Shown piece after piece: positions 1 to 64,000 of a stretch of 64,000 nt of DNA (its first letter is position 1; every line of letters starts with the position of its first letter). The position numbers and the translations under genes were made by a program. Below the pieces are notes generated by a model. The model ran no database searches. It saw nothing but the letters and a program-made list of their open reading frames with translations, and was not told the DNA's origin. This DNA is from Corynebacterium simulans (GTDB taxonomy: Bacteria; Actinomycetota; Actinomycetes; Mycobacteriales; Mycobacteriaceae). The stretch is from the NCBI RefSeq assembly GCF_001586215.1, contig NZ_CP014634.1, forward strand, positions 1,488,001 to 1,552,000, written 5' to 3'.

Positions 1-2
1 AA

Positions 3-143
3 AAAGAAGCGCCCGGCGGAATCCTCGCCGCCTTGATTGGTGTGGTGATTACTGCCGGGCTGCACTGGTGGCGAAAGAGCTCCGCTTTCTCGATCTTCGG
101 CGGGACTGTCGCCTATGTGCTTTTAGTTAACTTCGTCTTCTAA
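3..143 (+). CDS. C-terminus of AzlD-like branched-chain amino acid transport protein (partial)
   Basis: An open frame runs in from the left edge and stops with TAA at 141-143. The visible 46 residues contain two hydrophobic stretches, ILAALIGVVITAGLHWW and FGGTVAYVLLVNFVF, ending directly after the second. This resembles the C-terminus of small AzlD-type membrane subunits, which pair with AzlC to export branched-chain amino acids. The N-terminal half and any azlC partner are outside the window, so the family call rests on a short tail only. Confidence 0.45.
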   Translation, partial: KEAPGGILAALIGVVITAGLHWWRKSSAFSIFGGTVAYVLLVNFVF

Positions 144-163
144 CGCTTCTACCTCGAAGCGTC

Positions 164-475
164 TTATAGATCTCCGTAGAGCGCCAAAGCCTCGGTCCAC
201 AGTGCCGTGAAATCCTCTTCGGAGACATGCTCCGCGCTGATATTCGGGTAATTGTCGTAGGTGTTTGGATGCGGCACCGTGGATTGCGGGATGTCGGCGT
301 TTCCCACCGATTTATTTGGGGTGGCGGCGCCTGCCACGGCGTCGTTTGGCGCGAGCGCAATCATGCGCAGCATGGTGCAGGTCTCGGCGTCTACTTCTTC
401 CATTTCCGCTACGTGAATGGCGGAACCGACGCCCGGGACCTCCATGGTAGTGCGGATGTACATCAGGGTGCTCAT
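164..475 (-). CDS. hypothetical protein, 103 aa
   Basis: I do not recognise this small acidic protein. It has no signal peptide or membrane segment; the N-terminal third (MSTLMYIRTTMEVPGVGSAI) looks beta-rich and the C-terminal part is acidic. Its ATG overlaps the stop of the upstream transporter by 4 nt (ATGA), which argues for a real, translationally coupled gene cotranscribed with the SBF-type transporter. Confidence 0.6.
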   Translation of the reverse strand: MSTLMYIRTTMEVPGVGSAIHVAEMEEVDAETCTMLRMIALAPNDAVAGAATPNKSVGNADIPQSTVPHPNTYDNYPNISAEHVSEEDFTALWTEALALYGDL

Positions 476-1431
476 GACTGCCCAGCATACCGGGCGGCCA
501 GCCAGGAGCAGATCATTAGCTGAACCTGGTGGTAAATCATCAGCGGCAGGATTAAAAGCCCCAATGAGGTCCCACCCGCCGCGAAGATAACTGACGCCAT
601 GGGCAGCCCGGTGGCGAGAGACTTCTTGGAACCACAGAATTCGATGGCGATGACGTCCTCGCGCCCGAACCCGATGTGGGAGCTAATGATGCGCGTTAGC
701 CACAGCATGAAGGCCACCATAGCGATGGAAAGCGCCACGAGGGACACCAGCTCCCAGATCTTGATTGAGCCCCAGATGCCGTCGACCACTCCCTTGGAGA
801 AGGCGCCATAAACCACCATCGCGATCGAACCACGGTCGACGATCTTTGTGCCTTTGTTAGCGGCAAAGTCCTTTACCCAGCGACGCGTGAGTTGACCTAA
901 AACGAAAGGTGCAAGCAGAAGCAGACTGATCTCCAGGAAGACTCCCCCGTCTACCGATATGCCATCTCCCGCGCCCATCAGCGCCATGACTAACAAAGGA
1001 GTTAGGACGACTCCGACTAGGTTTGAGGCCGAGGCAGACACGATGGCTCCCGCGACATTTCCTTTCGCCACCGAGGTAAAGGCCACCGAGGATTGCACTG
1101 TTGATGGCACCAGCGTTAGGAACAGGATTCCCAGATACATGTCCTGTGAAATGAATGCCGTAAGTGGGCGAAGTGCTAATCCCAGCAACGGATAGGCCAC
1201 GAAAGTAAAAGCCAAGATCGTTAAATGTAAGCGCCAATTTTTCAGCCCTGCCAGTGCTTCCGCAGTAGAAAGACGAGCACCGTAGAGGAAGAACAGCAGC
1301 GCAATAGCGATGTTCGTTAACGAGTCGAAGACTGCGGCAAATTCTCCTCTGGCCGGGAAAATAATAGCGACTATTACCGCGGAGACGATGAGCAAGATGA
1401 GCGGATCTATCTTCTTGAGGCGCGAAGTCAT
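472..1431 (-). CDS. SBF-like (bile acid:sodium symporter family) transporter
   Basis: A 319-residue polytopic membrane protein with about nine to ten hydrophobic segments. It resembles the SBF-like/Rch1 (SLC10A7-type) family, with a conserved FCGSKKSLATGLPMA segment near residue 265 and a LTLVPSTVQSS segment near residue 105 that mark the family's crossover helices. These proteins are secondary transporters of organic anions; the substrate is not evident. The ATG at 1429-1431 is preferred over an upstream in-frame TTG. The gene is divergent from the broken oxidoreductase at 1454 and overlaps the downstream small gene by 4 nt. Confidence 0.8.
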   Translation of the reverse strand: MTSRLKKIDPLILLIVSAVIVAIIFPARGEFAAVFDSLTNIAIALLFFLYGARLSTAEALAGLKNWRLHLTILAFTFVAYPLLGLALRPLTAFISQDMYLGILFLTLVPSTVQSSVAFTSVAKGNVAGAIVSASASNLVGVVLTPLLVMALMGAGDGISVDGGVFLEISLLLLAPFVLGQLTRRWVKDFAANKGTKIVDRGSIAMVVYGAFSKGVVDGIWGSIKIWELVSLVALSIAMVAFMLWLTRIISSHIGFGREDVIAIEFCGSKKSLATGLPMASVIFAAGGTSLGLLILPLMIYHQVQLMICSWLAARYAGQS

Positions 1432-1453
1432 GAGCAAATCTTATCGGTAGCAT

Positions 1454-1891
1454 GTGAGCATGACTAAGCTATTTACTCCGCTGACCTTGCGCGGCGTCGA
1501 GTTTCCCAACCGCGTGTGGATGCCGCCGATTGGATCTTTGATCGTCCAGCTTGGAATGTCGAGGAGACCGTCAGCCTTGCCGTGCAGCTGCGTGAACGTG
1601 GGGTCGACCTGATTGACGTATCTACCGGCGGCAACGCGCATGCCGATATTCCGGTTGGACCTGAATATCAGGTGGACTATGCCACTAAGGTCCGTGAAGC
1701 GGGCCTGCCGGTTTCGGCGGTTGGCCTCATTACTGAGCCGCAGCACGCCGAAGAAATTCTTGCTGCCGATCGAGCCGATGTCATTGAGGTTGGCCGTGCC
1801 GCATTAAAGGACCCCCTATTGGCCGCGACGCGCTGCCGAAGAACTCGGTTCACCGTTGGAGGCGCTCCCCTCCTATAGCCGCGCTCGGTGA
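1454..1891 (+). pseudogene. NADH:flavin oxidoreductase (old yellow enzyme) remnant
   Basis: The N-terminus MTKLFTPLTLRGVEFPNRV (ATG at 1460, or GTG at 1454) is typical of old yellow enzymes. It is followed by an abrupt jump and a frame change into the C-terminal part, where VDLIDVSTGGNA and ADVIEVGRAALKDP are family motifs. A second frame change near 1815 leads to YWPRRAAEELGSPLEAL and a TGA at 1889-1891. About 200 residues of the barrel, including most of the FMN and substrate site, are missing. The gene is dead by one internal deletion and at least two frameshifts. Confidence 0.75.
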
Positions 1892-1932
1892 TTGCGTCTT
1901 AGTGTTTCGGCGTTATTAAGCAAAAGAGCGAG

Positions 1933-1948
1933 TGTTTCACGTGAAACA
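1933..1948. promoter_or_regulatory. parS site 1, perfect 16/16, inside a terminator-like palindrome
   Basis: TGTTTCACGTGAAACA matches the ParB-binding consensus at every position. It sits in a longer inverted repeat (about 1928-1953, GCGAGTG...CACTCGC) followed by TGTTTTT on the plus strand, between the broken oxidoreductase and the convergent Rieske gene. It may therefore serve both as centromere site and transcription terminator. Confidence 0.85.
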
Positions 1949-1964
1949 CTCGCTGTTTTTGGTG

Positions 1965-2336
1965 TTAAGCCGAGACGTTCTTAACCTTGTCGCCTTCGGT
2001 CTCAACGCCGTACTCGGTCAGTGGCTTACTGCCCGGACCATCAATGACGGAACCGTCTTCCAAGTTGTAAGAAGTGAAATGTGTGGTGCAGGTTGCCGTC
2101 ATCTCCTCGATCTGGGTGATTAGGCTGCCCTGGTGTGGGCAAGTCTGCGAGTATGCTTTAAACTCACCCTTCTTGGGTTGCGCGAAGATGACCTTGTCTA
2201 CGATGATGGCCGAGCCGACCGGAACCTCGGTGGCTGCGATTTCTGCGCTTGGTTCCTTACCGCATGCGGCAAGGTAGGCGCCCGCGAAGGTGGTTGCGGA
2301 GCCAAGAAGGAAGATGCGACGTGAACACTGAGTCAT
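1965..2336 (-). CDS. secreted or lipid-anchored Rieske [2Fe-2S] protein
   Basis: This 123-residue protein starts with a twin-arginine-like signal (SRRIFLLGSATTFAGAYLAAC) that ends in a lipobox-like AAC, so it is probably exported folded and anchored at the membrane. The Rieske cluster ligands are present as CPHQG and CTTH (two Cys, two His). Small stand-alone Rieske proteins of this kind are electron carriers; the partner is not visible nearby. It is convergent with the oxidoreductase remnant and has its own upstream gap of about 230 nt. Confidence 0.85.
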   Translation of the reverse strand: MTQCSRRIFLLGSATTFAGAYLAACGKEPSAEIAATEVPVGSAIIVDKVIFAQPKKGEFKAYSQTCPHQGSLITQIEEMTATCTTHFTSYNLEDGSVIDGPGSKPLTEYGVETEGDKVKNVSA

Positions 2337-2537
2337 GTGTCTACCCTATCGCATTCTTTTGGACATTCGGTCAAGTTTCCTTTCGACGGGTGAGGCCAAG
2401 TCTTGGAGTAAACAAATTCTTTACACTCCCCATTTTCGGCTGACATAAGTTGCCAATGTTAAAGTCACCTATGACGATAAGTCTTTAGACTATCTGATTT
2501 GTTAATTAACATCACTGTGTCTTTATGAAACGCCATG

Positions 2538-2563
2538 AAAATAGCCCCCGCGGCGCGAGGGCT
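2538..2563 (-). terminator. intrinsic terminator of the SdpI-family gene
   Basis: Read on the minus strand, a GC-rich hairpin (AGCCCTCGCG...CGGGGGCT) is followed by ATTTTC immediately downstream of the stop at 2573. The 2337-2572 gap otherwise holds only the upstream region of the Rieske gene. Confidence 0.6.
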
Positions 2564-2572
2564 GAAGGCTTG

Positions 2573-3028
2573 CTAGGCGCGATCTGCTTGCTCGGCTGCC
2601 TTGCGGAGCGCGCCGAGATCTACCTCGGGTTCGGTGGAGCCGCATCCATCGTCGCCACAGTTGCAGCTGTCGCCGCAGCCCTCTTCTGCCTTGTGGGCTT
2701 CATCCCACAGGAAGGCTGCGCGGGAACCCATGTTGGATCCGATGGACAGTGCCAGGATGGAAATAACAAAAGTCAGGGCCGGGATGGTCCACATCCAGCC
2801 GCGTGCGGAGATCGCCACGACTCCGCCGAAGAGCAAAGAGACACCAGCCAGCATCCAGAATGGGCCAGCGATTGCATGAGCATTGTCCCAAGCTTCCTTA
2901 GTCTTGCGGATCTCTACCAGGCGGAGGCCCACGACACTATTACCGGGGAGCTTACGCGCGGTGGCGAGGCCGCCCACGATGAGGAATATGGCGGCGAGGG
3001 TAAAGAAGATGATGGCTATCGCGAGCAT
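2573..3028 (-). CDS. SdpI/YhfL family membrane protein
   Basis: This 151-residue protein has four hydrophobic segments and the SdpI-family signature region VVGLRLVEIRKTKEAWDNAH after the first helix. The cytoplasmic tail is Cys-rich (CGDSCNCGDDGC) and then acidic. The start at 3026-3028 (MLAIAIIFF) is chosen because AGGGGA lies just upstream and the longer 191-aa frame has a basic, non-family extension. SdpI of Bacillus is an immunity protein for the SdpC toxin, but no toxin is seen here, so a general membrane role is as likely. Confidence 0.75.
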   Translation of the reverse strand: MLAIAIIFFTLAAIFLIVGGLATARKLPGNSVVGLRLVEIRKTKEAWDNAHAIAGPFWMLAGVSLLFGGVVAISARGWMWTIPALTFVISILALSIGSNMGSRAAFLWDEAHKAEEGCGDSCNCGDDGCGSTEPEVDLGALRKAAEQADRA

Positions 3029-3195
3029 GTCCCCTAGTTTATCCCTGAATTTGCCAGAAGAAAATCCAGCTCTTCGTGGGTTCGCGGCGATTTTACGATG
3101 AGTGTGAAAAGCCGCTCGTTTGGTAACATTCTGCTCGTGTTGTGCCAAAGAAAACAGTCGTCACACGCACCACATAACAATGAAAAGAAAGCTAA

Positions 3196-4413
3196 ATGAA
3201 CCTCAAGAGTATTACTGGCTCTTTGCTCTTTAAGATCGTCGCCGCGATCATATTGGGCATTGCTGCCAGCTTCATTCTGCCGGAATGGGCCGCGCGCATC
3301 TTCGCCACGTTCAATGGGCTCTTCGGAAATTTCCTGGGCTTTTTCATCCCAGTTCTGATTTTCGCCCTCGTGGCGCCTGCGATTGCGGGGCTTGGTCGCG
3401 GCGCCGGCAAGTGGCTCGGAATGACGGTCGCACTCGCGTATGGCTCCACAATTCTCGCGGGCTTCATTGCCTATGGATTGTCAGTCGCGCTTTATCCAAC
3501 GATGCTTGCGGGCCAGAACATCGATACCAACGTGTCCGATATTGAGGAAGGCGCGCTGCAGCCCTACTTCACCGTGGATATGCCGCCGCCATTTGAAGTA
3601 ATGTCGGCGTTGCTTTTGTCCTTCTGTATCGGCGTCGCGATGACTGCGGTGAAATCCGACACTCTCTACGCGGTGACCAAAGAGCTGGAAGCCGTCGTAG
3701 TCAAGATCATCTGGGGATTCGTCGTTCCGCTTCTGCCGATCTACATCTTCGGCATGTTCTTGTCGCTGGGAATGAATGGCAATCTTGGCGACGTCCTCGT
3801 TGCCTTCTCGAAGGTGCTTATCCTCGCCGTCGTCATGACCATCGTGTACCTCCTCTTCCAGTACCTGGTCGCTGGTGCAATCGCGCGGAAGAATCCCTTC
3901 GTCGCGCTAAAGAATATGGCACCGGCCTATTTCACCGCGCTGGGTACCTCATCCTCGGCTGCCACGATTCCGGTCTCCCTAGAGTCCGCGCTCAAGAATG
4001 GCATCTCCCGTCCGGTGGCTGGTTTCGTCATTCCGCTCGGTGCAACCATCCACATCTCGGGCTCGATGATCAAGCTGACCCTGTACGCTTTCGCCATCGT
4101 CACGATGACGGGCATGGATGTTTCCTTTGGCGAGGCGGCAGGGTTCATCTTTCTTCTGGCCATCATGATGGTTGCTGCGCCTGGCGTCCCAGGCGGTGCG
4201 GTGATGGTTGCGGTGGGTCTTCTGCAGGCAAACATGGGCTTCGATGATTCCCTCGTGGCGCTTATGATTGCGGCATACATTGCCATCGACTCTGTCGGAA
4301 CCGCAGCGAATGTCACGGGCGACGGTGCAATCGCGATGATTGTGGATCGCTTCGCGCGCGGCGAAATTGAGGGCCTTGACGAGCAATCCGCTTCCCCAGC
4401 CGAACAACAGTAA
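3196..4413 (+). CDS. dicarboxylate/amino acid:cation symporter (DAACS family)
   Basis: A 405-residue polytopic protein of the SstT/GltT type. The serine-rich re-entrant loop is visible as TALGTSSSAATIPVSLE near residue 255, the GATIHISGSMIKL helix near residue 280, and the second loop as AAPGVPGGAVMVAVGLL near residue 335. Such carriers import serine/threonine, glutamate or C4-dicarboxylates with Na+ or H+; substrate cannot be fixed by eye. It is monocistronic, ending in the terminator at 4447-4495 opposite trpA. Confidence 0.85.
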   Translation: MNLKSITGSLLFKIVAAIILGIAASFILPEWAARIFATFNGLFGNFLGFFIPVLIFALVAPAIAGLGRGAGKWLGMTVALAYGSTILAGFIAYGLSVALYPTMLAGQNIDTNVSDIEEGALQPYFTVDMPPPFEVMSALLLSFCIGVAMTAVKSDTLYAVTKELEAVVVKIIWGFVVPLLPIYIFGMFLSLGMNGNLGDVLVAFSKVLILAVVMTIVYLLFQYLVAGAIARKNPFVALKNMAPAYFTALGTSSSAATIPVSLESALKNGISRPVAGFVIPLGATIHISGSMIKLTLYAFAIVTMTGMDVSFGEAAGFIFLLAIMMVAAPGVPGGAVMVAVGLLQANMGFDDSLVALMIAAYIAIDSVGTAANVTGDGAIAMIVDRFARGEIEGLDEQSASPAEQQ

Positions 4414-4446
4414 GAGTTGGTTTTATAGGCGCTTAATCCAAAACTA

Positions 4447-4495
4447 GGGCCCGAGGATAGTTCAGGTGAGAACTTTCCCTCGGGTCCTTTTCGTT
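4447..4495. terminator. intrinsic terminator between symporter gene and trpA
   Basis: A stem GGGCCCGAGG / CCTCGGGTCC (one mismatch) encloses an inner hairpin AGTTC/GAACT and is followed on the plus strand by TTTTCGTTTTG. It lies between convergent genes and probably ends the symporter transcript and perhaps the trp operon. Confidence 0.7.
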
Positions 4496-4531
4496 TTGCT
4501 TACGTTCTAAGAACCTAGCTACGTTGCGCTG

Positions 4532-5350
4532 TTACCGCTTGGTTGCGGCCTTCATGGATGCGACGAAGTCGGTGATGTCTTGCTTAAGGGCATCGATATC
4601 AATGTCGGTTTCACGTGAAACGTGCTTCTCAATGATCTTGGTGATTGCGGAGCCGGTGATAGCGCCCGCTGCGCCGGCGGCGATGGCGTCGGCAACATGT
4701 TCTGGGGTGGAGATGCCGAAGCCGAGGAGAACCGGAGCGCCTTCGAAGCGTTTGACGTTGGCGACCACTTCGTCGAGGCCGCGGGTCTCTGAGGCTTTCT
4801 CCGTACCAGTCACGCCATCGCGGGAGATGGCATAGATGTAACCCTTGGAGTACTTAGCCACGCCTGCCAAGGTCTTCTCGCTCGCCTGTGCCGGTGCGAT
4901 GAAGATTGGGTCGACGCCAGCCTTTTCCGCGGCCGCGACGAATGGGGCGCCTTCGCGCACCGGGACGTCGGGAAGCAGGATGCTATCTGCACCCGCATCG
5001 TGGAACTCCTGATAGAAGTTCTCGATGCCGCGGGTGAATGGGACGTTGCCGTAGATCAGCATGCCGATGGGAAGCTCCGGAAACTCGGAGCGAATCTGCT
5101 TGATCTGCTCAATTGCGGCATCGACGGTCGCGCCGTTGGCTAGCGCGCGGATGTGCGAGGCCTGAATCGTCGGGCCATCGGCAACTGGGTCGGAGAAAGG
5201 AACGCCCAACTCGAGGGCGTCGGCACCGCCGGCGACGGCCGCGCGGACGATCTCCAGAGCTACTTCCAGAGAGGGATCGCTCAGCATGATGAAAGGAACG
5301 AATGCTCCCTCGTCCTTGAGGGCGGCAAACAGGGTGTCGTAGTGGCTCAT
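4532..5350 (-). CDS. trpA: tryptophan synthase alpha chain
   Basis: A 272-residue TIM-barrel protein that cleaves indole-3-glycerol phosphate to indole and glyceraldehyde 3-phosphate. The catalytic pair is visible in LELGVPFSDPVADGP (Glu47 and Asp57). The phosphate-binding GFGIS and GAITGSAI loops are near residues 210 and 235. It is the last gene of the trp operon and starts one base inside the trpB stop (TAATG), a classic coupled junction. A parS-like 16-mer at 4607 is embedded in the coding sequence and read as HVSRET. Confidence 0.97.
   Translation of the reverse strand: MSHYDTLFAALKDEGAFVPFIMLSDPSLEVALEIVRAAVAGGADALELGVPFSDPVADGPTIQASHIRALANGATVDAAIEQIKQIRSEFPELPIGMLIYGNVPFTRGIENFYQEFHDAGADSILLPDVPVREGAPFVAAAEKAGVDPIFIAPAQASEKTLAGVAKYSKGYIYAISRDGVTGTEKASETRGLDEVVANVKRFEGAPVLLGFGISTPEHVADAIAAGAAGAITGSAITKIIEKHVSRETDIDIDALKQDITDFVASMKAATKR
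4607..4622. promoter_or_regulatory. parS-like site 2 (14/16) inside trpA
   Basis: GGTTTCACGTGAAACG matches the parS consensus except at both end positions. It is read in frame as VSRET within trpA. Confidence 0.7.
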
Positions 5351-6564
5351 TAGTTTTCCTCCTTGAGGCGCAGCTGTGGGTTCTGCTCGAGGGTGTGACG
5401 GACATGGTCGATGTCTTTATCGCCGCGGCCAGAAAGGGATACGAGGATGGTGATGTCTTCTTCTTTACGCTTCAACGCGTAGGCCAGAGCGTGGGAAGAT
5501 TCGAGGGCCGGGATGATGCCCTCTTTCTTGCTCAGTAGCTGAAAGGCTTCGAGTGCCTCGGCATCGGTGATGCCGACGTACTTAGCGCGGCCGGTCTTAG
5601 ACAGGTGTGCGTGCTGTGGGCCGACGCCCGGGTAATCCAGGCCGGCGGATATGGAGTAAGACTCCTCTACTTGGCCGTCAGCATTGCGCATCAGATAGGA
5701 GCGCGCACCGTGGAGGATGCCTACCGTTCCGTTGTTGATGGTGGCGCCGTGCTTACCGGAGTCGAGGCCCTCGCCTCCTGGCTCAGCGCCAACTAGCTCG
5801 ACTCCCTCGTCTTCGATGAAATCGGCAAACATGCCGATGGCATTGGAGCCGCCGCCGACACAGGCGACGACGAGGTCTGGCAGCGCGCCAGTCTGTTCGA
5901 TCATCTGTGCCTTGGCCTCTTCAGAGATGACCTTGTGGAACTCGCGCACGATGGTTGGGAATGGGTGCGGGCCGGCGGCAGTACCGAGGAGATAGTGGGA
6001 CTCGTGGAAGGTTGCGGTCCAATCACGCAGTGCTTCGTTAACGGCGTCCTTGAGGGTGCCGGAACCGGTGTCGACTGGGACGACTTTGGCGCCCATGAGT
6101 TCCATGCGGTAGACGTTGGGCTGCTGGCGCTCGACATCCTTGGCTCCCATGTAGACCACGCACTCAAGGTCGAGCAGCGCGCAAGCCAGTGCGGTGGCGG
6201 TGCCATGCTGGCCGGCGCCGGTCTCTGCGATGATGCGGGTCTTGCCCATGCGCTTGGCCAGCAGAGCTTGGCCGATTACTTGGTTCGTCTTGTGTGCACC
6301 ACCGTGCACCAAGTCCTCACGTTTGAGGAAGATGCGGGCCTTGCCGCCTAGCTTGGTTGCCTCAGTCAGCGGAGTCGGGCGGCCGAGGTAATCCTTCAGG
6401 TAGCCGGCGAGATCCTCACGGAAGGAGGGATCGTTCTGGGCATCTACGAAGGCTTGCTCAAGCTGATCGAGAGCTGGGATGAGGGATTCTGGCACGAATT
6501 GCCCGCCGAATTCACCGAAGTAGGCTGGGAGCAAGGTTTCCCTGGTTTCTTGTGTTTCAGTCAT
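5350..6564 (-). CDS. trpB: tryptophan synthase beta chain
   Basis: A 404-residue PLP enzyme joining indole and serine to give tryptophan in the TrpA2B2 complex. The PLP lysine is in GGAHKTNQ (Lys92) and the catalytic glutamate in AETGAGQHG (Glu114); the phosphate-binding [12 protein letters not shown] loop is near residue 228. The ATG at 6562-6564 (MTETQ) is preferred because AGGAAAG lies a few bases upstream; a TTG 36 nt earlier would add a non-family tail. A gap of about 37 nt follows trpCF. Confidence 0.97.
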
Positions 6565-6601
6565 GTTCTTTCCTGTGTTGGGGTGTTGTGAAGAAGTCAA
6601 T

Positions 6602-7978
6602 TTAAGGATTTGTGTAGTTGCGGATGGTTTGGAAGGCGCGGGCGATAAGGCCAGAGTCCTTGCCGCGGGAGGTCTCCAATCCGGAGTTGAGGTCGAGGCC
6701 GGCGGTGCCGACGGCGAGCGCTTCTTTCAGATTTTCGAGGTTGAGTCCCCCAGCGAGGAGGGCCGGGACATCACGTGGAACCGTGGACCAATCGAAGGTC
6801 TGCCCCGTGCCGCCGCGGCCGGTGTCGAGGATGAGGAGATCCGCGTCTTCGGCAAGCGCCCGTGCCAAGTCCGGGGCATCCGGCGCCGTCATGTCGATGG
6901 CACGCCAGACAAAGTTCGAATGCTTGCGGGCCTCCGCGATGAGAGCGCGCTCGGCCTCGACGCTCCCCTGATATGGGGCATGCAACTGGATTGCCTGGAT
7001 GCCGTCGAATGCAATCTTCGCGAAGTTGGACGTGCGGCGAGAGACGGCGATGTAACGCAGCCCCGGCTCGTGGCTGATGATCTGTTCCGCAGTTTCACGT
7101 GAAACATTGCGCGGAGAGTCCTCCTCGAAGATGAGTCCACCGTAGATGGCACCGGCCGCGCGGGCTGCCTGTGCCGCGGAAGGAGTACTGAGTCCGCAGA
7201 CCTTGTTGTCGCCGTAGACGAGGCGGCGCGCGGCTAGGTCAATGTCCGGCTGGCTCGTCAGTTGAGAGCCGACGAGGAAAGCGTTGGCGTGGCCGCCGAT
7301 GCGGCGCACCGTCTGGTTATCGCGGATGCCTGACTCGGAGACAATGATCTTGCCTTGCGGAACATATTCCGCGAGCTTTTCCGAACGCGTCAGGTCGATG
7401 CTCAGATCGTGGAGGTTCCGATTATTGATGCCGATGATGTCGACGCCGAAGGCGACGGCGCGGTCGACCTCCTCCTTGGTAATCGCCTCCGTCAGTACGT
7501 CCAGTCCTAAGGAATCGGCGAGCGTCTTCAGCTCCGCGTAGGTCTCGTCGTCGACGATGGACATCATTAACAAGATGGCGTCGGCGCCGTAGTAGCGTGC
7601 GGCATAAACTTGAATCGGGTCGACGATGAAGTCCTTGCACAGCACCGGCAGATGTGTGGACATCGCGACGGTCTGCAGATGATCATAATCGCCGCCGAAC
7701 TTATCGGGCTCGCACAGTACCGAAATTGCCGAGGCATAGCGGGAGTAGATGCGCGCGATGGCACCCGGCTCGTAGTGCTCGCGAATAAGGCCGAGTGAAG
7801 GCGAAGAAGACTTGCACTCCATGATGAAACGATTGGTGCCATTCAGGGCGTCGTAAAGCGAATGCTCCGACTTCGGCAGGTTCGCCAGATCCACGTGGGC
7901 GATGCGCTCACGGATCTCCGCGAGGTGGGTGCGACGCCCCGCGACGATCCCCTCCAGCACCGTTGGCAGCTTAGGCAT
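6602..7978 (-). CDS. trpCF: bifunctional indole-3-glycerol phosphate synthase / phosphoribosylanthranilate isomerase
   Basis: A 458-residue fusion carrying two consecutive steps of tryptophan synthesis. The N-terminal IGPS domain shows [24 protein letters not shown] and VSESGI. The C-terminal PRAI domain begins near residue 250 with NKVCGLS (catalytic Cys) and contains [16 protein letters not shown] (catalytic Asp). The ATG at 7976-7978 overlaps trpD by 8 nt; the longer open frame upstream is a shadow of trpD. The same TrpC-TrpF fusion is known from E. coli and C. glutamicum. A parS-like site lies in the linker region. Confidence 0.96.
7091..7106. promoter_or_regulatory. parS-like site 3 (15/16) inside trpCF
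   Basis: AGTTTCACGTGAAACA differs from the consensus only at the first base and is read in frame as NVSRET. Confidence 0.8.
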
Positions 7979-8993
7979 AGTTCGCCTCCTCGTGGGTGCG
8001 CAACCAATCGGCCACCTGGCCGGAGTCGATGATTTCCTTCGCGTGGGCGACGCCCTCGGCGATGGTTGCGGTTTTGCCGTAGAGATAGAACATCGCACCC
8101 GCCGCGGCGACGATGGCATCGCGGTGTGCGGGCTTGCCCTCCCCCGCGAAGACGTCGCGAAGCAGCTGCGCATTCTCCGCGCCGTCACCGCCGACGAGGT
8201 CCGCGAGCTCGTGGCGTTCAATGCCGAGGCTTTCTGGCGTGACGTCATATTCGGTGATCTCGCCATCCTTTAGCTCCCACACGTGGGTGGTGCCGTGGAC
8301 AGCAATCTCATCGGTGCCCGCACCGTGGACCACTAACGCGCGAGTGCGGCCTAGCTCCTTGAAGACTTCCGCGATGAGGCGTCCCTGCGCGGGTTTGGCG
8401 ATGCCCATGATCTGAAACTCCGGGCGACCCGGGGAAAGCAGTGGACCGAGGGTGTTGAAGATGGTGGAGATGCCGAGTGTTTTGCGCACCGGCTGCACGT
8501 GTGCCACCGCCGGGTTATAGGCCGGGGCGAAGAGTAAGGTGAAGTTGGACTCCTCAAATTGGCGCACGGCGCGCTCTGGATTGAGGTCTAGCGGAATGTT
8601 CAGTGCCTCAAGGACGTCGGCCGAGCCCGACTTGGAAGAAACCGAGCGGTTGCCGTGTTTAATCATCTTCACCCCATCGGAGGCTGCGACTAGCGACGCC
8701 GCGGTGGTGATGTTGATGGTATTCGCACCGTCACCACCAGTGCCCGCGGTGTCCATCAGGCCCTCGCCGGTGATCGGGAAAGGACGGCCGGCCTTCAGGA
8801 AGGCATGGGCGGCACCGGCGACGTCGGCAAGCGTCTCGCCCCTGGTGCGGATGTGGATGAGCAAAGCGGCGATGTGAATGTCGTCGTACTCGCCGACGGT
8901 CAGCGAAGTAAAGACCTTCCCGGCCTGTTCGAGGGTGGGTTCGGCGGTGTTCAAGTACTCCTGGAGGAGCTTCAGTGCGTTCTCGTCTTCCAT
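7971..8993 (-). CDS. trpD: anthranilate phosphoribosyltransferase
   Basis: A 340-residue enzyme transferring phosphoribose from PRPP to anthranilate. The PRPP loop DTAGTGGDGANT is near residue 82, KHGNRSVSSKSGSADVLE near 112, and a MGIAKPAQ segment near 200. It is a stand-alone TrpD, not fused to TrpG as in E. coli. The ATG follows the trpG stop with no gap (TAAATG), and its 3' end overlaps trpCF by 8 nt. Confidence 0.97.
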   Translation of the reverse strand: MEDENALKLLQEYLNTAEPTLEQAGKVFTSLTVGEYDDIHIAALLIHIRTRGETLADVAGAAHAFLKAGRPFPITGEGLMDTAGTGGDGANTINITTAASLVAASDGVKMIKHGNRSVSSKSGSADVLEALNIPLDLNPERAVRQFEESNFTLLFAPAYNPAVAHVQPVRKTLGISTIFNTLGPLLSPGRPEFQIMGIAKPAQGRLIAEVFKELGRTRALVVHGAGTDEIAVHGTTHVWELKDGEITEYDVTPESLGIERHELADLVGGDGAENAQLLRDVFAGEGKPAHRDAIVAAAGAMFYLYGKTATIAEGVAHAKEIIDSGQVADWLRTHEEANYA

Positions 8994-9644
8994 TTAGTTG
9001 GCCTTTCCAAATATGTACTTCGCGGACAAATACTCGATGCAGCGTTCCAGCATGATGGGCCCGGTGGGACTAAGTACGGACTCTGGGTGGAATTGGACCC
9101 CAAAGGCCATCTGGTCCTCGGTCTCGGCCGCCATGACGACGTCTCCGATGGCGGTCTCGGTGGTAGCCAGCGCCCGCATTTCTGTAGGGATTTTCTTGCA
9201 GCCCAGGGAGTGATAGCGCGCCACTGGGACTTGGGTGCCGACGTAATCCGGATTGTCCGGCTCGGAGTCGACGGCGAGCCCGGTGAAGATGGGATGTTTC
9301 GCGCCAGCTTTAGTGAGGGTCATCCGGACCGACTTGCCGTGAACCGGGCCGCAGGGCTCGACGGTGCCGCCGTGGTGATCCAGCAGCGCTTGGAAGCCGA
9401 GGCAGATGCCAAACAACGGGATCTTCCCCAGCACGCTATCGATGAGTTCCGCCATGCAGCCGGCCTCGCGCGGGTGGCCCGGGCCTGGGGAGAGACAGAC
9501 GATGTCGGGTTCCGCAGCCAGGATTTCTTCAACCGAGACGGTATTGCGGAAGATGGTCGTGCGGTAGCCGGCGAGTGCGTCGACCAAGTTGTAGACGAAG
9601 GAATCGTGGTTATCGATGAGCACCACGTGCGGGGAATGAGTCAC
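8994..9644 (-). CDS. trpG: anthranilate synthase component II (glutamine amidotransferase)
   Basis: A 216-residue class I amidotransferase supplying ammonia to TrpE. The nucleophile elbow is PLFGICLGFQ (Cys81), the oxyanion segment LSPGPGHP is near residue 52, and the catalytic His-Glu pair is in VQFHPESV near the C-terminus. It overlaps the trpE stop by 4 nt (ATGA) and abuts trpD, so E-G-D are tightly coupled. Confidence 0.97.
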   Translation of the reverse strand: MTHSPHVVLIDNHDSFVYNLVDALAGYRTTIFRNTVSVEEILAAEPDIVCLSPGPGHPREAGCMAELIDSVLGKIPLFGICLGFQALLDHHGGTVEPCGPVHGKSVRMTLTKAGAKHPIFTGLAVDSEPDNPDYVGTQVPVARYHSLGCKKIPTEMRALATTETAIGDVVMAAETEDQMAFGVQFHPESVLSPTGPIMLERCIEYLSAKYIFGKAN

Positions 9645-11176
9645 CGGACAACCTCCAGTTTTGCGTTATGAGCGAGTGCGATGGCGTGCAGCACGGCATA
9701 GGCCTTGTGCAAGGTTTCATCGGCTTCGGCCTGCGGCACGGAATCGCGGACAACGCCGGCGCCAGCCTGAACCACCGCTACCCCGCCTTTCACGTAGGCG
9801 GAGCGGATGACGATGCAGTTATCCATGGAGCCATCGCCCTTCAGGTATCCCACTGCCCCGCCGTAGGAACCGCGGCGCGTTTTCTCGGTTTCGCGGATGA
9901 GTTCCATCGCGCGAAGCTTCGGGGCGCCGGTGAGAGTGCCCATGTTCATGCATGCGCGATAGGCGTCGAGGGCGTCGTAGTCCTCGTGGAGGGTGGCGGT
10001 TACACGTGAAACCAAGTGCATCACGCGGGAGTAGCGATCCACCTGGAGGAGCTCGGCGACCTTGCGGGTCTGTGGGACGGCCACGCGCGCGAGATCGTTG
10101 CGGGCCAGATCCACGAGCATCGTGTGCTCGGCAACTTCCTTGTTATCCGTGCGCATTTCGAGCTCATTGCGGATGTCGAGTTCGTGGTTGATGCTGCCAT
10201 CCTTGTTGAGCCCGCGCGGCCGAGTGCCGGCGATGGGATAAAGCTGAACCTCACGGCTGGCGGCGTCGAACTTTAGGTTGGATTCTGGTGAGGCGCCGAA
10301 AAGTTCGTAGTCCGCGCCGCGCACGTAGAACATATATGGCGAAGGGTTCGTCTCGCGCAGTTGGCGGTAGGCGGCGAAGGCGTCGGGGCAATCGAGGGAA
10401 AATGCGCGGGATGGCACCACTTGGTAGATGTCCCCCGCAGTCACGTTATTTTGTAACTGTGACACAATTGCGCGGAACTTGGAGTTGGGCATCGAAGCTT
10501 CCGCAACGAGGCGATCTCGGTCCGGCGCGGGTTCTATCGCTTGCGGCTCGATGGATGCGAGCTCTGCCAAGCTTGCCGACGCCGCGTCCTCACTCAGATC
10601 GACCGCATGCAACGCGGCGGTCTCTGCGGCGTGGTCGATGGTGAGGAGAGTCTGTGCGACGACGAACTCATAATCCGGATAATCGTTCGGCCCCTCCCCT
10701 ACGGCCGGGAGCTTCTCGAAGGTCTCGAGATAGTCATAAGCAAAGCCGCCTCCGACGAATGGAAGGGCGCCATCCGGCGTGGAGTATCCGGCATCTAATT
10801 GAAGGGCACGAAGTACGGCGGCGGTCGAAACGTCGCGGAGGCGCTCGCGCTCGTCGCTCTTCGCGGAAAGGCTAAAGGCGAACGCCTCGCCATCGAAGTA
10901 CTCGCCAAGCTGATCCTTGAGGCGCTCCATCATTGCCTCGCCCACTTTAGTTAGTGGCGTGGCTGTGACACGCTGTCCCCGGCAGGTAACTTTCAGTGCG
11001 GCCTGGAGAATTGCGATGCAATTGAGGTTCTTTTTCGACTCGATGTCGGCGGCTTCAAGGAGGAGGCTATCCTTCGGCTGCGCGAGCCGTTGGAAAAGCA
11101 GGGATGCATCCTGCTCATAAGGTATCGCTCGGGAGGCGGTATGGAAGACCGTTCCGGAGGTAGGGGTTGGTGGCAT
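9641..11176 (-). CDS. trpE: anthranilate synthase component I
   Basis: A 511-residue chorismate-using enzyme, first of the pathway. Chorismate-site motifs are PIAGTRPRGLN, LVDLARNDL, MNMGTLTGAPKLRAMEL and GGAVGYL in the C-terminal half. The N-terminal tryptophan-binding element reads LLLEAADIESKKN (residues 38-50); enterobacterial and C. glutamicum enzymes have Ser after LLE, here it is Ala42. The gene is preceded by a leader peptide and attenuator. A weak parS-like site (9998) lies within the coding region. Confidence 0.97.
   Translation of the reverse strand: MPPTPTSGTVFHTASRAIPYEQDASLLFQRLAQPKDSLLLEAADIESKKNLNCIAILQAALKVTCRGQRVTATPLTKVGEAMMERLKDQLGEYFDGEAFAFSLSAKSDERERLRDVSTAAVLRALQLDAGYSTPDGALPFVGGGFAYDYLETFEKLPAVGEGPNDYPDYEFVVAQTLLTIDHAAETAALHAVDLSEDAASASLAELASIEPQAIEPAPDRDRLVAEASMPNSKFRAIVSQLQNNVTAGDIYQVVPSRAFSLDCPDAFAAYRQLRETNPSPYMFYVRGADYELFGASPESNLKFDAASREVQLYPIAGTRPRGLNKDGSINHELDIRNELEMRTDNKEVAEHTMLVDLARNDLARVAVPQTRKVAELLQVDRYSRVMHLVSRVTATLHEDYDALDAYRACMNMGTLTGAPKLRAMELIRETEKTRRGSYGGAVGYLKGDGSMDNCIVIRSAYVKGGVAVVQAGAGVVRDSVPQAEADETLHKAYAVLHAIALAHNAKLEVVR
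9998..10013. promoter_or_regulatory. weak parS-like site 4 (13/16) inside trpE
   Basis: GGTTACACGTGAAACC keeps the CACGTGAAAC core but differs at three positions. It falls in the regular 2-3 kb spacing of the other sites, which is the main reason to list it. Confidence 0.45.
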
Positions 11177-11261
11177 TCGTGGTGGCCTTTCGCGGCTAAA
11201 TGTTGTCTGTAGCTTTTAAAGTTTTGAAGCTTTAGATTCGCGCCGCGTGCGCCGTGGTGGT

Positions 11262-11295
11262 TATAAAACCACGAAAGGCCCGCATAGCGCGAGCC
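11262..11295 (-). terminator. trp attenuator terminator
   Basis: On the minus strand GGCTCGC-GCTAT-GCGGGCC forms a 7-bp hairpin (11277-11295) followed by TTTCGTGGTTTT. An alternative upstream hairpin, GGTTC/GAACC (about 11307-11322), lies between the leader peptide and the terminator and can act in the antiterminator fold. A further hairpin GTGGTT/TAACCAC lies at about 11256-11271. Together with trpL this is a classic Trp-codon attenuator. Confidence 0.8.
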
Positions 11296-11329
11296 TAAAT
11301 CTTCTGGGTTCGAGTGAACCGGCCCGCAG

Positions 11330-11377
11330 TTACGCGAGCCACCACCAGTTCTGGGATTTATTGGTCAGAAGTTGCAT
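11330..11377 (-). CDS. trpL: trp operon leader peptide
   Basis: A 15-residue open frame, MQLLTNKSQNWWWLA, with three consecutive Trp codons starts at 11375-11377 and stops at 11330-11332, about 150 nt upstream of trpE. AAGGTGTG precedes the ATG. Ribosome stalling at the Trp codons under tryptophan starvation would favour the antiterminator and expression of trpEGDCFBA; with Trp present, the hairpin at 11277-11295 forms. Confidence 0.92.
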   Translation of the reverse strand: MQLLTNKSQNWWWLA

Positions 11378-11471
11378 GAGACACACCTTAGCATGAGTGT
11401 GTGCTACGTGTGTGGTTTCGAGCACATTTTATGCACGAACAAAATGAATGCTCCGATGTACGGTTGCGACC

Positions 11472-12113
11472 ATGGGCACACTTGAATCCAAACTCGCACC
11501 ACTTCAGGAACAGTACTCGGAACAACTAGCCAAGCGCCGTGAGGAAGCGGCCGAGACCTTCAAGCGTTTCATGGAAGTTCACGGCGACGATGAGAAGCTG
11601 AAGAAGCACAAGACATGGCAAGCGCCATATGTCGACGCCTTCGCCCATGAGGTCGCTCCGAAGCTCAGTGTCGATGAGGTTGAGCTCGTGCTCGGCCAAT
11701 CGCTGGTGGAATACCACGGCAGCGATTGGCTCGTGGTTGGAGAGGACGATGGCGAGCCAGTCCTCGCTATCTTCGATCCGGGCCGCCGTAGCGCTGCCGT
11801 TCCCCGCAACTACGCCCGCGAAATCGTGGAAGGAAATTGTCCCAAGTTCTTCGGCCTCGACTGGGTCCAGGTCTGGGACTTTGAGCCGGATGCTCCGGAA
11901 TATGCTCCGGGCAAGCCCATAGCGGTGATGGAACAAATCGTATTGAGTGCCGCTTTCTATCGCGCGTTGAAGCACCCAGAAGAATCTTCTAGCGAGGTCT
12001 TGGATAAGGTCCTTCCAGAATTTGAAGCTGCCGATCTCCGCGAGAAGGGAGCGGAGCTGAACCGCCAGCCGCTCGCGGAGCGTCTGGAAGCGCTCCTGGC
12101 TAAGCACTCCTAG
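11472..12113 (+). CDS. hypothetical protein, 213 aa
   Basis: I do not recognise this soluble acidic protein, divergent from the trp operon. The N-terminal 45 residues (ESKLAPLQEQYSEQLAKRREEAAETFKRF) look like a charged helix or coiled coil; the middle contains GSDWLVVGEDDGEPVLAIFDP. There is no signal peptide or membrane segment. The ATG at 11472 (MGTLESK) is chosen over 11448 because the extra residues (MLRCTVAT) look random. The gene ends at the large parS palindrome. Confidence 0.7.
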   Translation: MGTLESKLAPLQEQYSEQLAKRREEAAETFKRFMEVHGDDEKLKKHKTWQAPYVDAFAHEVAPKLSVDEVELVLGQSLVEYHGSDWLVVGEDDGEPVLAIFDPGRRSAAVPRNYAREIVEGNCPKFFGLDWVQVWDFEPDAPEYAPGKPIAVMEQIVLSAAFYRALKHPEESSSEVLDKVLPEFEAADLREKGAELNRQPLAERLEALLAKHS

Positions 12114-12128
12114 GCGCTGCTAACGCTT

Positions 12129-12172
12129 AACGCCCCGCGTAGTGTTTCACGTGAAACACTACGCGGGGCGTT
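12129..12172. terminator. 44-bp perfect palindrome with parS site 5 at its centre
   Basis: Positions 12129-12172 read identically on both strands over all 44 bases. The central 16 bases (12143-12158) are a perfect parS, TGTTTCACGTGAAACA; the outer arms AACGCCCCGCGT / ACGCGGGGCGTT give a GC-rich stem. It lies between the convergent hypothetical gene and the monooxygenase gene, so it can act as a bidirectional terminator as well as a ParB site. Confidence 0.85.
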
Positions 12173-12200
12173 GTTTGTGGCTGCTATTTAGAGCTGTTGC

Positions 12201-14072
12201 TTACTTGGTTGGCAACAGCGCCTTGTTGAAGTAAGCCTCGACAGCCGCGGCGTCGTCAAGCGGCAGGACCGCGCCGACGTATTGGTCTGGGCGGACGATG
12301 ATAACGGCGCCGTCGCGGGAGATTCCGCGGGCCTGGAAGATGTCGCGCTCTTCGGGCAGGGCGTTGAATACGTTCTCCCAATTGGGGATATGGAACTTGC
12401 CGTTGAACGGGCGGAAGAGACGCGGGGCGTCCAAGATCTCGTAATCGTGGTGGTTGGTCTGCTGGTAGATGGCCTTGACGTCGAAGTAGGTGTTCTCGTC
12501 GGCGTCAGCGGGAGTGAACTTGGCCAGAACCTCTTTCATCCGCTCGGCCCAGGCGCTGAACTTGGATTCCTCGCCGGCCTTCGGGGCGTCGGCAAAAGCG
12601 TAGATGCGGTAGCGGCCGTCTGCGAAATGCTGGTGGCCCAGGTGCTGCTGAACTGCGTCGCAGCGGCGGAGAACCTCAAAGGACTTAAAGCGCTTGCCCA
12701 CCGGGAAGCCAGTGGCCAGTTCTTGATGCTGGGTGTCGCCGACGATGATGTTCTCCTCGTACTGGGTCATCATGCCGGCGGCGAATTCCTCGGCGGCGAC
12801 GTAGTACTTCTCCACCGCGCATGGATCCTCGAGTTCCTCCGGCGGGGTGGCCATAAGGGTGGACCATTCCTTATCGAAGTTGATGAGGTTCTGTGCGGCT
12901 GGCTGGCGCTCGCCATGGTAGGTGCTCAGCAGCTCCTCCGGCGCGCGGCCATCCAAGACGTGACCAAGCTTCCAGCCGATGTTGAAACCATCCTGCATGG
13001 AAACGTTCATACCCTGGCCCGCCTTCGCGGAGTGGGTGTGGCAAGCATCGCCGGTGAGGAAGACGCGCGGGGAATCGTTGTTGTCATCAAAGGCATCGAC
13101 TAGGCGGTGGCCTACTTCGTAGACGGAGTGCCAAGCCACCATCTTCACATCGATGAAGTAAGGAGAGTAGATCTCGTTGGCCTTCTCAATGATCTTCTCG
13201 ATTGGCGTCTCGCGGATCTTGCCGTTGTCACCTTCTGGGACGACGCCCAAGTCGACGTAGATGCGGCAGAGGTAGCCGCCCTCGCGCGGGATGTGGAGGA
13301 TCGAGCCAGCCTTGGAGTGGATGGCACACTTGGTGCGCCAATCTGGGAAGTCGGTATCGACCACGACGTCCATGACACCCCACGCGTGGTTGGCCTGATC
13401 GCCGTTTAAGCAACGGCCAATAGACTTGCGCACGCGGGACTTGGCGCCGTCCGAGCCAACGACGTACTTGGCGTGGACCGTGCGGGGATTGCCGTTCTCA
13501 TCTTCGAGCTTGACGGCAACGGGGTATTCGCCCTCCCCTACCTCGAGCTCGATGAACTTCCAGCCATAGTCCGGTTCGATGCGGCCCGGGGCGCGGTGGG
13601 CAAAGCGGGCGAAGTAATCCAGAACGCGGGCCTGGTTGACGATGAGGTGTGGGAACTCGGAGATGCCACCCTCGTCATCGACGGGGCGGGCGCCGCGGAT
13701 AATGTGCTCGCGGTTTTCTGGATCCGGGTTCCAGAAGGACATCTCGGTGATCTCGTAGGCTTCTTCGGTGATTTCCTTGGCAAAGCCGAAAGCCTGGAAA
13801 GTCTCCACGGAACGGGACTGGATGCCGTCTGCCTGGCCCAGGATGAGGCGGTGCGGGCGGCGCTCGATGATGCGAGTGTTGACGCTCGGGAACATTGCCA
13901 GCTGTGCAGCCGTGATCATGCCCGCCGGCCCGGAGCCTACGATGAGGACGTCCATGGTGTCTGGCAGTTCGCTGGCGCGGTCGACGCCGTAACCTGCGGG
14001 CTCGAGGACGCGGGGGTCTTGGGAAACATAACCATTGTGGTGGAACTGCACTGTGATCTCCTTGTTGGCCAA
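12201..14072 (-). CDS. FAD-dependent aromatic ring monooxygenase (3-hydroxybenzoate 4-monooxygenase/phenol hydroxylase type)
   Basis: A 623-residue class A flavoprotein hydroxylase. The FAD Rossmann motif VGSGPAGM is near residue 46, the second FAD motif GSDGAKSRVRKSIG near 213, and the third, VFLTGDACHTHSAKAGQGMN, near 345. The C-terminal thioredoxin-like domain is typical of phenol 2-monooxygenase and MobA. It would convert a monohydroxylated aromatic acid to a catechol. Next to a homoprotocatechuate pathway, 3-hydroxyphenylacetate is a plausible substrate, but 3-hydroxybenzoate is equally possible. A short palindrome (14145) lies upstream. Confidence 0.85.
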   Translation of the reverse strand: MANKEITVQFHHNGYVSQDPRVLEPAGYGVDRASELPDTMDVLIVGSGPAGMITAAQLAMFPSVNTRIIERRPHRLILGQADGIQSRSVETFQAFGFAKEITEEAYEITEMSFWNPDPENREHIIRGARPVDDEGGISEFPHLIVNQARVLDYFARFAHRAPGRIEPDYGWKFIELEVGEGEYPVAVKLEDENGNPRTVHAKYVVGSDGAKSRVRKSIGRCLNGDQANHAWGVMDVVVDTDFPDWRTKCAIHSKAGSILHIPREGGYLCRIYVDLGVVPEGDNGKIRETPIEKIIEKANEIYSPYFIDVKMVAWHSVYEVGHRLVDAFDDNNDSPRVFLTGDACHTHSAKAGQGMNVSMQDGFNIGWKLGHVLDGRAPEELLSTYHGERQPAAQNLINFDKEWSTLMATPPEELEDPCAVEKYYVAAEEFAAGMMTQYEENIIVGDTQHQELATGFPVGKRFKSFEVLRRCDAVQQHLGHQHFADGRYRIYAFADAPKAGEESKFSAWAERMKEVLAKFTPADADENTYFDVKAIYQQTNHHDYEILDAPRLFRPFNGKFHIPNWENVFNALPEERDIFQARGISRDGAVIIVRPDQYVGAVLPLDDAAAVEAYFNKALLPTK

Positions 14073-14144
14073 GATGAAGTGGATGGGATGCAGGTGACTT
14101 AACTCAATGCATTTAGGGAGTGTGATCTAAGTCCTATGTGCGGA

Positions 14145-14156
14145 ATCATATATGAT
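14145..14156. promoter_or_regulatory. candidate regulator operator upstream of monooxygenase gene
   Basis: ATCATATATGAT is a perfect 12-bp palindrome in the 135-bp gap before the monooxygenase start. With flanks it reads AATCATATATGAT; the opposite strand at 15647-15659 reads AATCGTATATTAT, suggesting one regulator, possibly the GntR protein at 17169, acts at both promoters. Confidence 0.4.
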
Positions 14157-14207
14157 GCCGCAGTTTTCTACAATGAGCATTCAGATTTGCGTGGAAACGC
14201 TGGGGAT

Positions 14208-15569
14208 TTACTTGCTGAAGATGAAGTGCCCGCGCGCTTGCGCGGCTTCGTGCTCTGGGCCAAGAGGGATTCCCTTGCGCTCACGGAGGATGAAGGTGCA
14301 CACGAGGCCAACCAGCGAAGCCGTGACTAGATAGCCGGATACCGCGAAGGTGGTGCCCGTTGCTTCGACCAGGGAAGCCGCAATCATCGGGGCGAAAGCT
14401 CCGCCTAGGACCGAGCCGAGGGCGTAGGTGATGGAAACGCCCGTGGCGCGAATGGATGCCGGGAAAAGCTCGGCATACATGGCGGACTGGGCGCCGTAGG
14501 TCAGGCCCAGGCCAAAGGTTAGCGAGGTCAGTGCCAGATAGAGCAGCTTGAGATCGCCAGTGTTGACCAGAGGGAAAAGCGCTGCGGCGCCGAGCGTCTG
14601 AGCGATAAAGCCGATGAGATAAGTCGCGCGGCGACCAATTCGATCGGAGATGGCACCGGCAAACAACGTAAAAAGTGCCCAGGTAAACGCGGAAAGCGTG
14701 ACGGCATTCAGGACGTCGCCGCGCGCGAGCGCAACCGGACCGTCCGGGTCGGTCGCGTACTTCTGGATGTAGCCGCCCGTGGTCATGTAGCCCACGGTGC
14801 CATTGCCTGCGAAAACCAGTGCTGCGGTGAAGACTAGTGGGAAAAACTTCTTGAACAGAACGGCGAAAGGATGTGGCGTTTCTTCCTCTTGGCGCTCGGC
14901 GATTTCCTCGAAGACTGGGGATTCGTCAACGCCCATGCGGATTAGGTAACCCACCAAAACCAGAACGAAGGAAAGCAGGAACGGTACACGCCAACCCCAG
15001 GCCATGAAGGCGTCGCCAGGCGCGATGGTGTTCATGATTGAAAGAACTCCGGAAGAAAGCAGCAGGCCAGCCGGCACGCCCACCTGGGGTCCGGCGCCAT
15101 AGAGCCCGCGCTTATCGACGGGTGCGTGCTCCACCGCCATCAGCACCGCACTGCCCCACTCGCCGCCTGCGGAAATTCCTTGGATGATGCGCAGGGCAAT
15201 GAGCAGGATCGGCGCCCAAACGCCAGCGCTATCGAAGGTGGGCAGGACGCCGATTAGCGTGGTGGCGCCGCCCATGGCAAAGAGGGTGACCATGAGAACC
15301 ACGCGACGGCCAAGGCGGTCGGCGAAGTGGCCGGCGAGGAAAGCGCCGATTGGGCGGAAGAGGAAGGAAAGGCCAACCGTAAGGAAGGAGATGATGGTGG
15401 CCAGGCCGCCTTCCAGCGGGCCGAACATGAGCTTGTTGAATACGAGGCCAGCTACTGCGGCGTAGAGGAAGTAGTCGTACCACTCGATGGCGGTACCGAT
15501 GGTGGTCGCGGCGACAACACGGCGGCGTTCGGCCGTCGTGATTGTCGGGGCGGCAGTTGCTTGCGACAT
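14208..15569 (-). CDS. MHS-family MFS transporter
   Basis: A 453-residue twelve-helix transporter of the metabolite:H+ symporter (ShiA/ProP-like) branch. Family signatures are TTIGTAIEWYDYFLYAAVAGLVFNK at residues 22-46 (read in part), the GHFADRLGRRVVL loop after helix 2, and RIIQGISAGGEWGSAVLM near residue 138. MHS carriers import organic acids with protons. Its position between the monooxygenase and the meta-cleavage genes suggests an aromatic acid substrate. It is divergent from the FAH-RraA gene. Confidence 0.85.
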   Translation of the reverse strand: MSQATAAPTITTAERRRVVAATTIGTAIEWYDYFLYAAVAGLVFNKLMFGPLEGGLATIISFLTVGLSFLFRPIGAFLAGHFADRLGRRVVLMVTLFAMGGATTLIGVLPTFDSAGVWAPILLIALRIIQGISAGGEWGSAVLMAVEHAPVDKRGLYGAGPQVGVPAGLLLSSGVLSIMNTIAPGDAFMAWGWRVPFLLSFVLVLVGYLIRMGVDESPVFEEIAERQEEETPHPFAVLFKKFFPLVFTAALVFAGNGTVGYMTTGGYIQKYATDPDGPVALARGDVLNAVTLSAFTWALFTLFAGAISDRIGRRATYLIGFIAQTLGAAALFPLVNTGDLKLLYLALTSLTFGLGLTYGAQSAMYAELFPASIRATGVSITYALGSVLGGAFAPMIAASLVEATGTTFAVSGYLVTASLVGLVCTFILRERKGIPLGPEHEAAQARGHFIFSK

Positions 15570-15594
15570 GTTTTCCCTTTCTAGTTGTGGCTTG

Positions 15595-15659
15595 TCGTAT
15601 ACCTAACCACTTATTGTGAGTTGAACCACTTGCGGCGTTGGTAGGGATAATATACGATT
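15595..15659. promoter_or_regulatory. divergent promoter region with inverted TCGTATA / TATACGA motifs
   Basis: The 124-bp gap between the transporter and FAH-RraA genes holds TCGTATAC at 15595 and TATACGA at 15651, in inverted orientation about 56 bp apart. A plausible -10 (TAATAT, about 15648) for the rightward genes overlaps the second motif. The arrangement suggests operators for a local regulator; the GntR protein of the cluster is the natural candidate. Confidence 0.4.
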
Positions 15660-15693
15660 TGGGCAAACATTTGAGAGAAAAGAAGGATTTTTC

Positions 15694-17172
15694 ATGGCTG
15701 TACCCCAATTTCTGCCTGAGAAACCGGGCAAGATTATTGCCGTGCACGTGGCTTTTGAGTCCCGTGCCGCTCAACGTGGTCGCTGGCCCAAGACCCCGAG
15801 TTACTTCCTGAAGGCGACCAGTACCCTGGCGGAATCCGGCGGCGTCGTCGAGCGTCCGGCGGGCACTGAGCTGTTGGCGTTTGAGGGCGAGATTGCGCTC
15901 ATCATTGGCAAGCCGGCTCGCAATGTCACCTTGGATGAGGCTTGGGGTCATGTTGCCTATGTAACTGCGTCCAATGACCTGGGGCTTTATGATTATCGCG
16001 CGCAGGATAAGGGATCTAATACCCGTTCCAAGTCCCGCGATGGTTATACGCCGATTGGGCCCATGCTTATCGACGCCCAGAAGATCGACCCCGCCTCGTT
16101 GCGCCTGCGCACCTGGGTTAATGGCGAGCTGGCGCAGGAGGGTACCTCGTCTGAGAAGGACCTCATCTTCCCTCTCGCGCAATTTGTCGCGGACCTCTCC
16201 CAGCACATGACTCTGGAGACTGGCGATATCATCCTGACGGGCACCCCGGCGGGCTCCACCGTGATCAAGCCCGGCGATGTCGTCGAGGTCGAGGTTGACG
16301 TACCGGGTGGCGAGACCTCCGGACGTCTTAAGACGGCAGTCGTAGAAATCCCGGCTTCCTTCGATTCAGCTCTGGGCAACCTGCCGAATGTTGATGACAA
16401 GCAGCGCGAGGATGCCTACGGCGACCGTGAGTCCGCTGGGCTTCCGCCGCTTCCCTCTTCCTCCTCTTCCGAACTTTCCGCGGAATTGAAACGGAAATTG
16501 GAGGAGGCGCCCACCGCCGGACTTTCGGCACAGTTACGAAATCGCGGCATCAACCAATCCGTTATCGAAGGCGTCTATCCACAGACTCCGGGCACCAAAA
16601 TGGTGGGCGTCGCCCGCACCCTGCGCTTCGTTGCCGGGCGCGAAGATCTCTTCAAGAGCCACGGCGGCGGCTTCAACGAGCAGAAGAAAGTCTTCGACAC
16701 CGTAAAGGAAGGCGAAGTAATCGTTATCGAGGCTCGCCAAGAGCCGGGGTCTGGCACCTTGGGCGACATCCTTGCACTGCGCGCGAAGACCCGCGGCGCG
16801 GCCGGTGTTGTCACTGATGGTGGTGTGCGCGACTACGAGGCGGTCCGTGAGATCGGCCTGCCCGTCTTCACCCAAGGCGCACACCCATGCGTGCTCGGCC
16901 GCAAGCACGTTCCGTGGGATAGCGACATTGCTGTTTCCTGTGGCAACGCCACCGTTATCCCGGGAGACATCATCGTCGGCGATGACGACGGCGTCATCGT
17001 CATCCCGCGCGAGCTGGCTGAGGAGGTAGCAGACGCTGCGCTTGCCAAGGAGCACGAGGATGAGTGGGTGGCCGAGCAGGTCAAGGCCGGTGCAAGCCTC
17101 GACGGCATGTTCCCGCCAAAGGGCGCCAACAAGGAGGCCTACCTCGCCTTCAAGAATGGGGGTGGTCAATGA
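15694..17172 (+). CDS. fumarylacetoacetate hydrolase-family / RraA-like fusion (HpaG-type step)
   Basis: A 492-residue two-domain protein. Residues about 10-235 are an FAH domain with FEGEIALIIGKPARNV, DLGLYDYR, SKSRDGYTPIGP and TGTPAGSTVIKPGDVVEVEV. After a Ser-rich linker, residues about 285-480 are an RraA-like domain with GTLGDILALRAKTRGAAGVVTDGGVRD (given in part) and PGDIIVGDDDGVIVIP. The FAH part fits the isomerase/decarboxylase step acting on the HpaE product. RraA-like enzymes are metal-dependent oxaloacetate-type decarboxylases or aldolases. The stop overlaps the GntR start (ATGA). Confidence 0.85.
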   Translation: MAVPQFLPEKPGKIIAVHVAFESRAAQRGRWPKTPSYFLKATSTLAESGGVVERPAGTELLAFEGEIALIIGKPARNVTLDEAWGHVAYVTASNDLGLYDYRAQDKGSNTRSKSRDGYTPIGPMLIDAQKIDPASLRLRTWVNGELAQEGTSSEKDLIFPLAQFVADLSQHMTLETGDIILTGTPAGSTVIKPGDVVEVEVDVPGGETSGRLKTAVVEIPASFDSALGNLPNVDDKQREDAYGDRESAGLPPLPSSSSSELSAELKRKLEEAPTAGLSAQLRNRGINQSVIEGVYPQTPGTKMVGVARTLRFVAGREDLFKSHGGGFNEQKKVFDTVKEGEVIVIEARQEPGSGTLGDILALRAKTRGAAGVVTDGGVRDYEAVREIGLPVFTQGAHPCVLGRKHVPWDSDIAVSCGNATVIPGDIIVGDDDGVIVIPRELAEEVADAALAKEHEDEWVAEQVKAGASLDGMFPPKGANKEAYLAFKNGGGQ

Positions 17173-17840
17173 GCCTCGCGGAGAGCAAATCCCAACAGGC
17201 CTATAACTGGATAAGCCAGCAGATCCGCACCCGCGGATACGAGCCAGGCCACCGCTTGGTTCTTACAACAATTGCAGAAGAACTCGATGTCAGCGTCGTG
17301 CCGGTGCGCGAGGCCATCAGGCAGCTCGAAGCCGAAGGGCTGGTTACCTACGAACGCAATGTGGGCGCGCGAGTAACCACCCACAACCGCGAGGCCTACT
17401 ACGAATCCATGGAGATCGTGGCCACACTCGAGGCCCGGGCAACCGCCCAGTCCGCTCCCTTCCTCGAAGCCGCGGACGTCGCCAAGGCGCGAGAGCTTAA
17501 TCAGCAGATGCGCGAGCTTGTTGTCACCCACGACCCAGACGAGTTCACCAAGCTCAACAAAGAATTTCATAGCGTGCTCTTTGCCAAGTGTCCCAACGAA
17601 AGGCTTGTAAAGCTGGTTTACGAGCAATGGGACCAACTGGAATATCACCGCGTTTCGACCTTCCGCTACATCCCGGAGCGGGCGTTGGACTCGGTGGAAG
17701 AACACGAAAAGCTAATCACCCTCATTGAGATCGGCGCCGAGGAAGCATACGTGGAAAAGGTTGCACGGGAACACCGCTTGCAAACCTCCCGGAGCTATCG
17801 GGCAAAAAACGCCGAAACAGACACTGCAAACGCAACCTAG
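17169..17840 (+). CDS. GntR-family transcriptional regulator (FadR/FCD subfamily)
   Basis: A 223-residue regulator. The winged helix occupies residues about 8-75 (QIRTRGYEPGHRLVLTTIAEEL, DVSVVPVREAIRQLEAEGLV, shown in parts). The all-helical FCD effector domain follows, with metal or ligand His candidates in LNKEFHSVLF and HEKLITL. The ATG overlaps the preceding stop by 4 nt. It probably responds to an intermediate of the aromatic pathway and controls the cluster; the motifs at 14145 and 15595-15659 are candidate targets. Confidence 0.88.
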   Translation: MSLAESKSQQAYNWISQQIRTRGYEPGHRLVLTTIAEELDVSVVPVREAIRQLEAEGLVTYERNVGARVTTHNREAYYESMEIVATLEARATAQSAPFLEAADVAKARELNQQMRELVVTHDPDEFTKLNKEFHSVLFAKCPNERLVKLVYEQWDQLEYHRVSTFRYIPERALDSVEEHEKLITLIEIGAEEAYVEKVAREHRLQTSRSYRAKNAETDTANAT

Positions 17841-17871
17841 ATACCCAGACTTAAAGGAGAACCCTAAAGCC

Positions 17872-19386
17872 ATGAGCATCAACAACGACGCCGCGAAGCC
17901 AAACGACCTGCCAGAGAAGATCCTCCACTACATCGATGGTGAATTCGTTGCCTCTATTGATGGCGACGAGTTCGAGGTACTCGATCCGGTAACCAACCAG
18001 AACTACATCAAGGCCGCCTCCGGCAAGCCGGCCGACATCGACAAAGCCGTTGCTGCCGCCAAGGCTGCCTTTGAGCGCGGCGAGTGGTCCAAGGCTCTCC
18101 CCCGCGAGCGCGCTCGCGTCCTCAACAAAATCGCAGACATCGTCGAGACCCGCGCAGACAAGCTGGCTGCTTGGGAGTCCTTCGACTCCGGCCTGCCAAT
18201 CACCCAGGCCAATGGCCAGGCCAAGCGCGCGGCGGAGAACTTCCGCTTCTTCGCTGACCTCATCGTTGCGCAGGCCGACGACGCCTACAAGGTTCCGGGC
18301 CGCCAGATCAACTACGTCAACCGCAAGCCAATCGGCGTCGCAGGTCTTATCACCCCGTGGAACACTCCTTTCATGCTGGAGTCCTGGAAGCTCGCCCCTG
18401 CTATCGCCACTGGTAACTCCGTTGTCCTGAAGCCGGCTGAGTTCACCCCGCTTTCCGCACAGCTGTGGGCAGGCATCTTTGAGGAGGCTGGCCTCCCGAA
18501 GGGCGTCTTCAACCTAGTCAACGGCTTCGGCGAGGAAGGCTACGCGGGCGACCCACTGGTCAAGCACCCAGACGTCCCGCTGATCTCCTTTACCGGCGAG
18601 TCCCGCACCGGTCAGATTATTTTCGGAAACGCGGCACCGCACCTGAAGGGTCTGTCGATGGAGCTGGGCGGCAAGTCCCCTGCCATTGTCTTCTCCGACG
18701 CGGACCTCGACACCGCAATCGACGCCTGTATCTTCGGCGTGTTCTCCCTGAATGGCGAGCGCTGCACCGCCGGCTCGCGCATCCTCGTCCAGCGCGACAT
18801 TTACGATGAATTCGTTGAGCGTTACACGGCCGTCGCCAAGCGCGTAAAGGTGGGCCTGCCTTCCGATCCGAAGACCGAGGTTGGCGCCCTGGTTCACCCA
18901 GAGCACTACGAGAAGGTCACCTCCTACATCGAGATCGGCAAGCAGGAAGCAAAGCTGGCAGCCGGCGGCGAGCGCCCAGAGGGCTTTGAAGAGGGCAACT
19001 TTGTGCAACCGACCGTCTTCGTTGACGTCGACCCATCCGCCCGCATCTTCCAGGAAGAAATCTTCGGCCCAGTCGTTGCCATCACCCCGTTCGACACCGA
19101 CGAGGAAGCGCTCGAGCTGGCCAACAACACCAAGTACGGTCTGGCCGCATATGTCTGGACCTCCGACCTCAAGCGTGCGCACAACTTCGCACAGAACGTT
19201 GAGGCTGGCATGGTCTGGCTGAACTCGAATAACGTCCGCGACCTACGTACCCCATTCGGCGGCGTGAAGGCTTCCGGCCTGGGCCATGAGGGTGGCTACC
19301 GTTCCATCGACTTCTACACCGACCAGCAGGCAGTCCACATCAACCTCGATAAGGTTCACAACCCGGTCTTCGGCAAGCAGGACTAA
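17872..19386 (+). CDS. hpaE: 5-carboxymethyl-2-hydroxymuconate-semialdehyde dehydrogenase
   Basis: A 504-residue NAD-dependent aldehyde dehydrogenase. Catalytic Glu264 (MELGGKSP) and Cys298 (GERCTAGSR) are present, and LITPWNTPFMLESWK marks the cofactor site. The C-terminal stretch PFGGVKASGLGHEGGYRSID and YTDQQAVHI is characteristic of HpaE rather than generic ALDHs. It oxidises the ring-cleavage product of HpaD. AAAGGAG lies upstream of the ATG at 17872, so longer in-frame extensions into the GntR gene are rejected. Confidence 0.9.
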   Translation: MSINNDAAKPNDLPEKILHYIDGEFVASIDGDEFEVLDPVTNQNYIKAASGKPADIDKAVAAAKAAFERGEWSKALPRERARVLNKIADIVETRADKLAAWESFDSGLPITQANGQAKRAAENFRFFADLIVAQADDAYKVPGRQINYVNRKPIGVAGLITPWNTPFMLESWKLAPAIATGNSVVLKPAEFTPLSAQLWAGIFEEAGLPKGVFNLVNGFGEEGYAGDPLVKHPDVPLISFTGESRTGQIIFGNAAPHLKGLSMELGGKSPAIVFSDADLDTAIDACIFGVFSLNGERCTAGSRILVQRDIYDEFVERYTAVAKRVKVGLPSDPKTEVGALVHPEHYEKVTSYIEIGKQEAKLAAGGERPEGFEEGNFVQPTVFVDVDPSARIFQEEIFGPVVAITPFDTDEEALELANNTKYGLAAYVWTSDLKRAHNFAQNVEAGMVWLNSNNVRDLRTPFGGVKASGLGHEGGYRSIDFYTDQQAVHINLDKVHNPVFGKQD

Positions 19387-19427
19387 ATCCTTTTTCTCTC
19401 ACCTACTTTTCACCCAAGGAGCACATC

Positions 19428-20504
19428 ATGACCAACGTTCAAGCACCGGATATCCTGCGTTGCGCCTACATGGAGATCGTTGTCACCGATCTTGAGGCTT
19501 CCCGTAAGTTCTACGTGGATACCTTAGGCCTCGTCGTGACCGAGGAAGATGACAACGCAATCTACCTGCGCACCTACGAGGAGTTCATCCACCATAACCT
19601 GGTGCTGCGCAAGGGCCCTGTTCCGGCAGTGGCGGCCTTCTCCTACCGCGTGCGTAGCCCCGAAGATCTGGACCGTGCTGAGGAGTTTTACAAGGCCCGC
19701 GGCTGCGAGGTTCGTCGCAACAAGGACGGCTTTGTCAAGGGCATCGGCGATTCCGTTCGTGTGCAGGATCCGCTCGGTTTCCCGTACGAGTTCTTCTACG
19801 AGGTAGAGCACCGCGAGCGTCTGGCGTGGAGCTATGACGCTCATATCCCGGGCGCGTTGGTTCGCTTGGATCACTTCAATCAGATCACCCCGGATGTTCC
19901 GAAGGCCGTGGATTACATGGAGGATCTTGGCTTCCGTATCACTGAGGATATCCGCGATGAACAGGGCACCGTCTATGCCGCATGGATGCGCCGTAAGCCG
20001 ACCGTCCACGACACCGCAATGACCGGTGGTGACGGCCCGCGCATGCACCACATCGCGTTCGCTACCCACGAGAAGCACAACATCATCGCCATCTGCGACA
20101 AGCTTGGCGCTCTCCGCGAGTCTGACGCTATCGAGCGCGGCCCAGGCCGTCACGGTGTTTCCAATGCCTACTACCTCTACTTGCGCGACCCGGATGGTCA
20201 CCGCGTGGAGATCTACACCCAGGATTACTACACCGGCGACCCAGACAACCCGGTTGTCACCTGGGACGTCCACGACAACCAGCGTCGCGACTGGTGGGGT
20301 ACCCCGGTTGTTCCTTCTTGGTACCGCGACGGCTCCACCGTCCTCGACCTCGATGGCAATCCGGTTCCGCTGGTCGAGCGCACCGATGAGTCCGAGATGG
20401 CGCAGACCATCGGCGCGGATGGCTTCTCCTACACCCGCAAGGAAGATTCCGAGGAGATGCCGGAGTGGAAGCAGGGCGAGTTCAAGCTCGGCAACCAGCT
20501 CTAA
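19428..20504 (+). CDS. hpaD: 3,4-dihydroxyphenylacetate (homoprotocatechuate) 2,3-dioxygenase
   Basis: A 358-residue type I extradiol dioxygenase with two vicinal-oxygen-chelate modules. The metal triad is His149 (RLDHFNQ), His208 (MHHIAF) and Glu261 (HRVEIYT). The spacing is identical to His155/His214/Glu267 of the Brevibacterium fuscum and Arthrobacter homoprotocatechuate dioxygenases, and the long C-terminal tail (DVHDNQRRDWWGTPVVPSW) is also typical of that group. It uses Fe(II) or Mn(II). It sits 41 nt after hpaE with AAGGAG upstream. Confidence 0.93.
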   Translation: MTNVQAPDILRCAYMEIVVTDLEASRKFYVDTLGLVVTEEDDNAIYLRTYEEFIHHNLVLRKGPVPAVAAFSYRVRSPEDLDRAEEFYKARGCEVRRNKDGFVKGIGDSVRVQDPLGFPYEFFYEVEHRERLAWSYDAHIPGALVRLDHFNQITPDVPKAVDYMEDLGFRITEDIRDEQGTVYAAWMRRKPTVHDTAMTGGDGPRMHHIAFATHEKHNIIAICDKLGALRESDAIERGPGRHGVSNAYYLYLRDPDGHRVEIYTQDYYTGDPDNPVVTWDVHDNQRRDWWGTPVVPSWYRDGSTVLDLDGNPVPLVERTDESEMAQTIGADGFSYTRKEDSEEMPEWKQGEFKLGNQL

Positions 20505-20575
20505 AGCTCTCATGGATGCTGGACTGTGATTTCAAGGTTGATTAAAACCCAGAAATGCGGTCCAGCTTTTCTGCA

Positions 20576-20591
20576 TGTTTCACGTGAAACA
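20576..20591. promoter_or_regulatory. parS site 6, perfect 16/16
   Basis: TGTTTCACGTGAAACA lies in the 107-bp gap between hpaD and hpaH, 21 bp before the hpaH start. It is intergenic and matches the consensus at every base. Confidence 0.85.
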
Positions 20592-20611
20592 ACGAACTAA
20601 GGAATTCGACA

Positions 20612-21397
20612 ATGTTAGATAGCAAGCAACATATAGCCATCGCGGATGAGCTGGCGCAGGCCGAGCGCGACCGCACGATGATTCCTCTGCTGAGCACTCG
20701 TTTCCCGGACATGGGTGTGGAGGATTCTTATGCCATCCAGGGTGAGTGGGTAAAGCGCGGCATCGCCGGTGGGCGGCGCCTCGTTGGCCGCAAGATTGGT
20801 CTGACCTCCAAGGTGATGCAGGAGGCAACCGGTATTACCGAACCGGACTACGGTGCCATCTTTGCGGACCAGGTCTATGAGAACGGATCCGCTATCGAGC
20901 ACGCGCAGTTCTCGAACGTGCGCATCGAGGTGGAGCTCGCCTTTGTTCTCAAGGAGGACCTGGCGGGGCCTAACTGCAGCATCTTTGACGTGCTCCGCGC
21001 GACCGATTACGTGGTGCCAGCCTTGGAGATCCTCTCCTCCCGCATTGAGATGAAGGGCCGCACCATCGTGGACACCATCTCTGACAACGCGGCGCTCGGT
21101 GCGATGGTTTATGGCGGCAACCCAGTCCGTCCCGAAGACGTTGACCTCCGTTGGGTCTCCGCCCTCCTCTATCGCAATGAATCCATCGAAGACACCGGCG
21201 TCGCCGCGGCGGTGCTCAACCATCCGGCGATGGGCGTCGCCTGGCTGGCGAACAAGCTGCATGCCCACGGCGACACTTTGAAGAAGGGCGACATCATCCT
21301 CGCCGGCTCCTTCACCAAGCCGATGTGGGTGGAGCCGGGCGATGCCGTCCACGCCGATTACGGAAAGTTGGGAGCAATCACATGCCGATTCCAGTAG
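20612..21397 (+). CDS. hpaH: 2-oxo-hepta-3-ene-1,7-dioate hydratase
   Basis: A 261-residue member of the FAH-fold hydratase/decarboxylase group. Recognisable features are GRKIGLTSKVMQEATGI near residue 60, the metal-binding VRIEVELAFVL (two Glu) near residue 105, and the C-terminal ILAGSFTKPMWVEPGDAV. It adds water to the isomerised ring-cleavage product to give the HpaI substrate. Its 3' end overlaps hpaI by 16 nt. Confidence 0.9.
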   Translation: MLDSKQHIAIADELAQAERDRTMIPLLSTRFPDMGVEDSYAIQGEWVKRGIAGGRRLVGRKIGLTSKVMQEATGITEPDYGAIFADQVYENGSAIEHAQFSNVRIEVELAFVLKEDLAGPNCSIFDVLRATDYVVPALEILSSRIEMKGRTIVDTISDNAALGAMVYGGNPVRPEDVDLRWVSALLYRNESIEDTGVAAAVLNHPAMGVAWLANKLHAHGDTLKKGDIILAGSFTKPMWVEPGDAVHADYGKLGAITCRFQ

Positions 21398-22161
21398 AAC
21401 TTCCGCCAACCTTCACGCGCGCGCTTGACGACGCCCCCTTGATCGGCGCCTGGATCTGCTCCGGCTCCCAGGTGGCGGCGGAGATTGTTGCTTCCGCCGG
21501 TTTCGATTGGCTGCTCATTGATGGCGAGCACTCCCCTTATAGCTTGGAGACCATCGCAGAATTGCTTCGGGCCACAGATGTGTATGGGCCAACCCGCATG
21601 GTGCGTGTTCCGGTTAATGATACCGCACTTATCAAGCAATACCTAGATGTTGGTGCCCAGAATCTGATGGTGCCTATGGTCGATACTGCAGCCGAGGCCG
21701 AGAAGGCTGTAGCGGCAATGTATTACCCACCGCGCGGTGTGCGCGGCGTCGGCAGTGCGTTGGCTCGTTCTTCCCGCTGGAATGGTGTGGAGGGGTATTT
21801 GCAGAAGGCCGCTGAGACCGTCAGCCTGACCGTGCAGATTGAGTCCTTCACCGCTGTGGAGAACGCGGCGGAGATCGCGGCAGTCGATGGTGTTGACCAA
21901 GTATTTGTCGGCCCATCGGATTTGGCGGCCTCAATGGGGCTGCTGGGACAGCAGACTCACCCAGACGTGCTGGACGCAGTGCAGCGTACTTTCGATGCGG
22001 TCCGTGCCGCGGGCAAGCCGGTGGGCGTCAACGCTTTCAATCTGGAGCAGGCGCAGCGTTATCTTGACGCAGGTGCGTCGTTTGCACTGGTAGGAGCTGA
22101 TGTCCAGCTGTTGTCCGGTGCGGCGCGTACGCTGGCGGACAAATTCTCGAAGAAAGGTTAG
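21382..22161 (+). CDS. hpaI: 4-hydroxy-2-oxoheptane-1,6-dioate aldolase (HpcH/HpaI family)
   Basis: A 259-residue class II pyruvate aldolase. Motifs are LIGAWICSGSQVAAEI, FDWLLIDGEHSPY (metal/base residues), YPPRGVRGVGSALARSSRW and VFVGPSDLAASMG. It splits the hydrated product into pyruvate and succinic semialdehyde. The ATG at 21382 (MPIPVEL) is chosen; the upstream extension is an artefact of hpaH in another frame. Confidence 0.92.
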   Translation: MPIPVELPPTFTRALDDAPLIGAWICSGSQVAAEIVASAGFDWLLIDGEHSPYSLETIAELLRATDVYGPTRMVRVPVNDTALIKQYLDVGAQNLMVPMVDTAAEAEKAVAAMYYPPRGVRGVGSALARSSRWNGVEGYLQKAAETVSLTVQIESFTAVENAAEIAAVDGVDQVFVGPSDLAASMGLLGQQTHPDVLDAVQRTFDAVRAAGKPVGVNAFNLEQAQRYLDAGASFALVGADVQLLSGAARTLADKFSKKG

Positions 22162-22169
22162 CAACTTTT

Positions 22170-23645
22170 ATGACTATCAATGTTGAGCAACTGTTGGCCA
22201 AGGTTCCGACCGGCCTGCTGATTAACGGGCAGTGGCGCGATGCTGCGTCAGGTGAGACCTTCGACGTGGAGAATCCCGCCACCGGCGAGGTACTAGCCAC
22301 ATTGGCTTCGGGTAACTCGGAGGATGCCGTGGCCGCACTGGATGCCGCCTGTGCCGTCCAGGACGAGTGGGCGCGCACAACCCCGCGCGAGCGTTCTAAC
22401 ATCCTGCGTCGTGCCTTCGAGCTTGTTACCGAGCGCAAGGATGAATTCGCTGCGTTGATGACCTTGGAAATGGGCAAGCCTCTGGCTGAGGCCTACGGTG
22501 AGGTCACTTATGGTGCGGAGTACCTGCGCTGGTTCTCTGAGGAAGCCGTGCGTGACTATGGCCGCAGCTTGCCCGCACCGGAGGGCACCCTTCAGATGGT
22601 GACCCGCCGTAAGCCGGTGGGCCCGTGCCTGCTTATCACCCCGTGGAACTTCCCACTCGCCATGGCCACCCGCAAGGTTGCGCCGGCGGTTGCTGCGGGC
22701 TGCACCATGGTGCTCAAGCCAGCGAAGCTGACTCCGCTGACCGCTCAGTACTTCGCCCAGACCATGATTGACGCGGGTCTTCCGGAGGGCGTTCTGAACG
22801 TCGTGGCGGGCAAGTCCGCTTCCGCCATTTCTGAGCCGGTCATGGCTGACTCGCGCCTCCGCAAGGTGTCTTTCACTGGCTCTACTCCGGTGGGTAAGAC
22901 CTTGTTGAAGGCTGCTGCGGACAACGTTCTGCGCACCTCCATGGAGCTCGGCGGCAACGCGCCGTTCATTGTTTTCGAGGACGCAGACTTGGATCAAGCT
23001 GTAGCGGGTGCGATGGGCGCGAAGATGCGCAACATTGGTGAGGCCTGCACCGCAGCTAACCGCTTTATTGTGCACGAGTCCGTGGCCGAAGAGTTCGCAC
23101 AGAAGTTTGCAGCCAAGATCTCTGAGCTCAAGGTGGGCAACGGTATGGACGAGGGCGTTACCTGTGGGCCGCTCATTGAGAAAAAGGCCCAGGACAACGT
23201 CGCCGCGCTCGTCGAAGACGCCGTCGCCAAGGGTGCCAAAGTTCTCGTCGGCGGCAGCCGTGGTGAGGGTGCTGGCTACTTCTACGAGCCGACCGTCCTG
23301 ACCAATGTTTCACGTGAATCACGCGTGGCGCAGGAGGAGATCTTCGGACCGGTTGCGCCGATCCTTACCTTCAGCGATGAAGCCGAGGCCATCGAGCTGG
23401 CCAACGACACCGAGTATGGCCTGGCCTCCTATGTGTTCACGGAAGACTCCGACCGTATGTGGCGCCTGGGCGATGGCCTAGAGTTCGGCCTCATGGGCTT
23501 CAACGCCGGTGTCATCTCTAACGCCGCTGCCCCATTCGGTGGCGTCAAGCAGTCCGGCATGGGCCGCGAAGGCGGCGCCGAGGGCATCGAGGAGTACACC
23601 TCGCTGCAGTACATCGGTGTGCGTAACCCATACGCCAACCGATAA
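22170..23645 (+). CDS. gabD: succinate-semialdehyde dehydrogenase
   Basis: A 491-residue aldehyde dehydrogenase with Glu259 (MELGGNAP) and Cys293 (GEACTAANRF), both typical of the GabD branch, and LMTLEMGKPLAEA near residue 97. It oxidises the succinic semialdehyde released by HpaI to succinate, completing the pathway into the TCA cycle. It begins 8 nt after hpaI. A parS-like site (23306) is embedded and read as NVSRES. Confidence 0.9.
   Translation: MTINVEQLLAKVPTGLLINGQWRDAASGETFDVENPATGEVLATLASGNSEDAVAALDAACAVQDEWARTTPRERSNILRRAFELVTERKDEFAALMTLEMGKPLAEAYGEVTYGAEYLRWFSEEAVRDYGRSLPAPEGTLQMVTRRKPVGPCLLITPWNFPLAMATRKVAPAVAAGCTMVLKPAKLTPLTAQYFAQTMIDAGLPEGVLNVVAGKSASAISEPVMADSRLRKVSFTGSTPVGKTLLKAAADNVLRTSMELGGNAPFIVFEDADLDQAVAGAMGAKMRNIGEACTAANRFIVHESVAEEFAQKFAAKISELKVGNGMDEGVTCGPLIEKKAQDNVAALVEDAVAKGAKVLVGGSRGEGAGYFYEPTVLTNVSRESRVAQEEIFGPVAPILTFSDEAEAIELANDTEYGLASYVFTEDSDRMWRLGDGLEFGLMGFNAGVISNAAAPFGGVKQSGMGREGGAEGIEEYTSLQYIGVRNPYANR
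23306..23321. promoter_or_regulatory. parS-like site 7 (15/16) inside gabD
   Basis: TGTTTCACGTGAATCA differs from the consensus at one position and is read in frame as NVSRES. Confidence 0.78.
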
Positions 23646-23656
23646 GGAATATAAGA

Positions 23657-23687
23657 AAAGCAGCCACTCCGATGGGGTGGCTGCTTT
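23657..23687. terminator. bidirectional intrinsic terminator
   Basis: AAAGCAGCCAC / GTGGCTGCTTT is an 11-bp perfect stem with a 9-nt loop between the convergent gabD and excalibur-protein genes, with A/T-rich flanks on both sides. Confidence 0.8.
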
Positions 23688-23692
23688 AGGTC

Positions 23693-24217
23693 TTAACGAG
23701 GGTCGCGCTCGCAACCAACGCCATCGCCATCACGATCAAACTTCGACATGAAGCCAGGATCGCCAGAGCGGATTGGGCGGCCAATGGAGTTCCACACGGC
23801 AGTGCAGTTTGCATAGCTGGCGGTGACGCGAGCAGGGGCGGGTGCCATCACGCGAGGTGGGGCTGGAGCTGGCCTAGCGGCGGGAGCGGGAGCTGGTGCC
23901 GGTGCTGGCGCAGGGGCGGGAGCTGGTGCTGGAGGATTCGGAATAATTCCAGGTAGCGGATTGGGGATCATGCGCTGTTGAACAGCCCAATAGACTCCGC
24001 CCGCGATGAGGCCGGCCAATGCGAGAGCGCCAACGACAGAGCCAACAATTACCCCGGTATTAGGTTCAGAGGACTGGGAGTTGGTGGCGGTATCTTGTTC
24101 GGCTGTAACGCTCGTTTCGGAGGCAACCGGAGCGTTAACTTCTTGTGCTTGCGCTGGAGAGATAGCGCCAAATGAGAGGGCCGCTGCAAGCAGTAGGCCA
24201 AGAGATTTCTTCTTCAC
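23693..24217 (-). CDS. secreted protein with Pro-Ala repeat and excalibur calcium-binding domain
   Basis: A 174-residue protein. Residues 1-25 are a Sec signal peptide (MKKKSLGLLLAAALSFGAIS...AQAQ). A second hydrophobic helix (about 55-78) is followed by a stretch of repeated PA dipeptides (about 96-118). The C-terminal excalibur domain shows YANCTAVWNSIGRPI and DRDGDGVGCERD, the calcium loop with its paired Cys. Such proteins are membrane- or wall-associated; the exact role is unknown. Confidence 0.85.
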   Translation of the reverse strand: MKKKSLGLLLAAALSFGAISPAQAQEVNAPVASETSVTAEQDTATNSQSSEPNTGVIVGSVVGALALAGLIAGGVYWAVQQRMIPNPLPGIIPNPPAPAPAPAPAPAPAPAPAARPAPAPPRVMAPAPARVTASYANCTAVWNSIGRPIRSGDPGFMSKFDRDGDGVGCERDPR

Positions 24218-24266
24218 AAATTTGTTATGCGACCACGCAGAGCCGTATGGAGGCTAAATGGGAGAT

Positions 24267-25211
24267 TTACCCCCATCTAGAACTCTTAAAGGGATGGAGT
24301 GCGAAACGGGCGCGATAAGCGCTGGGAGAAAGTCCGAACTCAGCCTTGAAGATGCGCGAGAAATGCGAAGGATCGTGCAGGCCGTAGCGCGAGGCGATGG
24401 TGCCAATGGATTCCTTGGCATTTAAGGGGTTTGTTAGCTCCTCCCGTACTTTCTCTAGTCGGCGGCTGCGGATATAGGAGCCTACTGATAGGCCTTGTGC
24501 GGCGAAGCGGGAATGGAGATGACGCACGGATACGAAAAGCGCCGTGGCGATACTGCTTGGGGAAAGTTCTGCATCACCCAAATGCTGCTCGATATATGAG
24601 GTGGCCTGGTTGAATAACAAATTCTTCGAGTCAGAGGCGGTGTCGACTTCAGAAGAGAACACTGTGACCAACATGTTCAAGGCGGAGCGAACAAGGGCCG
24701 GGGCGTGCGGGCCTTCCAGCACGTCGAGGTTATTGGCCAGCTGCTCGAAAAGCGGCACTGCCACCTTGCCCAAGCCATGATCACGGGAAACTGGGCTCGC
24801 AGTTAGCTGCTGAATCTGCGCCGGTGTGAGGCTAAGTAGGCTCTGTGGAAAGTGAACGATAAGAGTGTGCTGCTCGACGGGATATTCAAGAACATAAGGC
24901 CGTTGAGTGACATACAGTGCTAAGTCACCGGGATGAAGCTCGCAGGTTCGGCCATCTTGCGCCATGGTGGAGCGGCCGGAAAGCTGGAGGCTGAGCTTGC
25001 AAAAGGGGGCGTCGGCAAGCGCTGCGTTTTCCCTTTTTACCGAATGGGGCGCGGTGCGCATGTCAAAGAGGGAGACCTCCCCCACCCTGGTGCTGGTGAG
25101 CTGAGCCCAAAAGGTGCTCGCCTCGGGTGCATGAACTTCCAGCTTGCCGAAGGTCTCCGAAGACGCCGCGCGCCAGGCCGCGAGGTCATAGTGCGAGGAA
25201 GGGTTGGGCAT
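24267..25211 (-). CDS. AraC-family transcriptional regulator (FeaR-like)
   Basis: A 314-residue regulator with an N-terminal AraC-binding-like domain (about 40-180) and a C-terminal double helix-turn-helix (SSIATALFVSVRHLHSRFA and IGTIASRYGLHDPSHFSRIF, then FGLSPSAYR). The architecture resembles FeaR-type activators. It is divergent from an aldehyde dehydrogenase gene (25336), the same arrangement as feaR-feaB, so it probably controls that gene. Start at 25209-25211 (MPNPSSH) is chosen; a longer frame starts at 25241. Confidence 0.85.
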   Translation of the reverse strand: MPNPSSHYDLAAWRAASSETFGKLEVHAPEASTFWAQLTSTRVGEVSLFDMRTAPHSVKRENAALADAPFCKLSLQLSGRSTMAQDGRTCELHPGDLALYVTQRPYVLEYPVEQHTLIVHFPQSLLSLTPAQIQQLTASPVSRDHGLGKVAVPLFEQLANNLDVLEGPHAPALVRSALNMLVTVFSSEVDTASDSKNLLFNQATSYIEQHLGDAELSPSSIATALFVSVRHLHSRFAAQGLSVGSYIRSRRLEKVREELTNPLNAKESIGTIASRYGLHDPSHFSRIFKAEFGLSPSAYRARFALHPFKSSRWG

Positions 25212-25335
25212 ATAAGTACTATACAGTGACCTCAAGCACATTTTTGAACAAGTTTTGTGCGCTTAAAGTCAAGCGACAATATGTGTTGTGGGTAACAATA
25301 GTCAAAACTTTGCACACCTCGACTAAGGAGAATAA

Positions 25336-26745
25336 ATGTCGCAGTTCGCCACGTATGAAGATCTTCTCGCAGCTGTTAGCGCTGAGGATGGCGTAGAAAT
25401 CATCAACCCAGCCACCGAAGAGGTTGTGGGCGTCGCACCTGAAGGCAGTGTTGAGGAGCTCAATGCGGCGGTCGAGCGCGCGGTTCACGCGCAGAAGTCC
25501 TTTGCAAAGCTCAGCGACTCTGAGCGCTGTGACCTCCTGCTCAAGGCTGCGGACGCCATTGAGGCTTCCGCGGAGCCACTGGTGGAGCTGCTCTCCCGCG
25601 AGCAGGGCAAGCCGCTGAACGGCCCGAATGCTCGCTTCGAGGTTGGTGCGTGCTCCGCGTGGCTGCGCGCGACGGCGTCCTTCGAGTCCCCTGATTACAC
25701 CGCTGTCGATGATGACATCACCGCGACGGTGCACTACCGTCCGCTCGGCGTCGTCGGTGCGATTGGCCCGTGGAACTGGCCGATGATGATCACCATTTGG
25801 CAGATTGCCCCGGCCCTACGCATGGGTAATGCCGTGGTGGTTAAGCCTTCCGAGTACACCCCGCTGTCCGTCCTGGCGCTCATCAAGGTCTTTAATTCCG
25901 TGCTTCCGGAAGGCGTCCTGCAGGTTGTCACCGGTGACGGCGCGGTAGGCGCAGCGCTGACCACTCACGCGGACATCGACAAGATCATGTTCACCGGCTC
26001 CACTGCGACCGGCAAGAAGATCGTCGAGTCCTCTGCCGCGAACCTGCAGCGCCTCACCCTTGAGCTCGGCGGTAACGATGCGGGCATCGTGCTTGACGAC
26101 GCCGACCCAGCCGCCATCGCCGGCGACCTTTTCTGGGGCGCGTTCATCAACACTGGACAGACCTGCGCGGCAATGAAGCGCCTGTACGTGCCGGAATCGC
26201 TTTACGACGCCGTCTGCGAAGCCCTCGTCGAGGTAGCCAAAGCCTCGCCGATGGGTGTGGGCTTGGAAGAAGAAAACGTGCTCGGCCCGCTGCAGAACAA
26301 GCAGCAGTTCGACATCGTGGACAAGCTGGTAAAGGCAGCGAAGGAGTCCGGAGCGCGCGTGCTGTTGGGCGGCGACCCTGACTATGACGCGCCGGGCCAC
26401 TTCTACCCCACCACCCTGGTGGCAGATATCGACCCGGATAACCCGCTCGTCGTCGAGGAGCAGTTTGGCCCTGCTCTGCCGATCATCAAGTACACCGATT
26501 TGGACTGGGCAATCGAGCAGGCCAACAAGCTCGATGTCGGCCTTGGTTCCTCGGTGTGGTCCGCCGATCGCGAGCGTGCGCGTGAGGTTGCGGCGCGTCT
26601 CGAGGCTGGTACCACCTGGATTAACGGTCACGGCGGCGTCGACCCGCGCGTGCCATTCGGCGGCATCAAGTCTTCGGGCTACGGCGTGGAGTTCGGTACC
26701 GAAGGCCTCAAGGGCCTGGCCTACCCGCAGATTATCAACGGCTAA
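25336..26745 (+). CDS. aldehyde dehydrogenase (aromatic/phenylacetaldehyde type suspected)
   Basis: A 469-residue NAD(P)-dependent aldehyde dehydrogenase with Glu243 (LELGGNDAG), Cys277 (GQTCAAMKR) and the cofactor segment GPWNWPMMITIWQIAPAL. GGAG lies before the ATG. The substrate is not evident from sequence. With its divergent FeaR-like regulator and neighbouring homoprotocatechuate genes, oxidation of a phenylacetaldehyde-type compound to the matching acid is a reasonable guess. Confidence 0.85.
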   Translation: MSQFATYEDLLAAVSAEDGVEIINPATEEVVGVAPEGSVEELNAAVERAVHAQKSFAKLSDSERCDLLLKAADAIEASAEPLVELLSREQGKPLNGPNARFEVGACSAWLRATASFESPDYTAVDDDITATVHYRPLGVVGAIGPWNWPMMITIWQIAPALRMGNAVVVKPSEYTPLSVLALIKVFNSVLPEGVLQVVTGDGAVGAALTTHADIDKIMFTGSTATGKKIVESSAANLQRLTLELGGNDAGIVLDDADPAAIAGDLFWGAFINTGQTCAAMKRLYVPESLYDAVCEALVEVAKASPMGVGLEEENVLGPLQNKQQFDIVDKLVKAAKESGARVLLGGDPDYDAPGHFYPTTLVADIDPDNPLVVEEQFGPALPIIKYTDLDWAIEQANKLDVGLGSSVWSADRERAREVAARLEAGTTWINGHGGVDPRVPFGGIKSSGYGVEFGTEGLKGLAYPQIING

Positions 26746-26775
26746 AACCGCCGTGGCGCTGCTATTCTAAGCGCC

Positions 26776-27039
26776 ATGAGCACCGCCAACGTCCCGGAGA
26801 TCGAGTACGCAGCCTTCGACGCAATGAAGGAGGTTGCGTCCTCGCTGAAAGCTGCCTACCTCACTCGGGCCGCTGAAGCAGGCAACGATGTTGAATCACA
26901 ATGGTGGATTCGTCAGAATTGGCTGGTAGAGGACATAGTCAGTGGTGTTGATTCAACCGACATTGAAGCCATCCGCGCCGCTGCGGCTCTCTTTGCGCAG
27001 CGGCTTGAAGCCCTCTCCTCCGAGCACAAAGCGGCATAG
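26776..27039 (+). CDS. small protein, putative antitoxin partner of zeta-type toxin
   Basis: An 87-residue acidic, probably all-helical protein of unknown family. It ends 3 nt before a zeta-toxin-like gene and starts 30 nt after the aldehyde dehydrogenase. The size, charge and tight coupling fit an antitoxin in the epsilon-zeta arrangement, but I see no recognisable epsilon sequence, so the role is inferred from position only. Confidence 0.55.
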   Translation: MSTANVPEIEYAAFDAMKEVASSLKAAYLTRAAEAGNDVESQWWIRQNWLVEDIVSGVDSTDIEAIRAAAALFAQRLEALSSEHKAA

Positions 27040-27042
27040 CTT

Positions 27043-27831
27043 ATGCTTTCCGCCGCTGATTTCCCCGTTGATCCACAAGTTATGGAGCAACGGCTAAAGA
27101 CTCTGCAAGCCAGCTACTTTGGCCGATCGAATGCTCACAGTCCGTCTGTTCCAGAAGTCATTTATGTGGCGGGGCAGCCAGCGTCAGGCAAATCAACGGC
27201 TATTGAATCTGTAAAGAATGGTCACGCGGTCCTTGATTCCGATGAGGTTCGGAAGCTGCACCCCGCCCTCGACGAGATCATGGAGCGCGACCCCCTGCGC
27301 ATGGACGTGCTCACCAATGGTCCGGTGCCCTATTGGATGTCCTCGCTGATTGAGTATGGCCGGCAGCACGGGCACTCCCTCATCATTGAGAACACGCTGT
27401 CCAACCCGGAATTCATCGCAGGAGAGATAGCCAAGTTTCGCTCCGCGGGTTTCCGCGTGAGGGTCGTGGGCTTGGCGGTGGCGCAGGAGGTCTCCAGGCT
27501 CGGTGTCGTCCAGCGCTACCTGGAGGCGCAGCGCGTGAGCCGCTACCCGCGCTGGACCAATGAGGTTTCCCATACGTCGGGCTTTAAGGCCATCGTCCCA
27601 GGGCTTCAAGCGATTGCCCCGCTTGTCGACGACCTCGAGATCCGCACCCGCGACGGCCGCACCTTGAGCGGTATCGAGGATATTGAAGCCGAGCGCGCAA
27701 CCTGGTTCGACTCCCCCGCCATTCGTGCTGATTGGCTGGCCCGCTTCGACAGCTGCGACTTGAGTGGCCTTGAAGCGGAGAAGCTCACGCAAAACCTCGT
27801 GGCTGATGCAGAGCGTATCCGCAAACTTTAA
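27043..27831 (+). CDS. zeta-toxin family kinase
   Basis: A 262-residue P-loop protein. Walker A is GQPASGKST (residues 44-52), followed by AVLDSDEVRKLHP, the acceptor-side Asp-Glu-Arg segment typical of zeta toxins, and LIIENTLSNPEFI. Zeta toxins phosphorylate UDP-N-acetylglucosamine or related substrates and block wall synthesis. It is coupled to the small gene upstream, suggesting a type II toxin-antitoxin pair. Confidence 0.8.
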   Translation: MLSAADFPVDPQVMEQRLKTLQASYFGRSNAHSPSVPEVIYVAGQPASGKSTAIESVKNGHAVLDSDEVRKLHPALDEIMERDPLRMDVLTNGPVPYWMSSLIEYGRQHGHSLIIENTLSNPEFIAGEIAKFRSAGFRVRVVGLAVAQEVSRLGVVQRYLEAQRVSRYPRWTNEVSHTSGFKAIVPGLQAIAPLVDDLEIRTRDGRTLSGIEDIEAERATWFDSPAIRADWLARFDSCDLSGLEAEKLTQNLVADAERIRKL

Positions 27832-27986
27832 GGCTGTGCCCGTGGAACTGCGCGCCCGGTAGGCGGTGAGAGCTTCGTGTCAAAGCGGCTGCTGGCGAGC
27901 TAGCGGTCTGCGAGGTCGAGCAGGCTGAGGATGTCGTCTGCGTGGAGTTTCGTTTCAATGTAACCTAAATGCGCTATGAATAGCGT

Positions 27987-29498
27987 ATGACTACACGTGC
28001 TACTATTTACCTCCGTATCTCGTTAGATGCTGCCATGGACGGCCTCGCCATCGACCGGCAGCGTCAGGACTGCGAAGCCCTCGCCGAGTAACGCGGCTGG
28101 GACGTCGTGCATACCTACGTCGATCAATCGATCTCTGCATCAAAGAAGGACGTGGACCGTCCCGACTACGACGCGATGGTGGCGTCCTTTGAGCGCGGCG
28201 AGATCGACGCGATCATTTGCTGGGACCTCGACCGCCTCACACGACAGCCCGCGCAGCTCGAAGAGTGGATCGACAGGGCGGAAGAGCAGGGGCTGAAACT
28301 CGTCACCGCGAACGGTGATGCTGACCTTGCCACCGACGGCGGCAGAATGTACGCGCGTATCAAAGCAGCCGTGGCGCGCGGCGAGATCGAACGCAAAAGC
28401 ATGCGCCAATCCCGTGCGCAACAGCAGCGCGCCGAGCAGGGCCGCTGGTACTCCGGCGGTGTGCGCCCGATCGGCTACACCTCCACCGGCGAGATCATCC
28501 CATCCGAAGCCGCCGCCGTGCTCGGTATGTTCCGCGCTGTCGAGAGGGGCAACTCCATGCGCGATATCGCACGCGCCTTATCTGGGGTCGATCAACCGGG
28601 CTTGCCGGACATTCCGACCACGCCGCGCCATATGCACACCGTGGTCACAGAGCGCAACGCACGCCGTCGCGCTGCTGGCCAGGAAGAAAAGTCGGTTCCC
28701 GACGCGCAGCCCTGGGCCTACACGTCGTTGCACTCGATCCTGCGCAACCCCGTGTATGCCGGCTACTCCACGTATAAGAAGGCCAAGCGCAAAGGCGTGA
28801 AGAACAAATACCGCCGTGTCACGCATATCGTCCGCGACCCCGATACCGGCGAGCCGGTGAAAGGGCAGTGGGAGCCGATCGTCACACCCGATCTGTGGTG
28901 GCGTGTGCAAAACGTGCTCGATGATCCCGACCGGCTGACAAACAAGGAGCGCCGGAACACTCGCCGCCATCTTGGCTCGGGCCTGTATGTCTGCGACGAG
29001 TGCGGCAACCCCGTGCACACGCATGCCGACCGCTACCGCTGCGCGGCCTGTGGCTTAGTGCGCACTCATAGCGTCGATGATTTTGTGCTCGCCGTGATCC
29101 GCGCCCGCCTTGGCCGTGACGACCTAGCAGACCTGTTGCCAACTGCGGATGACGACGAGGTCGACGCCATCGACGACGAACTCGCTGAGCTTCGCGCAAA
29201 GCTCGCCCGCGTCCAGGCTGACTACGACGAGGAGCTTATCGAGGCCCGTGACCTCAAGCGCGCGCGAAACCGTTATGAGCCGCAGATCGAGAAACTCGAA
29301 ACGCGCCGTGCCCGCCTTGCTGGCGCATCGGCGCTGCTCGACACAACCGGCTACGCCTCGCCCGTGGACGCCTTCGACAACGCAGAGCTTGCCGTGCAGC
29401 GTCGAGTCATTAACACCCTGTGCCAGGTGCGCCTGCGCCGTGGCGTGCGCGGCACCAAGACCTTCAACCCTGAATCGGTGCAGATCGTGTGGAACTAG
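27987..29498 (+). pseudogene. large serine recombinase with premature stop
   Basis: The frame starts MTTRATIYLRISLD (catalytic Ser12 in YLRIS), reaches an in-frame TAA at 28089-28091 after 34 codons, then continues uninterrupted to 29498. The resolvase domain (DRQRQDCEALAE, DRPDYDAM, DRLTRQP), recombinase domain (IGYTSTGEIIPSEAAAV; LHSILRNPVYAG), zinc ribbon (CDECGNPVH...CAACG) and coiled coil are all intact after the stop. One base change separates it from a full 503-codon phage/ICE-type integrase. A short inverted repeat CGCTAT/ATAGCG lies directly before the ATG. Confidence 0.88.
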
Positions 29499-29802
29499 GT
29501 TGCAGTGTGTGGCACATCAACAATCGCGCGCATGTGCTGCGCCTTAGGGGCGGCCTAAGCAAGCGCACGACACCGTGCGCTTGCGGCGTGCGAAACTAGG
29601 CAGGAGTTTCGCGCAGCTGACGTTGGCGAGGATGACGTCAGAAGAGAGCAAGGACGAAAGGGCGTGTTGCGGGCAACCCCACTCCGTACGGGGTGAATCC
29701 AAGACATAGCGGACCAAGGACAACCACCGCCCTCCCGAGCCTAAGGCCCGTGAAAAGTACCAATAAAATTAGAAAACTGGTTCTATTCCCATTTATATTC
29801 AC

Positions 29803-29821
29803 TTAGGGTAGCCTTCCTTTT
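29803..29821 (+). promoter_or_regulatory. DtxR-box-like site before the bacteriocin gene
   Basis: TTAGGGTAGCCTTCCTTTT matches 13 of 19 positions of the corynebacterial DtxR (iron repressor) palindrome, with an intact left half. It overlaps the region just downstream of a candidate -10, TATATT (29794). The rest of the 29499-29862 gap shows no gene; a small hairpin GAGGC/GCCTC lies at about 29822-29837. Confidence 0.35.
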
Positions 29822-29862
29822 GAGGCAATCCCGCCTCATTTCCTCTCTCAAAGGAGACTGTT

Positions 29863-30289
29863 ATGACCCCCAAAAAAGCGCACTCGGCAGTTTGCAGCGC
29901 TGCTGATTGCCTCTGCTCTGAGCGTTTCCGTATCTAACTCAGCCGTTGCTTCCGCAGAAGAATTCCAAGACCACGGCGCCAAGGGAGGCTTTGCTTCCGG
30001 TGTGATGGCCGAGCTACTCGGCGAGGCAGCACCAGCCTTCACAACCTACTGGGCATCTGTCGGCCGGAAAGTTCGCTACCCTGCAGGTGGCGGTACCTGG
30101 GAGTACGGATTCTGGGACGCTAAGGCGCGTTCTTATTTCACCGTGAATCGGTGCCATACTTCGACTGTGATCGTCAACGACAGAAGGCAACAAAGCATCG
30201 ACACCCGCGGCGGCCAGAAGTCGATCGCCGAGCTTTGGGCAACGAATTTGCCGGGCACTAAGGACAGCTACTACTACAACTTCTGCTAG
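29863..30289 (+). pseudogene. lactococcin 972-family bacteriocin, frameshifted near the start
   Basis: After AAGGAG, ATG ACC CCC begins at 29863. The signal-peptide and mature sequence continue in another frame, from RTRQFAALLIASALSVSVS to the stop at 30289. Removing one base from the C5/A6 run (29867-29877) restores MTPKKRTRQFAALL. The mature part has lactococcin-972 features: VRYPAGGGTWEYGFWDAK, a TSTV segment and a Tyr-rich C-terminus (SYYYNFC). It is followed by the family's usual membrane protein and ABC ATPase. The frameshift may be true inactivation, slippage-based switching or a sequencing error. Confidence 0.75.
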
Positions 30290-30294
30290 AACTC

Positions 30295-32301
30295 ATGCGT
30301 ATTCGACCCCTAGTACTTGGGCTTTTGAGCCTACTTCTTGCTGCAGTCATCGCGACTACTGGGTGGCTGCTGACAGCCCTGGTTGACTCCACCAAGCCCT
30401 TGTCCTTAGGGGTCGAATCAACCTTTAGTCTTGACTACGTCGAGCCTAAGACTTCACTCGCGGAGGAACTTGAGTCAGACTACGCACCGACGGTAATCCG
30501 TAACTCACTGGTTTCATTGGCCGAGCAGAACGGCTACTCCATCTACCGGCTGACTGGCACCGATGACGCAAGCGGGACTTCCCACGAGGTTTTCATCCCG
30601 CTGGAGGAAAATTATCCAGCACCGGAACGCATTCCCCGGCTCAACCGGCCGGATGCCTTGAGCCAAGCGGCCAGTGAGCTTGGGTCGCTGGATTACCACG
30701 GTGACTACGTCTTGGTTCCCAAAGCAACGGGTGGCAATGCGAACCACTTCTACGAATCGGCCAGGAATGACGGGCTCAGGCTAAGCGAAAAGACGCAGTT
30801 CCTTCACCTCATCCAATCGGTCGTATTCCGCCTGCCCGCGTTGGTGGCGATCCTGTTTCTATTTGTCGTTTCCCTTTTTGCCCTGGTATTTGTTCTTCGG
30901 GTTTCCGGTCTTAGATTGGCAGCGCTGCGCACAATAAATGGAGGGCACCGCAGTCAAAAAGGCAATTCGCGGCAATGGACCTTTGTCATCCTCCCGCACC
31001 TAGTTCTCATTGGCCTTGCGAGTACATTCCTCGCCCGCCAAGGGAGCTATTCTTTTGCCCTCCTGTTCCTCAGGTTCTACGCCGCCGGGATAGGCTTGGC
31101 CCTGGCTACCACCGGTTTGGCCGTAGCCGTCACCGCCCCATTGTTGCGCCGCGCAGTAGCGCTGCTGGGGCAGCGTGCCCCCGCAGAGAAGGCGGCGGGA
31201 AAAGCGCTGAAAGTAATTTCGGTCTTTACCTGCGTGACCTTTGTAGCAGCGGGTCTTAGCTCAGCGGCTGCGCTCCGCTCCTACCAGCAGGAATCCGAGG
31301 CCCAGCAGACCTGGAAATCTCTCGCGGAGTTTGGAGCCTTGCATTTTTCAGCCAACTTCGACGGCCCTGCTGGCCGCGTGGAAGGAGGCGAGCTCTTGCC
31401 GCCCAGTGTGCAGCAGAACTTCCGCGACTTCGCGCTCAGCTGGGAACGGGAGCACGGGGCTGTCCTCAGCCATACTTTGCCGAAAGAAGGTACCGGTATG
31501 CCGGACTCCTGCCCCGTGGCACTTGCTAACCGCCAATGGCACGATCTGCAGGATTATCAGTTCCGTCCCGGAGACGACAACCACTCGGTCGACTATTCCG
31601 CAGCCCAAGAGCATTTCGCAGCTTCCGTGGATCTGTGGGCTCAGGAATCCGGCGACCTGCTCCTTAAATCTGCGCAAATTGGTCCGGTCAGTGCCGATCA
31701 TGCGGTCGGATTCATTAGTGGAACAATGTCGGGGGAACTGGTTCCCGGCGATTGTTTTTACGTGCTTGAAACGGACGATCTATCCGGCTTCGACGCAGAC
31801 TTCCTAAGCTCCACAGCTTCGAGTGAAAATTTGCTCTTCGCGGATTTCTCGGAACTGGGTCCAGAACTTACCGCTGCCGGCCTCGAAGGCTACGTGTACC
31901 CGGTACGCGCGGCCGATCGCGGTCTGGCCGAACTAGTAGCCAGCACGGCGCTGTTCTGGCTGAGTATCCTGAGCGTCCTCGGAGCTTTGCTCGCCACGCT
32001 TGCGGCCTTGATAGTCCAGGCGCGCATCCAGCTCCGAGTTCACCGTCGCCTCCTGGTACTCCTCCACAGCGCTGGGCAATCACCGGACAAAACGATGTGG
32101 CGACTATTCAAAAGCCAACTGGTCAGCCTGACAGTTGTCGTCATATTGTCCGTCCTGGCTCCGCTACTGCTTCCCAACCCGTTCCTCTACACCTTCACCG
32201 CGCTAAGCTGCCTTGTCTTAATCGTCTACCTCGGTTTTGTCCGTCTCAGTATTTCTCAGCACATGTCCGCCTCCCCTAGGAGTCACAATGTCATTGGCTA
32301 G
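30295..32301 (+). CDS. bacteriocin-associated integral membrane protein (lactococcin 972 system)
   Basis: A 668-residue protein with one N-terminal helix, a large extracytoplasmic region, a central group of hydrophobic segments near residues 180-290, another extracellular region, and C-terminal helices (about 545-665). This FtsX-like layout matches the seven-helix membrane protein that accompanies lactococcin-972-type bacteriocins and is thought to give immunity or export with the ABC ATPase. It starts 5 nt after the bacteriocin stop and overlaps the ATPase gene by 14 nt. Confidence 0.8.
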   Translation: MRIRPLVLGLLSLLLAAVIATTGWLLTALVDSTKPLSLGVESTFSLDYVEPKTSLAEELESDYAPTVIRNSLVSLAEQNGYSIYRLTGTDDASGTSHEVFIPLEENYPAPERIPRLNRPDALSQAASELGSLDYHGDYVLVPKATGGNANHFYESARNDGLRLSEKTQFLHLIQSVVFRLPALVAILFLFVVSLFALVFVLRVSGLRLAALRTINGGHRSQKGNSRQWTFVILPHLVLIGLASTFLARQGSYSFALLFLRFYAAGIGLALATTGLAVAVTAPLLRRAVALLGQRAPAEKAAGKALKVISVFTCVTFVAAGLSSAAALRSYQQESEAQQTWKSLAEFGALHFSANFDGPAGRVEGGELLPPSVQQNFRDFALSWEREHGAVLSHTLPKEGTGMPDSCPVALANRQWHDLQDYQFRPGDDNHSVDYSAAQEHFAASVDLWAQESGDLLLKSAQIGPVSADHAVGFISGTMSGELVPGDCFYVLETDDLSGFDADFLSSTASSENLLFADFSELGPELTAAGLEGYVYPVRAADRGLAELVASTALFWLSILSVLGALLATLAALIVQARIQLRVHRRLLVLLHSAGQSPDKTMWRLFKSQLVSLTVVVILSVLAPLLLPNPFLYTFTALSCLVLIVYLGFVRLSISQHMSASPRSHNVIG

Positions 32302-33022
32302 CCCCAATCAGTCCCCCACTCTGCCGCCAGAGATTTCCACCTCTCATCTCTGTCTCGCCGCGGAGTCGACTTTTTCTGTGGGGCGCAGCACGCGGATGGT
32401 GAAGAAGTCCCTCGTGGAAAATGCAACGTTTTCCCTACCCGGGCCAGGCTTTGTCGCCATCTGTGGAGCCAGCGGTTCCGGAAAGACTTTGCTGCTCAAC
32501 ACCTTGGCCGGGCTCCTGCCGCCGGCGGACGGCCTCCTCCGGATAGACGGCGAGAATGCCTCCGCGTGGAAGATGAAGCGGAGGCGGAGGTTCTGGCGAG
32601 AACGCGCAGCGATAATCCACCAAGACCACGGAATCATTCCCGAACTAAGCTGCGAAGATAACCTCACCCTCGGGCTATCCAGGAAGCAATACTCCAAAGA
32701 AGAATTGCTGCACTCCCTCGGCGAAGTCGGTCTTGATGTCCCCTTCGACGGGCCGGCAGCTATTCTCAGCGGAGGCGAGCAGCAGCGGCTGGCCATCGCC
32801 CGAGCCCTGCTCCGCGGCGCGGCTTATGTGTTCGCTGACGAGCCGACCGCCTCCCTCGACCCCACAAACCGCGACCAAGTTATCGCGCTCCTGCGGCGAG
32901 CTGCGGACGGGGGCGCACTCGTTCTGGCCGCCACGCACGATGCCGCAGTTATTGCTGCCGCTGACAACACCTTGCGCATCAATGATCGCCAGGTCACAGT
33001 CTCCGGCTCTGCGCGGGATTAA
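32288..33022 (+). CDS. ABC transporter ATP-binding protein (lactococcin 972 system)
   Basis: A 244-residue ATPase. Walker A is GASGSGKT (residues 60-67), the signature is LSGGEQQR (160-167), and Walker B is YVFADEPTASLD (180-191) with a switch His in ATHDAA. It resembles LolD/MacB-type ATPases that partner FtsX-like permeases. The ATG at 32288 (MSLASPN) follows AGGAG; the longer frame from 32237 is rejected. It is the third gene of the bacteriocin operon. Confidence 0.85.
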   Translation: MSLASPNQSPTLPPEISTSHLCLAAESTFSVGRSTRMVKKSLVENATFSLPGPGFVAICGASGSGKTLLLNTLAGLLPPADGLLRIDGENASAWKMKRRRRFWRERAAIIHQDHGIIPELSCEDNLTLGLSRKQYSKEELLHSLGEVGLDVPFDGPAAILSGGEQQRLAIARALLRGAAYVFADEPTASLDPTNRDQVIALLRRAADGGALVLAATHDAAVIAAADNTLRINDRQVTVSGSARD

Positions 33023-33125
33023 ATCGCGATGCCCGCGGCCTTGGCCACCTTCCGGTACCCGGCCGCATGGTCCGCGACGCTGGCGTGGGCGTTGAGTCCG
33101 CTGGGGTTGTCGAGCACGGGCCTGA
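33019..33125 (-). pseudogene. C-terminal fragment of a Mug/uracil-DNA glycosylase-like gene
   Basis: The minus-strand frame ends LDNPSGLNAHASVADHAAGY and then RKVAKAAGIAI with TAA at 33019-33021. NPSGLNAH is the C-terminal motif of mismatch-specific/uracil DNA glycosylases. Only about 34 residues remain; the gene is cut off by the IS end at 33122, and its stop overlaps the stop of the ABC ATPase gene. Confidence 0.6.
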
Positions 33126-33316
33126 CCCCCGGAAAGTAGACACGTCGGGGGTTAGCTATGCTGCTTGGGTCAGCGTAGCTGATGTGAGTGCTTCGAAGTC
33201 ATTGGGGGCTAGAAAGTTGCACCAGGAGTGCTGTCTGCGGGTGTTGTAGCGCATGCACCACCGGAAGACTTCTTGGCGACTGATGTCGAAGTGGTCGAGT
33301 TCAAGTTCAACGTGTA
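33122..33316 (-). mobile_element. remnant (3' end) of an IS3-family element
   Basis: A terminal sequence TGACCCCCGGAAAGTAGACA starts near 33122 and is followed on the minus strand by the C-terminus of an IS3-type OrfB: HVELELDHFDIS, FRWCMRYNTRRQHSWCNFL, APNDFEALTSATLTQ, stop at 33156-33158. About 50 codons remain. A similar terminal sequence occurs at 47113, so the same IS type once inserted at both places. The 33317-33589 gap shows no gene. Confidence 0.7.
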
Positions 33317-33350
33317 ACGCGAGGCGCTAATGACGTTTCGCGTTATTGGG
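33297..33350. repeat. imperfect direct repeat, left copy
   Basis: GAGTTCAAGTTCAACGTGTA followed by a CGCTAATGACGTTTCGCGTTA segment split across 33320-33345 resembles the sequence at 36148-36205, immediately before the higB remnant. The two copies flank the CmtR/ATPase operon. Confidence 0.45.
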
Positions 33351-33589
33351 GGTAGGTTGAAGAGCGCTGTCTCTAACTCCGGTTTTCGTTCGGCCTCGGT
33401 CCATTCCGCTACCTCGTGTGAAGAATCTGCAAGCGTTATCGGGCCGTTGAACTATTAGGTTCACCCACAGTTCCCGTGCCTGCACGCATCGAGAAGGACC
33501 AGGTGGTGAACTCGAATGACTCGCCTGGTCCAACGTGTGTGTGCGCTCGGCGCGTGGTTTAACCCTTATAAGACTTGCCGGTCACAGCC

Positions 33590-35482
33590 TCAGCGTTTCG
33601 CTCGTGCAGCCCGCAGGCCGTTCAAGATCACGATGACTTCGGCGACTTCGTGTACTAACACGACGGCGGCCAGGCCCAGTACACCGCTGATCGCCAGTGG
33701 CATCAACACGATGATGATAGCCAGAGACAGCACGATGTTTTGGTTGATGATCCTGCTGCCTCGGCGGGCGTGCTGCAGCGCCTGCGGGATCAGCCGGAGG
33801 TCGTGGCCAGTGAAGGCGACGTCAGCGGACTCGATCGCGGCGTCAGAGCCGGTCGCTCCCATCGCAATGCCCACCGTTGCGCCCGCCAGTGCCGGCGCGT
33901 CGTTGATGCCGTCGCCGATCATCGCCGTCGGCGTCTTGGAGGAGAAATCGGCGACGATGCTTGCCTTGTCCTCCGGTCGCAGTTCGGCGCGCACGTCGTC
34001 GATTCCGGCGATTTCAGCCAGCGCCCGAGCGGTGCGAGTGTTATCACCGGTGAGCATGCTCACTTCCACGTCGTTGTCGTGCAGGGACTGCACGGCATCG
34101 GGCACCTCGGGCCGCAACTCGTCGCGCACCCCGATCGCCCCGGCGAGAGCGTCATCGACGGTGACTAGGACGCAGGTCTGGCCTTCGGACTCCATACGCT
34201 CAACGTCCGCCTTCAGTGGCCCGGCGTCGATCCATCGGGGGCTGCCGACCAGCACCCGTCGGCCTTCGACGGTGCCGCCGATGCCATGACCGGCTTCCTC
34301 GCTGATATCCAAGGCGGTGGGCGCTTCGGGCTCCGCTGCCACGATCGCCGCGGCGAGGGGGTGCGTCGATTGCTGCTCAACCGCCGCCGCGAAGGAAAGC
34401 ACCTGCGCCCGATCGAATCCGTCTGCCGGGACCACTCCGGTAACCTCGGGCTGGTTGCGGGTAAGAGTTCCGGTCTTGTCTACCGCTAGGTGACGGATGC
34501 CGCCGAGTCGCTCGAACGCCGCGCCGGACTTGATGACTACTCCGAACTGGCTGGCCGCGCCGATCGCGGCCACGACCGTCAGCGGCACGGAGATTGCCAG
34601 CGCGCACGGCGACGCTGCGACCAGGACCACCAGCGCACGGGTGATCCAAGTCTCTGGGTCGCCCAACAGCGAGCCGATCACGCCGACCAGCACTGCCAGG
34701 ATCATCACCCCGGGCACGAGGGGTTGGGCAGTTCGGTCGGCGATCCGGGCGCGGTCGCCCTTCTCCGCCTGCGCCTGCTCGACGAGGTCGACGAGTGTGG
34801 TCAGCGAGTTGTCCGTTCCAGCTGCGGTCGTCTCGACCTCCAGCACACCGGCGGAGTTGATCGCTCCCGCGGGTACCTCGTCGCCGGGCGCAACCTCCTC
34901 CGGAATGGATTCTCCGGTGATCGCTGAGGTGTCAAGGCTGGAGCGTCCGGACCGAATGATGCCGTCCGTGGCGATCCGCTCCCCGGGGCGTACGACCATT
35001 AGCTCGCCAACCTCAAGGTCCTTCGCAGCGACCTCGGCCGTCGTACCGTCGCGCAGGACGGTCGCGGTTTGCGGTACCAGCTTCAACAGTGCCCGCAGTC
35101 CGCCTTGGGCCCGGTCCATCGCCTTGTCTTCAAGCGCCTCGGCGATCGAGTACAGGAACGCCAGCGCCGCGGCCTCTCCGACGAAACCAAGGATCACCGC
35201 GCCGACAGCGCTGATCGTCATAAGCAAGCCAATGCCGAGCTTGCGCTTCGTGACAAGGTTCCGGATCGCTCCAGGTGCGAACGTGTAAGCGCCTAACAGC
35301 AGGCCAAGCCAATACAGTACCGTTGCGGGCGTCTCCAAGTCGGACCAGTCCAGCGCCAGTCCTGTAATGAGGGCTACGCCGGAGAAGATCGGTAGCAGTA
35401 GCTCGGGGTCCTTCCACCATGGCCGATCGAGCTCTTCGATCTCCGTGGCGGGTTCGTGTTCGCATCCACATGCTGAACTCAT
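33590..35482 (-). CDS. P1B-type heavy-metal-transporting ATPase
   Basis: A 630-residue cation pump. The actuator motif TGES is at residues 189-192, the metal-transport motif is SPC (291-293) instead of CPC, and the phosphorylated Asp is D335 in DKTGTLT; the HP motif (STHPLA) and GDGINDAPAL are also present. SPC with no N-terminal metal-binding domain points to the P1B-4-like group (Co/Zn/Cd). An N-terminal CGCEHE could bind metal. Its ATG overlaps the regulator stop (ATGA). With a CmtR-type regulator, Cd/Pb export is the likeliest function. Confidence 0.88.
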   Translation of the reverse strand: MSSACGCEHEPATEIEELDRPWWKDPELLLPIFSGVALITGLALDWSDLETPATVLYWLGLLLGAYTFAPGAIRNLVTKRKLGIGLLMTISAVGAVILGFVGEAAALAFLYSIAEALEDKAMDRAQGGLRALLKLVPQTATVLRDGTTAEVAAKDLEVGELMVVRPGERIATDGIIRSGRSSLDTSAITGESIPEEVAPGDEVPAGAINSAGVLEVETTAAGTDNSLTTLVDLVEQAQAEKGDRARIADRTAQPLVPGVMILAVLVGVIGSLLGDPETWITRALVVLVAASPCALAISVPLTVVAAIGAASQFGVVIKSGAAFERLGGIRHLAVDKTGTLTRNQPEVTGVVPADGFDRAQVLSFAAAVEQQSTHPLAAAIVAAEPEAPTALDISEEAGHGIGGTVEGRRVLVGSPRWIDAGPLKADVERMESEGQTCVLVTVDDALAGAIGVRDELRPEVPDAVQSLHDNDVEVSMLTGDNTRTARALAEIAGIDDVRAELRPEDKASIVADFSSKTPTAMIGDGINDAPALAGATVGIAMGATGSDAAIESADVAFTGHDLRLIPQALQHARRGSRIINQNIVLSLAIIIVLMPLAISGVLGLAAVVLVHEVAEVIVILNGLRAARAKR

Positions 35483-35838
35483 GCGTCCGTTCCTTTCTCG
35501 CCGCAGCCGGGCACCGAGCACTCAGTGTCGATGCAGGGGGCATTCTCGTCGACGGCCAGCGTCGCGTTGACCAGCGCTTCGAGCGCCGCCGCGAGGTGCG
35601 GATCGGCAATTTCGTAGCGGGTCTTACGGCCCTCCGGCTCAGCGACGACGATGCCGCAATCGCGTAGGCAGGACAGGTGGTTCGAGACGTTCGAGCGCGT
35701 CAGATCCAAGCTTTGCGAAATCTCGGCCGGGTAGGCCGGACCGTCGAGTAGGGTCATCAGGATTCGGGAACGCGTCGGATCAGCCATGGCCCGGCCGAGC
35801 CGGTTCATGACGTCGAGGCGTGAAGCAATAGTCAGCAT
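35479..35838 (-). CDS. cmtR: ArsR/SmtB-family metal sensor, CmtR type
   Basis: A 119-residue winged-helix repressor. The DNA-recognition helix region is LTRSNVSNHLSCLRDCGIV. Cys57 and Cys61 in this helix and Cys102 in the tail (NAPCIDT) coincide with the three Cd/Pb ligands of M. tuberculosis CmtR at the same positions. It should dissociate from its operator upon Cd(II)/Pb(II) binding and derepress itself and the ATPase. Two extra tail cysteines (CSVPGC) follow. Confidence 0.88.
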   Translation of the reverse strand: MLTIASRLDVMNRLGRAMADPTRSRILMTLLDGPAYPAEISQSLDLTRSNVSNHLSCLRDCGIVVAEPEGRKTRYEIADPHLAAALEALVNATLAVDENAPCIDTECSVPGCGEKGTDA

Positions 35839-35890
35839 GTACTGAACAATACAACGTGCGCTGAACTATTCAAAATGCACTGAACTGACG
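35839..35890. promoter_or_regulatory. probable CmtR operator/promoter
   Basis: Three ACTGAAC/GCTGAAC copies occur within about 45 bp directly upstream of cmtR, with a TGAACTATTCA dyad at about 35862. The rest of the gap to 36207 shows no recognisable gene. Confidence 0.45.
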
Positions 35891-36147
35891 GTTGCGCGAA
35901 GGTCCAGCGACCTGCAGGAATTAGTCGATGGGATAGAAGATGACTGATCCTTTGTGGTTCGGCTGCCACCCAACGCGGGAGCGACGTGGGCGGCGAGGTT
36001 CTCAGAATCTTCACGTTGACGTCTACGCCATCCCGCAAAACCTTTACGTGTTTCCATGCGCCCATATGTTCTCTGTGTGCTGACGTAATTGCAGTTTTCT
36101 GATTGTTGCAGGCTAACGAGAAAGTAACTTTGCAACAACATACCGTG

Positions 36148-36205
36148 GAGTTCAAATTTAACGTGTAGCGTTATTGATGCTTCGCGTTATGGGGGATAGG
36201 GTGAA
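36148..36205. repeat. imperfect direct repeat, right copy / higBA upstream region
   Basis: GAGTTCAAATTTAACGTGTA followed by TTATTGATGCTTCGCGTTAT parallels 33297-33350. Here it directly precedes the higB remnant and probably contains the higBA promoter and operator. Confidence 0.45.
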
Positions 36206-36207
36206 GC

Positions 36208-36434
36208 ATGATCCAGTCGTTCGCTGACAAGGACACTGAGCGTCTGTGGAAGCTGCGCCAGCTTGGGTACGCGCAGACTCTTGATGAGTTACGGATTCCC
36301 CGGGAAACCGGCTCGAGGCGTTGAAAGGTGATCAGCGGGGTAAGTTCAGCATTTGAATCAACGACCAGTGGCGGATCTGTTTTCGGTGGTCCGCCGCGGG
36401 GCCAGAGGAGGTTGAGATCGTTGACTACCACTGA
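36208..36434 (+). pseudogene. higB: HigB-type toxin remnant
   Basis: MIQSFADKDTERLW is a normal HigB N-terminus. About 18 residues are then missing before KLRQLGYAQTLDELRIP. A frame change follows near 36300, then NRLEALKGDQRGKFSI, a TGA where Arg is expected, and INDQWRICFRWSA...EVEIVDYH with the stop inside higA. One deletion, one frameshift and one nonsense change make the RNase dead, while the antitoxin gene downstream is intact. Confidence 0.8.
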
Positions 36435-36729
36435 CAAGCTCCCTCCGGTTCACCCCGGTGAGATCCTCATGGAGGACTTCCTTAAAGGAATGGGGATCAC
36501 CCAGCACAAGCTCGCCGTCTCCATCGGCGTTCCGCCCCGCCGGATCAACGAAATTGTTCACGGTAAGCGCGCTGTAACCGCTGACACGGCCCTTCGTCTA
36601 GCGAAGTTTTTCGAGATGAGCCCCCAGTTCTGGCTCGGGTTACAGGCTCAATATGACTTGGACGTGGCGGAAGACAAGACCCTCTCGGAAATCGAGCGGA
36701 TTCACCCGGTCCAAGCTGTCTCAGCGTAG
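36421..36729 (+). CDS. higA: HigA-family antitoxin (XRE helix-turn-helix)
   Basis: A 102-residue protein beginning with TTG at 36421 (MTTTDKLPPVHPGEILMEDF), with AGGAGG about 9 nt upstream. HPGEILMEDFLKGMGITQ and LAVSIGVPPRRINEIVHGK form the HTH typical of HigA, followed by ALRLAKFFEMSPQFWLGLQ. It should bind its own operator upstream of higB. Because higB is destroyed, this is an orphan antitoxin that may still regulate DNA or neutralise toxins elsewhere. Confidence 0.88.
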   Translation: MTTTDKLPPVHPGEILMEDFLKGMGITQHKLAVSIGVPPRRINEIVHGKRAVTADTALRLAKFFEMSPQFWLGLQAQYDLDVAEDKTLSEIERIHPVQAVSA

Positions 36730-36783
36730 CGGTTACCCGAACCAGGTCCGTCAGCGTGAGGATATGCACGCGGATGGTTCGAA

Positions 36784-37227
36784 CTAGGGAATTTGGGGCC
36801 GCCGTCGCGTGGACTTGAGTTCCGAGCGCCGCTTTTTCGCTTCGAGACGGCGTCGTACCGAGCTCCGCGTCGGCTTGGTCCTGCGCCGCGGAGGAGGAGG
36901 CGGAGCGAGCGCCTCGCGCAAGAGGGCGGCCATGCGTTCGCGTGCCTCGGCGCGGTTGCGTACCTGTAATCGCTGGGTCGATGCGGTAACGGTAAGGACG
37001 GTGCCGTCTAGGCGGTGCTCGAGGTTGTGAAGGACGCGGCGACGCTGGGCGTCGGAAAGCGATGAGCACGTAGCGATATCGACGGAAAGCTGCACTTTGC
37101 TGTCCGTAGTATTGACGCCTTGGCCGCCTGGTCCCGACGACTTCGCGAACCGCTCCGTCAGGTCGGCGGCGACGATGACCAGACCCCCGGGGATCCCTGG
37201 GCCAGGCGCGATGGTCAGGTCGTTCAT
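36784..37227 (-). CDS. arfB: peptidyl-tRNA hydrolase ArfB (ribosome rescue factor)
   Basis: A 147-residue class-I release-factor-like protein with the catalytic GGQ at residues 34-36 (KSSGPGGQGVNTTDSKVQL) and a long basic tail (PRRRTKPTRSSVRRRLEAKK) that occupies the empty mRNA channel. It hydrolyses peptidyl-tRNA on stalled ribosomes. The ATG at 37225-37227 (MNDLTIAPG) matches family N-termini; the upstream extension is a shadow. Confidence 0.9.
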   Translation of the reverse strand: MNDLTIAPGPGIPGGLVIVAADLTERFAKSSGPGGQGVNTTDSKVQLSVDIATCSSLSDAQRRRVLHNLEHRLDGTVLTVTASTQRLQVRNRAEARERMAALLREALAPPPPPRRRTKPTRSSVRRRLEAKKRRSELKSTRRRPQIP

Positions 37228-37258
37228 ACCGCCCAGCTTAGTTAGAGTTGTTTCCGGA

Positions 37259-37849
37259 TCAGACCCGCCGTGCGAGATCAGGGTAGTGTACGACCACTCC
37301 GTCACCGTCGACCTCCAACTCGACGTCGACTCCCCGTGTTCCGCTTTTGTATCGGACAGTTTCAGCATCGACGGAGCTGTAGTACTGGTCTGATGCGATC
37401 ACCTGGAGGGACGGCATATCAATCCAAGCCATGATCAGCTGCGTTTTCGGAACCTGAGTCTCAAGCAGCGTCAAGCGACGAATAGGCATTGTGTTGGTGA
37501 GAGGGCACAGACCGAGATCGCAATCGAGTGCGGCTTTCAGGTCGGCTGACTGGACGATACCGGGGGAGGGCAGATCTTCAGGCTGGGCGCCCTCTTCATT
37601 GGTTTCCGCCGACCACACGCCTTGCTCGGACCTAAACAGCTCGAGGCTTCGCCCCCATCCGTCGCCTTCAACGTTCACCGACACACGTTCGGTCACCCAG
37701 TTCTCCGCGGCGCGCAGCTCCCACGTGGCCTCGTATCCATCGCCGTATTGCACTCCGGAAGCGGTCAAACCGGCTCCTAAAAAATGAACTGCGGCCTCGT
37801 TCCGGATGAGAGGAGTCTCGACATGCTCCCACTTATACGTGCGCTCCAT
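37259..37849 (-). CDS. putative glycolipid-binding protein
   Basis: A 196-residue soluble beta-rich protein of the putative glycolipid-binding family. Typical segments are YGDGYEATWELRAAENWVTERV, DCDLGLCPLTNTMPIRRL and VPKTQLIMAWIDMPSLQV (shown in part). The family's biochemical role is poorly defined. Its start directly abuts the truncated end of the fic remnant upstream, so its own promoter region may be foreign. Confidence 0.75.
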   Translation of the reverse strand: MERTYKWEHVETPLIRNEAAVHFLGAGLTASGVQYGDGYEATWELRAAENWVTERVSVNVEGDGWGRSLELFRSEQGVWSAETNEEGAQPEDLPSPGIVQSADLKAALDCDLGLCPLTNTMPIRRLTLLETQVPKTQLIMAWIDMPSLQVIASDQYYSSVDAETVRYKSGTRGVDVELEVDGDGVVVHYPDLARRV

Positions 37850-38565
37850 GGTGAGGATTTTACAACGCTCGATGGTGCGAAAAGGCAGGTAGCTTTCGAT
37901 TTGGACCGCGTACCGAGGAGGAGGCTTACCGGCAGAATGGTGTATTCAGTAAGTCCGCGACGCAGAAGAATCCCATGAATGAGAGCACGGCCCACACGGC
38001 CGTTGCCATCTGAAAATGGGTGAATCGTTTCGAATTGAGCGTGAGCAATCGCGGCTTGGATGAGAGCACCGTGCTAAGCGCCATCTAGGTAAAGGCACAG
38101 GTCTTCAACGAGGTCACGGACTAGGCGTGGGGGTGCTGGGATGAACTCGGCACCAATAGGTGTGTGGTTACCTCCTCCGATCCAGTTTTGAATAGTGTGA
38201 AGTCCAGTGGGAATAGAACCCTTCTCCCCCATCAACTCTCTTTGAAGCTTTTCAAGAAGCTCGATGGAGATTGTCGGTTCGGTGGCAAAGCTCTGCTCGA
38301 TGGAACGCAGAACGGTAAGGTTACGGGCAACCTCTTCCGCGCCTTCCTTAAAGCCGCGGACTTCTTCTACTTGGGCGAGTTCCGCGAGGATAACCTTATC
38401 GACGTTGGGTGCAATACCCTCAATGCGTGAGGAAGAAATAGCTTCAGAACGCATGAGCAGGCGGGCCACAGACTCCAACTGGCCTGAAGCCGCATGGCGG
38501 TTGAGCCCCAAAATGTCTCGCTCGATACGCGCTGCCCGGCTGGTGAGTTCTGGGGAAAAGTCCAC
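37850..38565 (-). pseudogene. Fic-domain protein, interrupted and truncated
   Basis: The intact N-terminal part (38565-38077) includes MRSEAISSSRIEGI, the inhibitory-helix-type motif, and IQNWIGGGNHTPIGAEFIP. An in-frame TAG at 38074-38076 interrupts it. Beyond the stop the same frame continues through ETIHPFSDGNGRVGRALIHG, the full catalytic loop, to ILPVSLLLGTRSKS. The frame then changes near 37920 and runs into the next gene's start. The Fic AMP-transferase core is thus broken by a nonsense change, a frameshift and loss of the C-terminus. Confidence 0.85.
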
Positions 38566-38709
38566 GCCTTACTAGCAAGATGGTCAGGGACATAGACCTA
38601 AAAAGGGCCTCCGGCCTTATCGCGCCGGGGAGTGCCGGAGCCTGATTCGGGGATCCAGCTCTCGGTAACGTAGTGAGGCTTGTAGAGGCTATCCATTCGT
38701 CAGACAGCA

Positions 38710-38746
38710 AATGAGTGGTTGGATAACTCTTATCCAACCACTCATT
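38710..38746. repeat. 17-bp perfect inverted repeat
   Basis: AATGAGTGGTTGGATAA and its reverse complement are separated by only CTC. It lies in the 354-bp gap between the fic remnant and the AlbA_2-type gene. No T-tract follows on the plus strand, so an operator or element end is as likely as a terminator. Confidence 0.7.
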
Positions 38747-38805
38747 GCGGTTTATGCGCTAGATAAAGCTTAAACATACGGGGTTTCAGGGCCATAATTT
38801 GGCCT

Positions 38806-38903
38806 CAATGAGAATGTCAATGACACCTCAATGGGAAGATCAATGAGAACTCTTGTCATTGAAGAGGAATGAAGTTAGCATTGAGCCGTCATTGTTAACA
38901 TTG
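38806..38903 (+). promoter_or_regulatory. eight-copy CAATG/CATTG array upstream of the AlbA_2-type gene
   Basis: CAATG occurs at 38806, 38818, 38829 and 38841, then the reverse complement CATTG at 38857, 38879, 38890 and 38899. Spacing is mostly 9-16 bp, i.e. about one helical turn. Four copies in one orientation followed by four in the other form an extended dyad ending 17 bp before the GTG start. This looks like a cooperative operator, perhaps for the downstream protein itself. Confidence 0.6.
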
Positions 38904-38919
38904 AGGGCGGGTATTCATC

Positions 38920-40479
38920 GTGAACAATTGGTCCGAGAATCAGCTGAGAGAGCTATTGGCTGAGCTTGAGTTGCGCGGCGGTGATTCAACAACAGTCGAG
39001 GTCAAAACCGCTCAAGGGGGCATTCCGGACTCTCTACCGCAGACATTGTGCGCGTTCGCAAACATGCCGAGTGGCGGCCTTATCATTCTCGGTGTCAATG
39101 AGAAGGAAGGATTCATTGTCACTGGCATTGAGAATCCTTCGGAGATGGAGGCTGCTCTGGCCTCGCAGGCGCGTCATGCCATCACCCCTCCAGTCACAGT
39201 GCATACCGACAGTGTGGCAATAGATGGCACGCATGTCGTGATTGCGGAGGTTACGGGTCTTCCGATTATTGATAAGCCTGCTATCTACAGGGGAGAAGCG
39301 TATCTTCGAATGGCTGATGGGGACTACCGTATGAGTGCCTCGGAGCTGCGCATGATGGACGTGGCAAAGCTGCATGCCGAAGAGGCAGTGTCCTATGACA
39401 CGACGATTGTGGAAGGCACGAGCCTTGCAGACCTAGATAGCGACGTGGTGCAAGATTTCTTGGTTCAGGCGCGGAAAAAGAATCGGCGACTATCGGGACT
39501 TACTCAAGATGAGGACGTCTTACGGGCGCTAGCGGTGACGACCGCGACTGGAGAGCTGACCCTTGCTGGCCTGTATGCGCTGGGTTTCTATCCCCAAGGA
39601 CATTTTCCCTCCTTAGCAGTAACGGTGGCGCAAAGGCTACCAAATGGTTCGAAGCACGGGCGAGTGCTGGGGTTGGAGACCTTTGAGGGGCCCGTTCCGG
39701 TGCTGTTGAACTCGGTAATGGGATGGGTAAGGCAACGTTTAGCCGCCGTACGGCGATATCGAGAGGACGGATCAATGGTGGAAGTTCCTGAACTTCCCCT
39801 TCCGGCCATTCGAGAGGCCGTGGCTAATGCATTGGTGCACCGTGATCTTGGGCCAAATACGTTGGGTGCGGGTAAATCGATTGATGTCCGCCTACTACCG
39901 GACAAGATGGTTATCTCCAGTCCAGGAGGCCTACGGGATCTGACGGTTGAACAGCTCAAGTCGAGAGATCTGGCGCGCCAGGAGATTAACCAGCGGCTCT
40001 ATAGACTGTGCCGATATCTCAAAGCAGACGATGGCTCTTTTGTTATTGAGGGCGAAGGCGGCGGCGTGCAGCTCATGCTGGATGCCGCGCGAGAGCAAGG
40101 ACTACCGGAGCCTGACCTGATAGATTCTGGCGTGCAATTTACGGTGAAGATGTGGCGGCCGGACACTCGTGGAGAGGCCCGTATCTGGGAGCCACTACGC
40201 AAGGAGGAATCAGGCACCGGCCCGGAACGACGAGTGGATGCACCAGTGACCTTGGAACGCCTGGGTGTTAACGCCCCGCGCGTAGCGGAGGCGCTGCGTA
40301 CGGCGGCACAACCGCTGTCTATCGGCGAAATAGAAACAGCCACAAACCTTACTCGAGCGCAGGTCCGATATGCGCTGAAGTCACTGGTGAAGGCACGATT
40401 CGTGCGTATGGATGGCACGCGCGGTTCACAAGCGACAACCTATGAATGGCTAGCTAACCGCGGGGCTGCAGGCGCTTGA
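38920..40479 (+). CDS. AlbA_2/Schlafen-domain ATP-binding transcriptional regulator-like protein
   Basis: A 519-residue protein starting with GTG. Residues about 20-130 form an AlbA_2 domain (STTVEVKTAQGG...PQTLCAFANMPSGGLIILGV, IYRGEAYLRMADGDYRMS). Residues about 290-420 form a GHKL-type ATP-binding module (PAIREAVANALVHRDLG, VISSPGGLRDL, GEGGGVQLM). A winged-helix end (LSIGEIETATNLTRAQVRYAL) follows. Such proteins are called divergent-AAA/ATP-binding regulators; some are linked to phage defence, but the role here is unknown. Confidence 0.8.
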   Translation: MNNWSENQLRELLAELELRGGDSTTVEVKTAQGGIPDSLPQTLCAFANMPSGGLIILGVNEKEGFIVTGIENPSEMEAALASQARHAITPPVTVHTDSVAIDGTHVVIAEVTGLPIIDKPAIYRGEAYLRMADGDYRMSASELRMMDVAKLHAEEAVSYDTTIVEGTSLADLDSDVVQDFLVQARKKNRRLSGLTQDEDVLRALAVTTATGELTLAGLYALGFYPQGHFPSLAVTVAQRLPNGSKHGRVLGLETFEGPVPVLLNSVMGWVRQRLAAVRRYREDGSMVEVPELPLPAIREAVANALVHRDLGPNTLGAGKSIDVRLLPDKMVISSPGGLRDLTVEQLKSRDLARQEINQRLYRLCRYLKADDGSFVIEGEGGGVQLMLDAAREQGLPEPDLIDSGVQFTVKMWRPDTRGEARIWEPLRKEESGTGPERRVDAPVTLERLGVNAPRVAEALRTAAQPLSIGEIETATNLTRAQVRYALKSLVKARFVRMDGTRGSQATTYEWLANRGAAGA

Positions 40480-41104
40480 CCAGCTGATCGTGGTGGACTG
40501 CGGCAAGGCAGCCGGCGTCGACGACGCGCCGGGCTAGCTCCTTGTCCCCCATCTTGGCGGCAAAGGCCATGCCCATGGTGATGTCATGGTCGGGGCGGCC
40601 GATGAGCGTAATCTCATCGCCAGAAGTGATGCGGCCAGGCTCGATGATGCGCAGGTAGGAACCGCAATCGCCACGCTCAGTGAAGGACTTGAGCCAGCCG
40701 GGCTCGTCCATCCAGCCGGAGAAGGTGGCGCAGGGCGTGCGCGGAATGGAGACCTCGAGCACGCACTCCCCCACCTGAATCTGCTGGTTGATCAGCATAT
40801 TCGGCCAGGAGATCCCCTCGGTGGTGAGGTTCTCCCCGAAGTAGCCATCACGCAGCACGCGGTTGAGCGTGCCCTCCCAGTAGTCGAGCTCCTCGCGGGC
40901 ATAAGCGTAGACGGCCTTCTCGGCACCGCCGTGGTGGGCGTGGTCACCGATGGAATCCCCCACCACGCCGGAGCCGTCACCGTAGTTGGGCCCAGGTATC
41001 TCCAGGTCCAGGAAGGGGCGTGGCTGCTTATCGATGCCCGTGTACTCGTGTCGCCCATGCGGCTCGGGGCGGCGGACAGCGACGTTCGTGGAGATAACCT
41101 TCAT
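40454..41104 (-). CDS. MOSC domain-containing protein (YiiM-like)
   Basis: A 216-residue protein with the MOSC fold that binds molybdenum cofactor or transfers sulfur. Features are GDSIGDHAHHGGAEKAVYAY near residue 48, YWEGTLNRVLRDGYFGENL near 76, and the conserved cysteine in SIPRTPCATFSGWM near 123. Its 3' end overlaps the 3' end of the convergent AlbA_2-type gene by 26 nt. The ATG at 41104 is chosen; a GTG 6 nt earlier is possible. Confidence 0.85.
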   Translation of the reverse strand: MKVISTNVAVRRPEPHGRHEYTGIDKQPRPFLDLEIPGPNYGDGSGVVGDSIGDHAHHGGAEKAVYAYAREELDYWEGTLNRVLRDGYFGENLTTEGISWPNMLINQQIQVGECVLEVSIPRTPCATFSGWMDEPGWLKSFTERGDCGSYLRIIEPGRITSGDEITLIGRPDHDITMGMAFAAKMGDKELARRVVDAGCLAAVHHDQLVKRLQPRG

Positions 41105-41133
41105 GCTCACCTATTGTGGCACACCTCACGCGC

Positions 41134-43659
41134 TCACATGTCGCGATCGCGGAAGAGAGCTTCGGCCGTCACGAGGTCGTAGAAGAAGAGGCGGGGGGCG
41201 AGCGGCATGACGTCGGCAAGCATGGGCATGTCCTCCTTCAGCAGGGCGTTTTCTGGGATAGCGCCGTGCGCCACCGCGCGGGAGGCCAGCGCGAAGGCGT
41301 AGGAGATATACGGCATCCACGCGGCGGCGTTGAGCTCGTCGGCGGTGTTGCCGCTGCCAAAGGCGCTCAGCGCGATGAGCGTGTGGCTCACGGACATGTC
41401 CACGCCGGCTTCCTGAACAATCGAGGTCAGGGCCGTGGCATCCTTGCGCAGCTTCTCCACGGTGCCCAGGGCATCGAGCGGGCCGTTGTTGGCAAAGCAT
41501 TCGCGCAGCGCGACGATGCGGGCGGCCTCGCTGGTGAGGTCATCTACCTCAGGCGAAGGGCTCGGTGTGGTGGCGGCCGCGAGCAGCATCGGGCGCGTCA
41601 GGCTGTCGACGCCCGAGGTGCGCGCTGTGGCGAGCTTTTCCGGCAGCGCGGCATCGGATGCGACGGCGCCCAAAAGGCCCGGGTAGTTATCCGTTGCTGG
41701 GTTATCGCTGGCGACGTCCATGTGGAACAAACGGGTGCGCACCAGGGAGCGAGCCTGCTGGTTAACGCTCACACCAGACTGGCCCAGTGCCTGCACGGCT
41801 GCGGCTGGGTCGAGGCGCAGATTGTCGATGATGCTGTCGAACATCGCCTGCAGGCGCGGATTCGGGCTGCGCTGCGAGAGCACGTGCAGGGAACGGAAAG
41901 CATCCCAGAGCTCGAGCGGGGTCCACTCCTTCGAGGCCAAGGCCGGCTCGGCGGCGTCGGTGCCCACTACGAGTGAGGCGCTCGACGGGCGCGCCGGGGC
42001 GGCGAGGTTGGAGGAAGCCTGTAGCTCGCGGACGTCGACAAGCAAAGTGCCCTCGAGCTCAGGAGCTTCGAAACCGGCCTCGTTTGGCTCAAGACGGGTT
42101 GGGGCAACGGTTGGGTTAGCCAAAGGCCACGCCCATCCCACGAGGTCAACGGGTTCTTCGAGGTTCTGCTCGATCTCGATGCCCTCCCCAATCAGGCCGC
42201 GGCTGGCCAATGGGGACTTGCGGACGGTAGCCAGCGCAGCATAGATGAGGCTCGAGGAAGCCGATGCCTCGTACTCCAGCACACGGCGCTCCATGCTGCG
42301 GCTCAGGTGCGCGGCGCGCTCCTTCTCAGGCAGCTCGGCGAGGTAATCCTCGTAGGACAGCGTGGACCACATGAGGAACAGCTCGCAGGAAGCCTGCTTG
42401 CGCACGGCGCTGACCAAAGCGCCATTCGGCACGGACAGGTTGCGCACCGGCTGAGTGGTGCGGGAGGTACGCGCGAGCTCCTTGATCTTTTGGCGGGAGT
42501 CGATGGTGACGAACTTCGCCAGCGGTAGCGGGCGCGGGGAATGGACGCTGAACTGGGCATCCTGGTCCAGTTGACCTGCCAGGATGACCGGCTTTTCGTA
42601 GTGGATGGTCGGCTCCAAGCCGATGCGTTTGACGCGGGTGAAAAGGGCCTCCGGGATGACGTCGAATTCCAGCTCGTAGCCGGCCTCGCTGGCCACTACC
42701 TCGCGGCGGGAAACCTCCGTCTCCTGGAAGGTGCGTGCCTTCTTATCCAGCACGATGGGCTTCTTCGGCGGCGAGGCGAGCAGGTAACCAAACGCGGAGT
42801 GCTTGCCCAAAGCATCGATGAAGCGGAAGTCGGTACCGCGCGGGCCCTCGTTCTTTGCGCGCATGTGCAGGCCCTCGGCCATGGAGATAAAGCGGACGTC
42901 GACAAGCGTGTCCTCGTGGTACAGCGAGACCTCGTAGCGGCCGACCCATGGATCCTCGTAGAGATCGGAGGGAAACGCCTCTGCCACGCCGGTGCCGAGG
43001 GTTTGCTCGGAGATCTCTTCCTGCTCGCCGTCGACAGGCGCATAGACCAAATCGAGGCGCCACTCCCCTTCTTGGTGCAGCGTTACCTTCGGCGAGTGCG
43101 TATAAATCGGCTCGCCGTCCAAGCCCTGCGCATTGGTCAAGGTCTTTACGGAAAAGTCCCACTCAAAGAACACTTGCTTATCGATGTCCACCGGCTCGCG
43201 CTGTGGCACCTCTACGCGCTGTGGCAGTGGACCAAACTCCCAGCCCGCCCAGATAGCTAGCGGCGTGGCATCCTCCAGGGTGCCCTGTGGGGCGAGCAGC
43301 GTGGACTGATCGTGGATGATAAACGGTGCATCGCTGCTGATGCCGGTGAAGTTAAACTCCGGTGCGAGTGGTTCCTCGCCGTCCATGAGGGTTACCTGGA
43401 TGGACTTGAAGGGGCCGGGAATGCCCACGCGCAGACGCTCGCCGGCTTCGAAGACGCGGACGGAGTGTGGGCGATCGATGAAGTGGGATTCGACGCGCCA
43501 CTGCGGTTGCTTCAGTTCGTGCTCCATGAGGTCTGGCAGCGCGATATCCAGGATGCGAGTCTTTGGGTCAAGGCTTAGGCGAGGGGCCTGTTCGAGATAA
43601 GAGGACTGTTCAATTGCCGTGGTTTCCAAGCACAGAGTCTCCGCATTCATTTGCCCCAT
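41134..43659 (-). CDS. large hypothetical protein, 841 aa
   Basis: I do not recognise this gene. It encodes a soluble acidic protein without signal peptide or membrane helices. The N-terminal two thirds look beta-rich (RVEVPQREPVDIDKQVFFEW and many short strands); the C-terminal third is Ala-rich and helical. No catalytic motif stands out. Codon use is GC-rich like the core genes to its left, and it precedes AT-richer accessory DNA. Downstream it nearly abuts the MOSC gene (about 30 nt), so the two may be cotranscribed. Confidence 0.8.
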   Translation of the reverse strand: MGQMNAETLCLETTAIEQSSYLEQAPRLSLDPKTRILDIALPDLMEHELKQPQWRVESHFIDRPHSVRVFEAGERLRVGIPGPFKSIQVTLMDGEEPLAPEFNFTGISSDAPFIIHDQSTLLAPQGTLEDATPLAIWAGWEFGPLPQRVEVPQREPVDIDKQVFFEWDFSVKTLTNAQGLDGEPIYTHSPKVTLHQEGEWRLDLVYAPVDGEQEEISEQTLGTGVAEAFPSDLYEDPWVGRYEVSLYHEDTLVDVRFISMAEGLHMRAKNEGPRGTDFRFIDALGKHSAFGYLLASPPKKPIVLDKKARTFQETEVSRREVVASEAGYELEFDVIPEALFTRVKRIGLEPTIHYEKPVILAGQLDQDAQFSVHSPRPLPLAKFVTIDSRQKIKELARTSRTTQPVRNLSVPNGALVSAVRKQASCELFLMWSTLSYEDYLAELPEKERAAHLSRSMERRVLEYEASASSSLIYAALATVRKSPLASRGLIGEGIEIEQNLEEPVDLVGWAWPLANPTVAPTRLEPNEAGFEAPELEGTLLVDVRELQASSNLAAPARPSSASLVVGTDAAEPALASKEWTPLELWDAFRSLHVLSQRSPNPRLQAMFDSIIDNLRLDPAAAVQALGQSGVSVNQQARSLVRTRLFHMDVASDNPATDNYPGLLGAVASDAALPEKLATARTSGVDSLTRPMLLAAATTPSPSPEVDDLTSEAARIVALRECFANNGPLDALGTVEKLRKDATALTSIVQEAGVDMSVSHTLIALSAFGSGNTADELNAAAWMPYISYAFALASRAVAHGAIPENALLKEDMPMLADVMPLAPRLFFYDLVTAEALFRDRDM

Positions 43660-43904
43660 ATTAGGACAAATTGCAGCGTGTTGGTAGTGCGCTGGTAGCG
43701 GGCTGTGGCGGCTTGTACAAGGTCATGACGGTGTTGGGCTATGAACTGCACATTGAGCACGCCGGCTTAGCGACGCCTTCGCTGCCACCGCCGCGCGCGT
43801 CATCAGCGGTGAGCTGCACAGTGAGCGCATGCTTCTCGATGGCGTAACCGTCGGCGATTGCGTCCGTTAGCGTGGTGTACGAGTTGGTTCCTGTGATGGG
43901 CCCC

Positions 43905-44596
43905 GAGGACAATTAGGGCGACCATCATGGGTACCTGGCGTTCAAAGCGCTTGCCAAGGGCGTAGACGCGGAAATCGCCGGTGGACTCGACCAGTACGAC
44001 CCGGAACTTATCGATGGCGTGCGCGTTCTCGGGATTGCCCAAGGAACCGCAGCACGCGACGAAGCAGCCTTTAGGCATGCGCGTAAGACCGGTCACCGCT
44101 TGCGCCGGCAAGACAACGCCTGACAGACGCAGCGATCATCAATGCTTACGAGCACGGCTACAACGTCGCATATACCCACGGCGGGGCAGGCCGCGACAAC
44201 GAGATGCCACCCATGCGCGACCGCCAAACCATGGCAAGGCGCGTGCGTGGGTATGTCACCCTCTCCAAGAGTGATGCCTACAGCGGCTCTAACGCGCCAG
44301 GTCAAGCCACGAGCAGTGAGCGTAAAGCACTGGCCACTATGGGGCGCAGAGGCGGCAAGAAAGCAGAAGAACGCTGGAAAACAGACCCAGAAGGTGAGTA
44401 CGTCCAAGTACGGCGTACAGCGTTGGAAGAAACGAACATCAAGCGTGCCACTGGAGGTCGTGCCACCGCTCGACAGATTGCCAACTACTTCGATGACACT
44501 CTGCTTCAGACTGGGAAGTATCCGTCTATTCCAGACACTATGAGAGAGTTTGGTGTCTCTAGACCAACGGTTAAGAGGGCGTTGAAAAACGCCTAA
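43905..44596 (+). pseudogene. degenerate plasmid replication-type gene remnants
   Basis: One frame gives HHGYLAFKALAKGVDAEIAG through LIDGVRVLGIAQGTAARDEA to a TGA near 44120, preceded by an in-frame TAG at 43914. A second frame then continues LTDAAIINAYEHGYNVAYTH to an open end at 44596, with MGRRGGKKAEERWKTDPEG and a C-terminal helix-turn-helix (MREFGVSRPTVKRALKNA). The tail resembles C-termini of corynebacterial plasmid Rep proteins. The piece from 44204 (130 aa) may still be translated. The 43660-43900 stretch shows nothing recognisable. Confidence 0.4.
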
Positions 44597-44636
44597 AGCA
44601 GCGCAGTTTTGTGCCGACTTGTGGACAGTCTTCCTT

Positions 44637-44783
44637 TTATGCCCATTTCCCATCTTGGCGTGCGTGAAAAAGGAGGAAATCCGCACCGATAGCTCGAGCT
44701 AAAGCTCCATCAGTATCAACATTGTCGCCAATAACTATGCTGTCCTCGATCACTAAACCGGAAGAGCCACTTAACCCTTATGT
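44637..44783 (-). pseudogene. C-terminal fragment of a HAD-family hydrolase
   Basis: The minus-strand frame reads GSSGLVIEDSIVIGDNVDTD then GALARAIGADFLLFHARQDG and stops at 44637-44639. IGDNVDTDG is HAD motif IV and the residues after it fit the same fold. Only about 45 residues survive, with a stop codon just upstream. Confidence 0.55.
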
Positions 44784-44803
44784 ACCCTTTTGATAGATGC
44801 ACT

Positions 44804-44843
44804 AATTTGGCCACAGTACCCGCATGGGTACTGTGGCCAAATT
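44804..44843. terminator. 18-bp perfect inverted repeat, probable terminator
   Basis: AATTTGGCCACAGTACCC and its reverse complement enclose GCAT; AT-rich sequence flanks both sides. It lies about 80 nt downstream of the two-gene module at 44921-45930 and could end that transcript. Confidence 0.5.
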
Positions 44844-44920
44844 TTGGAAGACAGTTTAGCAAGATCCTATCACTTTTTATCAAGTGATTAATAGACTGCT
44901 AGCTCCAGTTAAAACACCGA

Positions 44921-45277
44921 TCAGGCCGCTGCTCGACGAAAGGCTATATGGTTATTGGGCCAGAAAAAGTAGCAGATGGCTAGGAACGCTACGACTATTC
45001 GCCCAACCAAGCTAGGGAAGAAAGCTGTAATAGCTATCGTTGCAGCAAAGAGGAAAATGGAACGCACACGATGCATCCAAGGAGATACCGCTTTTTCACC
45101 CATGATCATGGAAATACCAAAAAGGATTGCTCCCAATATTGAATAGATCCACAAATATCCAGAATTGAAAAAGTGTTCAACTCCATGTTTCTCAATAATA
45201 TCCGAGGGGAATATAGTGACAAAAGCCCACAGAGATTCTGGAAAGCGAATAAACTTTGGATCTTTATCCATCCGCAT
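44921..45277 (-). CDS. small membrane protein, possible immunity protein
   Basis: A 118-residue protein of unknown family with three hydrophobic segments: SGYLWIYSILGAILFGISMI (about 40-59), IFLFAATIAITAFFPSLVGR (about 74-93) and IVVAFLAICYFFW (about 94-106). Its ATG overlaps the stop of the secreted protein gene upstream (TAATG), so the two are translationally coupled. Base composition is clearly AT-richer than the flanking core genes, suggesting transfer. The pairing suggests an immunity or accessory role. Confidence 0.65.
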   Translation of the reverse strand: MRMDKDPKFIRFPESLWAFVTIFPSDIIEKHGVEHFFNSGYLWIYSILGAILFGISMIMGEKAVSPWMHRVRSIFLFAATIAITAFFPSLVGRIVVAFLAICYFFWPNNHIAFRRAAA

Positions 45278-45930
45278 TAGTCATCCTCAATCTCTGCGGT
45301 AATTGGCGGAAATCCCCATTTAGAATACCAGGTAATACCTTTACCCTGCACGACCGCCCCTGTGATTTTAGCAGCAAGATCGATAAAATAAGCTGCCCCA
45401 AGAACACCGGCAGCGGCAGCAATAGCAGCTCCGATCGGCCCGCCTGTTACAGCACCCCAAGCAAAGAATGCCGCCTCAAGAGCAGCTGGCCCTTCCATTG
45501 CCGCTGCGGTAAGAGTTGCAGCCGCCCCAACCTTCAGATCGTTATTTGATATGTGGCCGAGCTTGTGATCATATGTAGTAACAATTTTTGGCTCGTTTTC
45601 CTGGTGCTGAACAATGCTTTCATCCTCAGCAAGCACTGAGTGGAAAAAACTGACATCTTTGTCTTCAAAACCATAGTCACTACGGAGCTGATCATCGTTG
45701 AGATCGGACTTGAGGTTACCCTCCTCGTCGTAATCAATATGTTCACCGACGCTACTAATTAGCTCAAGCTGCTTCTTCTCTTCAGGAGTGATCTCCTTAA
45801 GAGACCTATCAAATTGCTCTTCAGACCAAACAGGAGTTTTCTCTGCTTGTTCAACCGTTTCGGCAGAAGCTGCGGGGGCAATACCTGCAGTGATTAGAGA
45901 CGCAACTGTCAGAAGCGTGACTCGATTCAT
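45277..45930 (-). CDS. secreted protein with glycine/alanine-rich hydrophobic C-terminal region, candidate antimicrobial protein
   Basis: A 217-residue protein of no family I recognise. Residues 1-23 are a Sec signal peptide (MNRVTLLTVASLITAGIAPA, cleavage after ASA). Residues 24-135 are acidic and charged like a propeptide. The C-terminal 80 residues hold Ala/Gly-rich helices (LKVGAAATLTAAAMEGPAAL; AVTGGPIGAAIAAAAGVLGA) and a final aromatic tail (KGITWYSKWGFPPITAE). AAAGG precedes the ATG at 45928-45930. The layout recalls a secreted membrane-active peptide with a coupled membrane protein, but this is inference. Confidence 0.7.
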   Translation of the reverse strand: MNRVTLLTVASLITAGIAPAASAETVEQAEKTPVWSEEQFDRSLKEITPEEKKQLELISSVGEHIDYDEEGNLKSDLNDDQLRSDYGFEDKDVSFFHSVLAEDESIVQHQENEPKIVTTYDHKLGHISNNDLKVGAAATLTAAAMEGPAALEAAFFAWGAVTGGPIGAAIAAAAGVLGAAYFIDLAAKITGAVVQGKGITWYSKWGFPPITAEIEDD

Positions 45931-46092
45931 GATAGAACCTTTCTGTATCGATAGGCGGACCAAAGCGATGGTACACACTACCCTGACATCCCGCTTCTCA
46001 GATGAGCCGCACCCTACAACATGTGGAATACTCTCGCTGGTGGAATGAGAATTGCGGGATTCCCAATGTCTCATAAATGAGAGTTCTCGCCT

Positions 46093-46200
46093 GTGAGCGA
46101 AAAGGCAGGCAAGTACAAAGGCCGCAAGCCCGCTCTTAGCCCGCAGCAAGTAGCAGAAATTAAACGGCGCGTATGGGCGGGGGAGTCTTCGGGGCGGAAT
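46093..46200 (+). pseudogene. Tn3-type resolvase C-terminal fragment
   Basis: The frame reads EKAGKYKGRKPALSPQQVAE and IKRRVWAGES, the linker and start of the HTH domain of Tn3-family resolvases (compare KRGKYKGRKPALS), then loses similarity. Catalytic domain and recognition helix are missing. A second fragment of the same family is at 52150. Confidence 0.65.
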
Positions 46201-46227
46201 TGTTTGTACATGTTGAGGTTCCTTGTC

Positions 46228-46860
46228 TTATGGTGTGGTCGTGCTGGTTCTATCAATCCAAACGGCAGCTTCCCAGTCAAGAGGGCAGGTGTATTTGCCG
46301 GTGGATTCCACCATTTGTCGGAGTCTGTGTTGGTAGTCGATGTATTTCTCGGAGGTTAGTGTTGACCAGGCGTTGGGCGCCACGGGGCGTGTGACACCTG
46401 CGCTGGCGGCTTCCTTGTAAACGTACTGATCGACAGGGACGTGCAGGTAAGGATAGAGGCGCTGCACATCGGGGTGGTCGAGGACGGCGAGGTATTTCAG
46501 CGTCATGTTCAGCCACTTTTGGGCTTGGCCGTAGTGGAAGGAGAACGGCCGGCTGCCATGCTCATGGTGTGCGAATTTGTCGCAGGTTGTACGACACCAG
46601 TGGTCGTGCTGGGCATCGAAGCTGGCTTGTGAGTCGATGGTGGCGAGATTATCGACGAAAGATTGAATCGAGGCAATCGTTGATCTCTTGAGTTCGGAGC
46701 GTGATTGGTGGGTGCCGAAACCGCGTAGGGTGCGTTGCAGATCAGCGTAGGCACGACGTGCGACACCGTGGATCGCCTGCTCGCTGGTGACGTTGGCTGT
46801 AGCGACCTTTGTGCCGAAGTAAAAAGCGATAAGGCTGCGACGTTGAATTTGGGTGTCCAT
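46228..46860 (-). CDS. hypothetical protein, 210 aa
   Basis: A soluble protein of unknown function. Distinctive residues are HDHWCRTTCDKFAHHEHGS (two Cys and several His, possibly metal-binding) and FHYGQAQKWLNMTLKYLAVL, followed by LYPYLHVPVDQYVYKEAAS. These segments look conserved rather than random, so the gene is probably real. It stands alone among mobile-element fragments. The 46861-47112 stretch upstream shows no gene. Confidence 0.65.
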   Translation of the reverse strand: MDTQIQRRSLIAFYFGTKVATANVTSEQAIHGVARRAYADLQRTLRGFGTHQSRSELKRSTIASIQSFVDNLATIDSQASFDAQHDHWCRTTCDKFAHHEHGSRPFSFHYGQAQKWLNMTLKYLAVLDHPDVQRLYPYLHVPVDQYVYKEAASAGVTRPVAPNAWSTLTSEKYIDYQHRLRQMVESTGKYTCPLDWEAAVWIDRTSTTTP

Positions 46861-47112
46861 AGCCGCATTCTTCCAAAAACGGGGCGCGACATCGCACGAA
46901 TCGAAGATTTACTTGCCCCGTAAATGAGGTGATGACTCCTGCGGAGCAGCCGAGGGGGATACGGCGCTCGACGCAGGAGCTATCAGAGAGGGAGCATCGG
47001 GGATGGGGGATCGCGTCATGCCCCCTCACAAAGGAGAGTAAACCAAGCGGCATGTTTTCCCAGGGTAACTACTGAGATCCAGTCAACTTCACATAGTTGT
47101 CGAAAAGCAGCC

Positions 47113-47146
47113 CGGGCCTGACCCCAGAAAGTGGACACGTCCGGGG
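47113..47146. mobile_element. terminal sequence of an IS3-family element (remnant)
   Basis: CTGACCCCAGAAAGTGGACA and the following CGTCCGGGGTTC match the IS end at 33122 with a few differences. No transposase remains. It marks the exact point where the fic fragment at 47147 begins. Confidence 0.55.
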
Positions 47147-47575
47147 TTCAAGCCCGCGGTCGCGTGGCACGAAGCGCTTGATGCCCGGCTGTTTCGTGGT
47201 GATGGTTCAGTAACTAGTGACGGTGGTGGGGTGCACCCCATGAACGGTAGATTTGTTGAGTTTGATCCAGCTGCGGAGCTGCATGCTGCACATTCTGAGT
47301 TTCTCGACTCCCTGGCGTTGCTTGATACCCCAATTGAACGTGGACTCGCCTACTTCTGCTCTGCTAAACGTAGCCAGTTCCACTTCGACGGCAATAAGCG
47401 AACAGCCCGGCTTATGCCTTCTGGGATGCTCATGTTCGCGGGATACAGCGGATTGAATATCCCAAACGCCCGTCACCGCGAATTCAAAATTGCGCTCGAT
47501 GAGCTATTTAGCACTGACGACGCCACCGCGCTGATGGACTTCCCCTATGACTGCCTGGAGGAGTCTTCGGGGTAA
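47147..47575 (+). pseudogene. Fic-domain protein, 5'-truncated
   Basis: The frame is open from the IS end and reads VAWHEALDARLFRGDG, then LAYFCSAKRSQFHFDGNKRT and ARLMPSGMLMFAGYSGLNIP, ending at a TAA at 47573-47575. SQFHFDGNKRTAR corresponds to the Fic loop in a subgroup where the usual HPF is replaced. The N-terminal two thirds are absent. It ends about 20 nt before the CRISPR-repeat half at 47592. Confidence 0.7.
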
Positions 47576-47629
47576 ATACCGTTGTTGGTAAGGAAATACT
47601 GAAGCGTCCTGGGTTTAGTTCCGCTTCTT

Positions 47630-48505
47630 TTACGACCCTGTGTTGATGGGCTGGGTGAGATAGTACTCGGTTTCTACTTCCTGTGGGGTGGCGTAGTCCA
47701 ATGCTTCGTGAAGCCGCTTAGTGTTCCACCAATGCACCCACCGCAAGGTGGCCAATTCGACTTCTCCGACCGACGTCCACGGACCTTGGGCATGAATCAG
47801 TTCCGCCTTGTAGAGACCATTGACGGTCTCAGCTAGAGCATTGTCATAAGAATCGCCGACTGTTCCCACACTCGGCCGGATTCCGGATTCCGCGAGAGCG
47901 GTGGAATACTTCAGTGACACGTACTGGCTGCCCCGATCGCTGTGGTGAATCAGCTGGTTTCCATGGATTCGCCCTGCAGTCGTTAACGCATGCTCCAAGG
48001 CCTCCATGGGTAGCGCATCGGTGCGCATCGTTGAGCGTGTAGCAACACCAACAATCTTTCGACTGTAGACATCCACGACAAACGCGGTGTAGGCGAATCC
48101 TGACAGGGTGCGAACGTAAGTAATGTCGGCAACCCACAGCCGGCCTGGTGCTTGTGCACGAAAGTCTCGCTGCACTAGGTCTGGGCGATGATCCGGTGTC
48201 TTCGGGCTGATCGTTGTCACGGGGGTTCGTCCACGTCTGCGGCCGCAAACACCTGCTAGCTTCATCAGACGTGCAGTCTTATCGCGACCAATATGAAAAC
48301 CTTCACGGTTCATCGCGTGCCACATTTTGCGGATACCGTAAACCGAGAAATTCTCCGCATGCACACGCTGTATCTCTGGGATGAGAAGGCTATCGCTTAA
48401 GGCCCTTGCACTGGGAACACGTGTAGTGGCTTTGCGGTAGCCGCGTGAAGTGATGAATCCACGATCTGCTTGTTTGAGGACTCGGCAGATGGCCCCGGGC
48501 CCCAA
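47630..48505 (-). CDS. IS3-family transposase OrfB, copy 1
   Basis: A 291-residue integrase-core protein. The DDE triad is visible in WVADITYVRT, HHSDRGSQY and NALAETVNGLYK; the N-terminal HTH_21 region (SVYGIRKMWHAMNREGFHIG) is present. The frame opens at a TTG. The expected start, an ATG overlapping the orfA stop (MISYIDAYKDQFG), is one base out of frame with it because of the GGGGCCCGGGG run. All three copies share this. Confidence 0.85.
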   Translation of the reverse strand: MGPGAICRVLKQADRGFITSRGYRKATTRVPSARALSDSLLIPEIQRVHAENFSVYGIRKMWHAMNREGFHIGRDKTARLMKLAGVCGRRRGRTPVTTISPKTPDHRPDLVQRDFRAQAPGRLWVADITYVRTLSGFAYTAFVVDVYSRKIVGVATRSTMRTDALPMEALEHALTTAGRIHGNQLIHHSDRGSQYVSLKYSTALAESGIRPSVGTVGDSYDNALAETVNGLYKAELIHAQGPWTSVGEVELATLRWVHWWNTKRLHEALDYATPQEVETEYYLTQPINTGS

Positions 48506-48535
48506 ACTGATCCTTATACGCGTCGATGTAAGAGA

Positions 48536-48856
48536 TCATTTGGTCGTGGGTCGGCCTGGTTCCGCTGCGAAAAAAGCCGAAGCAGTCTTAAGAATCCCGT
48601 TTGCTCGCTTCAGCTCACGGTTTTCGCGGCGCAAACGCTTGAGCTCTTCTTCCATCGTTTCGCCGCCTGAAGCGCCAGAGTCATCACGTACTGAAGCGCT
48701 GTCACGGTACCAAGCCCGCAACGTATGGTGAGACACTCCAAGCAGCTCACCGACCTCCGTGTAGGCACGTTGCAGTGAGCAGGACTCCAGGCGGACCATT
48801 TCGATGATCTGATGGACCGCCTTCTCCTTGAACTCAACGGAATACTTTCTAGGCAT
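48536..48856 (-). CDS. IS3-family transposase OrfA, copy 1
   Basis: A 106-residue DNA-binding protein: HTH (EFKEKAVHQIIEMVRLES, LLGVSHHTLRAWYRD) followed by a leucine-zipper-like coiled coil (MEEELKRLRRENRELKRANG). It binds the IS ends and works with OrfB. Confidence 0.88.
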   Translation of the reverse strand: MPRKYSVEFKEKAVHQIIEMVRLESCSLQRAYTEVGELLGVSHHTLRAWYRDSASVRDDSGASGGETMEEELKRLRRENRELKRANGILKTASAFFAAEPGRPTTK

Positions 48857-48900
48857 AGTTCAATCCTTCCTTAGCTGAGGTAGGAACTAAACCCAGGACG

Positions 48901-50758
48901 CTTCATACCTCCGCGTGCGCGGAGAAGAGCCCGTAGTCGTGGAGGCTATGCACTATGGCCCGGAAATACCTCCGCGTGCGCGGAGAAGAGCGCTACAGCT
49001 TACAGGCTTCACCACCCGTATTGGAAATACCTCCGCGTGCGCGGAGAAGAGACACGGCCCCATCTTCCGAGCGGCGGGCCGTGGGAAATACCTCCGCGTG
49101 CGCGGAGAAGAGAGTCGGCCATGGTGACCCTAACGCTGGTTGTGGGAAATACCTCCGCGTGCGCGGAGAAGAGTTGTCCAATCTATTGGTTCCCCATGCC
49201 ATTTAGGAAATACCTCCGCGTGCGCGGAGAAGAGGCGCCTGGAGTTAAACACCTTGGACCGTAATGGGAAATACCTCCGCGTGCGCGGAGAAGAGCGGCT
49301 CGTGGCCTACGTCTTCGATGATGAGGGGGAAATACCTCCGCGTGCGCGGAGAAGAGAACATCATCAACGGCCTGATTAATGGCATTAAGGAAATACCTCC
49401 GCGTGCGCGGAGAAGAGGGTGCCCGCGTGCTAGGCATGAAGGTGCCGGCGGAAATACCTCCGCGTGCGCGGAGAAGAGTGTTCTTCCGCCAGGCAGAAGA
49501 CAACAAGGGTGGAAATACCTCCGCGTGCGCGGAGAAGAGTGGTACTGGGAGCACATGCCGGGCGGCGAGCCGGAAATACCTCCGCGTGCGCGGAGAAGAG
49601 GTATCCGCCACGGTGCGCGGCTATTCAACCCCGGAAATACCTCCGCGTGCGCGGAGAAGAGAAGCGCGGGGGCCGGTAGTCAGCTTCCTGGTAGGAAATA
49701 CCTCCGCGTGCGCGGAGAAGAGCACGAACAAACATCAAAGGGGTGAAAAAGCCGGGAAATACCTCCGCGTGCGCGGAGAAGAGCTTCGTCGAAAGCTATG
49801 ACCGAGGATTCATAGGAAATACCTCCGCGTGCGCGGAGAAGAGAAACACCAGGCCTATCACCTGATACAAAGATAGGAAATACCTCCGCGTGCGCGGAGA
49901 AGAGCCACGCTGGTTAACCGCCTGACCGTGGATGGTGGAAATACCTCCGCGTGCGCGGAGAAGAGGGTTGCGCGGTGGTGAGCGTGTGGCGCAGCTTGGA
50001 AATACCTCCGCGTGCGCGGAGAAGAGCGTGGGTGTAGGTGGTCTACCTGAAAGGCGGTGGAAATACCTCCGCGTGCGCGGAGAAGAGGAGTGATGGTGTT
50101 ACAGCCGGGCGCATTTGCTGGAAATACCTCCGCGTGCGCGGAGAAGAGGCACACGCCTTACCGCCACCCCTCACACCCATGGAAATACCTCCGCGTGCGC
50201 GGAGAAGAGCACTTCATGATGATGTTCGCGGCGCGAGTCTGGGAAATACCTCCGCGTGCGCGGAGAAGAGATGGTGATAAGTGGCGTGTAGCCCATGGGC
50301 TAGGAAATACCTCCGCGTGCGCGGAGAAGAGGCAGCGATGTGCGCTAGAGCGCGGTGAAGCTTGGAAATACCTCCGCGTGCGCGGAGAAGAGGGTGGGCT
50401 GCCTTAAACGCCTTCGAGTTGAACGGAAATACCTCCGCGTGCGCGGAGAAGAGACGCTTAGGCGTGGTCTGGGTGGACATTCCTGGGAAATACCTCCGCG
50501 TGCGCGGAGAAGAGGCCTTCTTAGCAAAGTGCACCTTCACCAAGCCGGAAATACCTCCGCGTGCGCGGAGAAGAGAGCTCCATGAGGTAGGCGGATTCCG
50601 GTATCTCGGAAATACCTCCGCGTGCGCGGAGAAGAGGCCATGTAGTCGGCTAGGGCTGTGGTGAGCTCGGAAATACCTCCGCGTGCGCGGAGAAGAGCCC
50701 TTCTTGTGGACACGATTCCCGCTCTACCGAGAAATACCTCCGCGTGCGCGGAGAAGAG
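48901..50758 (-). CRISPR. type I-E CRISPR array, 31 repeats and 30 spacers
   Basis: 29-bp repeats recur every 61 bp: 48962, 49023, 49084 and so on to 50730. Spacers are 32 nt except one of 31 nt (49784-49814). In the minus-strand orientation each repeat has the stem CTCCGCG/GCGGAG and an 8-nt 3' handle GTATTTCC, the normal I-E layout, so transcription runs right to left, in the direction of the cas operon. The leftmost repeat (48901) is split by IS copy 1. The rightmost, leader-side repeat (50730-50758) ends in T instead of C. The rest are identical by eye. Confidence 0.97.
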
Positions 50759-50824
50759 TCTTCCTGAACAGCAACTGAAGCGTCCTGGGTTTAGTTCCTA
50801 CCTCAGCTAAGGAAGGATTGAACT

Positions 50825-51145
50825 ATGCCTAGAAAGTATTCCGTTGAGTTCAAGGAGAAGGCGGTCCATCAGATCATCGAAATGGTCCGCCTGGAGTCCT
50901 GCTCACTGCAACGTGCCTACACGGAGGTCGGTGAGCTGCTTGGAGTGTCTCACCATACGTTGCGGGCTTGGTACCGTGACAGCGCTTCAGTACGTGATGA
51001 CTCTGGCGCTTCAGGCGGCGAAACGATGGAAGAAGAGCTCAAGCGTTTGCGCCGCGAAAACCGTGAGCTGAAGCGAGCAAACGGGATTCTTAAGACTGCT
51101 TCGGCTTTTTTCGCAGCGGAACCAGGCCGACCCACGACCAAATGA
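50825..51145 (+). CDS. IS3-family transposase OrfA, copy 2
   Basis: Identical to the OrfA of copy 1: 106 residues with HTH and coiled coil. Its TGA overlaps the ATG of the MISYIDAYK frame. Confidence 0.88.
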   Translation: MPRKYSVEFKEKAVHQIIEMVRLESCSLQRAYTEVGELLGVSHHTLRAWYRDSASVRDDSGASGGETMEEELKRLRRENRELKRANGILKTASAFFAAEPGRPTTK

Positions 51146-51175
51146 TCTCTTACATCGACGCGTATAAGGATCAGT

Positions 51176-52051
51176 TTGGGGCCCGGGGCCATCTGCCGAG
51201 TCCTCAAACAAGCAGATCGTGGATTCATCACTTCACGCGGCTACCGCAAAGCCACTACACGTGTTCCCAGTGCAAGGGCCTTAAGCGATAGCCTTCTCAT
51301 CCCAGAGATACAGCGTGTGCATGCGGAGAATTTCTCGGTTTACGGTATCCGCAAAATGTGGCACGCGATGAACCGTGAAGGTTTTCATATTGGTCGCGAT
51401 AAGACTGCACGTCTGATGAAGCTAGCAGGTGTTTGCGGCCGCAGACGTGGACGAACCCCCGTGACAACGATCAGCCCGAAGACACCGGATCATCGCCCAG
51501 ACCTAGTGCAGCGAGACTTTCGTGCACAAGCACCAGGCCGGCTGTGGGTTGCCGACATTACTTACGTTCGCACCCTGTCAGGATTCGCCTACACCGCGTT
51601 TGTCGTGGATGTCTACAGTCGAAAGATTGTTGGTGTTGCTACACGCTCAACGATGCGCACCGATGCGCTACCCATGGAGGCCTTGGAGCATGCGTTAACG
51701 ACTGCAGGGCGAATCCATGGAAACCAGCTGATTCACCACAGCGATCGGGGCAGCCAGTACGTGTCACTGAAGTATTCCACCGCTCTCGCGGAATCCGGAA
51801 TCCGGCCGAGTGTGGGAACAGTCGGCGATTCTTATGACAATGCTCTAGCTGAGACCGTCAATGGTCTCTACAAGGCGGAACTGATTCATGCCCAAGGTCC
51901 GTGGACGTCGGTCGGAGAAGTCGAATTGGCCACCTTGCGGTGGGTGCATTGGTGGAACACTAAGCGGCTTCACGAAGCATTGGACTACGCCACCCCACAG
52001 GAAGTAGAAACCGAGTACTATCTCACCCAGCCCATCAACACAGGGTCGTAA
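51176..52051 (+). CDS. IS3-family transposase OrfB, copy 2
   Basis: Identical to OrfB of copy 1, with the DDE triad intact. The frame opens at TTG 51176, directly after the out-of-frame MISYIDAYKDQFG segment. It is in the same frame as OrfA but separated from it by the OrfA stop. Confidence 0.85.
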   Translation: MGPGAICRVLKQADRGFITSRGYRKATTRVPSARALSDSLLIPEIQRVHAENFSVYGIRKMWHAMNREGFHIGRDKTARLMKLAGVCGRRRGRTPVTTISPKTPDHRPDLVQRDFRAQAPGRLWVADITYVRTLSGFAYTAFVVDVYSRKIVGVATRSTMRTDALPMEALEHALTTAGRIHGNQLIHHSDRGSQYVSLKYSTALAESGIRPSVGTVGDSYDNALAETVNGLYKAELIHAQGPWTSVGEVELATLRWVHWWNTKRLHEALDYATPQEVETEYYLTQPINTGS

Positions 52052-52149
52052 AAGAAGCGGAACTAAACCCAGGACGCTTCATGTTGCGGTTTGCATGATA
52101 TAAGTCGATTTCATACACCTTTATCCCACGGTAGTGCGCGCATAGATGC

Positions 52150-52462
52150 GCTGTGACTGTTACTTTCCTGCACGAGGATCTCACGTTTGCGAAAGACACG
52201 TCCGACGCGCATGCGGAATTAATGCTCGGCATACTCGGTAGCTTTGCGGAGTTTGAGCGGGCCATTATTCGTGAGCGCCAGGCGGAGGGTATCGCGCCGG
52301 CGAAAAAGGGGCGGCAAGTACAAGGGCCGTAAGCCCGCCCTAAGCCCGGGCCAGATAGCGGAGTTTAAGCAGTGCGTGCTGGCGGGGGTCGAAAGCCGCA
52401 CTAGCGCGGGAATTCGGAGTCACCCGGCCTACCCCGTGTATCGGGCACTGGAAAACGCCTAA
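52150..52462 (+). pseudogene. Tn3-type resolvase remnant
   Basis: The frame reads VTVTFLHEDLTFAKDTSDAH and AELMLGILGSFAEFERAIIR then ERQAEGIAPAKKG, a good resolvase catalytic-domain end. A frameshift in a G/A-rich run leads to GKYKGRKPALSPGQIAEFKQ and a scrambled tail ending RALENA at 52462. The N-terminus with the catalytic Ser is missing. Confidence 0.75.
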
Positions 52463-52556
52463 AGCGGCGCAAGGTGGGGGTAAATATGTGCAGACGTTGA
52501 AACTGCCACATGTTAGAACATATGTCACACCATATGCCTTTCCGTATAGTTCCGAC

Positions 52557-53028
52557 CTGGCTTGGCTCACTGTGGTGTGACCGACTTAACTCTTGACGCG
52601 TAGACCTGCTGGTTTGGTGTTGGGGTTGGGTATTTTTCCGCACTAAGGGGTGGGGTGTGGGGCGGACGGTAGTGTGATCTTTTGTGAGCCCGTCTATCCG
52701 TACTGTGACGACTGCTTCTGGGGCTACAGCTGTCCAGGTAGTCACGAGCGAACACGTGGGCAATCGGATGTCGAAATCCGATCTCAAGGCGCGACCAATT
52801 TATGCCCGAACCGAGGGCTCGATTAATGCGCACCTCAATATCGTCATGGCAACACTCGCAGTAAGTCGAATGATGGAATCAGCAACCGGACGAAGCATTA
52901 AACGACTCGTGCGAACTTTCAAAAAGTATCGCAGTTTTGAACTCAGAGTCGAAGACACAACAATCCACGCGGCCACGCCACTACCAGCCGAAGTGCAAAA
53001 CCTCGTCCACGCCATCACCGAACCCTGA
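52557..53028 (+). mobile_element. internally deleted IS1634-type element, left copy
   Basis: The left end CCTGGCTTGGCTCACTGTGG leads to a transposase frame from 52684. Its N-terminus (SIRTVTTASGATAVQVV) is typical of IS1634/IS1549 transposases, but it jumps directly into the C-terminus (LKARPIYARTEGSINAHLNI, VMATLAVSRMMESATGRSIK), losing several hundred residues. The first about 255 bp are repeated at 54183-54438 including the deletion junction, so the deletion predates the duplication. The element needs transposase from elsewhere to move. Confidence 0.7.
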
Positions 53029-53071
53029 CTTCCGCACTAAAATGATCCAACTCAGGAGAAGCGCACGCGGA

Positions 53072-54127
53072 TTAGCCTACGCCGGCCAGCAGAATTTCTA
53101 CGAACTCCTTGCGCTTTTCTACATGGAAGTTGTGGCCCGAGTCAGCCTCGACTTTAACGGCACCGGCGGGAAGAGAATCCATGGCCCTGGCGGCGTCCTC
53201 ATCACTGGCCGCAGCTTGAAGGATTTCCCCGTCGTATCGCGCTTGACAATGAATATAGGTAACTGGCGCTTGAATCGCCGCAAGTGTTGCTTCTTGATCA
53301 AACCCTTCGTTCCAGAGACCCGTAAAGAAGGCATCACCAAACGCTGGGTCATAATCCATGATGTACACCTGTGCCTCATTCATCTCGGGAGGCATGGTCC
53401 ACAGAGCTATCGGGGCGCCCGGATGCCGAGAGTGATATGCGAGTCCATCACCGATGAACCCCTGAGCAGAGTCCCCAAAGTATTGCCACATTTTTTGGCT
53501 GCGCCACTGATAAGCCTGCCAGTCGGTCTCTCCTGAAGACAAGAACTCATGAGTGCTGACAGCTAGGTCCTGATAATTCCACGTATTGCGCGCCTCAGGC
53601 AGCTCTGTGGCAAATAGCGGCGGATCTTCTAACACCAGGAAGCTAACCAGTTCTGGATGACGCGCAGCAATCAACGCGGCCAATTGACCCCCAGACGAAT
53701 GCCCACTTAATACGACGGGTTGGCCAATTGTCTCTATATAACGAGATAGGACGTCTGCGACCTCCACCGCTCGATAAGATTCAAGGCGTTCAGACTTGCC
53801 ATGCCCTGGAACGTCGATGGCATACACTTGGCGGTCCTTGCTGAGGTCACGTAAAGCGTAACCGTACTGGCGCCATCCGCTCGCTTGACCATGGATAAGG
53901 ACAATAGGGGAACCGTCCCTTGGCTCGCTTACCCCTACATTGAGCTTCACATGATCCACGCTCACCCGGTGCTCTTGATAGCCAGCCTTTTCCAGGGATC
54001 TCACAAGACGCGAGTGATACGTGGTTGTGTACCATGCCCAACCGCCAGCACCGGCTGCCGCAAGTGCAACGATTGCCGTCACGATAAGTCCCGCCACCTT
54101 CAGGACCCTTTTCCCGACCAGGGCCAT
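53072..54127 (-). CDS. membrane-anchored alpha/beta hydrolase
   Basis: A 351-residue protein with one N-terminal membrane helix (VLKVAGLIVTAIVALAAAGA, about 8-28). The hydrolase core shows LIHGQASGWRQYGY (oxyanion region), the nucleophile elbow SGHSSGG (Ser144) and a C-terminal DSGHNFHVEK (catalytic His). The natural substrate is unknown; esterase, epoxide hydrolase or haloalkane dehalogenase folds all fit. It is the only intact passenger gene between the two IS1634-type copies, inside the segment bounded by IS copies 2 and 3. Confidence 0.85.
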   Translation of the reverse strand: MALVGKRVLKVAGLIVTAIVALAAAGAGGWAWYTTTYHSRLVRSLEKAGYQEHRVSVDHVKLNVGVSEPRDGSPIVLIHGQASGWRQYGYALRDLSKDRQVYAIDVPGHGKSERLESYRAVEVADVLSRYIETIGQPVVLSGHSSGGQLAALIAARHPELVSFLVLEDPPLFATELPEARNTWNYQDLAVSTHEFLSSGETDWQAYQWRSQKMWQYFGDSAQGFIGDGLAYHSRHPGAPIALWTMPPEMNEAQVYIMDYDPAFGDAFFTGLWNEGFDQEATLAAIQAPVTYIHCQARYDGEILQAAASDEDAARAMDSLPAGAVKVEADSGHNFHVEKRKEFVEILLAGVG

Positions 54128-54182
54128 GAGCTATCACCTTACCAATAAATCTGTATTATAACACCAGTACACTCGCATTATA

Positions 54183-54438
54183 ACCTGGCTTGGCTCACTG
54201 TGGTGTGACCGACTTAACTCTTGACGCGTAGACCTGCTGGTTTGGTGTTGGGGTTGGGTATTTTTCCGCACTAAGGGGTGGGGTGTGGGGCGGACGGTAG
54301 TGTGATCTTTTGTGAGCCCGTCTATCCGTACTGTGACGACTGCTTCTGGGGCTACAGCTGTCCAGGTAGTCACGAGCGAACACGTGGGCAATCGGATGTC
54401 GAAATCCGATCTCAAGGCGCGACCAATTTATGCCCGAA
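54183..54438 (+). repeat. direct repeat of the IS1634-type element, right copy, cut by IS copy 3
   Basis: This segment repeats 52557-52811 almost exactly, from the CCTGGCTTGG end through the deletion junction to GCCCGAAC, where IS copy 3 begins. The C-terminal part of the transposase is absent. With the left copy it brackets the hydrolase gene. Confidence 0.8.
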
Positions 54439-54488
54439 CTGAAGCGTCCTGGGTTTAGTTCCTACCTCAGCTAAGGAAGGATTGAACT

Positions 54489-54809
54489 ATGCCTAGAAAG
54501 TATTCCGTTGAGTTCAAGGAGAAGGCGGTCCATCAGATCATCGAAATGGTCCGCCTGGAGTCCTGCTCACTGCAACGTGCCTACACGGAGGTCGGTGAGC
54601 TGCTTGGAGTGTCTCACCATACGTTGCGGGCTTGGTACCGTGACAGCGCTTCAGTACGTGATGACTCTGGCGCTTCAGGCGGCGAAACGATGGAAGAAGA
54701 GCTCAAGCGTTTGCGCCGCGAAAACCGTGAGCTGAAGCGAGCAAACGGGATTCTTAAGACTGCTTCGGCTTTTTTCGCAGCGGAACCAGGCCGACCCACG
54801 ACCAAATGA
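54489..54809 (+). CDS. IS3-family transposase OrfA, copy 3
   Basis: 106 residues, identical to the other copies: HTH plus coiled coil. Confidence 0.88.
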   Translation: MPRKYSVEFKEKAVHQIIEMVRLESCSLQRAYTEVGELLGVSHHTLRAWYRDSASVRDDSGASGGETMEEELKRLRRENRELKRANGILKTASAFFAAEPGRPTTK

Positions 54810-54839
54810 TCTCTTACATCGACGCGTATAAGGATCAGT

Positions 54840-55715
54840 TTGGGGCCCGGGGCCATCTGCCGAGTCCTCAAACAAGCAGATCGTGGATTCATCACTTCAC
54901 GCGGCTACCGCAAAGCCACTACACGTGTTCCCAGTGCAAGGGCCTTAAGCGATAGCCTTCTCATCCCAGAGATACAGCGTGTGCATGCGGAGAATTTCTC
55001 GGTTTACGGTATCCGCAAAATGTGGCACGCGATGAACCGTGAAGGTTTTCATATTGGTCGCGATAAGACTGCACGTCTGATGAAGCTAGCAGGTGTTTGC
55101 GGCCGCAGACGTGGACGAACCCCCGTGACAACGATCAGCCCGAAGGCACCGGATCATCGCCCGGACCTAGTGCAGCGAGACTTTCGTGCACAAGCACCAG
55201 GCCGGCTGTGGGTTGCCGACATTACTTACGTTCGCACCCTGTCAGGATTCGCCTACACCGCGTTTGTCGTGGATGTCTACAGTCGAAAGATTGTTGGTGT
55301 TGCTACACGCTCAACGATGCGCACCGATGCGCTACCCATGGAGGCCTTGGAGCATGCGTTAACGACTGCAGGGCGAATCCATGGAAACCAGCTGATTCAC
55401 CACAGCGATCGGGGCAGCCAGTACGTGTCACTGAAGTATTCCACCGCTCTCGCGGAATCCGGAATCCGGCCGAGTGTGGGAACAGTCGGCGATTCTTATG
55501 ACAATGCTCTAGCTGAGACCGTCAATGGTCTCTACAAGGCGGAACTGATTCATGCCCAAGGTCCGTGGACGTCGGTCGGAGAAGTCGAATTGGCCACCTT
55601 GCGGTGGGTGCATTGGTGGAACACTAAGCGGCTTCACGAAGCATTGGACTACGCCACCCCACAGGAAGTAGAAACCGAGTACTATCTCACCCAGCCCATC
55701 AACACAGGGTCGTAA
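54840..55715 (+). CDS. IS3-family transposase OrfB, copy 3
   Basis: 291 residues from TTG, with one Thr-to-Ala difference (SPKA) from copies 1 and 2. The DDE residues are intact and the same one-base offset near the N-terminus is present. Confidence 0.85.
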   Translation: MGPGAICRVLKQADRGFITSRGYRKATTRVPSARALSDSLLIPEIQRVHAENFSVYGIRKMWHAMNREGFHIGRDKTARLMKLAGVCGRRRGRTPVTTISPKAPDHRPDLVQRDFRAQAPGRLWVADITYVRTLSGFAYTAFVVDVYSRKIVGVATRSTMRTDALPMEALEHALTTAGRIHGNQLIHHSDRGSQYVSLKYSTALAESGIRPSVGTVGDSYDNALAETVNGLYKAELIHAQGPWTSVGEVELATLRWVHWWNTKRLHEALDYATPQEVETEYYLTQPINTGS

Positions 55716-55749
55716 AAGAAGCGGAACTAAACCCAGGACGCTTCAAACT

Positions 55750-56064
55750 TTAGTTTGTCTCGGTGCGGTTTTGCGTATGTTCTCGCGAAAACGTGCACGC
55801 AAGTAAAAGGCCGTCCATGTCAATGATTGTACGGCGTCGCGGTCCCATAGTGTTGACTGCAAAGCCCTGTTCGCGGGTCCGGTCCTCGTTGATCATGGTT
55901 AGGCTGCCGTCGGCGATGGCATTGGAAAGCCGTCGCCACAGGTTATCGCGGACACGACGGGAAACGTTTCCTACATAAACACCGGTATCTACTTCCGAAA
56001 GGAAACGCGAAAGGTAGCCATGCATGTGGTCCGGGAGGCTGGTGGTTGTGATTACAAGAAACAT
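55750..56064 (-). CDS. cas2: CRISPR-associated endoribonuclease Cas2 (type I-E)
   Basis: A 104-residue Cas2e. It starts MFLVITTTSLPDHMHGYLSR and contains VDTGVYVGNVSRRVRDNLW, both typical of the I-E form. With Cas1 it forms the spacer integration complex. It directly follows cas1 (TGA then ATG). Its stop is 4 bp from IS copy 3, so only a few bases of the natural 3' flank remain. Confidence 0.93.
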   Translation of the reverse strand: MFLVITTTSLPDHMHGYLSRFLSEVDTGVYVGNVSRRVRDNLWRRLSNAIADGSLTMINEDRTREQGFAVNTMGPRRRTIIDMDGLLLACTFSREHTQNRTETN

Positions 56065-56997
56065 TCAGCGCCGTCCATATTGTGTATGCCCGGCGACTTC
56101 ATCGCCGCGCCCAGAGACGAGTCGATCGTCATCACGTGAAGGTAAGTGGGGTGTGAGTACCTCTGTGAGAACTTCCAGCATGTCGACGAGTAAGTTCTTT
56201 CGATGGATCTCTCGGCGTAGTTGCTTCCTTAGCGCTGGTAATGGATCTTCCTCATTGGCACAGGCGAAAGCCAGTGGGATTGAGATTGTGGGCTTGTACA
56301 GATCAGCCAGATCAAAGAGCAATGAACGAGCATTACCTCGATGAATGATGCCCAAGGCAGGATTGACACCTATTGCCGCGCACGCAGAAGCGGCGCATCC
56401 ATAGAGCATGGAGTTCGCTAGGTTGAGTCCCTGATTAACTGGGTCATCGTTAGCAGTATTGCGCCGAAAATTCTTGATCCTGTGTTTCTTCGCCTGGGTT
56501 TGATAAGTCTGTTTCATTACGCGGCCTTCAAGTCCGCGCATGATGGAAATGCTCGGAGCATCAGCAATTTCTTCGATGCCTAGTTGCCGCTGGTAGAGCT
56601 TGATTGCAGCCTTTCGCTGGTGGGCTTCATTAGAGACGAGAGCTGCCTGGGCAATTGCCCAACGCGCCGAGGAAGTTAGTGGGGTTGCGTGAGTATAAGC
56701 CGGCACTCCACCACCGCCAGTGAACATGATGGTCGTTCCTGAACGAGTACATGAGGTAGCAGCGGCTGCAGAAATGGAGGTTCCAGGTCCGAGCATAAGA
56801 ACTGCAAGTCCGCCTACAGGGAGTTGGATGCGTTGCTCTAATTCTGAATTGTCAACAACCGAATAGGCCACTACACCAGTACGGTCCTGGCGGATAGCTG
56901 CACGCTCCACATAAGCAAAGCTGACACGGTCTTCCAAGCGGACTTGGTGGTCTGCTGGAATGGTGGAAAACGTAATGGCGTCTTCGGAGTAAGCCAT
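56065..56997 (-). CDS. cas1: CRISPR-associated integrase Cas1 (type I-E)
   Basis: A 310-residue Cas1e. Family segments are DRVSFAYVERAAIRQDRTGV near residue 24, MRGLEGRVMKQTYQ with the metal-binding Glu, and NSMLYGCAASACAAIGVNPA followed by GIIHRGNARSLLFDLADLYK with the catalytic His and Asp. It integrates prespacers at the leader end of the array. The start overlaps the cas3 stop by one base (TAATG). Confidence 0.95.
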   Translation of the reverse strand: MAYSEDAITFSTIPADHQVRLEDRVSFAYVERAAIRQDRTGVVAYSVVDNSELEQRIQLPVGGLAVLMLGPGTSISAAAATSCTRSGTTIMFTGGGGVPAYTHATPLTSSARWAIAQAALVSNEAHQRKAAIKLYQRQLGIEEIADAPSISIMRGLEGRVMKQTYQTQAKKHRIKNFRRNTANDDPVNQGLNLANSMLYGCAASACAAIGVNPALGIIHRGNARSLLFDLADLYKPTISIPLAFACANEEDPLPALRKQLRREIHRKNLLVDMLEVLTEVLTPHLPSRDDDRLVSGRGDEVAGHTQYGRR

Positions 56998-59624
56998 TAG
57001 GAGTGTGCCTTTCCGTAGATGAGTCCAAGGGCTGGATCGTAGTTGTCGGAGAGATCAACGATTCTGAAATACTGCAGTAGGGAAGTCTCCCACGGGTTCG
57101 AGAGAAAACGCGGATCTTCGGGAGGAAAAGAGCCTTGACGTAGGTTGATACTTGAGCGGAGAATACGTTTCAGATCTTCCTGAGTGGGCTTCGTGAGTTC
57201 TAAATCGATACTGGTTATGGCACCCGGAATTGTGCCAGCGTCATCGAGAACGAGAGCACGTACAGTTTCTCCTTCGACGTAACGTGTACGGAGATCCTCG
57301 AGTGCGGTAGTTCCTTCTGTGAGCTTGGTTAGCTCGCTTAGGCGAACGTCTTCTTTTAGAACGGCTTCCAGGTTGCTTTGAATATTCGACGCTGCCATGT
57401 GCTTCCTGGAATCCTGGGCAAAGGCATCAATGTCTTGGTCATCGTTGATATTTGTGAGAGTAATTGATGTTGTGTTGACAAAGTCTTGACACTCGACCGG
57501 GAATTCAATTCTTCCGTTATGAGAATTCAGCCAGCGTTGCGTGCGGTTCAGTAGAGCCTCCATGTAGGGAAGATTCTCACGGTGCTCGTAATTCTGGTGG
57601 GCAACAATATGCAGATGCATGTGGTCACGCCCAGGAAGTCGGTGCTTGCGTTGTGGGTCTCTTCGGCGCCAGACACGACCGGCCCGTTGGATGAGGGAAG
57701 CGGACGGGCATAGGTCGGTGCTGAGTAGATCAAGGTCAATATCCAATGATGCTTCAATGGCTTGTGTACCTACAACACATATCCCTTCACCGTTTCCATG
57801 TGGACCAATCGTGCGAAGTAGCGTATCGGCAGCAGCTTGGCGATGTCCCGCAGTCATCGCAGCGTGTAGAAGCAGGACGTCTTCGCCTGCCTCATTAAGC
57901 CTGCGGGATATCTCTTGTGCCCAGTCAACTCGGTTGCATATGACCCCGATGCGAGCAATCGGATACTCCGCACGCATGCGTCGAACCCAGTTGACATGTG
58001 CGTCTATCTGAGACGGGTTTGCGATGGTGATGTCGTAAGTCAGCGTGTATGGCGTTGAATCCAACGGAGTGGCTGTATAGGAACTGGAGTTGTGGCTGAG
58101 GATCGAGGGAAAATCAATGTTTGTTTCCAGCGGGTACCCGGTGTAGGTACATGCGAGTGAATTGCACTGTTCTTGCGACAACGTGGCGCTGAGAAGGGTA
58201 ACGCGTGCTCGCACGGTACCTAGCCATTGCATCAATGGTTTGAGCAATTGTGCTTGATAAGGATCTAGCGTATGGACCTCATCAATAATTACATGCGCGT
58301 TTGCCAGCGCCAACAGAATGACATGGGTCCATTTCATCGGAAGTGCTGCTTTAAGCGCTTGGTCCACGGTGCCTACCGTGATAGAGGCCAGCATGCGTTC
58401 CATTCCTGAACGCACGAACTCAGCTGGTACGAGTCCGCCGACGTCTTCCAGTGGATTACTGTCGCGGAAGGTGGTGACGGGGCGGGAGTAGAAATCCTCA
58501 ATGGTGGCCATTCCGTGTGCGAGCGCTGCAGTGTTTTGAGTCGAACTAAAGATTCTCTGTACACGCTTCATCAATGCATTCGAGGTCGCCATCGTGGGTA
58601 GTAGGAACAACATGCGTTCTTTACGTTGCGCATGGCGTAGGATAGCGGCTTCAGTCTTACCGGAACCTGTAGCTGACATGATCGTGAATAGACCATCAGG
58701 ATCGGTCATGGCTTCTCGCTGTGCAGGGCGTGGTTCGTAGCCTTGAAGAATTGCTTCTAGCGCGTCTTCAGCGCTGGGCCAATCGGAATAGATACCAAGT
58801 TGTTCTCGAATACGAGCTAGAGCAGGTTCAGCTTGTGTGAGTATCCACTCCTTCGGCTGTGTCAAGTCTAGTTCGGCTGTTTGGCACCGTGCTTGAGACT
58901 GTTTTACCCATTCGTGGGCTGATACCAGGCGGTCGGCCACAACAGTTAGTCCGCTGATCAGAATCATGGCCGACGTTGGAACTTCATCGGGGAACACTGT
59001 TACTCCGCAGGCTTCGCGAAGCGCGTGGTCTAAAACTTTTTGGGCAGTATTCCACCCATTGCTGGCTAGAGCCGTGTTCCACAGTGCCTCTTTTGTACCT
59101 GTGCGATCGCCGCCAAAGTTTGGAGTATCAAACCTTCCATGATGACCCATAGCTGGGATACAGCGCCAGGCTTGAGTTGCTGAAGCATCCACCGTGAGGC
59201 TGCCAAGGAGGTAGGAAGCTGAAGCCTGCTCATGGCGTCTAAATGCGGCGACATCGTGAAGTCCTCGCAAAGCACGTGGTGGGAGCTTAAAACCCAGCTC
59301 TTCGTTTTCCACAATCCGGTTTCTTACAGAAGACCAGATTTTGCGTTCTTCAGGACGCTGCCTCGCATGAGTAAGTAGTTGGCCTTGAAAGAAGGGGTTC
59401 GCTTTGCCGATGTCGTGCGTGCCAACCAGCCACATTACGATTTCACGTGCGTGTGGCCCCAGCTCTTCGCGAAGGTAGCCCTGCAAGCCTGGCCTCAACC
59501 AGTGATCGAAGAGCTGTCCTGCCATGGAAGCGGCATCACACATATGGGCAAGCAAAGGGTAGCTTTCTTCGAGGCTATGTTGTTTGGCCCACACGGAAGA
59601 AAACGTTGAATGGGTGGCAGGCAT
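56997..59624 (-). CDS. cas3: CRISPR-associated helicase/nuclease Cas3 (type I-E)
   Basis: An 875-residue Cas3 with an N-terminal HD nuclease (His27 region LLAHMCDAA; GTHDIGKANPFFQG, His70-Asp71) and SF2 helicase motifs: SATGSGKTEAAIL, IIDEVHTLDPYQ, LLSATLSQ, VGTQAIEASLDIDLDLL and LIQRAGRVWRR. It degrades DNA marked by Cascade. Its position after cas6e and before cas1, rather than at the front of the operon, is a variant I-E order. It begins 7 nt after the cas6e stop. Confidence 0.96.
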   Translation of the reverse strand: MPATHSTFSSVWAKQHSLEESYPLLAHMCDAASMAGQLFDHWLRPGLQGYLREELGPHAREIVMWLVGTHDIGKANPFFQGQLLTHARQRPEERKIWSSVRNRIVENEELGFKLPPRALRGLHDVAAFRRHEQASASYLLGSLTVDASATQAWRCIPAMGHHGRFDTPNFGGDRTGTKEALWNTALASNGWNTAQKVLDHALREACGVTVFPDEVPTSAMILISGLTVVADRLVSAHEWVKQSQARCQTAELDLTQPKEWILTQAEPALARIREQLGIYSDWPSAEDALEAILQGYEPRPAQREAMTDPDGLFTIMSATGSGKTEAAILRHAQRKERMLFLLPTMATSNALMKRVQRIFSSTQNTAALAHGMATIEDFYSRPVTTFRDSNPLEDVGGLVPAEFVRSGMERMLASITVGTVDQALKAALPMKWTHVILLALANAHVIIDEVHTLDPYQAQLLKPLMQWLGTVRARVTLLSATLSQEQCNSLACTYTGYPLETNIDFPSILSHNSSSYTATPLDSTPYTLTYDITIANPSQIDAHVNWVRRMRAEYPIARIGVICNRVDWAQEISRRLNEAGEDVLLLHAAMTAGHRQAAADTLLRTIGPHGNGEGICVVGTQAIEASLDIDLDLLSTDLCPSASLIQRAGRVWRRRDPQRKHRLPGRDHMHLHIVAHQNYEHRENLPYMEALLNRTQRWLNSHNGRIEFPVECQDFVNTTSITLTNINDDQDIDAFAQDSRKHMAASNIQSNLEAVLKEDVRLSELTKLTEGTTALEDLRTRYVEGETVRALVLDDAGTIPGAITSIDLELTKPTQEDLKRILRSSINLRQGSFPPEDPRFLSNPWETSLLQYFRIVDLSDNYDPALGLIYGKAHS

Positions 59625-59631
59625 GGGGTTC

Positions 59632-60315
59632 CTAACTTAGAGCGCGGATAGATAGTAGACCACAGCCGTAAGCCTTTTCTCGGCCGATTCCAGTAGTCAA
59701 AATGGATACGAGTGCTGCGGTGTCGCGTACTACGGCGATGCCATCCACAGCATCTATTTGTAGCGTCATACGCCCCTTTTCAGCCTTAGGATCTTTGAGT
59801 ACAGCGCGCCGGTGGTTGGTAACCTCCACAGCATCTAAGGCGGGAGATAACTTCTGTGCCAGCCAGGGGCCAAATGTGGTTCGTTCCGTATCCTCATGAT
59901 CCAACGGGATGGGCTTAACTTTGTACGAACGCTTACCGGAAGCATTAGTGAATGTCTCGCGACGAATAGCGTTGAGACTAATGCGAAAACTTACTGAAGT
60001 TCCAGTAGGCGGAGCCTGAAGCTCAACTTGCTTAGTCACAATGTCTGGACAGCTCGAGACAGTGGGCTCTGTAGCAGACTGGATAAGAAAATACGGAGCC
60101 TGTCCTGCCGGGGTCTCTAAACGGAAAAGAATTTCTGCAGCGGAACGTGGATTGGCGTCGTCGAATGCAGGGAAAAGACCCATGACTGCGCGATGACGAA
60201 ATGTTGGGCTATTAAGACTTGCGGGACTCACACGGCGAGCACTATTCGCAGCCACACTTAAGAGAGCGTGTGCAGGTGCTTTGGTTAGATACCGAGTGGT
60301 GATCATATTCTTCAT
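59632..60315 (-). CDS. cas6e: crRNA endonuclease Cas6e
   Basis: A 227-residue Cas6e. The conserved C-terminal glycine-rich loop is TTGIGREKAYGCGLLSI, and the N-terminus is followed by HRAVMGLFPAF, which holds the catalytic-type His. It cuts the repeat hairpin to release crRNAs with an 8-nt handle. A 144-bp gap, unusually large for this operon, separates it from cas5 and holds the crRNA-like unit. Confidence 0.93.
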   Translation of the reverse strand: MKNMITTRYLTKAPAHALLSVAANSARRVSPASLNSPTFRHRAVMGLFPAFDDANPRSAAEILFRLETPAGQAPYFLIQSATEPTVSSCPDIVTKQVELQAPPTGTSVSFRISLNAIRRETFTNASGKRSYKVKPIPLDHEDTERTTFGPWLAQKLSPALDAVEVTNHRRAVLKDPKAEKGRMTLQIDAVDGIAVVRDTAALVSILTTGIGREKAYGCGLLSIRALS

Positions 60316-60348
60316 CTTTCGTCGGGAATACGTTAGATTTGTTCAGAG

Positions 60349-60457
60349 TGGCTCTCCGCTGATGCGGAGGTAGTTCATATTTCATTGAATTGGAACCACC
60401 TTCTCCGCGATACGTGGAGGCAAGCGAAGCGGTAGGTCAACAAGGCCTACCGCTTTT
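60349..60457 (+). ncRNA. crRNA-like mini-unit (two degenerate I-E repeats, 20-nt pseudo-spacer, terminator) inside the cas operon
   Basis: On the plus strand, pseudo-repeat 1 (60349-60377) has stem CTCCGC/GCGGAG and handle GTAGTTCA (6 of 8 with GTATTTCC). After a 20-nt pseudo-spacer (60378-60397), pseudo-repeat 2 (60398-60427) has stem CTCCGCG/CGTGGAG with loop ATA. A 10-bp hairpin AAGCGGTAGG/CCTACCGCTT followed by TT ends at 60457, just before the cas5 stop. The unit is antisense to the cas operon. It resembles CreR/CreA-type crRNA-like regulators. No clear promoter is visible. Confidence 0.6.
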
Positions 60458-60459
60458 GG

Positions 60460-61164
60460 CTACCGTTGAATGGTGGAGTGGCGGTGCAGGCTGAGCTCCT
60501 TGATGCCTTTGAGCCAGTCCGTTCGGGTCGCAACAGCGGGAACACTCATGCTCTCTGGGGACACTCCGGAACCGAGCGATGGTTCAAAGATTCGCACAGT
60601 CGCTTTACTCGACGCGTTAGGAGCAAGGGCGGGGATGAGCGACAGCATCTCTGCTGGCCCAGTTCCCAGATAGAACGGGAACGTTGCTGGAAAAGCTTTT
60701 CGACCTAGATAAACAGAGAAGACAGGGCTGGCAAAAGCCTGATCTATCTCCTCCGTGTGGCCTTCCAGAGTGGCACGTACAATGAATTCAGATTCGGCTA
60801 GGTACGTGCGTCGGCTGATAGAAGTCGCACCCACGGCAGGGGTGAACTTAAGCTGCTTCACAGAGGTAGCCTTCATTTGCTGCATGATTGCAAGGCGCCG
60901 TCGGAAAGTAAATTCATCTTCCCTGTCACCGATGGTGTGAAAATCATCAACATATTTTGGAGTCTTATCCTCCCGCAAGGTGAAATGCACGTCATCGATC
61001 CACGTTGGCCACTGCCCTCTTTTCGCACCTAGACTCGCAGCCAGTAGCCCACGGAGCGCGCTGAGCGTAGGGCGAGGCTCAGTACGGACAAAATTTCCCG
61101 ATACAGCCAGACCCGCCCACGACTGGAGGGGTCCCGCAAGACGGATATAGGTGGAACTAGGCAT
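60460..61164 (-). CDS. cas5: Cascade subunit Cas5e
   Basis: A 234-residue Cas5e that caps the 5' end of crRNA. The N-terminus STYIRLAGPLQSWAGLAVSG and then PRPTLSALRGLLAASLGAKR is characteristic; TSISRRTYLAESEFIV and SVYLGRKAFPATFPFYLG also fit. The ATG at 61162-61164 overlaps cas7 by 8 nt. Confidence 0.94.
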   Translation of the reverse strand: MPSSTYIRLAGPLQSWAGLAVSGNFVRTEPRPTLSALRGLLAASLGAKRGQWPTWIDDVHFTLREDKTPKYVDDFHTIGDREDEFTFRRRLAIMQQMKATSVKQLKFTPAVGATSISRRTYLAESEFIVRATLEGHTEEIDQAFASPVFSVYLGRKAFPATFPFYLGTGPAEMLSLIPALAPNASSKATVRIFEPSLGSGVSPESMSVPAVATRTDWLKGIKELSLHRHSTIQR

Positions 61165-62221
61165 CGAGAATCCACTCCACAACCTGGATAATGAAGTCAT
61201 CGAGAGAGACGGGCGAGAGGTGTCCTAGTTTGCCGTCAAGATCCTTGTGCGTGCCGGACAGTACTTCAACAGGGCCAAAGTTGGCAGGGTCAAAGAAACG
61301 AGCTTGTTGGTACTGTTCTGCCAAAGCTTCAATTGAAGGAACGAGAAAACCACCATCGCCCTGTGGAGTAACTGGCTGTTCAAAGTCATATGCGACGCGG
61401 GCACGCTGTTCTTCTGCGAAGACAACAGCTGGGAGCGTGTAAGGTGCGGTACTGTTTTCTTTACCTCGTGGCTGGCCGTAGACGATAGCACGGAGTAGTT
61501 CGCTGAGGTTTTGCGCAGCGTCTTCAGAGTCAAACCCGGTCCAGCTTTCTTTTAGCTGCACTTTGTCAATCGTTACGGTCCGATAGAAGATGCCGCTGGT
61601 GTATTGGCTAACTCCTAGGAACGTCGCTCCGGAGTCATTGTTACGCTCACGGATGTCATCGACCGTGGAGAAATAATCGGTGTCGATGGTAGCGGCATGG
61701 GTAGTAATTGCCGGAGAAACACTGATTGCGGCTTCGGTGTTGCTGGTTGGGGCGTTGGCGAACATACGGCCAAATGCGGCGATTGCCAGGGATCCCGTCT
61801 TAGTGCCGTTAATGAAGCCTGAGTCCTCAGACTCTTGGTTACCAGCGATCTTTGTTGCTGCTGTGAGGAGTTCCTCACCAGACAACCATGTCGAACGGTC
61901 AGATTCTCCCTCAGAAGCCGTTGCTTTGGTCAACGTGCCAATAATCTTCTTGGCTTCCTTTAGTGCAGCTTTCTGATCCAGTTCTGGGTTTAGCTCTACA
62001 GCTTTTGTGACAATCTCATCTGCCAACTTGCCAGATCGGATGGAAATGTTGCCGGAAGCATCTTCGTAGCGCAGGCGGACGCCGCGCTTGATGGACTGCG
62101 AGGAGTGCAGGGCACGGAGAACTCCACCATGCATCGTGCGCTTTGGAACGCCGGTGTCATCGCGATTGAGGTTGGAGAATGGAATGCTGGACAGGATATT
62201 GATAGTGAGGTGACGCGACAT
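61157..62221 (-). CDS. cas7: Cascade backbone subunit Cas7e (Cse4)
   Basis: A 354-residue Cas7e, six copies of which coat the crRNA. The N-terminus LTINILSSIPFSNLNRDDTG and PKRTMHGGVLRALHSSQSIK, the mid-region GSLAIAAFGRMFANAPTSNT, and DSGATFLGVSQYTSGIFYRT are typical. The strong upstream sequence AAAGGATTTTTCCC precedes its ATG, 27 nt after cse2. Confidence 0.95.
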   Translation of the reverse strand: MSRHLTINILSSIPFSNLNRDDTGVPKRTMHGGVLRALHSSQSIKRGVRLRYEDASGNISIRSGKLADEIVTKAVELNPELDQKAALKEAKKIIGTLTKATASEGESDRSTWLSGEELLTAATKIAGNQESEDSGFINGTKTGSLAIAAFGRMFANAPTSNTEAAISVSPAITTHAATIDTDYFSTVDDIRERNNDSGATFLGVSQYTSGIFYRTVTIDKVQLKESWTGFDSEDAAQNLSELLRAIVYGQPRGKENSTAPYTLPAVVFAEEQRARVAYDFEQPVTPQGDGGFLVPSIEALAEQYQQARFFDPANFGPVEVLSGTHKDLDGKLGHLSPVSLDDFIIQVVEWILDA

Positions 62222-62248
62222 GGGAAAAATCCTTTCGAAGGTTGTGGT

Positions 62249-62860
62249 TTAGGAAGAAGCGGAGGTGGAAAAACCGGAGTAGTAGTTCTGGAGCACGCTG
62301 CGGCGAACGCGTTGAGAGCTTTCTGTGAAGCCATTGCCCCATCGGAAGAAAATCCGGAAAAGGTCATACACAGGTAGCGGAGGTGTGTCCTTCGTGTTCC
62401 CTGCTAGTGCGGCGATACGACGAATAGTAGTGATAGCTTCATCCACGTTTTGCGTATGTAATGAGACGAGCCTGCTGGCTACAGCATCCGGATGGCGAGG
62501 ATCTAGCGTTTCTTGTTCTGGAGCCAATTTGCGAGAGATGAGGTTGCACCATTGTCCGAGTGATCGGAAACCCGTTTCTTGGGAATCAATGTGCGGTACC
62601 GCATCGAATTCCGCAACCAGAGCTGCGAGGCGAAGCGCTACTGTGCGGGTGGTGGGGCTGGCATCGGCAGGCAAAAGAGGAAAAATGAATGGATAGGCGT
62701 AGTGCTCCGTAGACTGCGAATTACCGCGGCGAAGGAAAGCACGGGTGCGGCGCCATTCACTGCCGGAATGGGAAGTGGGTTTGTCGTGGTAATTACGCAC
62801 AGATTGAGTCAGCCAGGTCAAAAGTGGCTGCCATTCTGGCGTAGATTGTGTGTGATTCAT
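62249..62860 (-). CDS. cse2: Cascade small subunit Cse2 (CasB)
   Basis: A 203-residue helical, basic protein with family features SEWRRTRAFLRRGNS near residue 34, AYPFIFPLL near 56, and FRSLGQWCNLISRKLAPEQE near 103. Two copies stabilise the R-loop in Cascade. It lies 15 nt after cse1. Confidence 0.93.
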   Translation of the reverse strand: MNHTQSTPEWQPLLTWLTQSVRNYHDKPTSHSGSEWRRTRAFLRRGNSQSTEHYAYPFIFPLLPADASPTTRTVALRLAALVAEFDAVPHIDSQETGFRSLGQWCNLISRKLAPEQETLDPRHPDAVASRLVSLHTQNVDEAITTIRRIAALAGNTKDTPPLPVYDLFRIFFRWGNGFTESSQRVRRSVLQNYYSGFSTSASS

Positions 62861-62875
62861 CCTTTTCCTTAGAAA

Positions 62876-64000
62876 TTAGGTGGTGGGGTCGTCGGGGTCT
62901 TCGGCAACAAAATCCTTGATGTGCCGTTTTACCCAGTACTCGACCCCGGCTCGAACGTGGGCAATCCGTGCGGGCTCTTGACCAAAATGTGGTTGTGTGA
63001 CTGAATCAAAAGCGGCCATGGAAGCGGTGTGTAGCCCGGTACGCAGCTCCGGGGAAGCGATGAACTCGCTCTTGGCTGAACGGCACTCTTTGAGCAGCAA
63101 AGAGAAATTGTGGGACATATTGCGCCAAAAGGCTTCGCTTACATCTCCGCGGCTGGATTCCAAAAAATCCAAAACTAGCGGTACTTTGCCGCCTGCACGC
63201 TCGTTAGCGTTTTCTCGGCGGAATGGGCGGATTACGGTGCTATGAAGCTTGTCGATGCAGTTTGCACCAAGCCTGATATCAGCTTGCACACCAGGATTGG
63301 TGTCGTGGGCCCACTCCTCATCACGAGGGAAGAATATGTCGGAAGCGCGAATATTGGGGCTAGAAGCGGTACCCTCCATGCGGTGCCGGATGAACACTAG
63401 GCGTGCTTCAGCTGTTGGAGGAAGTATGTGGGATGAGCTGGCCTTTTCAAACTCCGCGGTTTTATTTTGTGCAGCCCAGTTGATGGCCAAAGCAGTAGCA
63501 TCTTTACCCAGATCTAGACGCTGAAGTTTTAGCTCTTTGCCATTATTGATGTACAGGTAGAACGGGTCTTTTTGATTGCGCAGCGTCCACCAATCTTTTT
63601 GCTGATCTTTGCTGCCCATCTCGGTAAGGAACCATTCAGGCGGTACACCGCCGGTGCGGACACCAACAAGCTCTGATGCTTCCCAGGCTGTAGCAGGGGA
63701 ATTAGAAGTCCACGTGGCCGACCATAGCGGGTGAACTATCCCGTCGTGGCGCGAGTACGCGCAGGTGCGGTCAGCCCATGCGGGAAGGCCTGTGCCCTTG
63801 ACCCATGACTGTGGAATTGCCATGAGCAAGGTTTCTAGTAATGATTGCCCATGCCACAGCACTTCTGTTGCCGAATTCTCAGTACCAACAAAACGCATCG
63901 CCGGGGAACCAGAAACGCATTTGTCACCGCAGTACGCATTGTTGCCTGCTACGGATAGGTGATGATAAGTCACGAGCCACATCACTGCATCTTCTAGAGA
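62876..64000 (-). CDS. cse1: Cascade large subunit Cse1 (CasA), N-terminus outside the window
   Basis: The frame is open to the window edge, so at least 374 residues are visible and the N-terminal part is missing. SLEDAVMWLVTYHHLSVAGN near the edge, LLETLLMAIPQSWVKGTGLP, and WTSNSPATAWEASELVGVRTGGVP (in part) fit Cse1; the C-terminal four-helix bundle follows. Cse1 recognises the PAM and recruits Cas3. The apparent start at 63985 (GTG) is only internal. Confidence 0.92.
   Translation of the reverse strand, partial: SLEDAVMWLVTYHHLSVAGNNAYCGDKCVSGSPAMRFVGTENSATEVLWHGQSLLETLLMAIPQSWVKGTGLPAWADRTCAYSRHDGIVHPLWSATWTSNSPATAWEASELVGVRTGGVPPEWFLTEMGSKDQQKDWWTLRNQKDPFYLYINNGKELKLQRLDLGKDATALAINWAAQNKTAEFEKASSSHILPPTAEARLVFIRHRMEGTASSPNIRASDIFFPRDEEWAHDTNPGVQADIRLGANCIDKLHSTVIRPFRRENANERAGGKVPLVLDFLESSRGDVSEAFWRNMSHNFSLLLKECRSAKSEFIASPELRTGLHTASMAAFDSVTQPHFGQEPARIAHVRAGVEYWVKRHIKDFVAEDPDDPTT

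Follow-up and report, generated by a model that had tools for sequence, protein, structure and literature searches.

In type II-A systems, a long tracrRNA known as tracr-L turns Cas9 on its own promoter. CreR units consist of degenerate repeats and a short pseudo-spacer. They have been described for types I-B, I-E, and V-A, and the accessible parts of these sources present CreR as a crRNA-like RNA with partial complementarity to a cas promoter, generally without a toxin gene (PMC12737573, PMC13131331, PMC12948488). Reviews among these three sources, as far as their available text goes, treat CreR as a host circuit that senses the crRNA load and anti-CRISPR attack. According to the available part of a review, CreA of the CreTA and CrePA modules is crRNA-like and guides Cascade to a promoter. 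On the phage side, RNA anti-CRISPRs (Racrs) are solitary repeat units; the accessible text states that some predicted Racrs may serve other functions and cites repeat-like sequences that mediate Cas-dependent repression (PMC10651486). The available part of a further source, on CRISPR in mobile elements, covers Racrs as well as mini-arrays against rival viruses (PMC11656645). In the accessible portions of the CreR, Racr, and mobile-element CRISPR literature, no description was found of a host CreR copied into a phage; the primary CreR literature, or that on CRISPR-derived regulatory elements, may mention such a copy.

The window considered here, which is the whole analysed stretch of 64,000 nucleotides of Corynebacterium simulans DNA, contains a type I-E cas locus with a crRNA-like unit in its interior, and a second copy of the unit is carried by a resident prophage. 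From the sequence evidence, we conclude with high confidence that the unit would act as a CreR-type autorepressor of cas through Cascade; that its prophage copy would act as an RNA-guided anti-CRISPR is probable, with less confidence. The host unit appears to be a member of the known CreR class; the phage-borne copies would be new, and the sequence evidence for them is good.

The cas genes lie on the minus strand in the order cse1, cse2, cas7, cas5, gap, cas6e, cas3, cas1, and cas2. The cse1 gene (62876–64000, continuing to G000:C1:1552465) is identified by its operon position, its partial protein giving no NCBIfam match. It is followed by cse2 (62249–62860; TIGR02548 at 27.6 bits, just below the cut-off of 28.5), cas7e (61157–62221; TIGR01869), and cas5e (60460–61200; TIGR01868). 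Beyond the gap come cas6e (59632–60315; TIGR01907 at 62.8 bits, cut-off 45.2), which adjoins the unit and is divergent from it, cas3 (56997–59624; TIGR01587 and TIGR01596, both above cut-off), cas1e (56065–56997; TIGR03638), and cas2e (55750–56064; TIGR01873). The CRISPR array, also on the minus strand (48905–50758), has 31 repeats of 29 nt and 30 spacers of 32 nt, one of which is 31 nt long. IS3-family copies flank it: one at 50774–52084, 15 bp from the leader-side repeat, and one at 47598–48908, which cuts the last repeat. The array is separated from cas2, unlike in the related loci L130, L131, and L134. An IS3 transposase shares 97.6% identity with one from a C. striatum plasmid, and one array spacer is 93.8% identical to a stretch of the Corynebacterium phage Stiles. 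A comparison of the window cas region with plasmids gave no near match.

The gap between cas5 and cas6e measures 144 bp (60316–60459). Its plus strand, antisense to cas, holds two degenerate I-E repeats with a 20-nt pseudo-spacer between them and then a terminator-like hairpin. The first repeat (TGGCTCTCCGCTGATGCGGAGGTAGTTCA, 60349–60377) has a 6-bp stem (CTCCGC/GCGGAG) and the 8-nt handle GTAGTTCA, which is identical at 6 of 8 positions to the handle of the array repeat, GTATTTCC. It agrees with the array repeat at 20 of 29 positions, a score that is by itself within chance (elsewhere in the 64 kb, one place also reaches 20 and one reaches 19). The pseudo-spacer, or guide, is TATTTCATTGAATTGGAACC (60378–60397). 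The second repeat (ACCTTCTCCGCGATACGTGGAGGCAAGCG, 60398–60426) folds into a Cas6e-type hairpin, TCTCCGCG..CGTGGAGG, and the 3′ boundary of the small RNA would lie after Cas6e cleavage within it. The terminator-like hairpin has 13 bp and a short T-run (TTTT) and occupies 60426–60457. The plus strand of the unit (126 nt) folds at −56.4 kcal/mol (z = −5.3), and none of 200 shuffled sequences was as stable. All of this bears out, by reading and by folding, the original prediction of two degenerate repeats around a 20-nt pseudo-spacer on the strand opposite to cas with a hairpin behind them, including its statements on the handle and on the gap that the unit occupies.

Other evidence places the unit beyond chance: a second copy of it in the same genome is 85% identical over 67 bp, and a strict pattern of the unit occurs 13 times in 9 of 242 genomes of the genus, against no occurrence for a reversed-pattern control. 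By reading, eight of the 13 are units and five are array irregularities or chance; both of the exactly two occurrences in the C. simulans genome are units. The terminator-like hairpin is absent from the output of a consensus terminator scan, a search for a consensus promoter for the unit found none, and an Rfam search gave no match at gathering thresholds.

The original prediction took the unit for a crRNA-like cas autorepressor and proposed a search of the region upstream of cse1 beyond position 64000, and the expected match is there. The guide TATTTCATTGAATTGGAA agrees with TATTTAACTGAATTGGAA of the cas-sense strand at 16 of 18 positions, and AAC precedes the site. The target lies at G000:C1:1552549–1552566 on the minus strand (it would be 64549–64566 of the window), 84 bp upstream of the cse1 ATG. 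In the whole 2.74-Mb genome, the 18-nt guide has three sites with up to three mismatches: the unit itself, the cas promoter (two mismatches, AAC), and the prophage unit (two mismatches). The reversed pattern, used as a control on this genome, gave zero sites. At the promoter, the mismatches fall at guide position 6, a base flipped out by type I-E Cascade in its R-loop structure, and at position 8, which is a seed mismatch. A U in the guide would face a G at position 8, and a U–G wobble is possible. The seed core together with the PAM (ACTATTTNANTGA) occurs twice in the genome, at the promoter target and at C1:1367174; this second site (G000:C1:1367174–1367186) has an AC PAM and one mismatch in 11, at position 8, and lies in a stretch without an ORF of at least 120 aa. 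In a named genome collection, in which the C. simulans genome may be absent, the guide pattern matched only a Paucisalibacillus contig, which was taken as chance.

The PAM of the system was read from ten real spacer–target matches, to the prophage and to the contigs L040, L084, and L090; one spacer match to the prophage with 11 mismatches (sp18) was dropped as chance. GAC or AAC stands beside eight of the ten targets, the exceptions being GGT and GAT, so the promoter site has the natural PAM of the system.

These features suggest the following scheme. Cas6e would cleave the transcript of the unit, and the resulting short crRNA-like RNA, with the 8-nt handle and the 20-nt guide, would load Cascade. 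Cascade would then bind the cse1 promoter region next to the AAC PAM with limited complementarity, pairing at guide positions 1–5, 7, and 9–18 with a possible U–G wobble at position 8. Its presence there would repress cas transcription without productive cleavage by Cas3.

The original prediction also offered a CreTA-like addiction module, in which the RNA would serve as the antitoxin by repressing a neighbouring toxin gene. CreTA modules do occur in CRISPR-Cas loci, according to the available text of reviews among the sources on CreR (PMC12737573, PMC13131331, PMC12948488), and CreA resembles the RNA predicted here in that it is crRNA-like and directs Cascade to a promoter. Here, however, the target is the cas promoter and no toxin gene accompanies the unit: beyond the unit itself, the only genomic sites within three mismatches are this promoter and the prophage unit, and the unit takes up the 144-bp gap. 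A very small toxin would still be compatible with these observations. The guides of related loci that have a plausible target also match sites by cas genes. A toxin gene with a promoter targeted by the guide was not found, and the addiction module, as an explanation of this unit, is largely refuted and very improbable.

Relatives in the genus carry equivalent units. The Cas6e family PF08798 is found in 100 of 242 genomes, and 80 of the 111 listed PF08798 places were taken for comparison. Degenerate repeat pairs outside arrays are common in these loci. A repeat-pair search found 51, of which nine were dropped because of their spacing or N; the window unit, missed by the automatic finder owing to a different loop length in its second repeat, was added by hand, so that 43 candidates were tested. 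For 17 of them, the window included, the guide has a site in its own locus that is matched by none of the 80 other loci; A stands at position −2 of the PAM in all 17, and the PAM is NAC in 14. Eight further candidates have a site with A at −2 beside an ORF of cas size that is also reached by one to 11 of the 80 other loci. For the remaining 18 pairs, no site was credible as a target; they include array fragments or chance pairs as well as pairs that look real and lack a target within 20 kb (e.g., L153, L157, L170, L183, and L203).

A set of 26 units with a plausible target was picked by hand: the 17, the eight of weaker contrast, and the CreR of genome G171, which the repeat search had missed and which was found by reading (the row for its locus, L128, in the table of candidates is a mini-array). 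Each target is found at the start of a large ORF or no more than about 170 bp upstream of that start; most of these ORFs were taken for cse1 or cas3. Over guide positions 1–13, mismatches occur at position 6 (10 times), 12 (17 times), 9 (twice), and 8 (once, in the window) and nowhere else. Position 12, like position 6, is a base that Cascade flips out. Past position 13 the match fades, with 8, 8, and 12 mismatches at positions 14, 15, and 16. The scoring favoured matches at positions 1–5, 7, and 8 over the rest and weighted positions 9–13 alike; therefore, the contrast of position 12 with positions 9–11 and 13 is no artefact. The recurrent mismatches at 6 and 12 can serve as a signature in sequence searches for such units elsewhere. 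The PAM of the L132 target is AAC.

A de novo search near cas6e used the handle and did without the repeat stem. It took 11 loci, the loci with a divergent Cas6e (L139–L147) being left out. Full pairing at ten positions (1–5 and 7–11) beside NAC was present in nine of the 11 loci, and in random windows it was present in 4 of 742, from two places. Under a looser rule (9/10 pairing and any A at −2), nine of 136 random windows gave a match. Near cas6e of L137 and L138, this search found no unit. When the guides of ten loci were compared with the targets of all ten, each guide paired with its own promoter at 10 of 10 positions (9 in the window) and with the others at 8 or fewer. The comparison with related Corynebacterium I-E loci that had been proposed therefore found equivalent units whose guides differ among species and each fit their own cas promoter, and this covariation of guides and promoters makes the regulatory reading very likely.

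The same result weighs on the last alternative of the original prediction, a functionless relic of an old array. Degenerate repeats and a gap that is otherwise unexplained would suit a relic. Against it, the repeat-to-repeat distance is 49–50 rather than 61 in many units of the genus, and the guide–promoter pairing is kept while the guides change between species, which a relic leaves unexplained. Given this pairing in the relatives, we reject the relic as hardly credible.

An inversion may explain why the unit lies inside the operon. In relatives such as L128, the unit separates two divergent blocks, cse1–cas5 and cas6e–cas3–cas1–cas2, and lies 72–81 bp from its target. In the window, all cas genes point in the same direction, and the unit is 4.17 kb from its target. 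The cse1–cas5 block therefore seems to have been inverted, so that the unit stayed beside cas6e and the target is now distant. Two minor variants may be added here. Near cas6e of L136 (genome G026), the first repeat has diverged to CCCC..GGGG, and the handle GTAGTTCC is kept; the guide–promoter pairing is kept as well, with mismatches at 6 and 12 within the first 14 positions. Genome G240, which has no Cas6e match, carries a CreR-like unit (G240:C7:176286–176337) with a guide nearly identical to that of a unit about 7 kb from cas6e in G093, and this unit may have been left over after the loss of cas.

The unit thus has the features of CreR: a cas locus of the matching I-E type, two repeat-like hairpins around a short pseudo-spacer, a partial match to a cas promoter next to a PAM, and no toxin gene beside it. 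It differs from CreR in the long pairing in the window (16/18), in the recurrent mismatches at 6 and 12, and in the near copies of the host guide that phages carry. The likeness to tracr-L lies in a guide RNA that turns an effector on its own promoter; here, the effector would be the type I-E Cascade and the RNA comes from a crRNA-type unit.

The prophage copy (L002/L017) goes beyond the original prediction. It lies among phage genes for an endolysin, a minor tail protein, replication initiation, a terminase, a portal, and a major head protein. Read by eye, it consists of a repeat, a handle, the guide TATTTCATTGACTTGGAG, a repeat, and a terminator-like hairpin. Within 18 nt, the prophage and host guides differ only at positions 12 and 18. 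The strict pattern occurs in nine viral contigs, of which only L040 and L084 carry units, of the prophage type; the other seven look like chance. Over 82 bp, the pairwise identities of these two and the prophage unit are 82/82, 81/82, and 81/82. In an annotated phage collection, the prophage unit had no match, and the L017 prophage had only one, a 231-bp endolysin piece that is 77% identical to Rhodococcus phage REQ3. Among 235 spacers from nine related loci, the window included, only those of the window match phages of the L040/L084 type at an E value of 0.01 or better (with 3 mismatches to L084 and 6 to L040), which suggests that these phages infect the same host group as the window strain.

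The phage unit would direct the Cascade of the host to repress cas further. We consider this recruitment of Cascade by the phage, which would make the unit an RNA-guided anti-CRISPR, probable. A competing explanation is that the unit is a Racr-like sponge, an idle RNA that ties up Cas6e and Cascade and whose guide is irrelevant. Racrs and the phage unit are both phage-borne mimics of CRISPR repeats, an ordinary non-targeting crRNA likewise lowered interference in the available part of the Racr report (PMC10651486), and the phage unit has the features that an RNA loading Cascade needs. A solitary repeat is not what the phages carry, however: there is a pair of repeats with a complete handle and a guide that is conserved and matches the cas promoter, with transcriptional repression as the predicted outcome. 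The 20-nt guide is identical in all three phages, whereas neighbouring segments of 200–300 bp are 81–89% alike, and within 18 nt, no position expected to pair distinguishes it from the host CreR guide. Furthermore, each of four phage guide sequences fits a single one of ten host promoters at 9/10, with no more than 7/10 at any of the other nine. The sponge is therefore unlikely. The phage unit resembles viral mini-arrays in being a short viral array with host-type repeats, as these are presented in the accessible text of PMC11656645; it differs from them in that its 20-nt guide fits the cas promoter of the host.

If phages carry the CreR RNA of their host, the circuit has a weak point, because a phage can add more of the host's own repressor RNA. 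The only escape for the host would then be a joint change of guide and promoter, and this could be why guides and promoters are specific to each species and still matched.

A lysogen that is targeted by its own spacers should not survive under fully active immunity. Seven of the 30 window spacers match the resident prophage (G000:C1:2073756–2097764); three do so perfectly, two of them with GAC or AAC, and in a fourth, position 18 is the sole mismatch. This tolerated self-targeting could be explained, on the sequence, by the prophage unit; the IS3 copy 15 bp from the leader-side end may also silence the array. The second case comes from G171 (L128, L297, L298), in which a prophage (integrase, portal, tape measure, and endolysin) sits between cas2 and the array, and 12 of the 30 spacers read match it, two perfectly. 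A mini-array with three guides lies about 3 kb from the endolysin gene, beside or in the prophage. One of its guides equals the G171 CreR guide at positions 1–6 and 8–11 and fits the G171 promoter at 9/10; the other two have no cas-promoter match. The G171 cas3 reads as two ORFs. The two cases agree, each with another potential reason for tolerance (IS3 and the split cas3, respectively), and self-targeting lysogens are suggestive only as a sign of CRISPR inhibition by a phage unit.

The displaced array leader of the window strain and the split cas3 of G171 would also fit the view that the host CreR was captured by chance as the prophage unit, or that this unit has another prophage role such as guarding against rival phages, with self-targeting tolerated for other causes. 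Against this view stand the high conservation of the unit among the three phages, the G171 mini-array near a different prophage, one guide of which is similar to the CreR guide of that host, and, for the 18-nt guide, the lack of a further site in the genome, prophage included. We regard chance capture or such a role as quite improbable.

A second group of phage contigs (L089, L093, and L095) carries a unit with a different guide. The promoter of G251 is the best of the ten for this guide (9/10); over 17 nt, other places score equal to or above it. None of 15 G251 spacers matched the available parts of the three contigs. A search for the L095 unit in the 242 genomes of the genus gave nothing beyond two matches of about 30 bases, and L095 had no near match in the annotated phage collection. 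Directly behind the unit lies a Cas6e homologue, at L095:13622–14206 on the plus strand (PF08798, 2.5e-18) and at L089:221–814 on the minus strand (PF08798, 6.8e-19); in L093, interruptions occur in the frames that follow the unit. The L095 protein is 36–41% identical to three host Cas6e proteins. Its glycine-rich loop is kept, a stretch after the conserved PAH motif is missing, and the His of this motif, presumably the catalytic His of Cas6e, is replaced in the alignment. It is possibly a decoy Cas6e. Taking both groups together, we lean towards the view that Corynebacterium phages carry mimics of host CreR whose guides stay unchanged at the pairing positions, are matched to the cas promoter of the host species, and would silence cas transcription through the Cascade of the host during lysogeny or infection, with one phage group adding a Cas6e homologue.

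Other viral contigs deserve a brief mention. The pattern of two CCCC-type repeats around a short spacer matches 31 of them (L228–L258), and by eye, clean-looking units are seen in, for example, L229, L230, L232, L242, L243, L244, L248, L250, and L256. In L090, a phage-like contig matched by a window spacer with 3 mismatches, a solitary copy of the window array repeat lies at about 5649–5671 on the minus strand; by eye, it adjoins a tRNA-like 3′ end and is a candidate solitary repeat unit.
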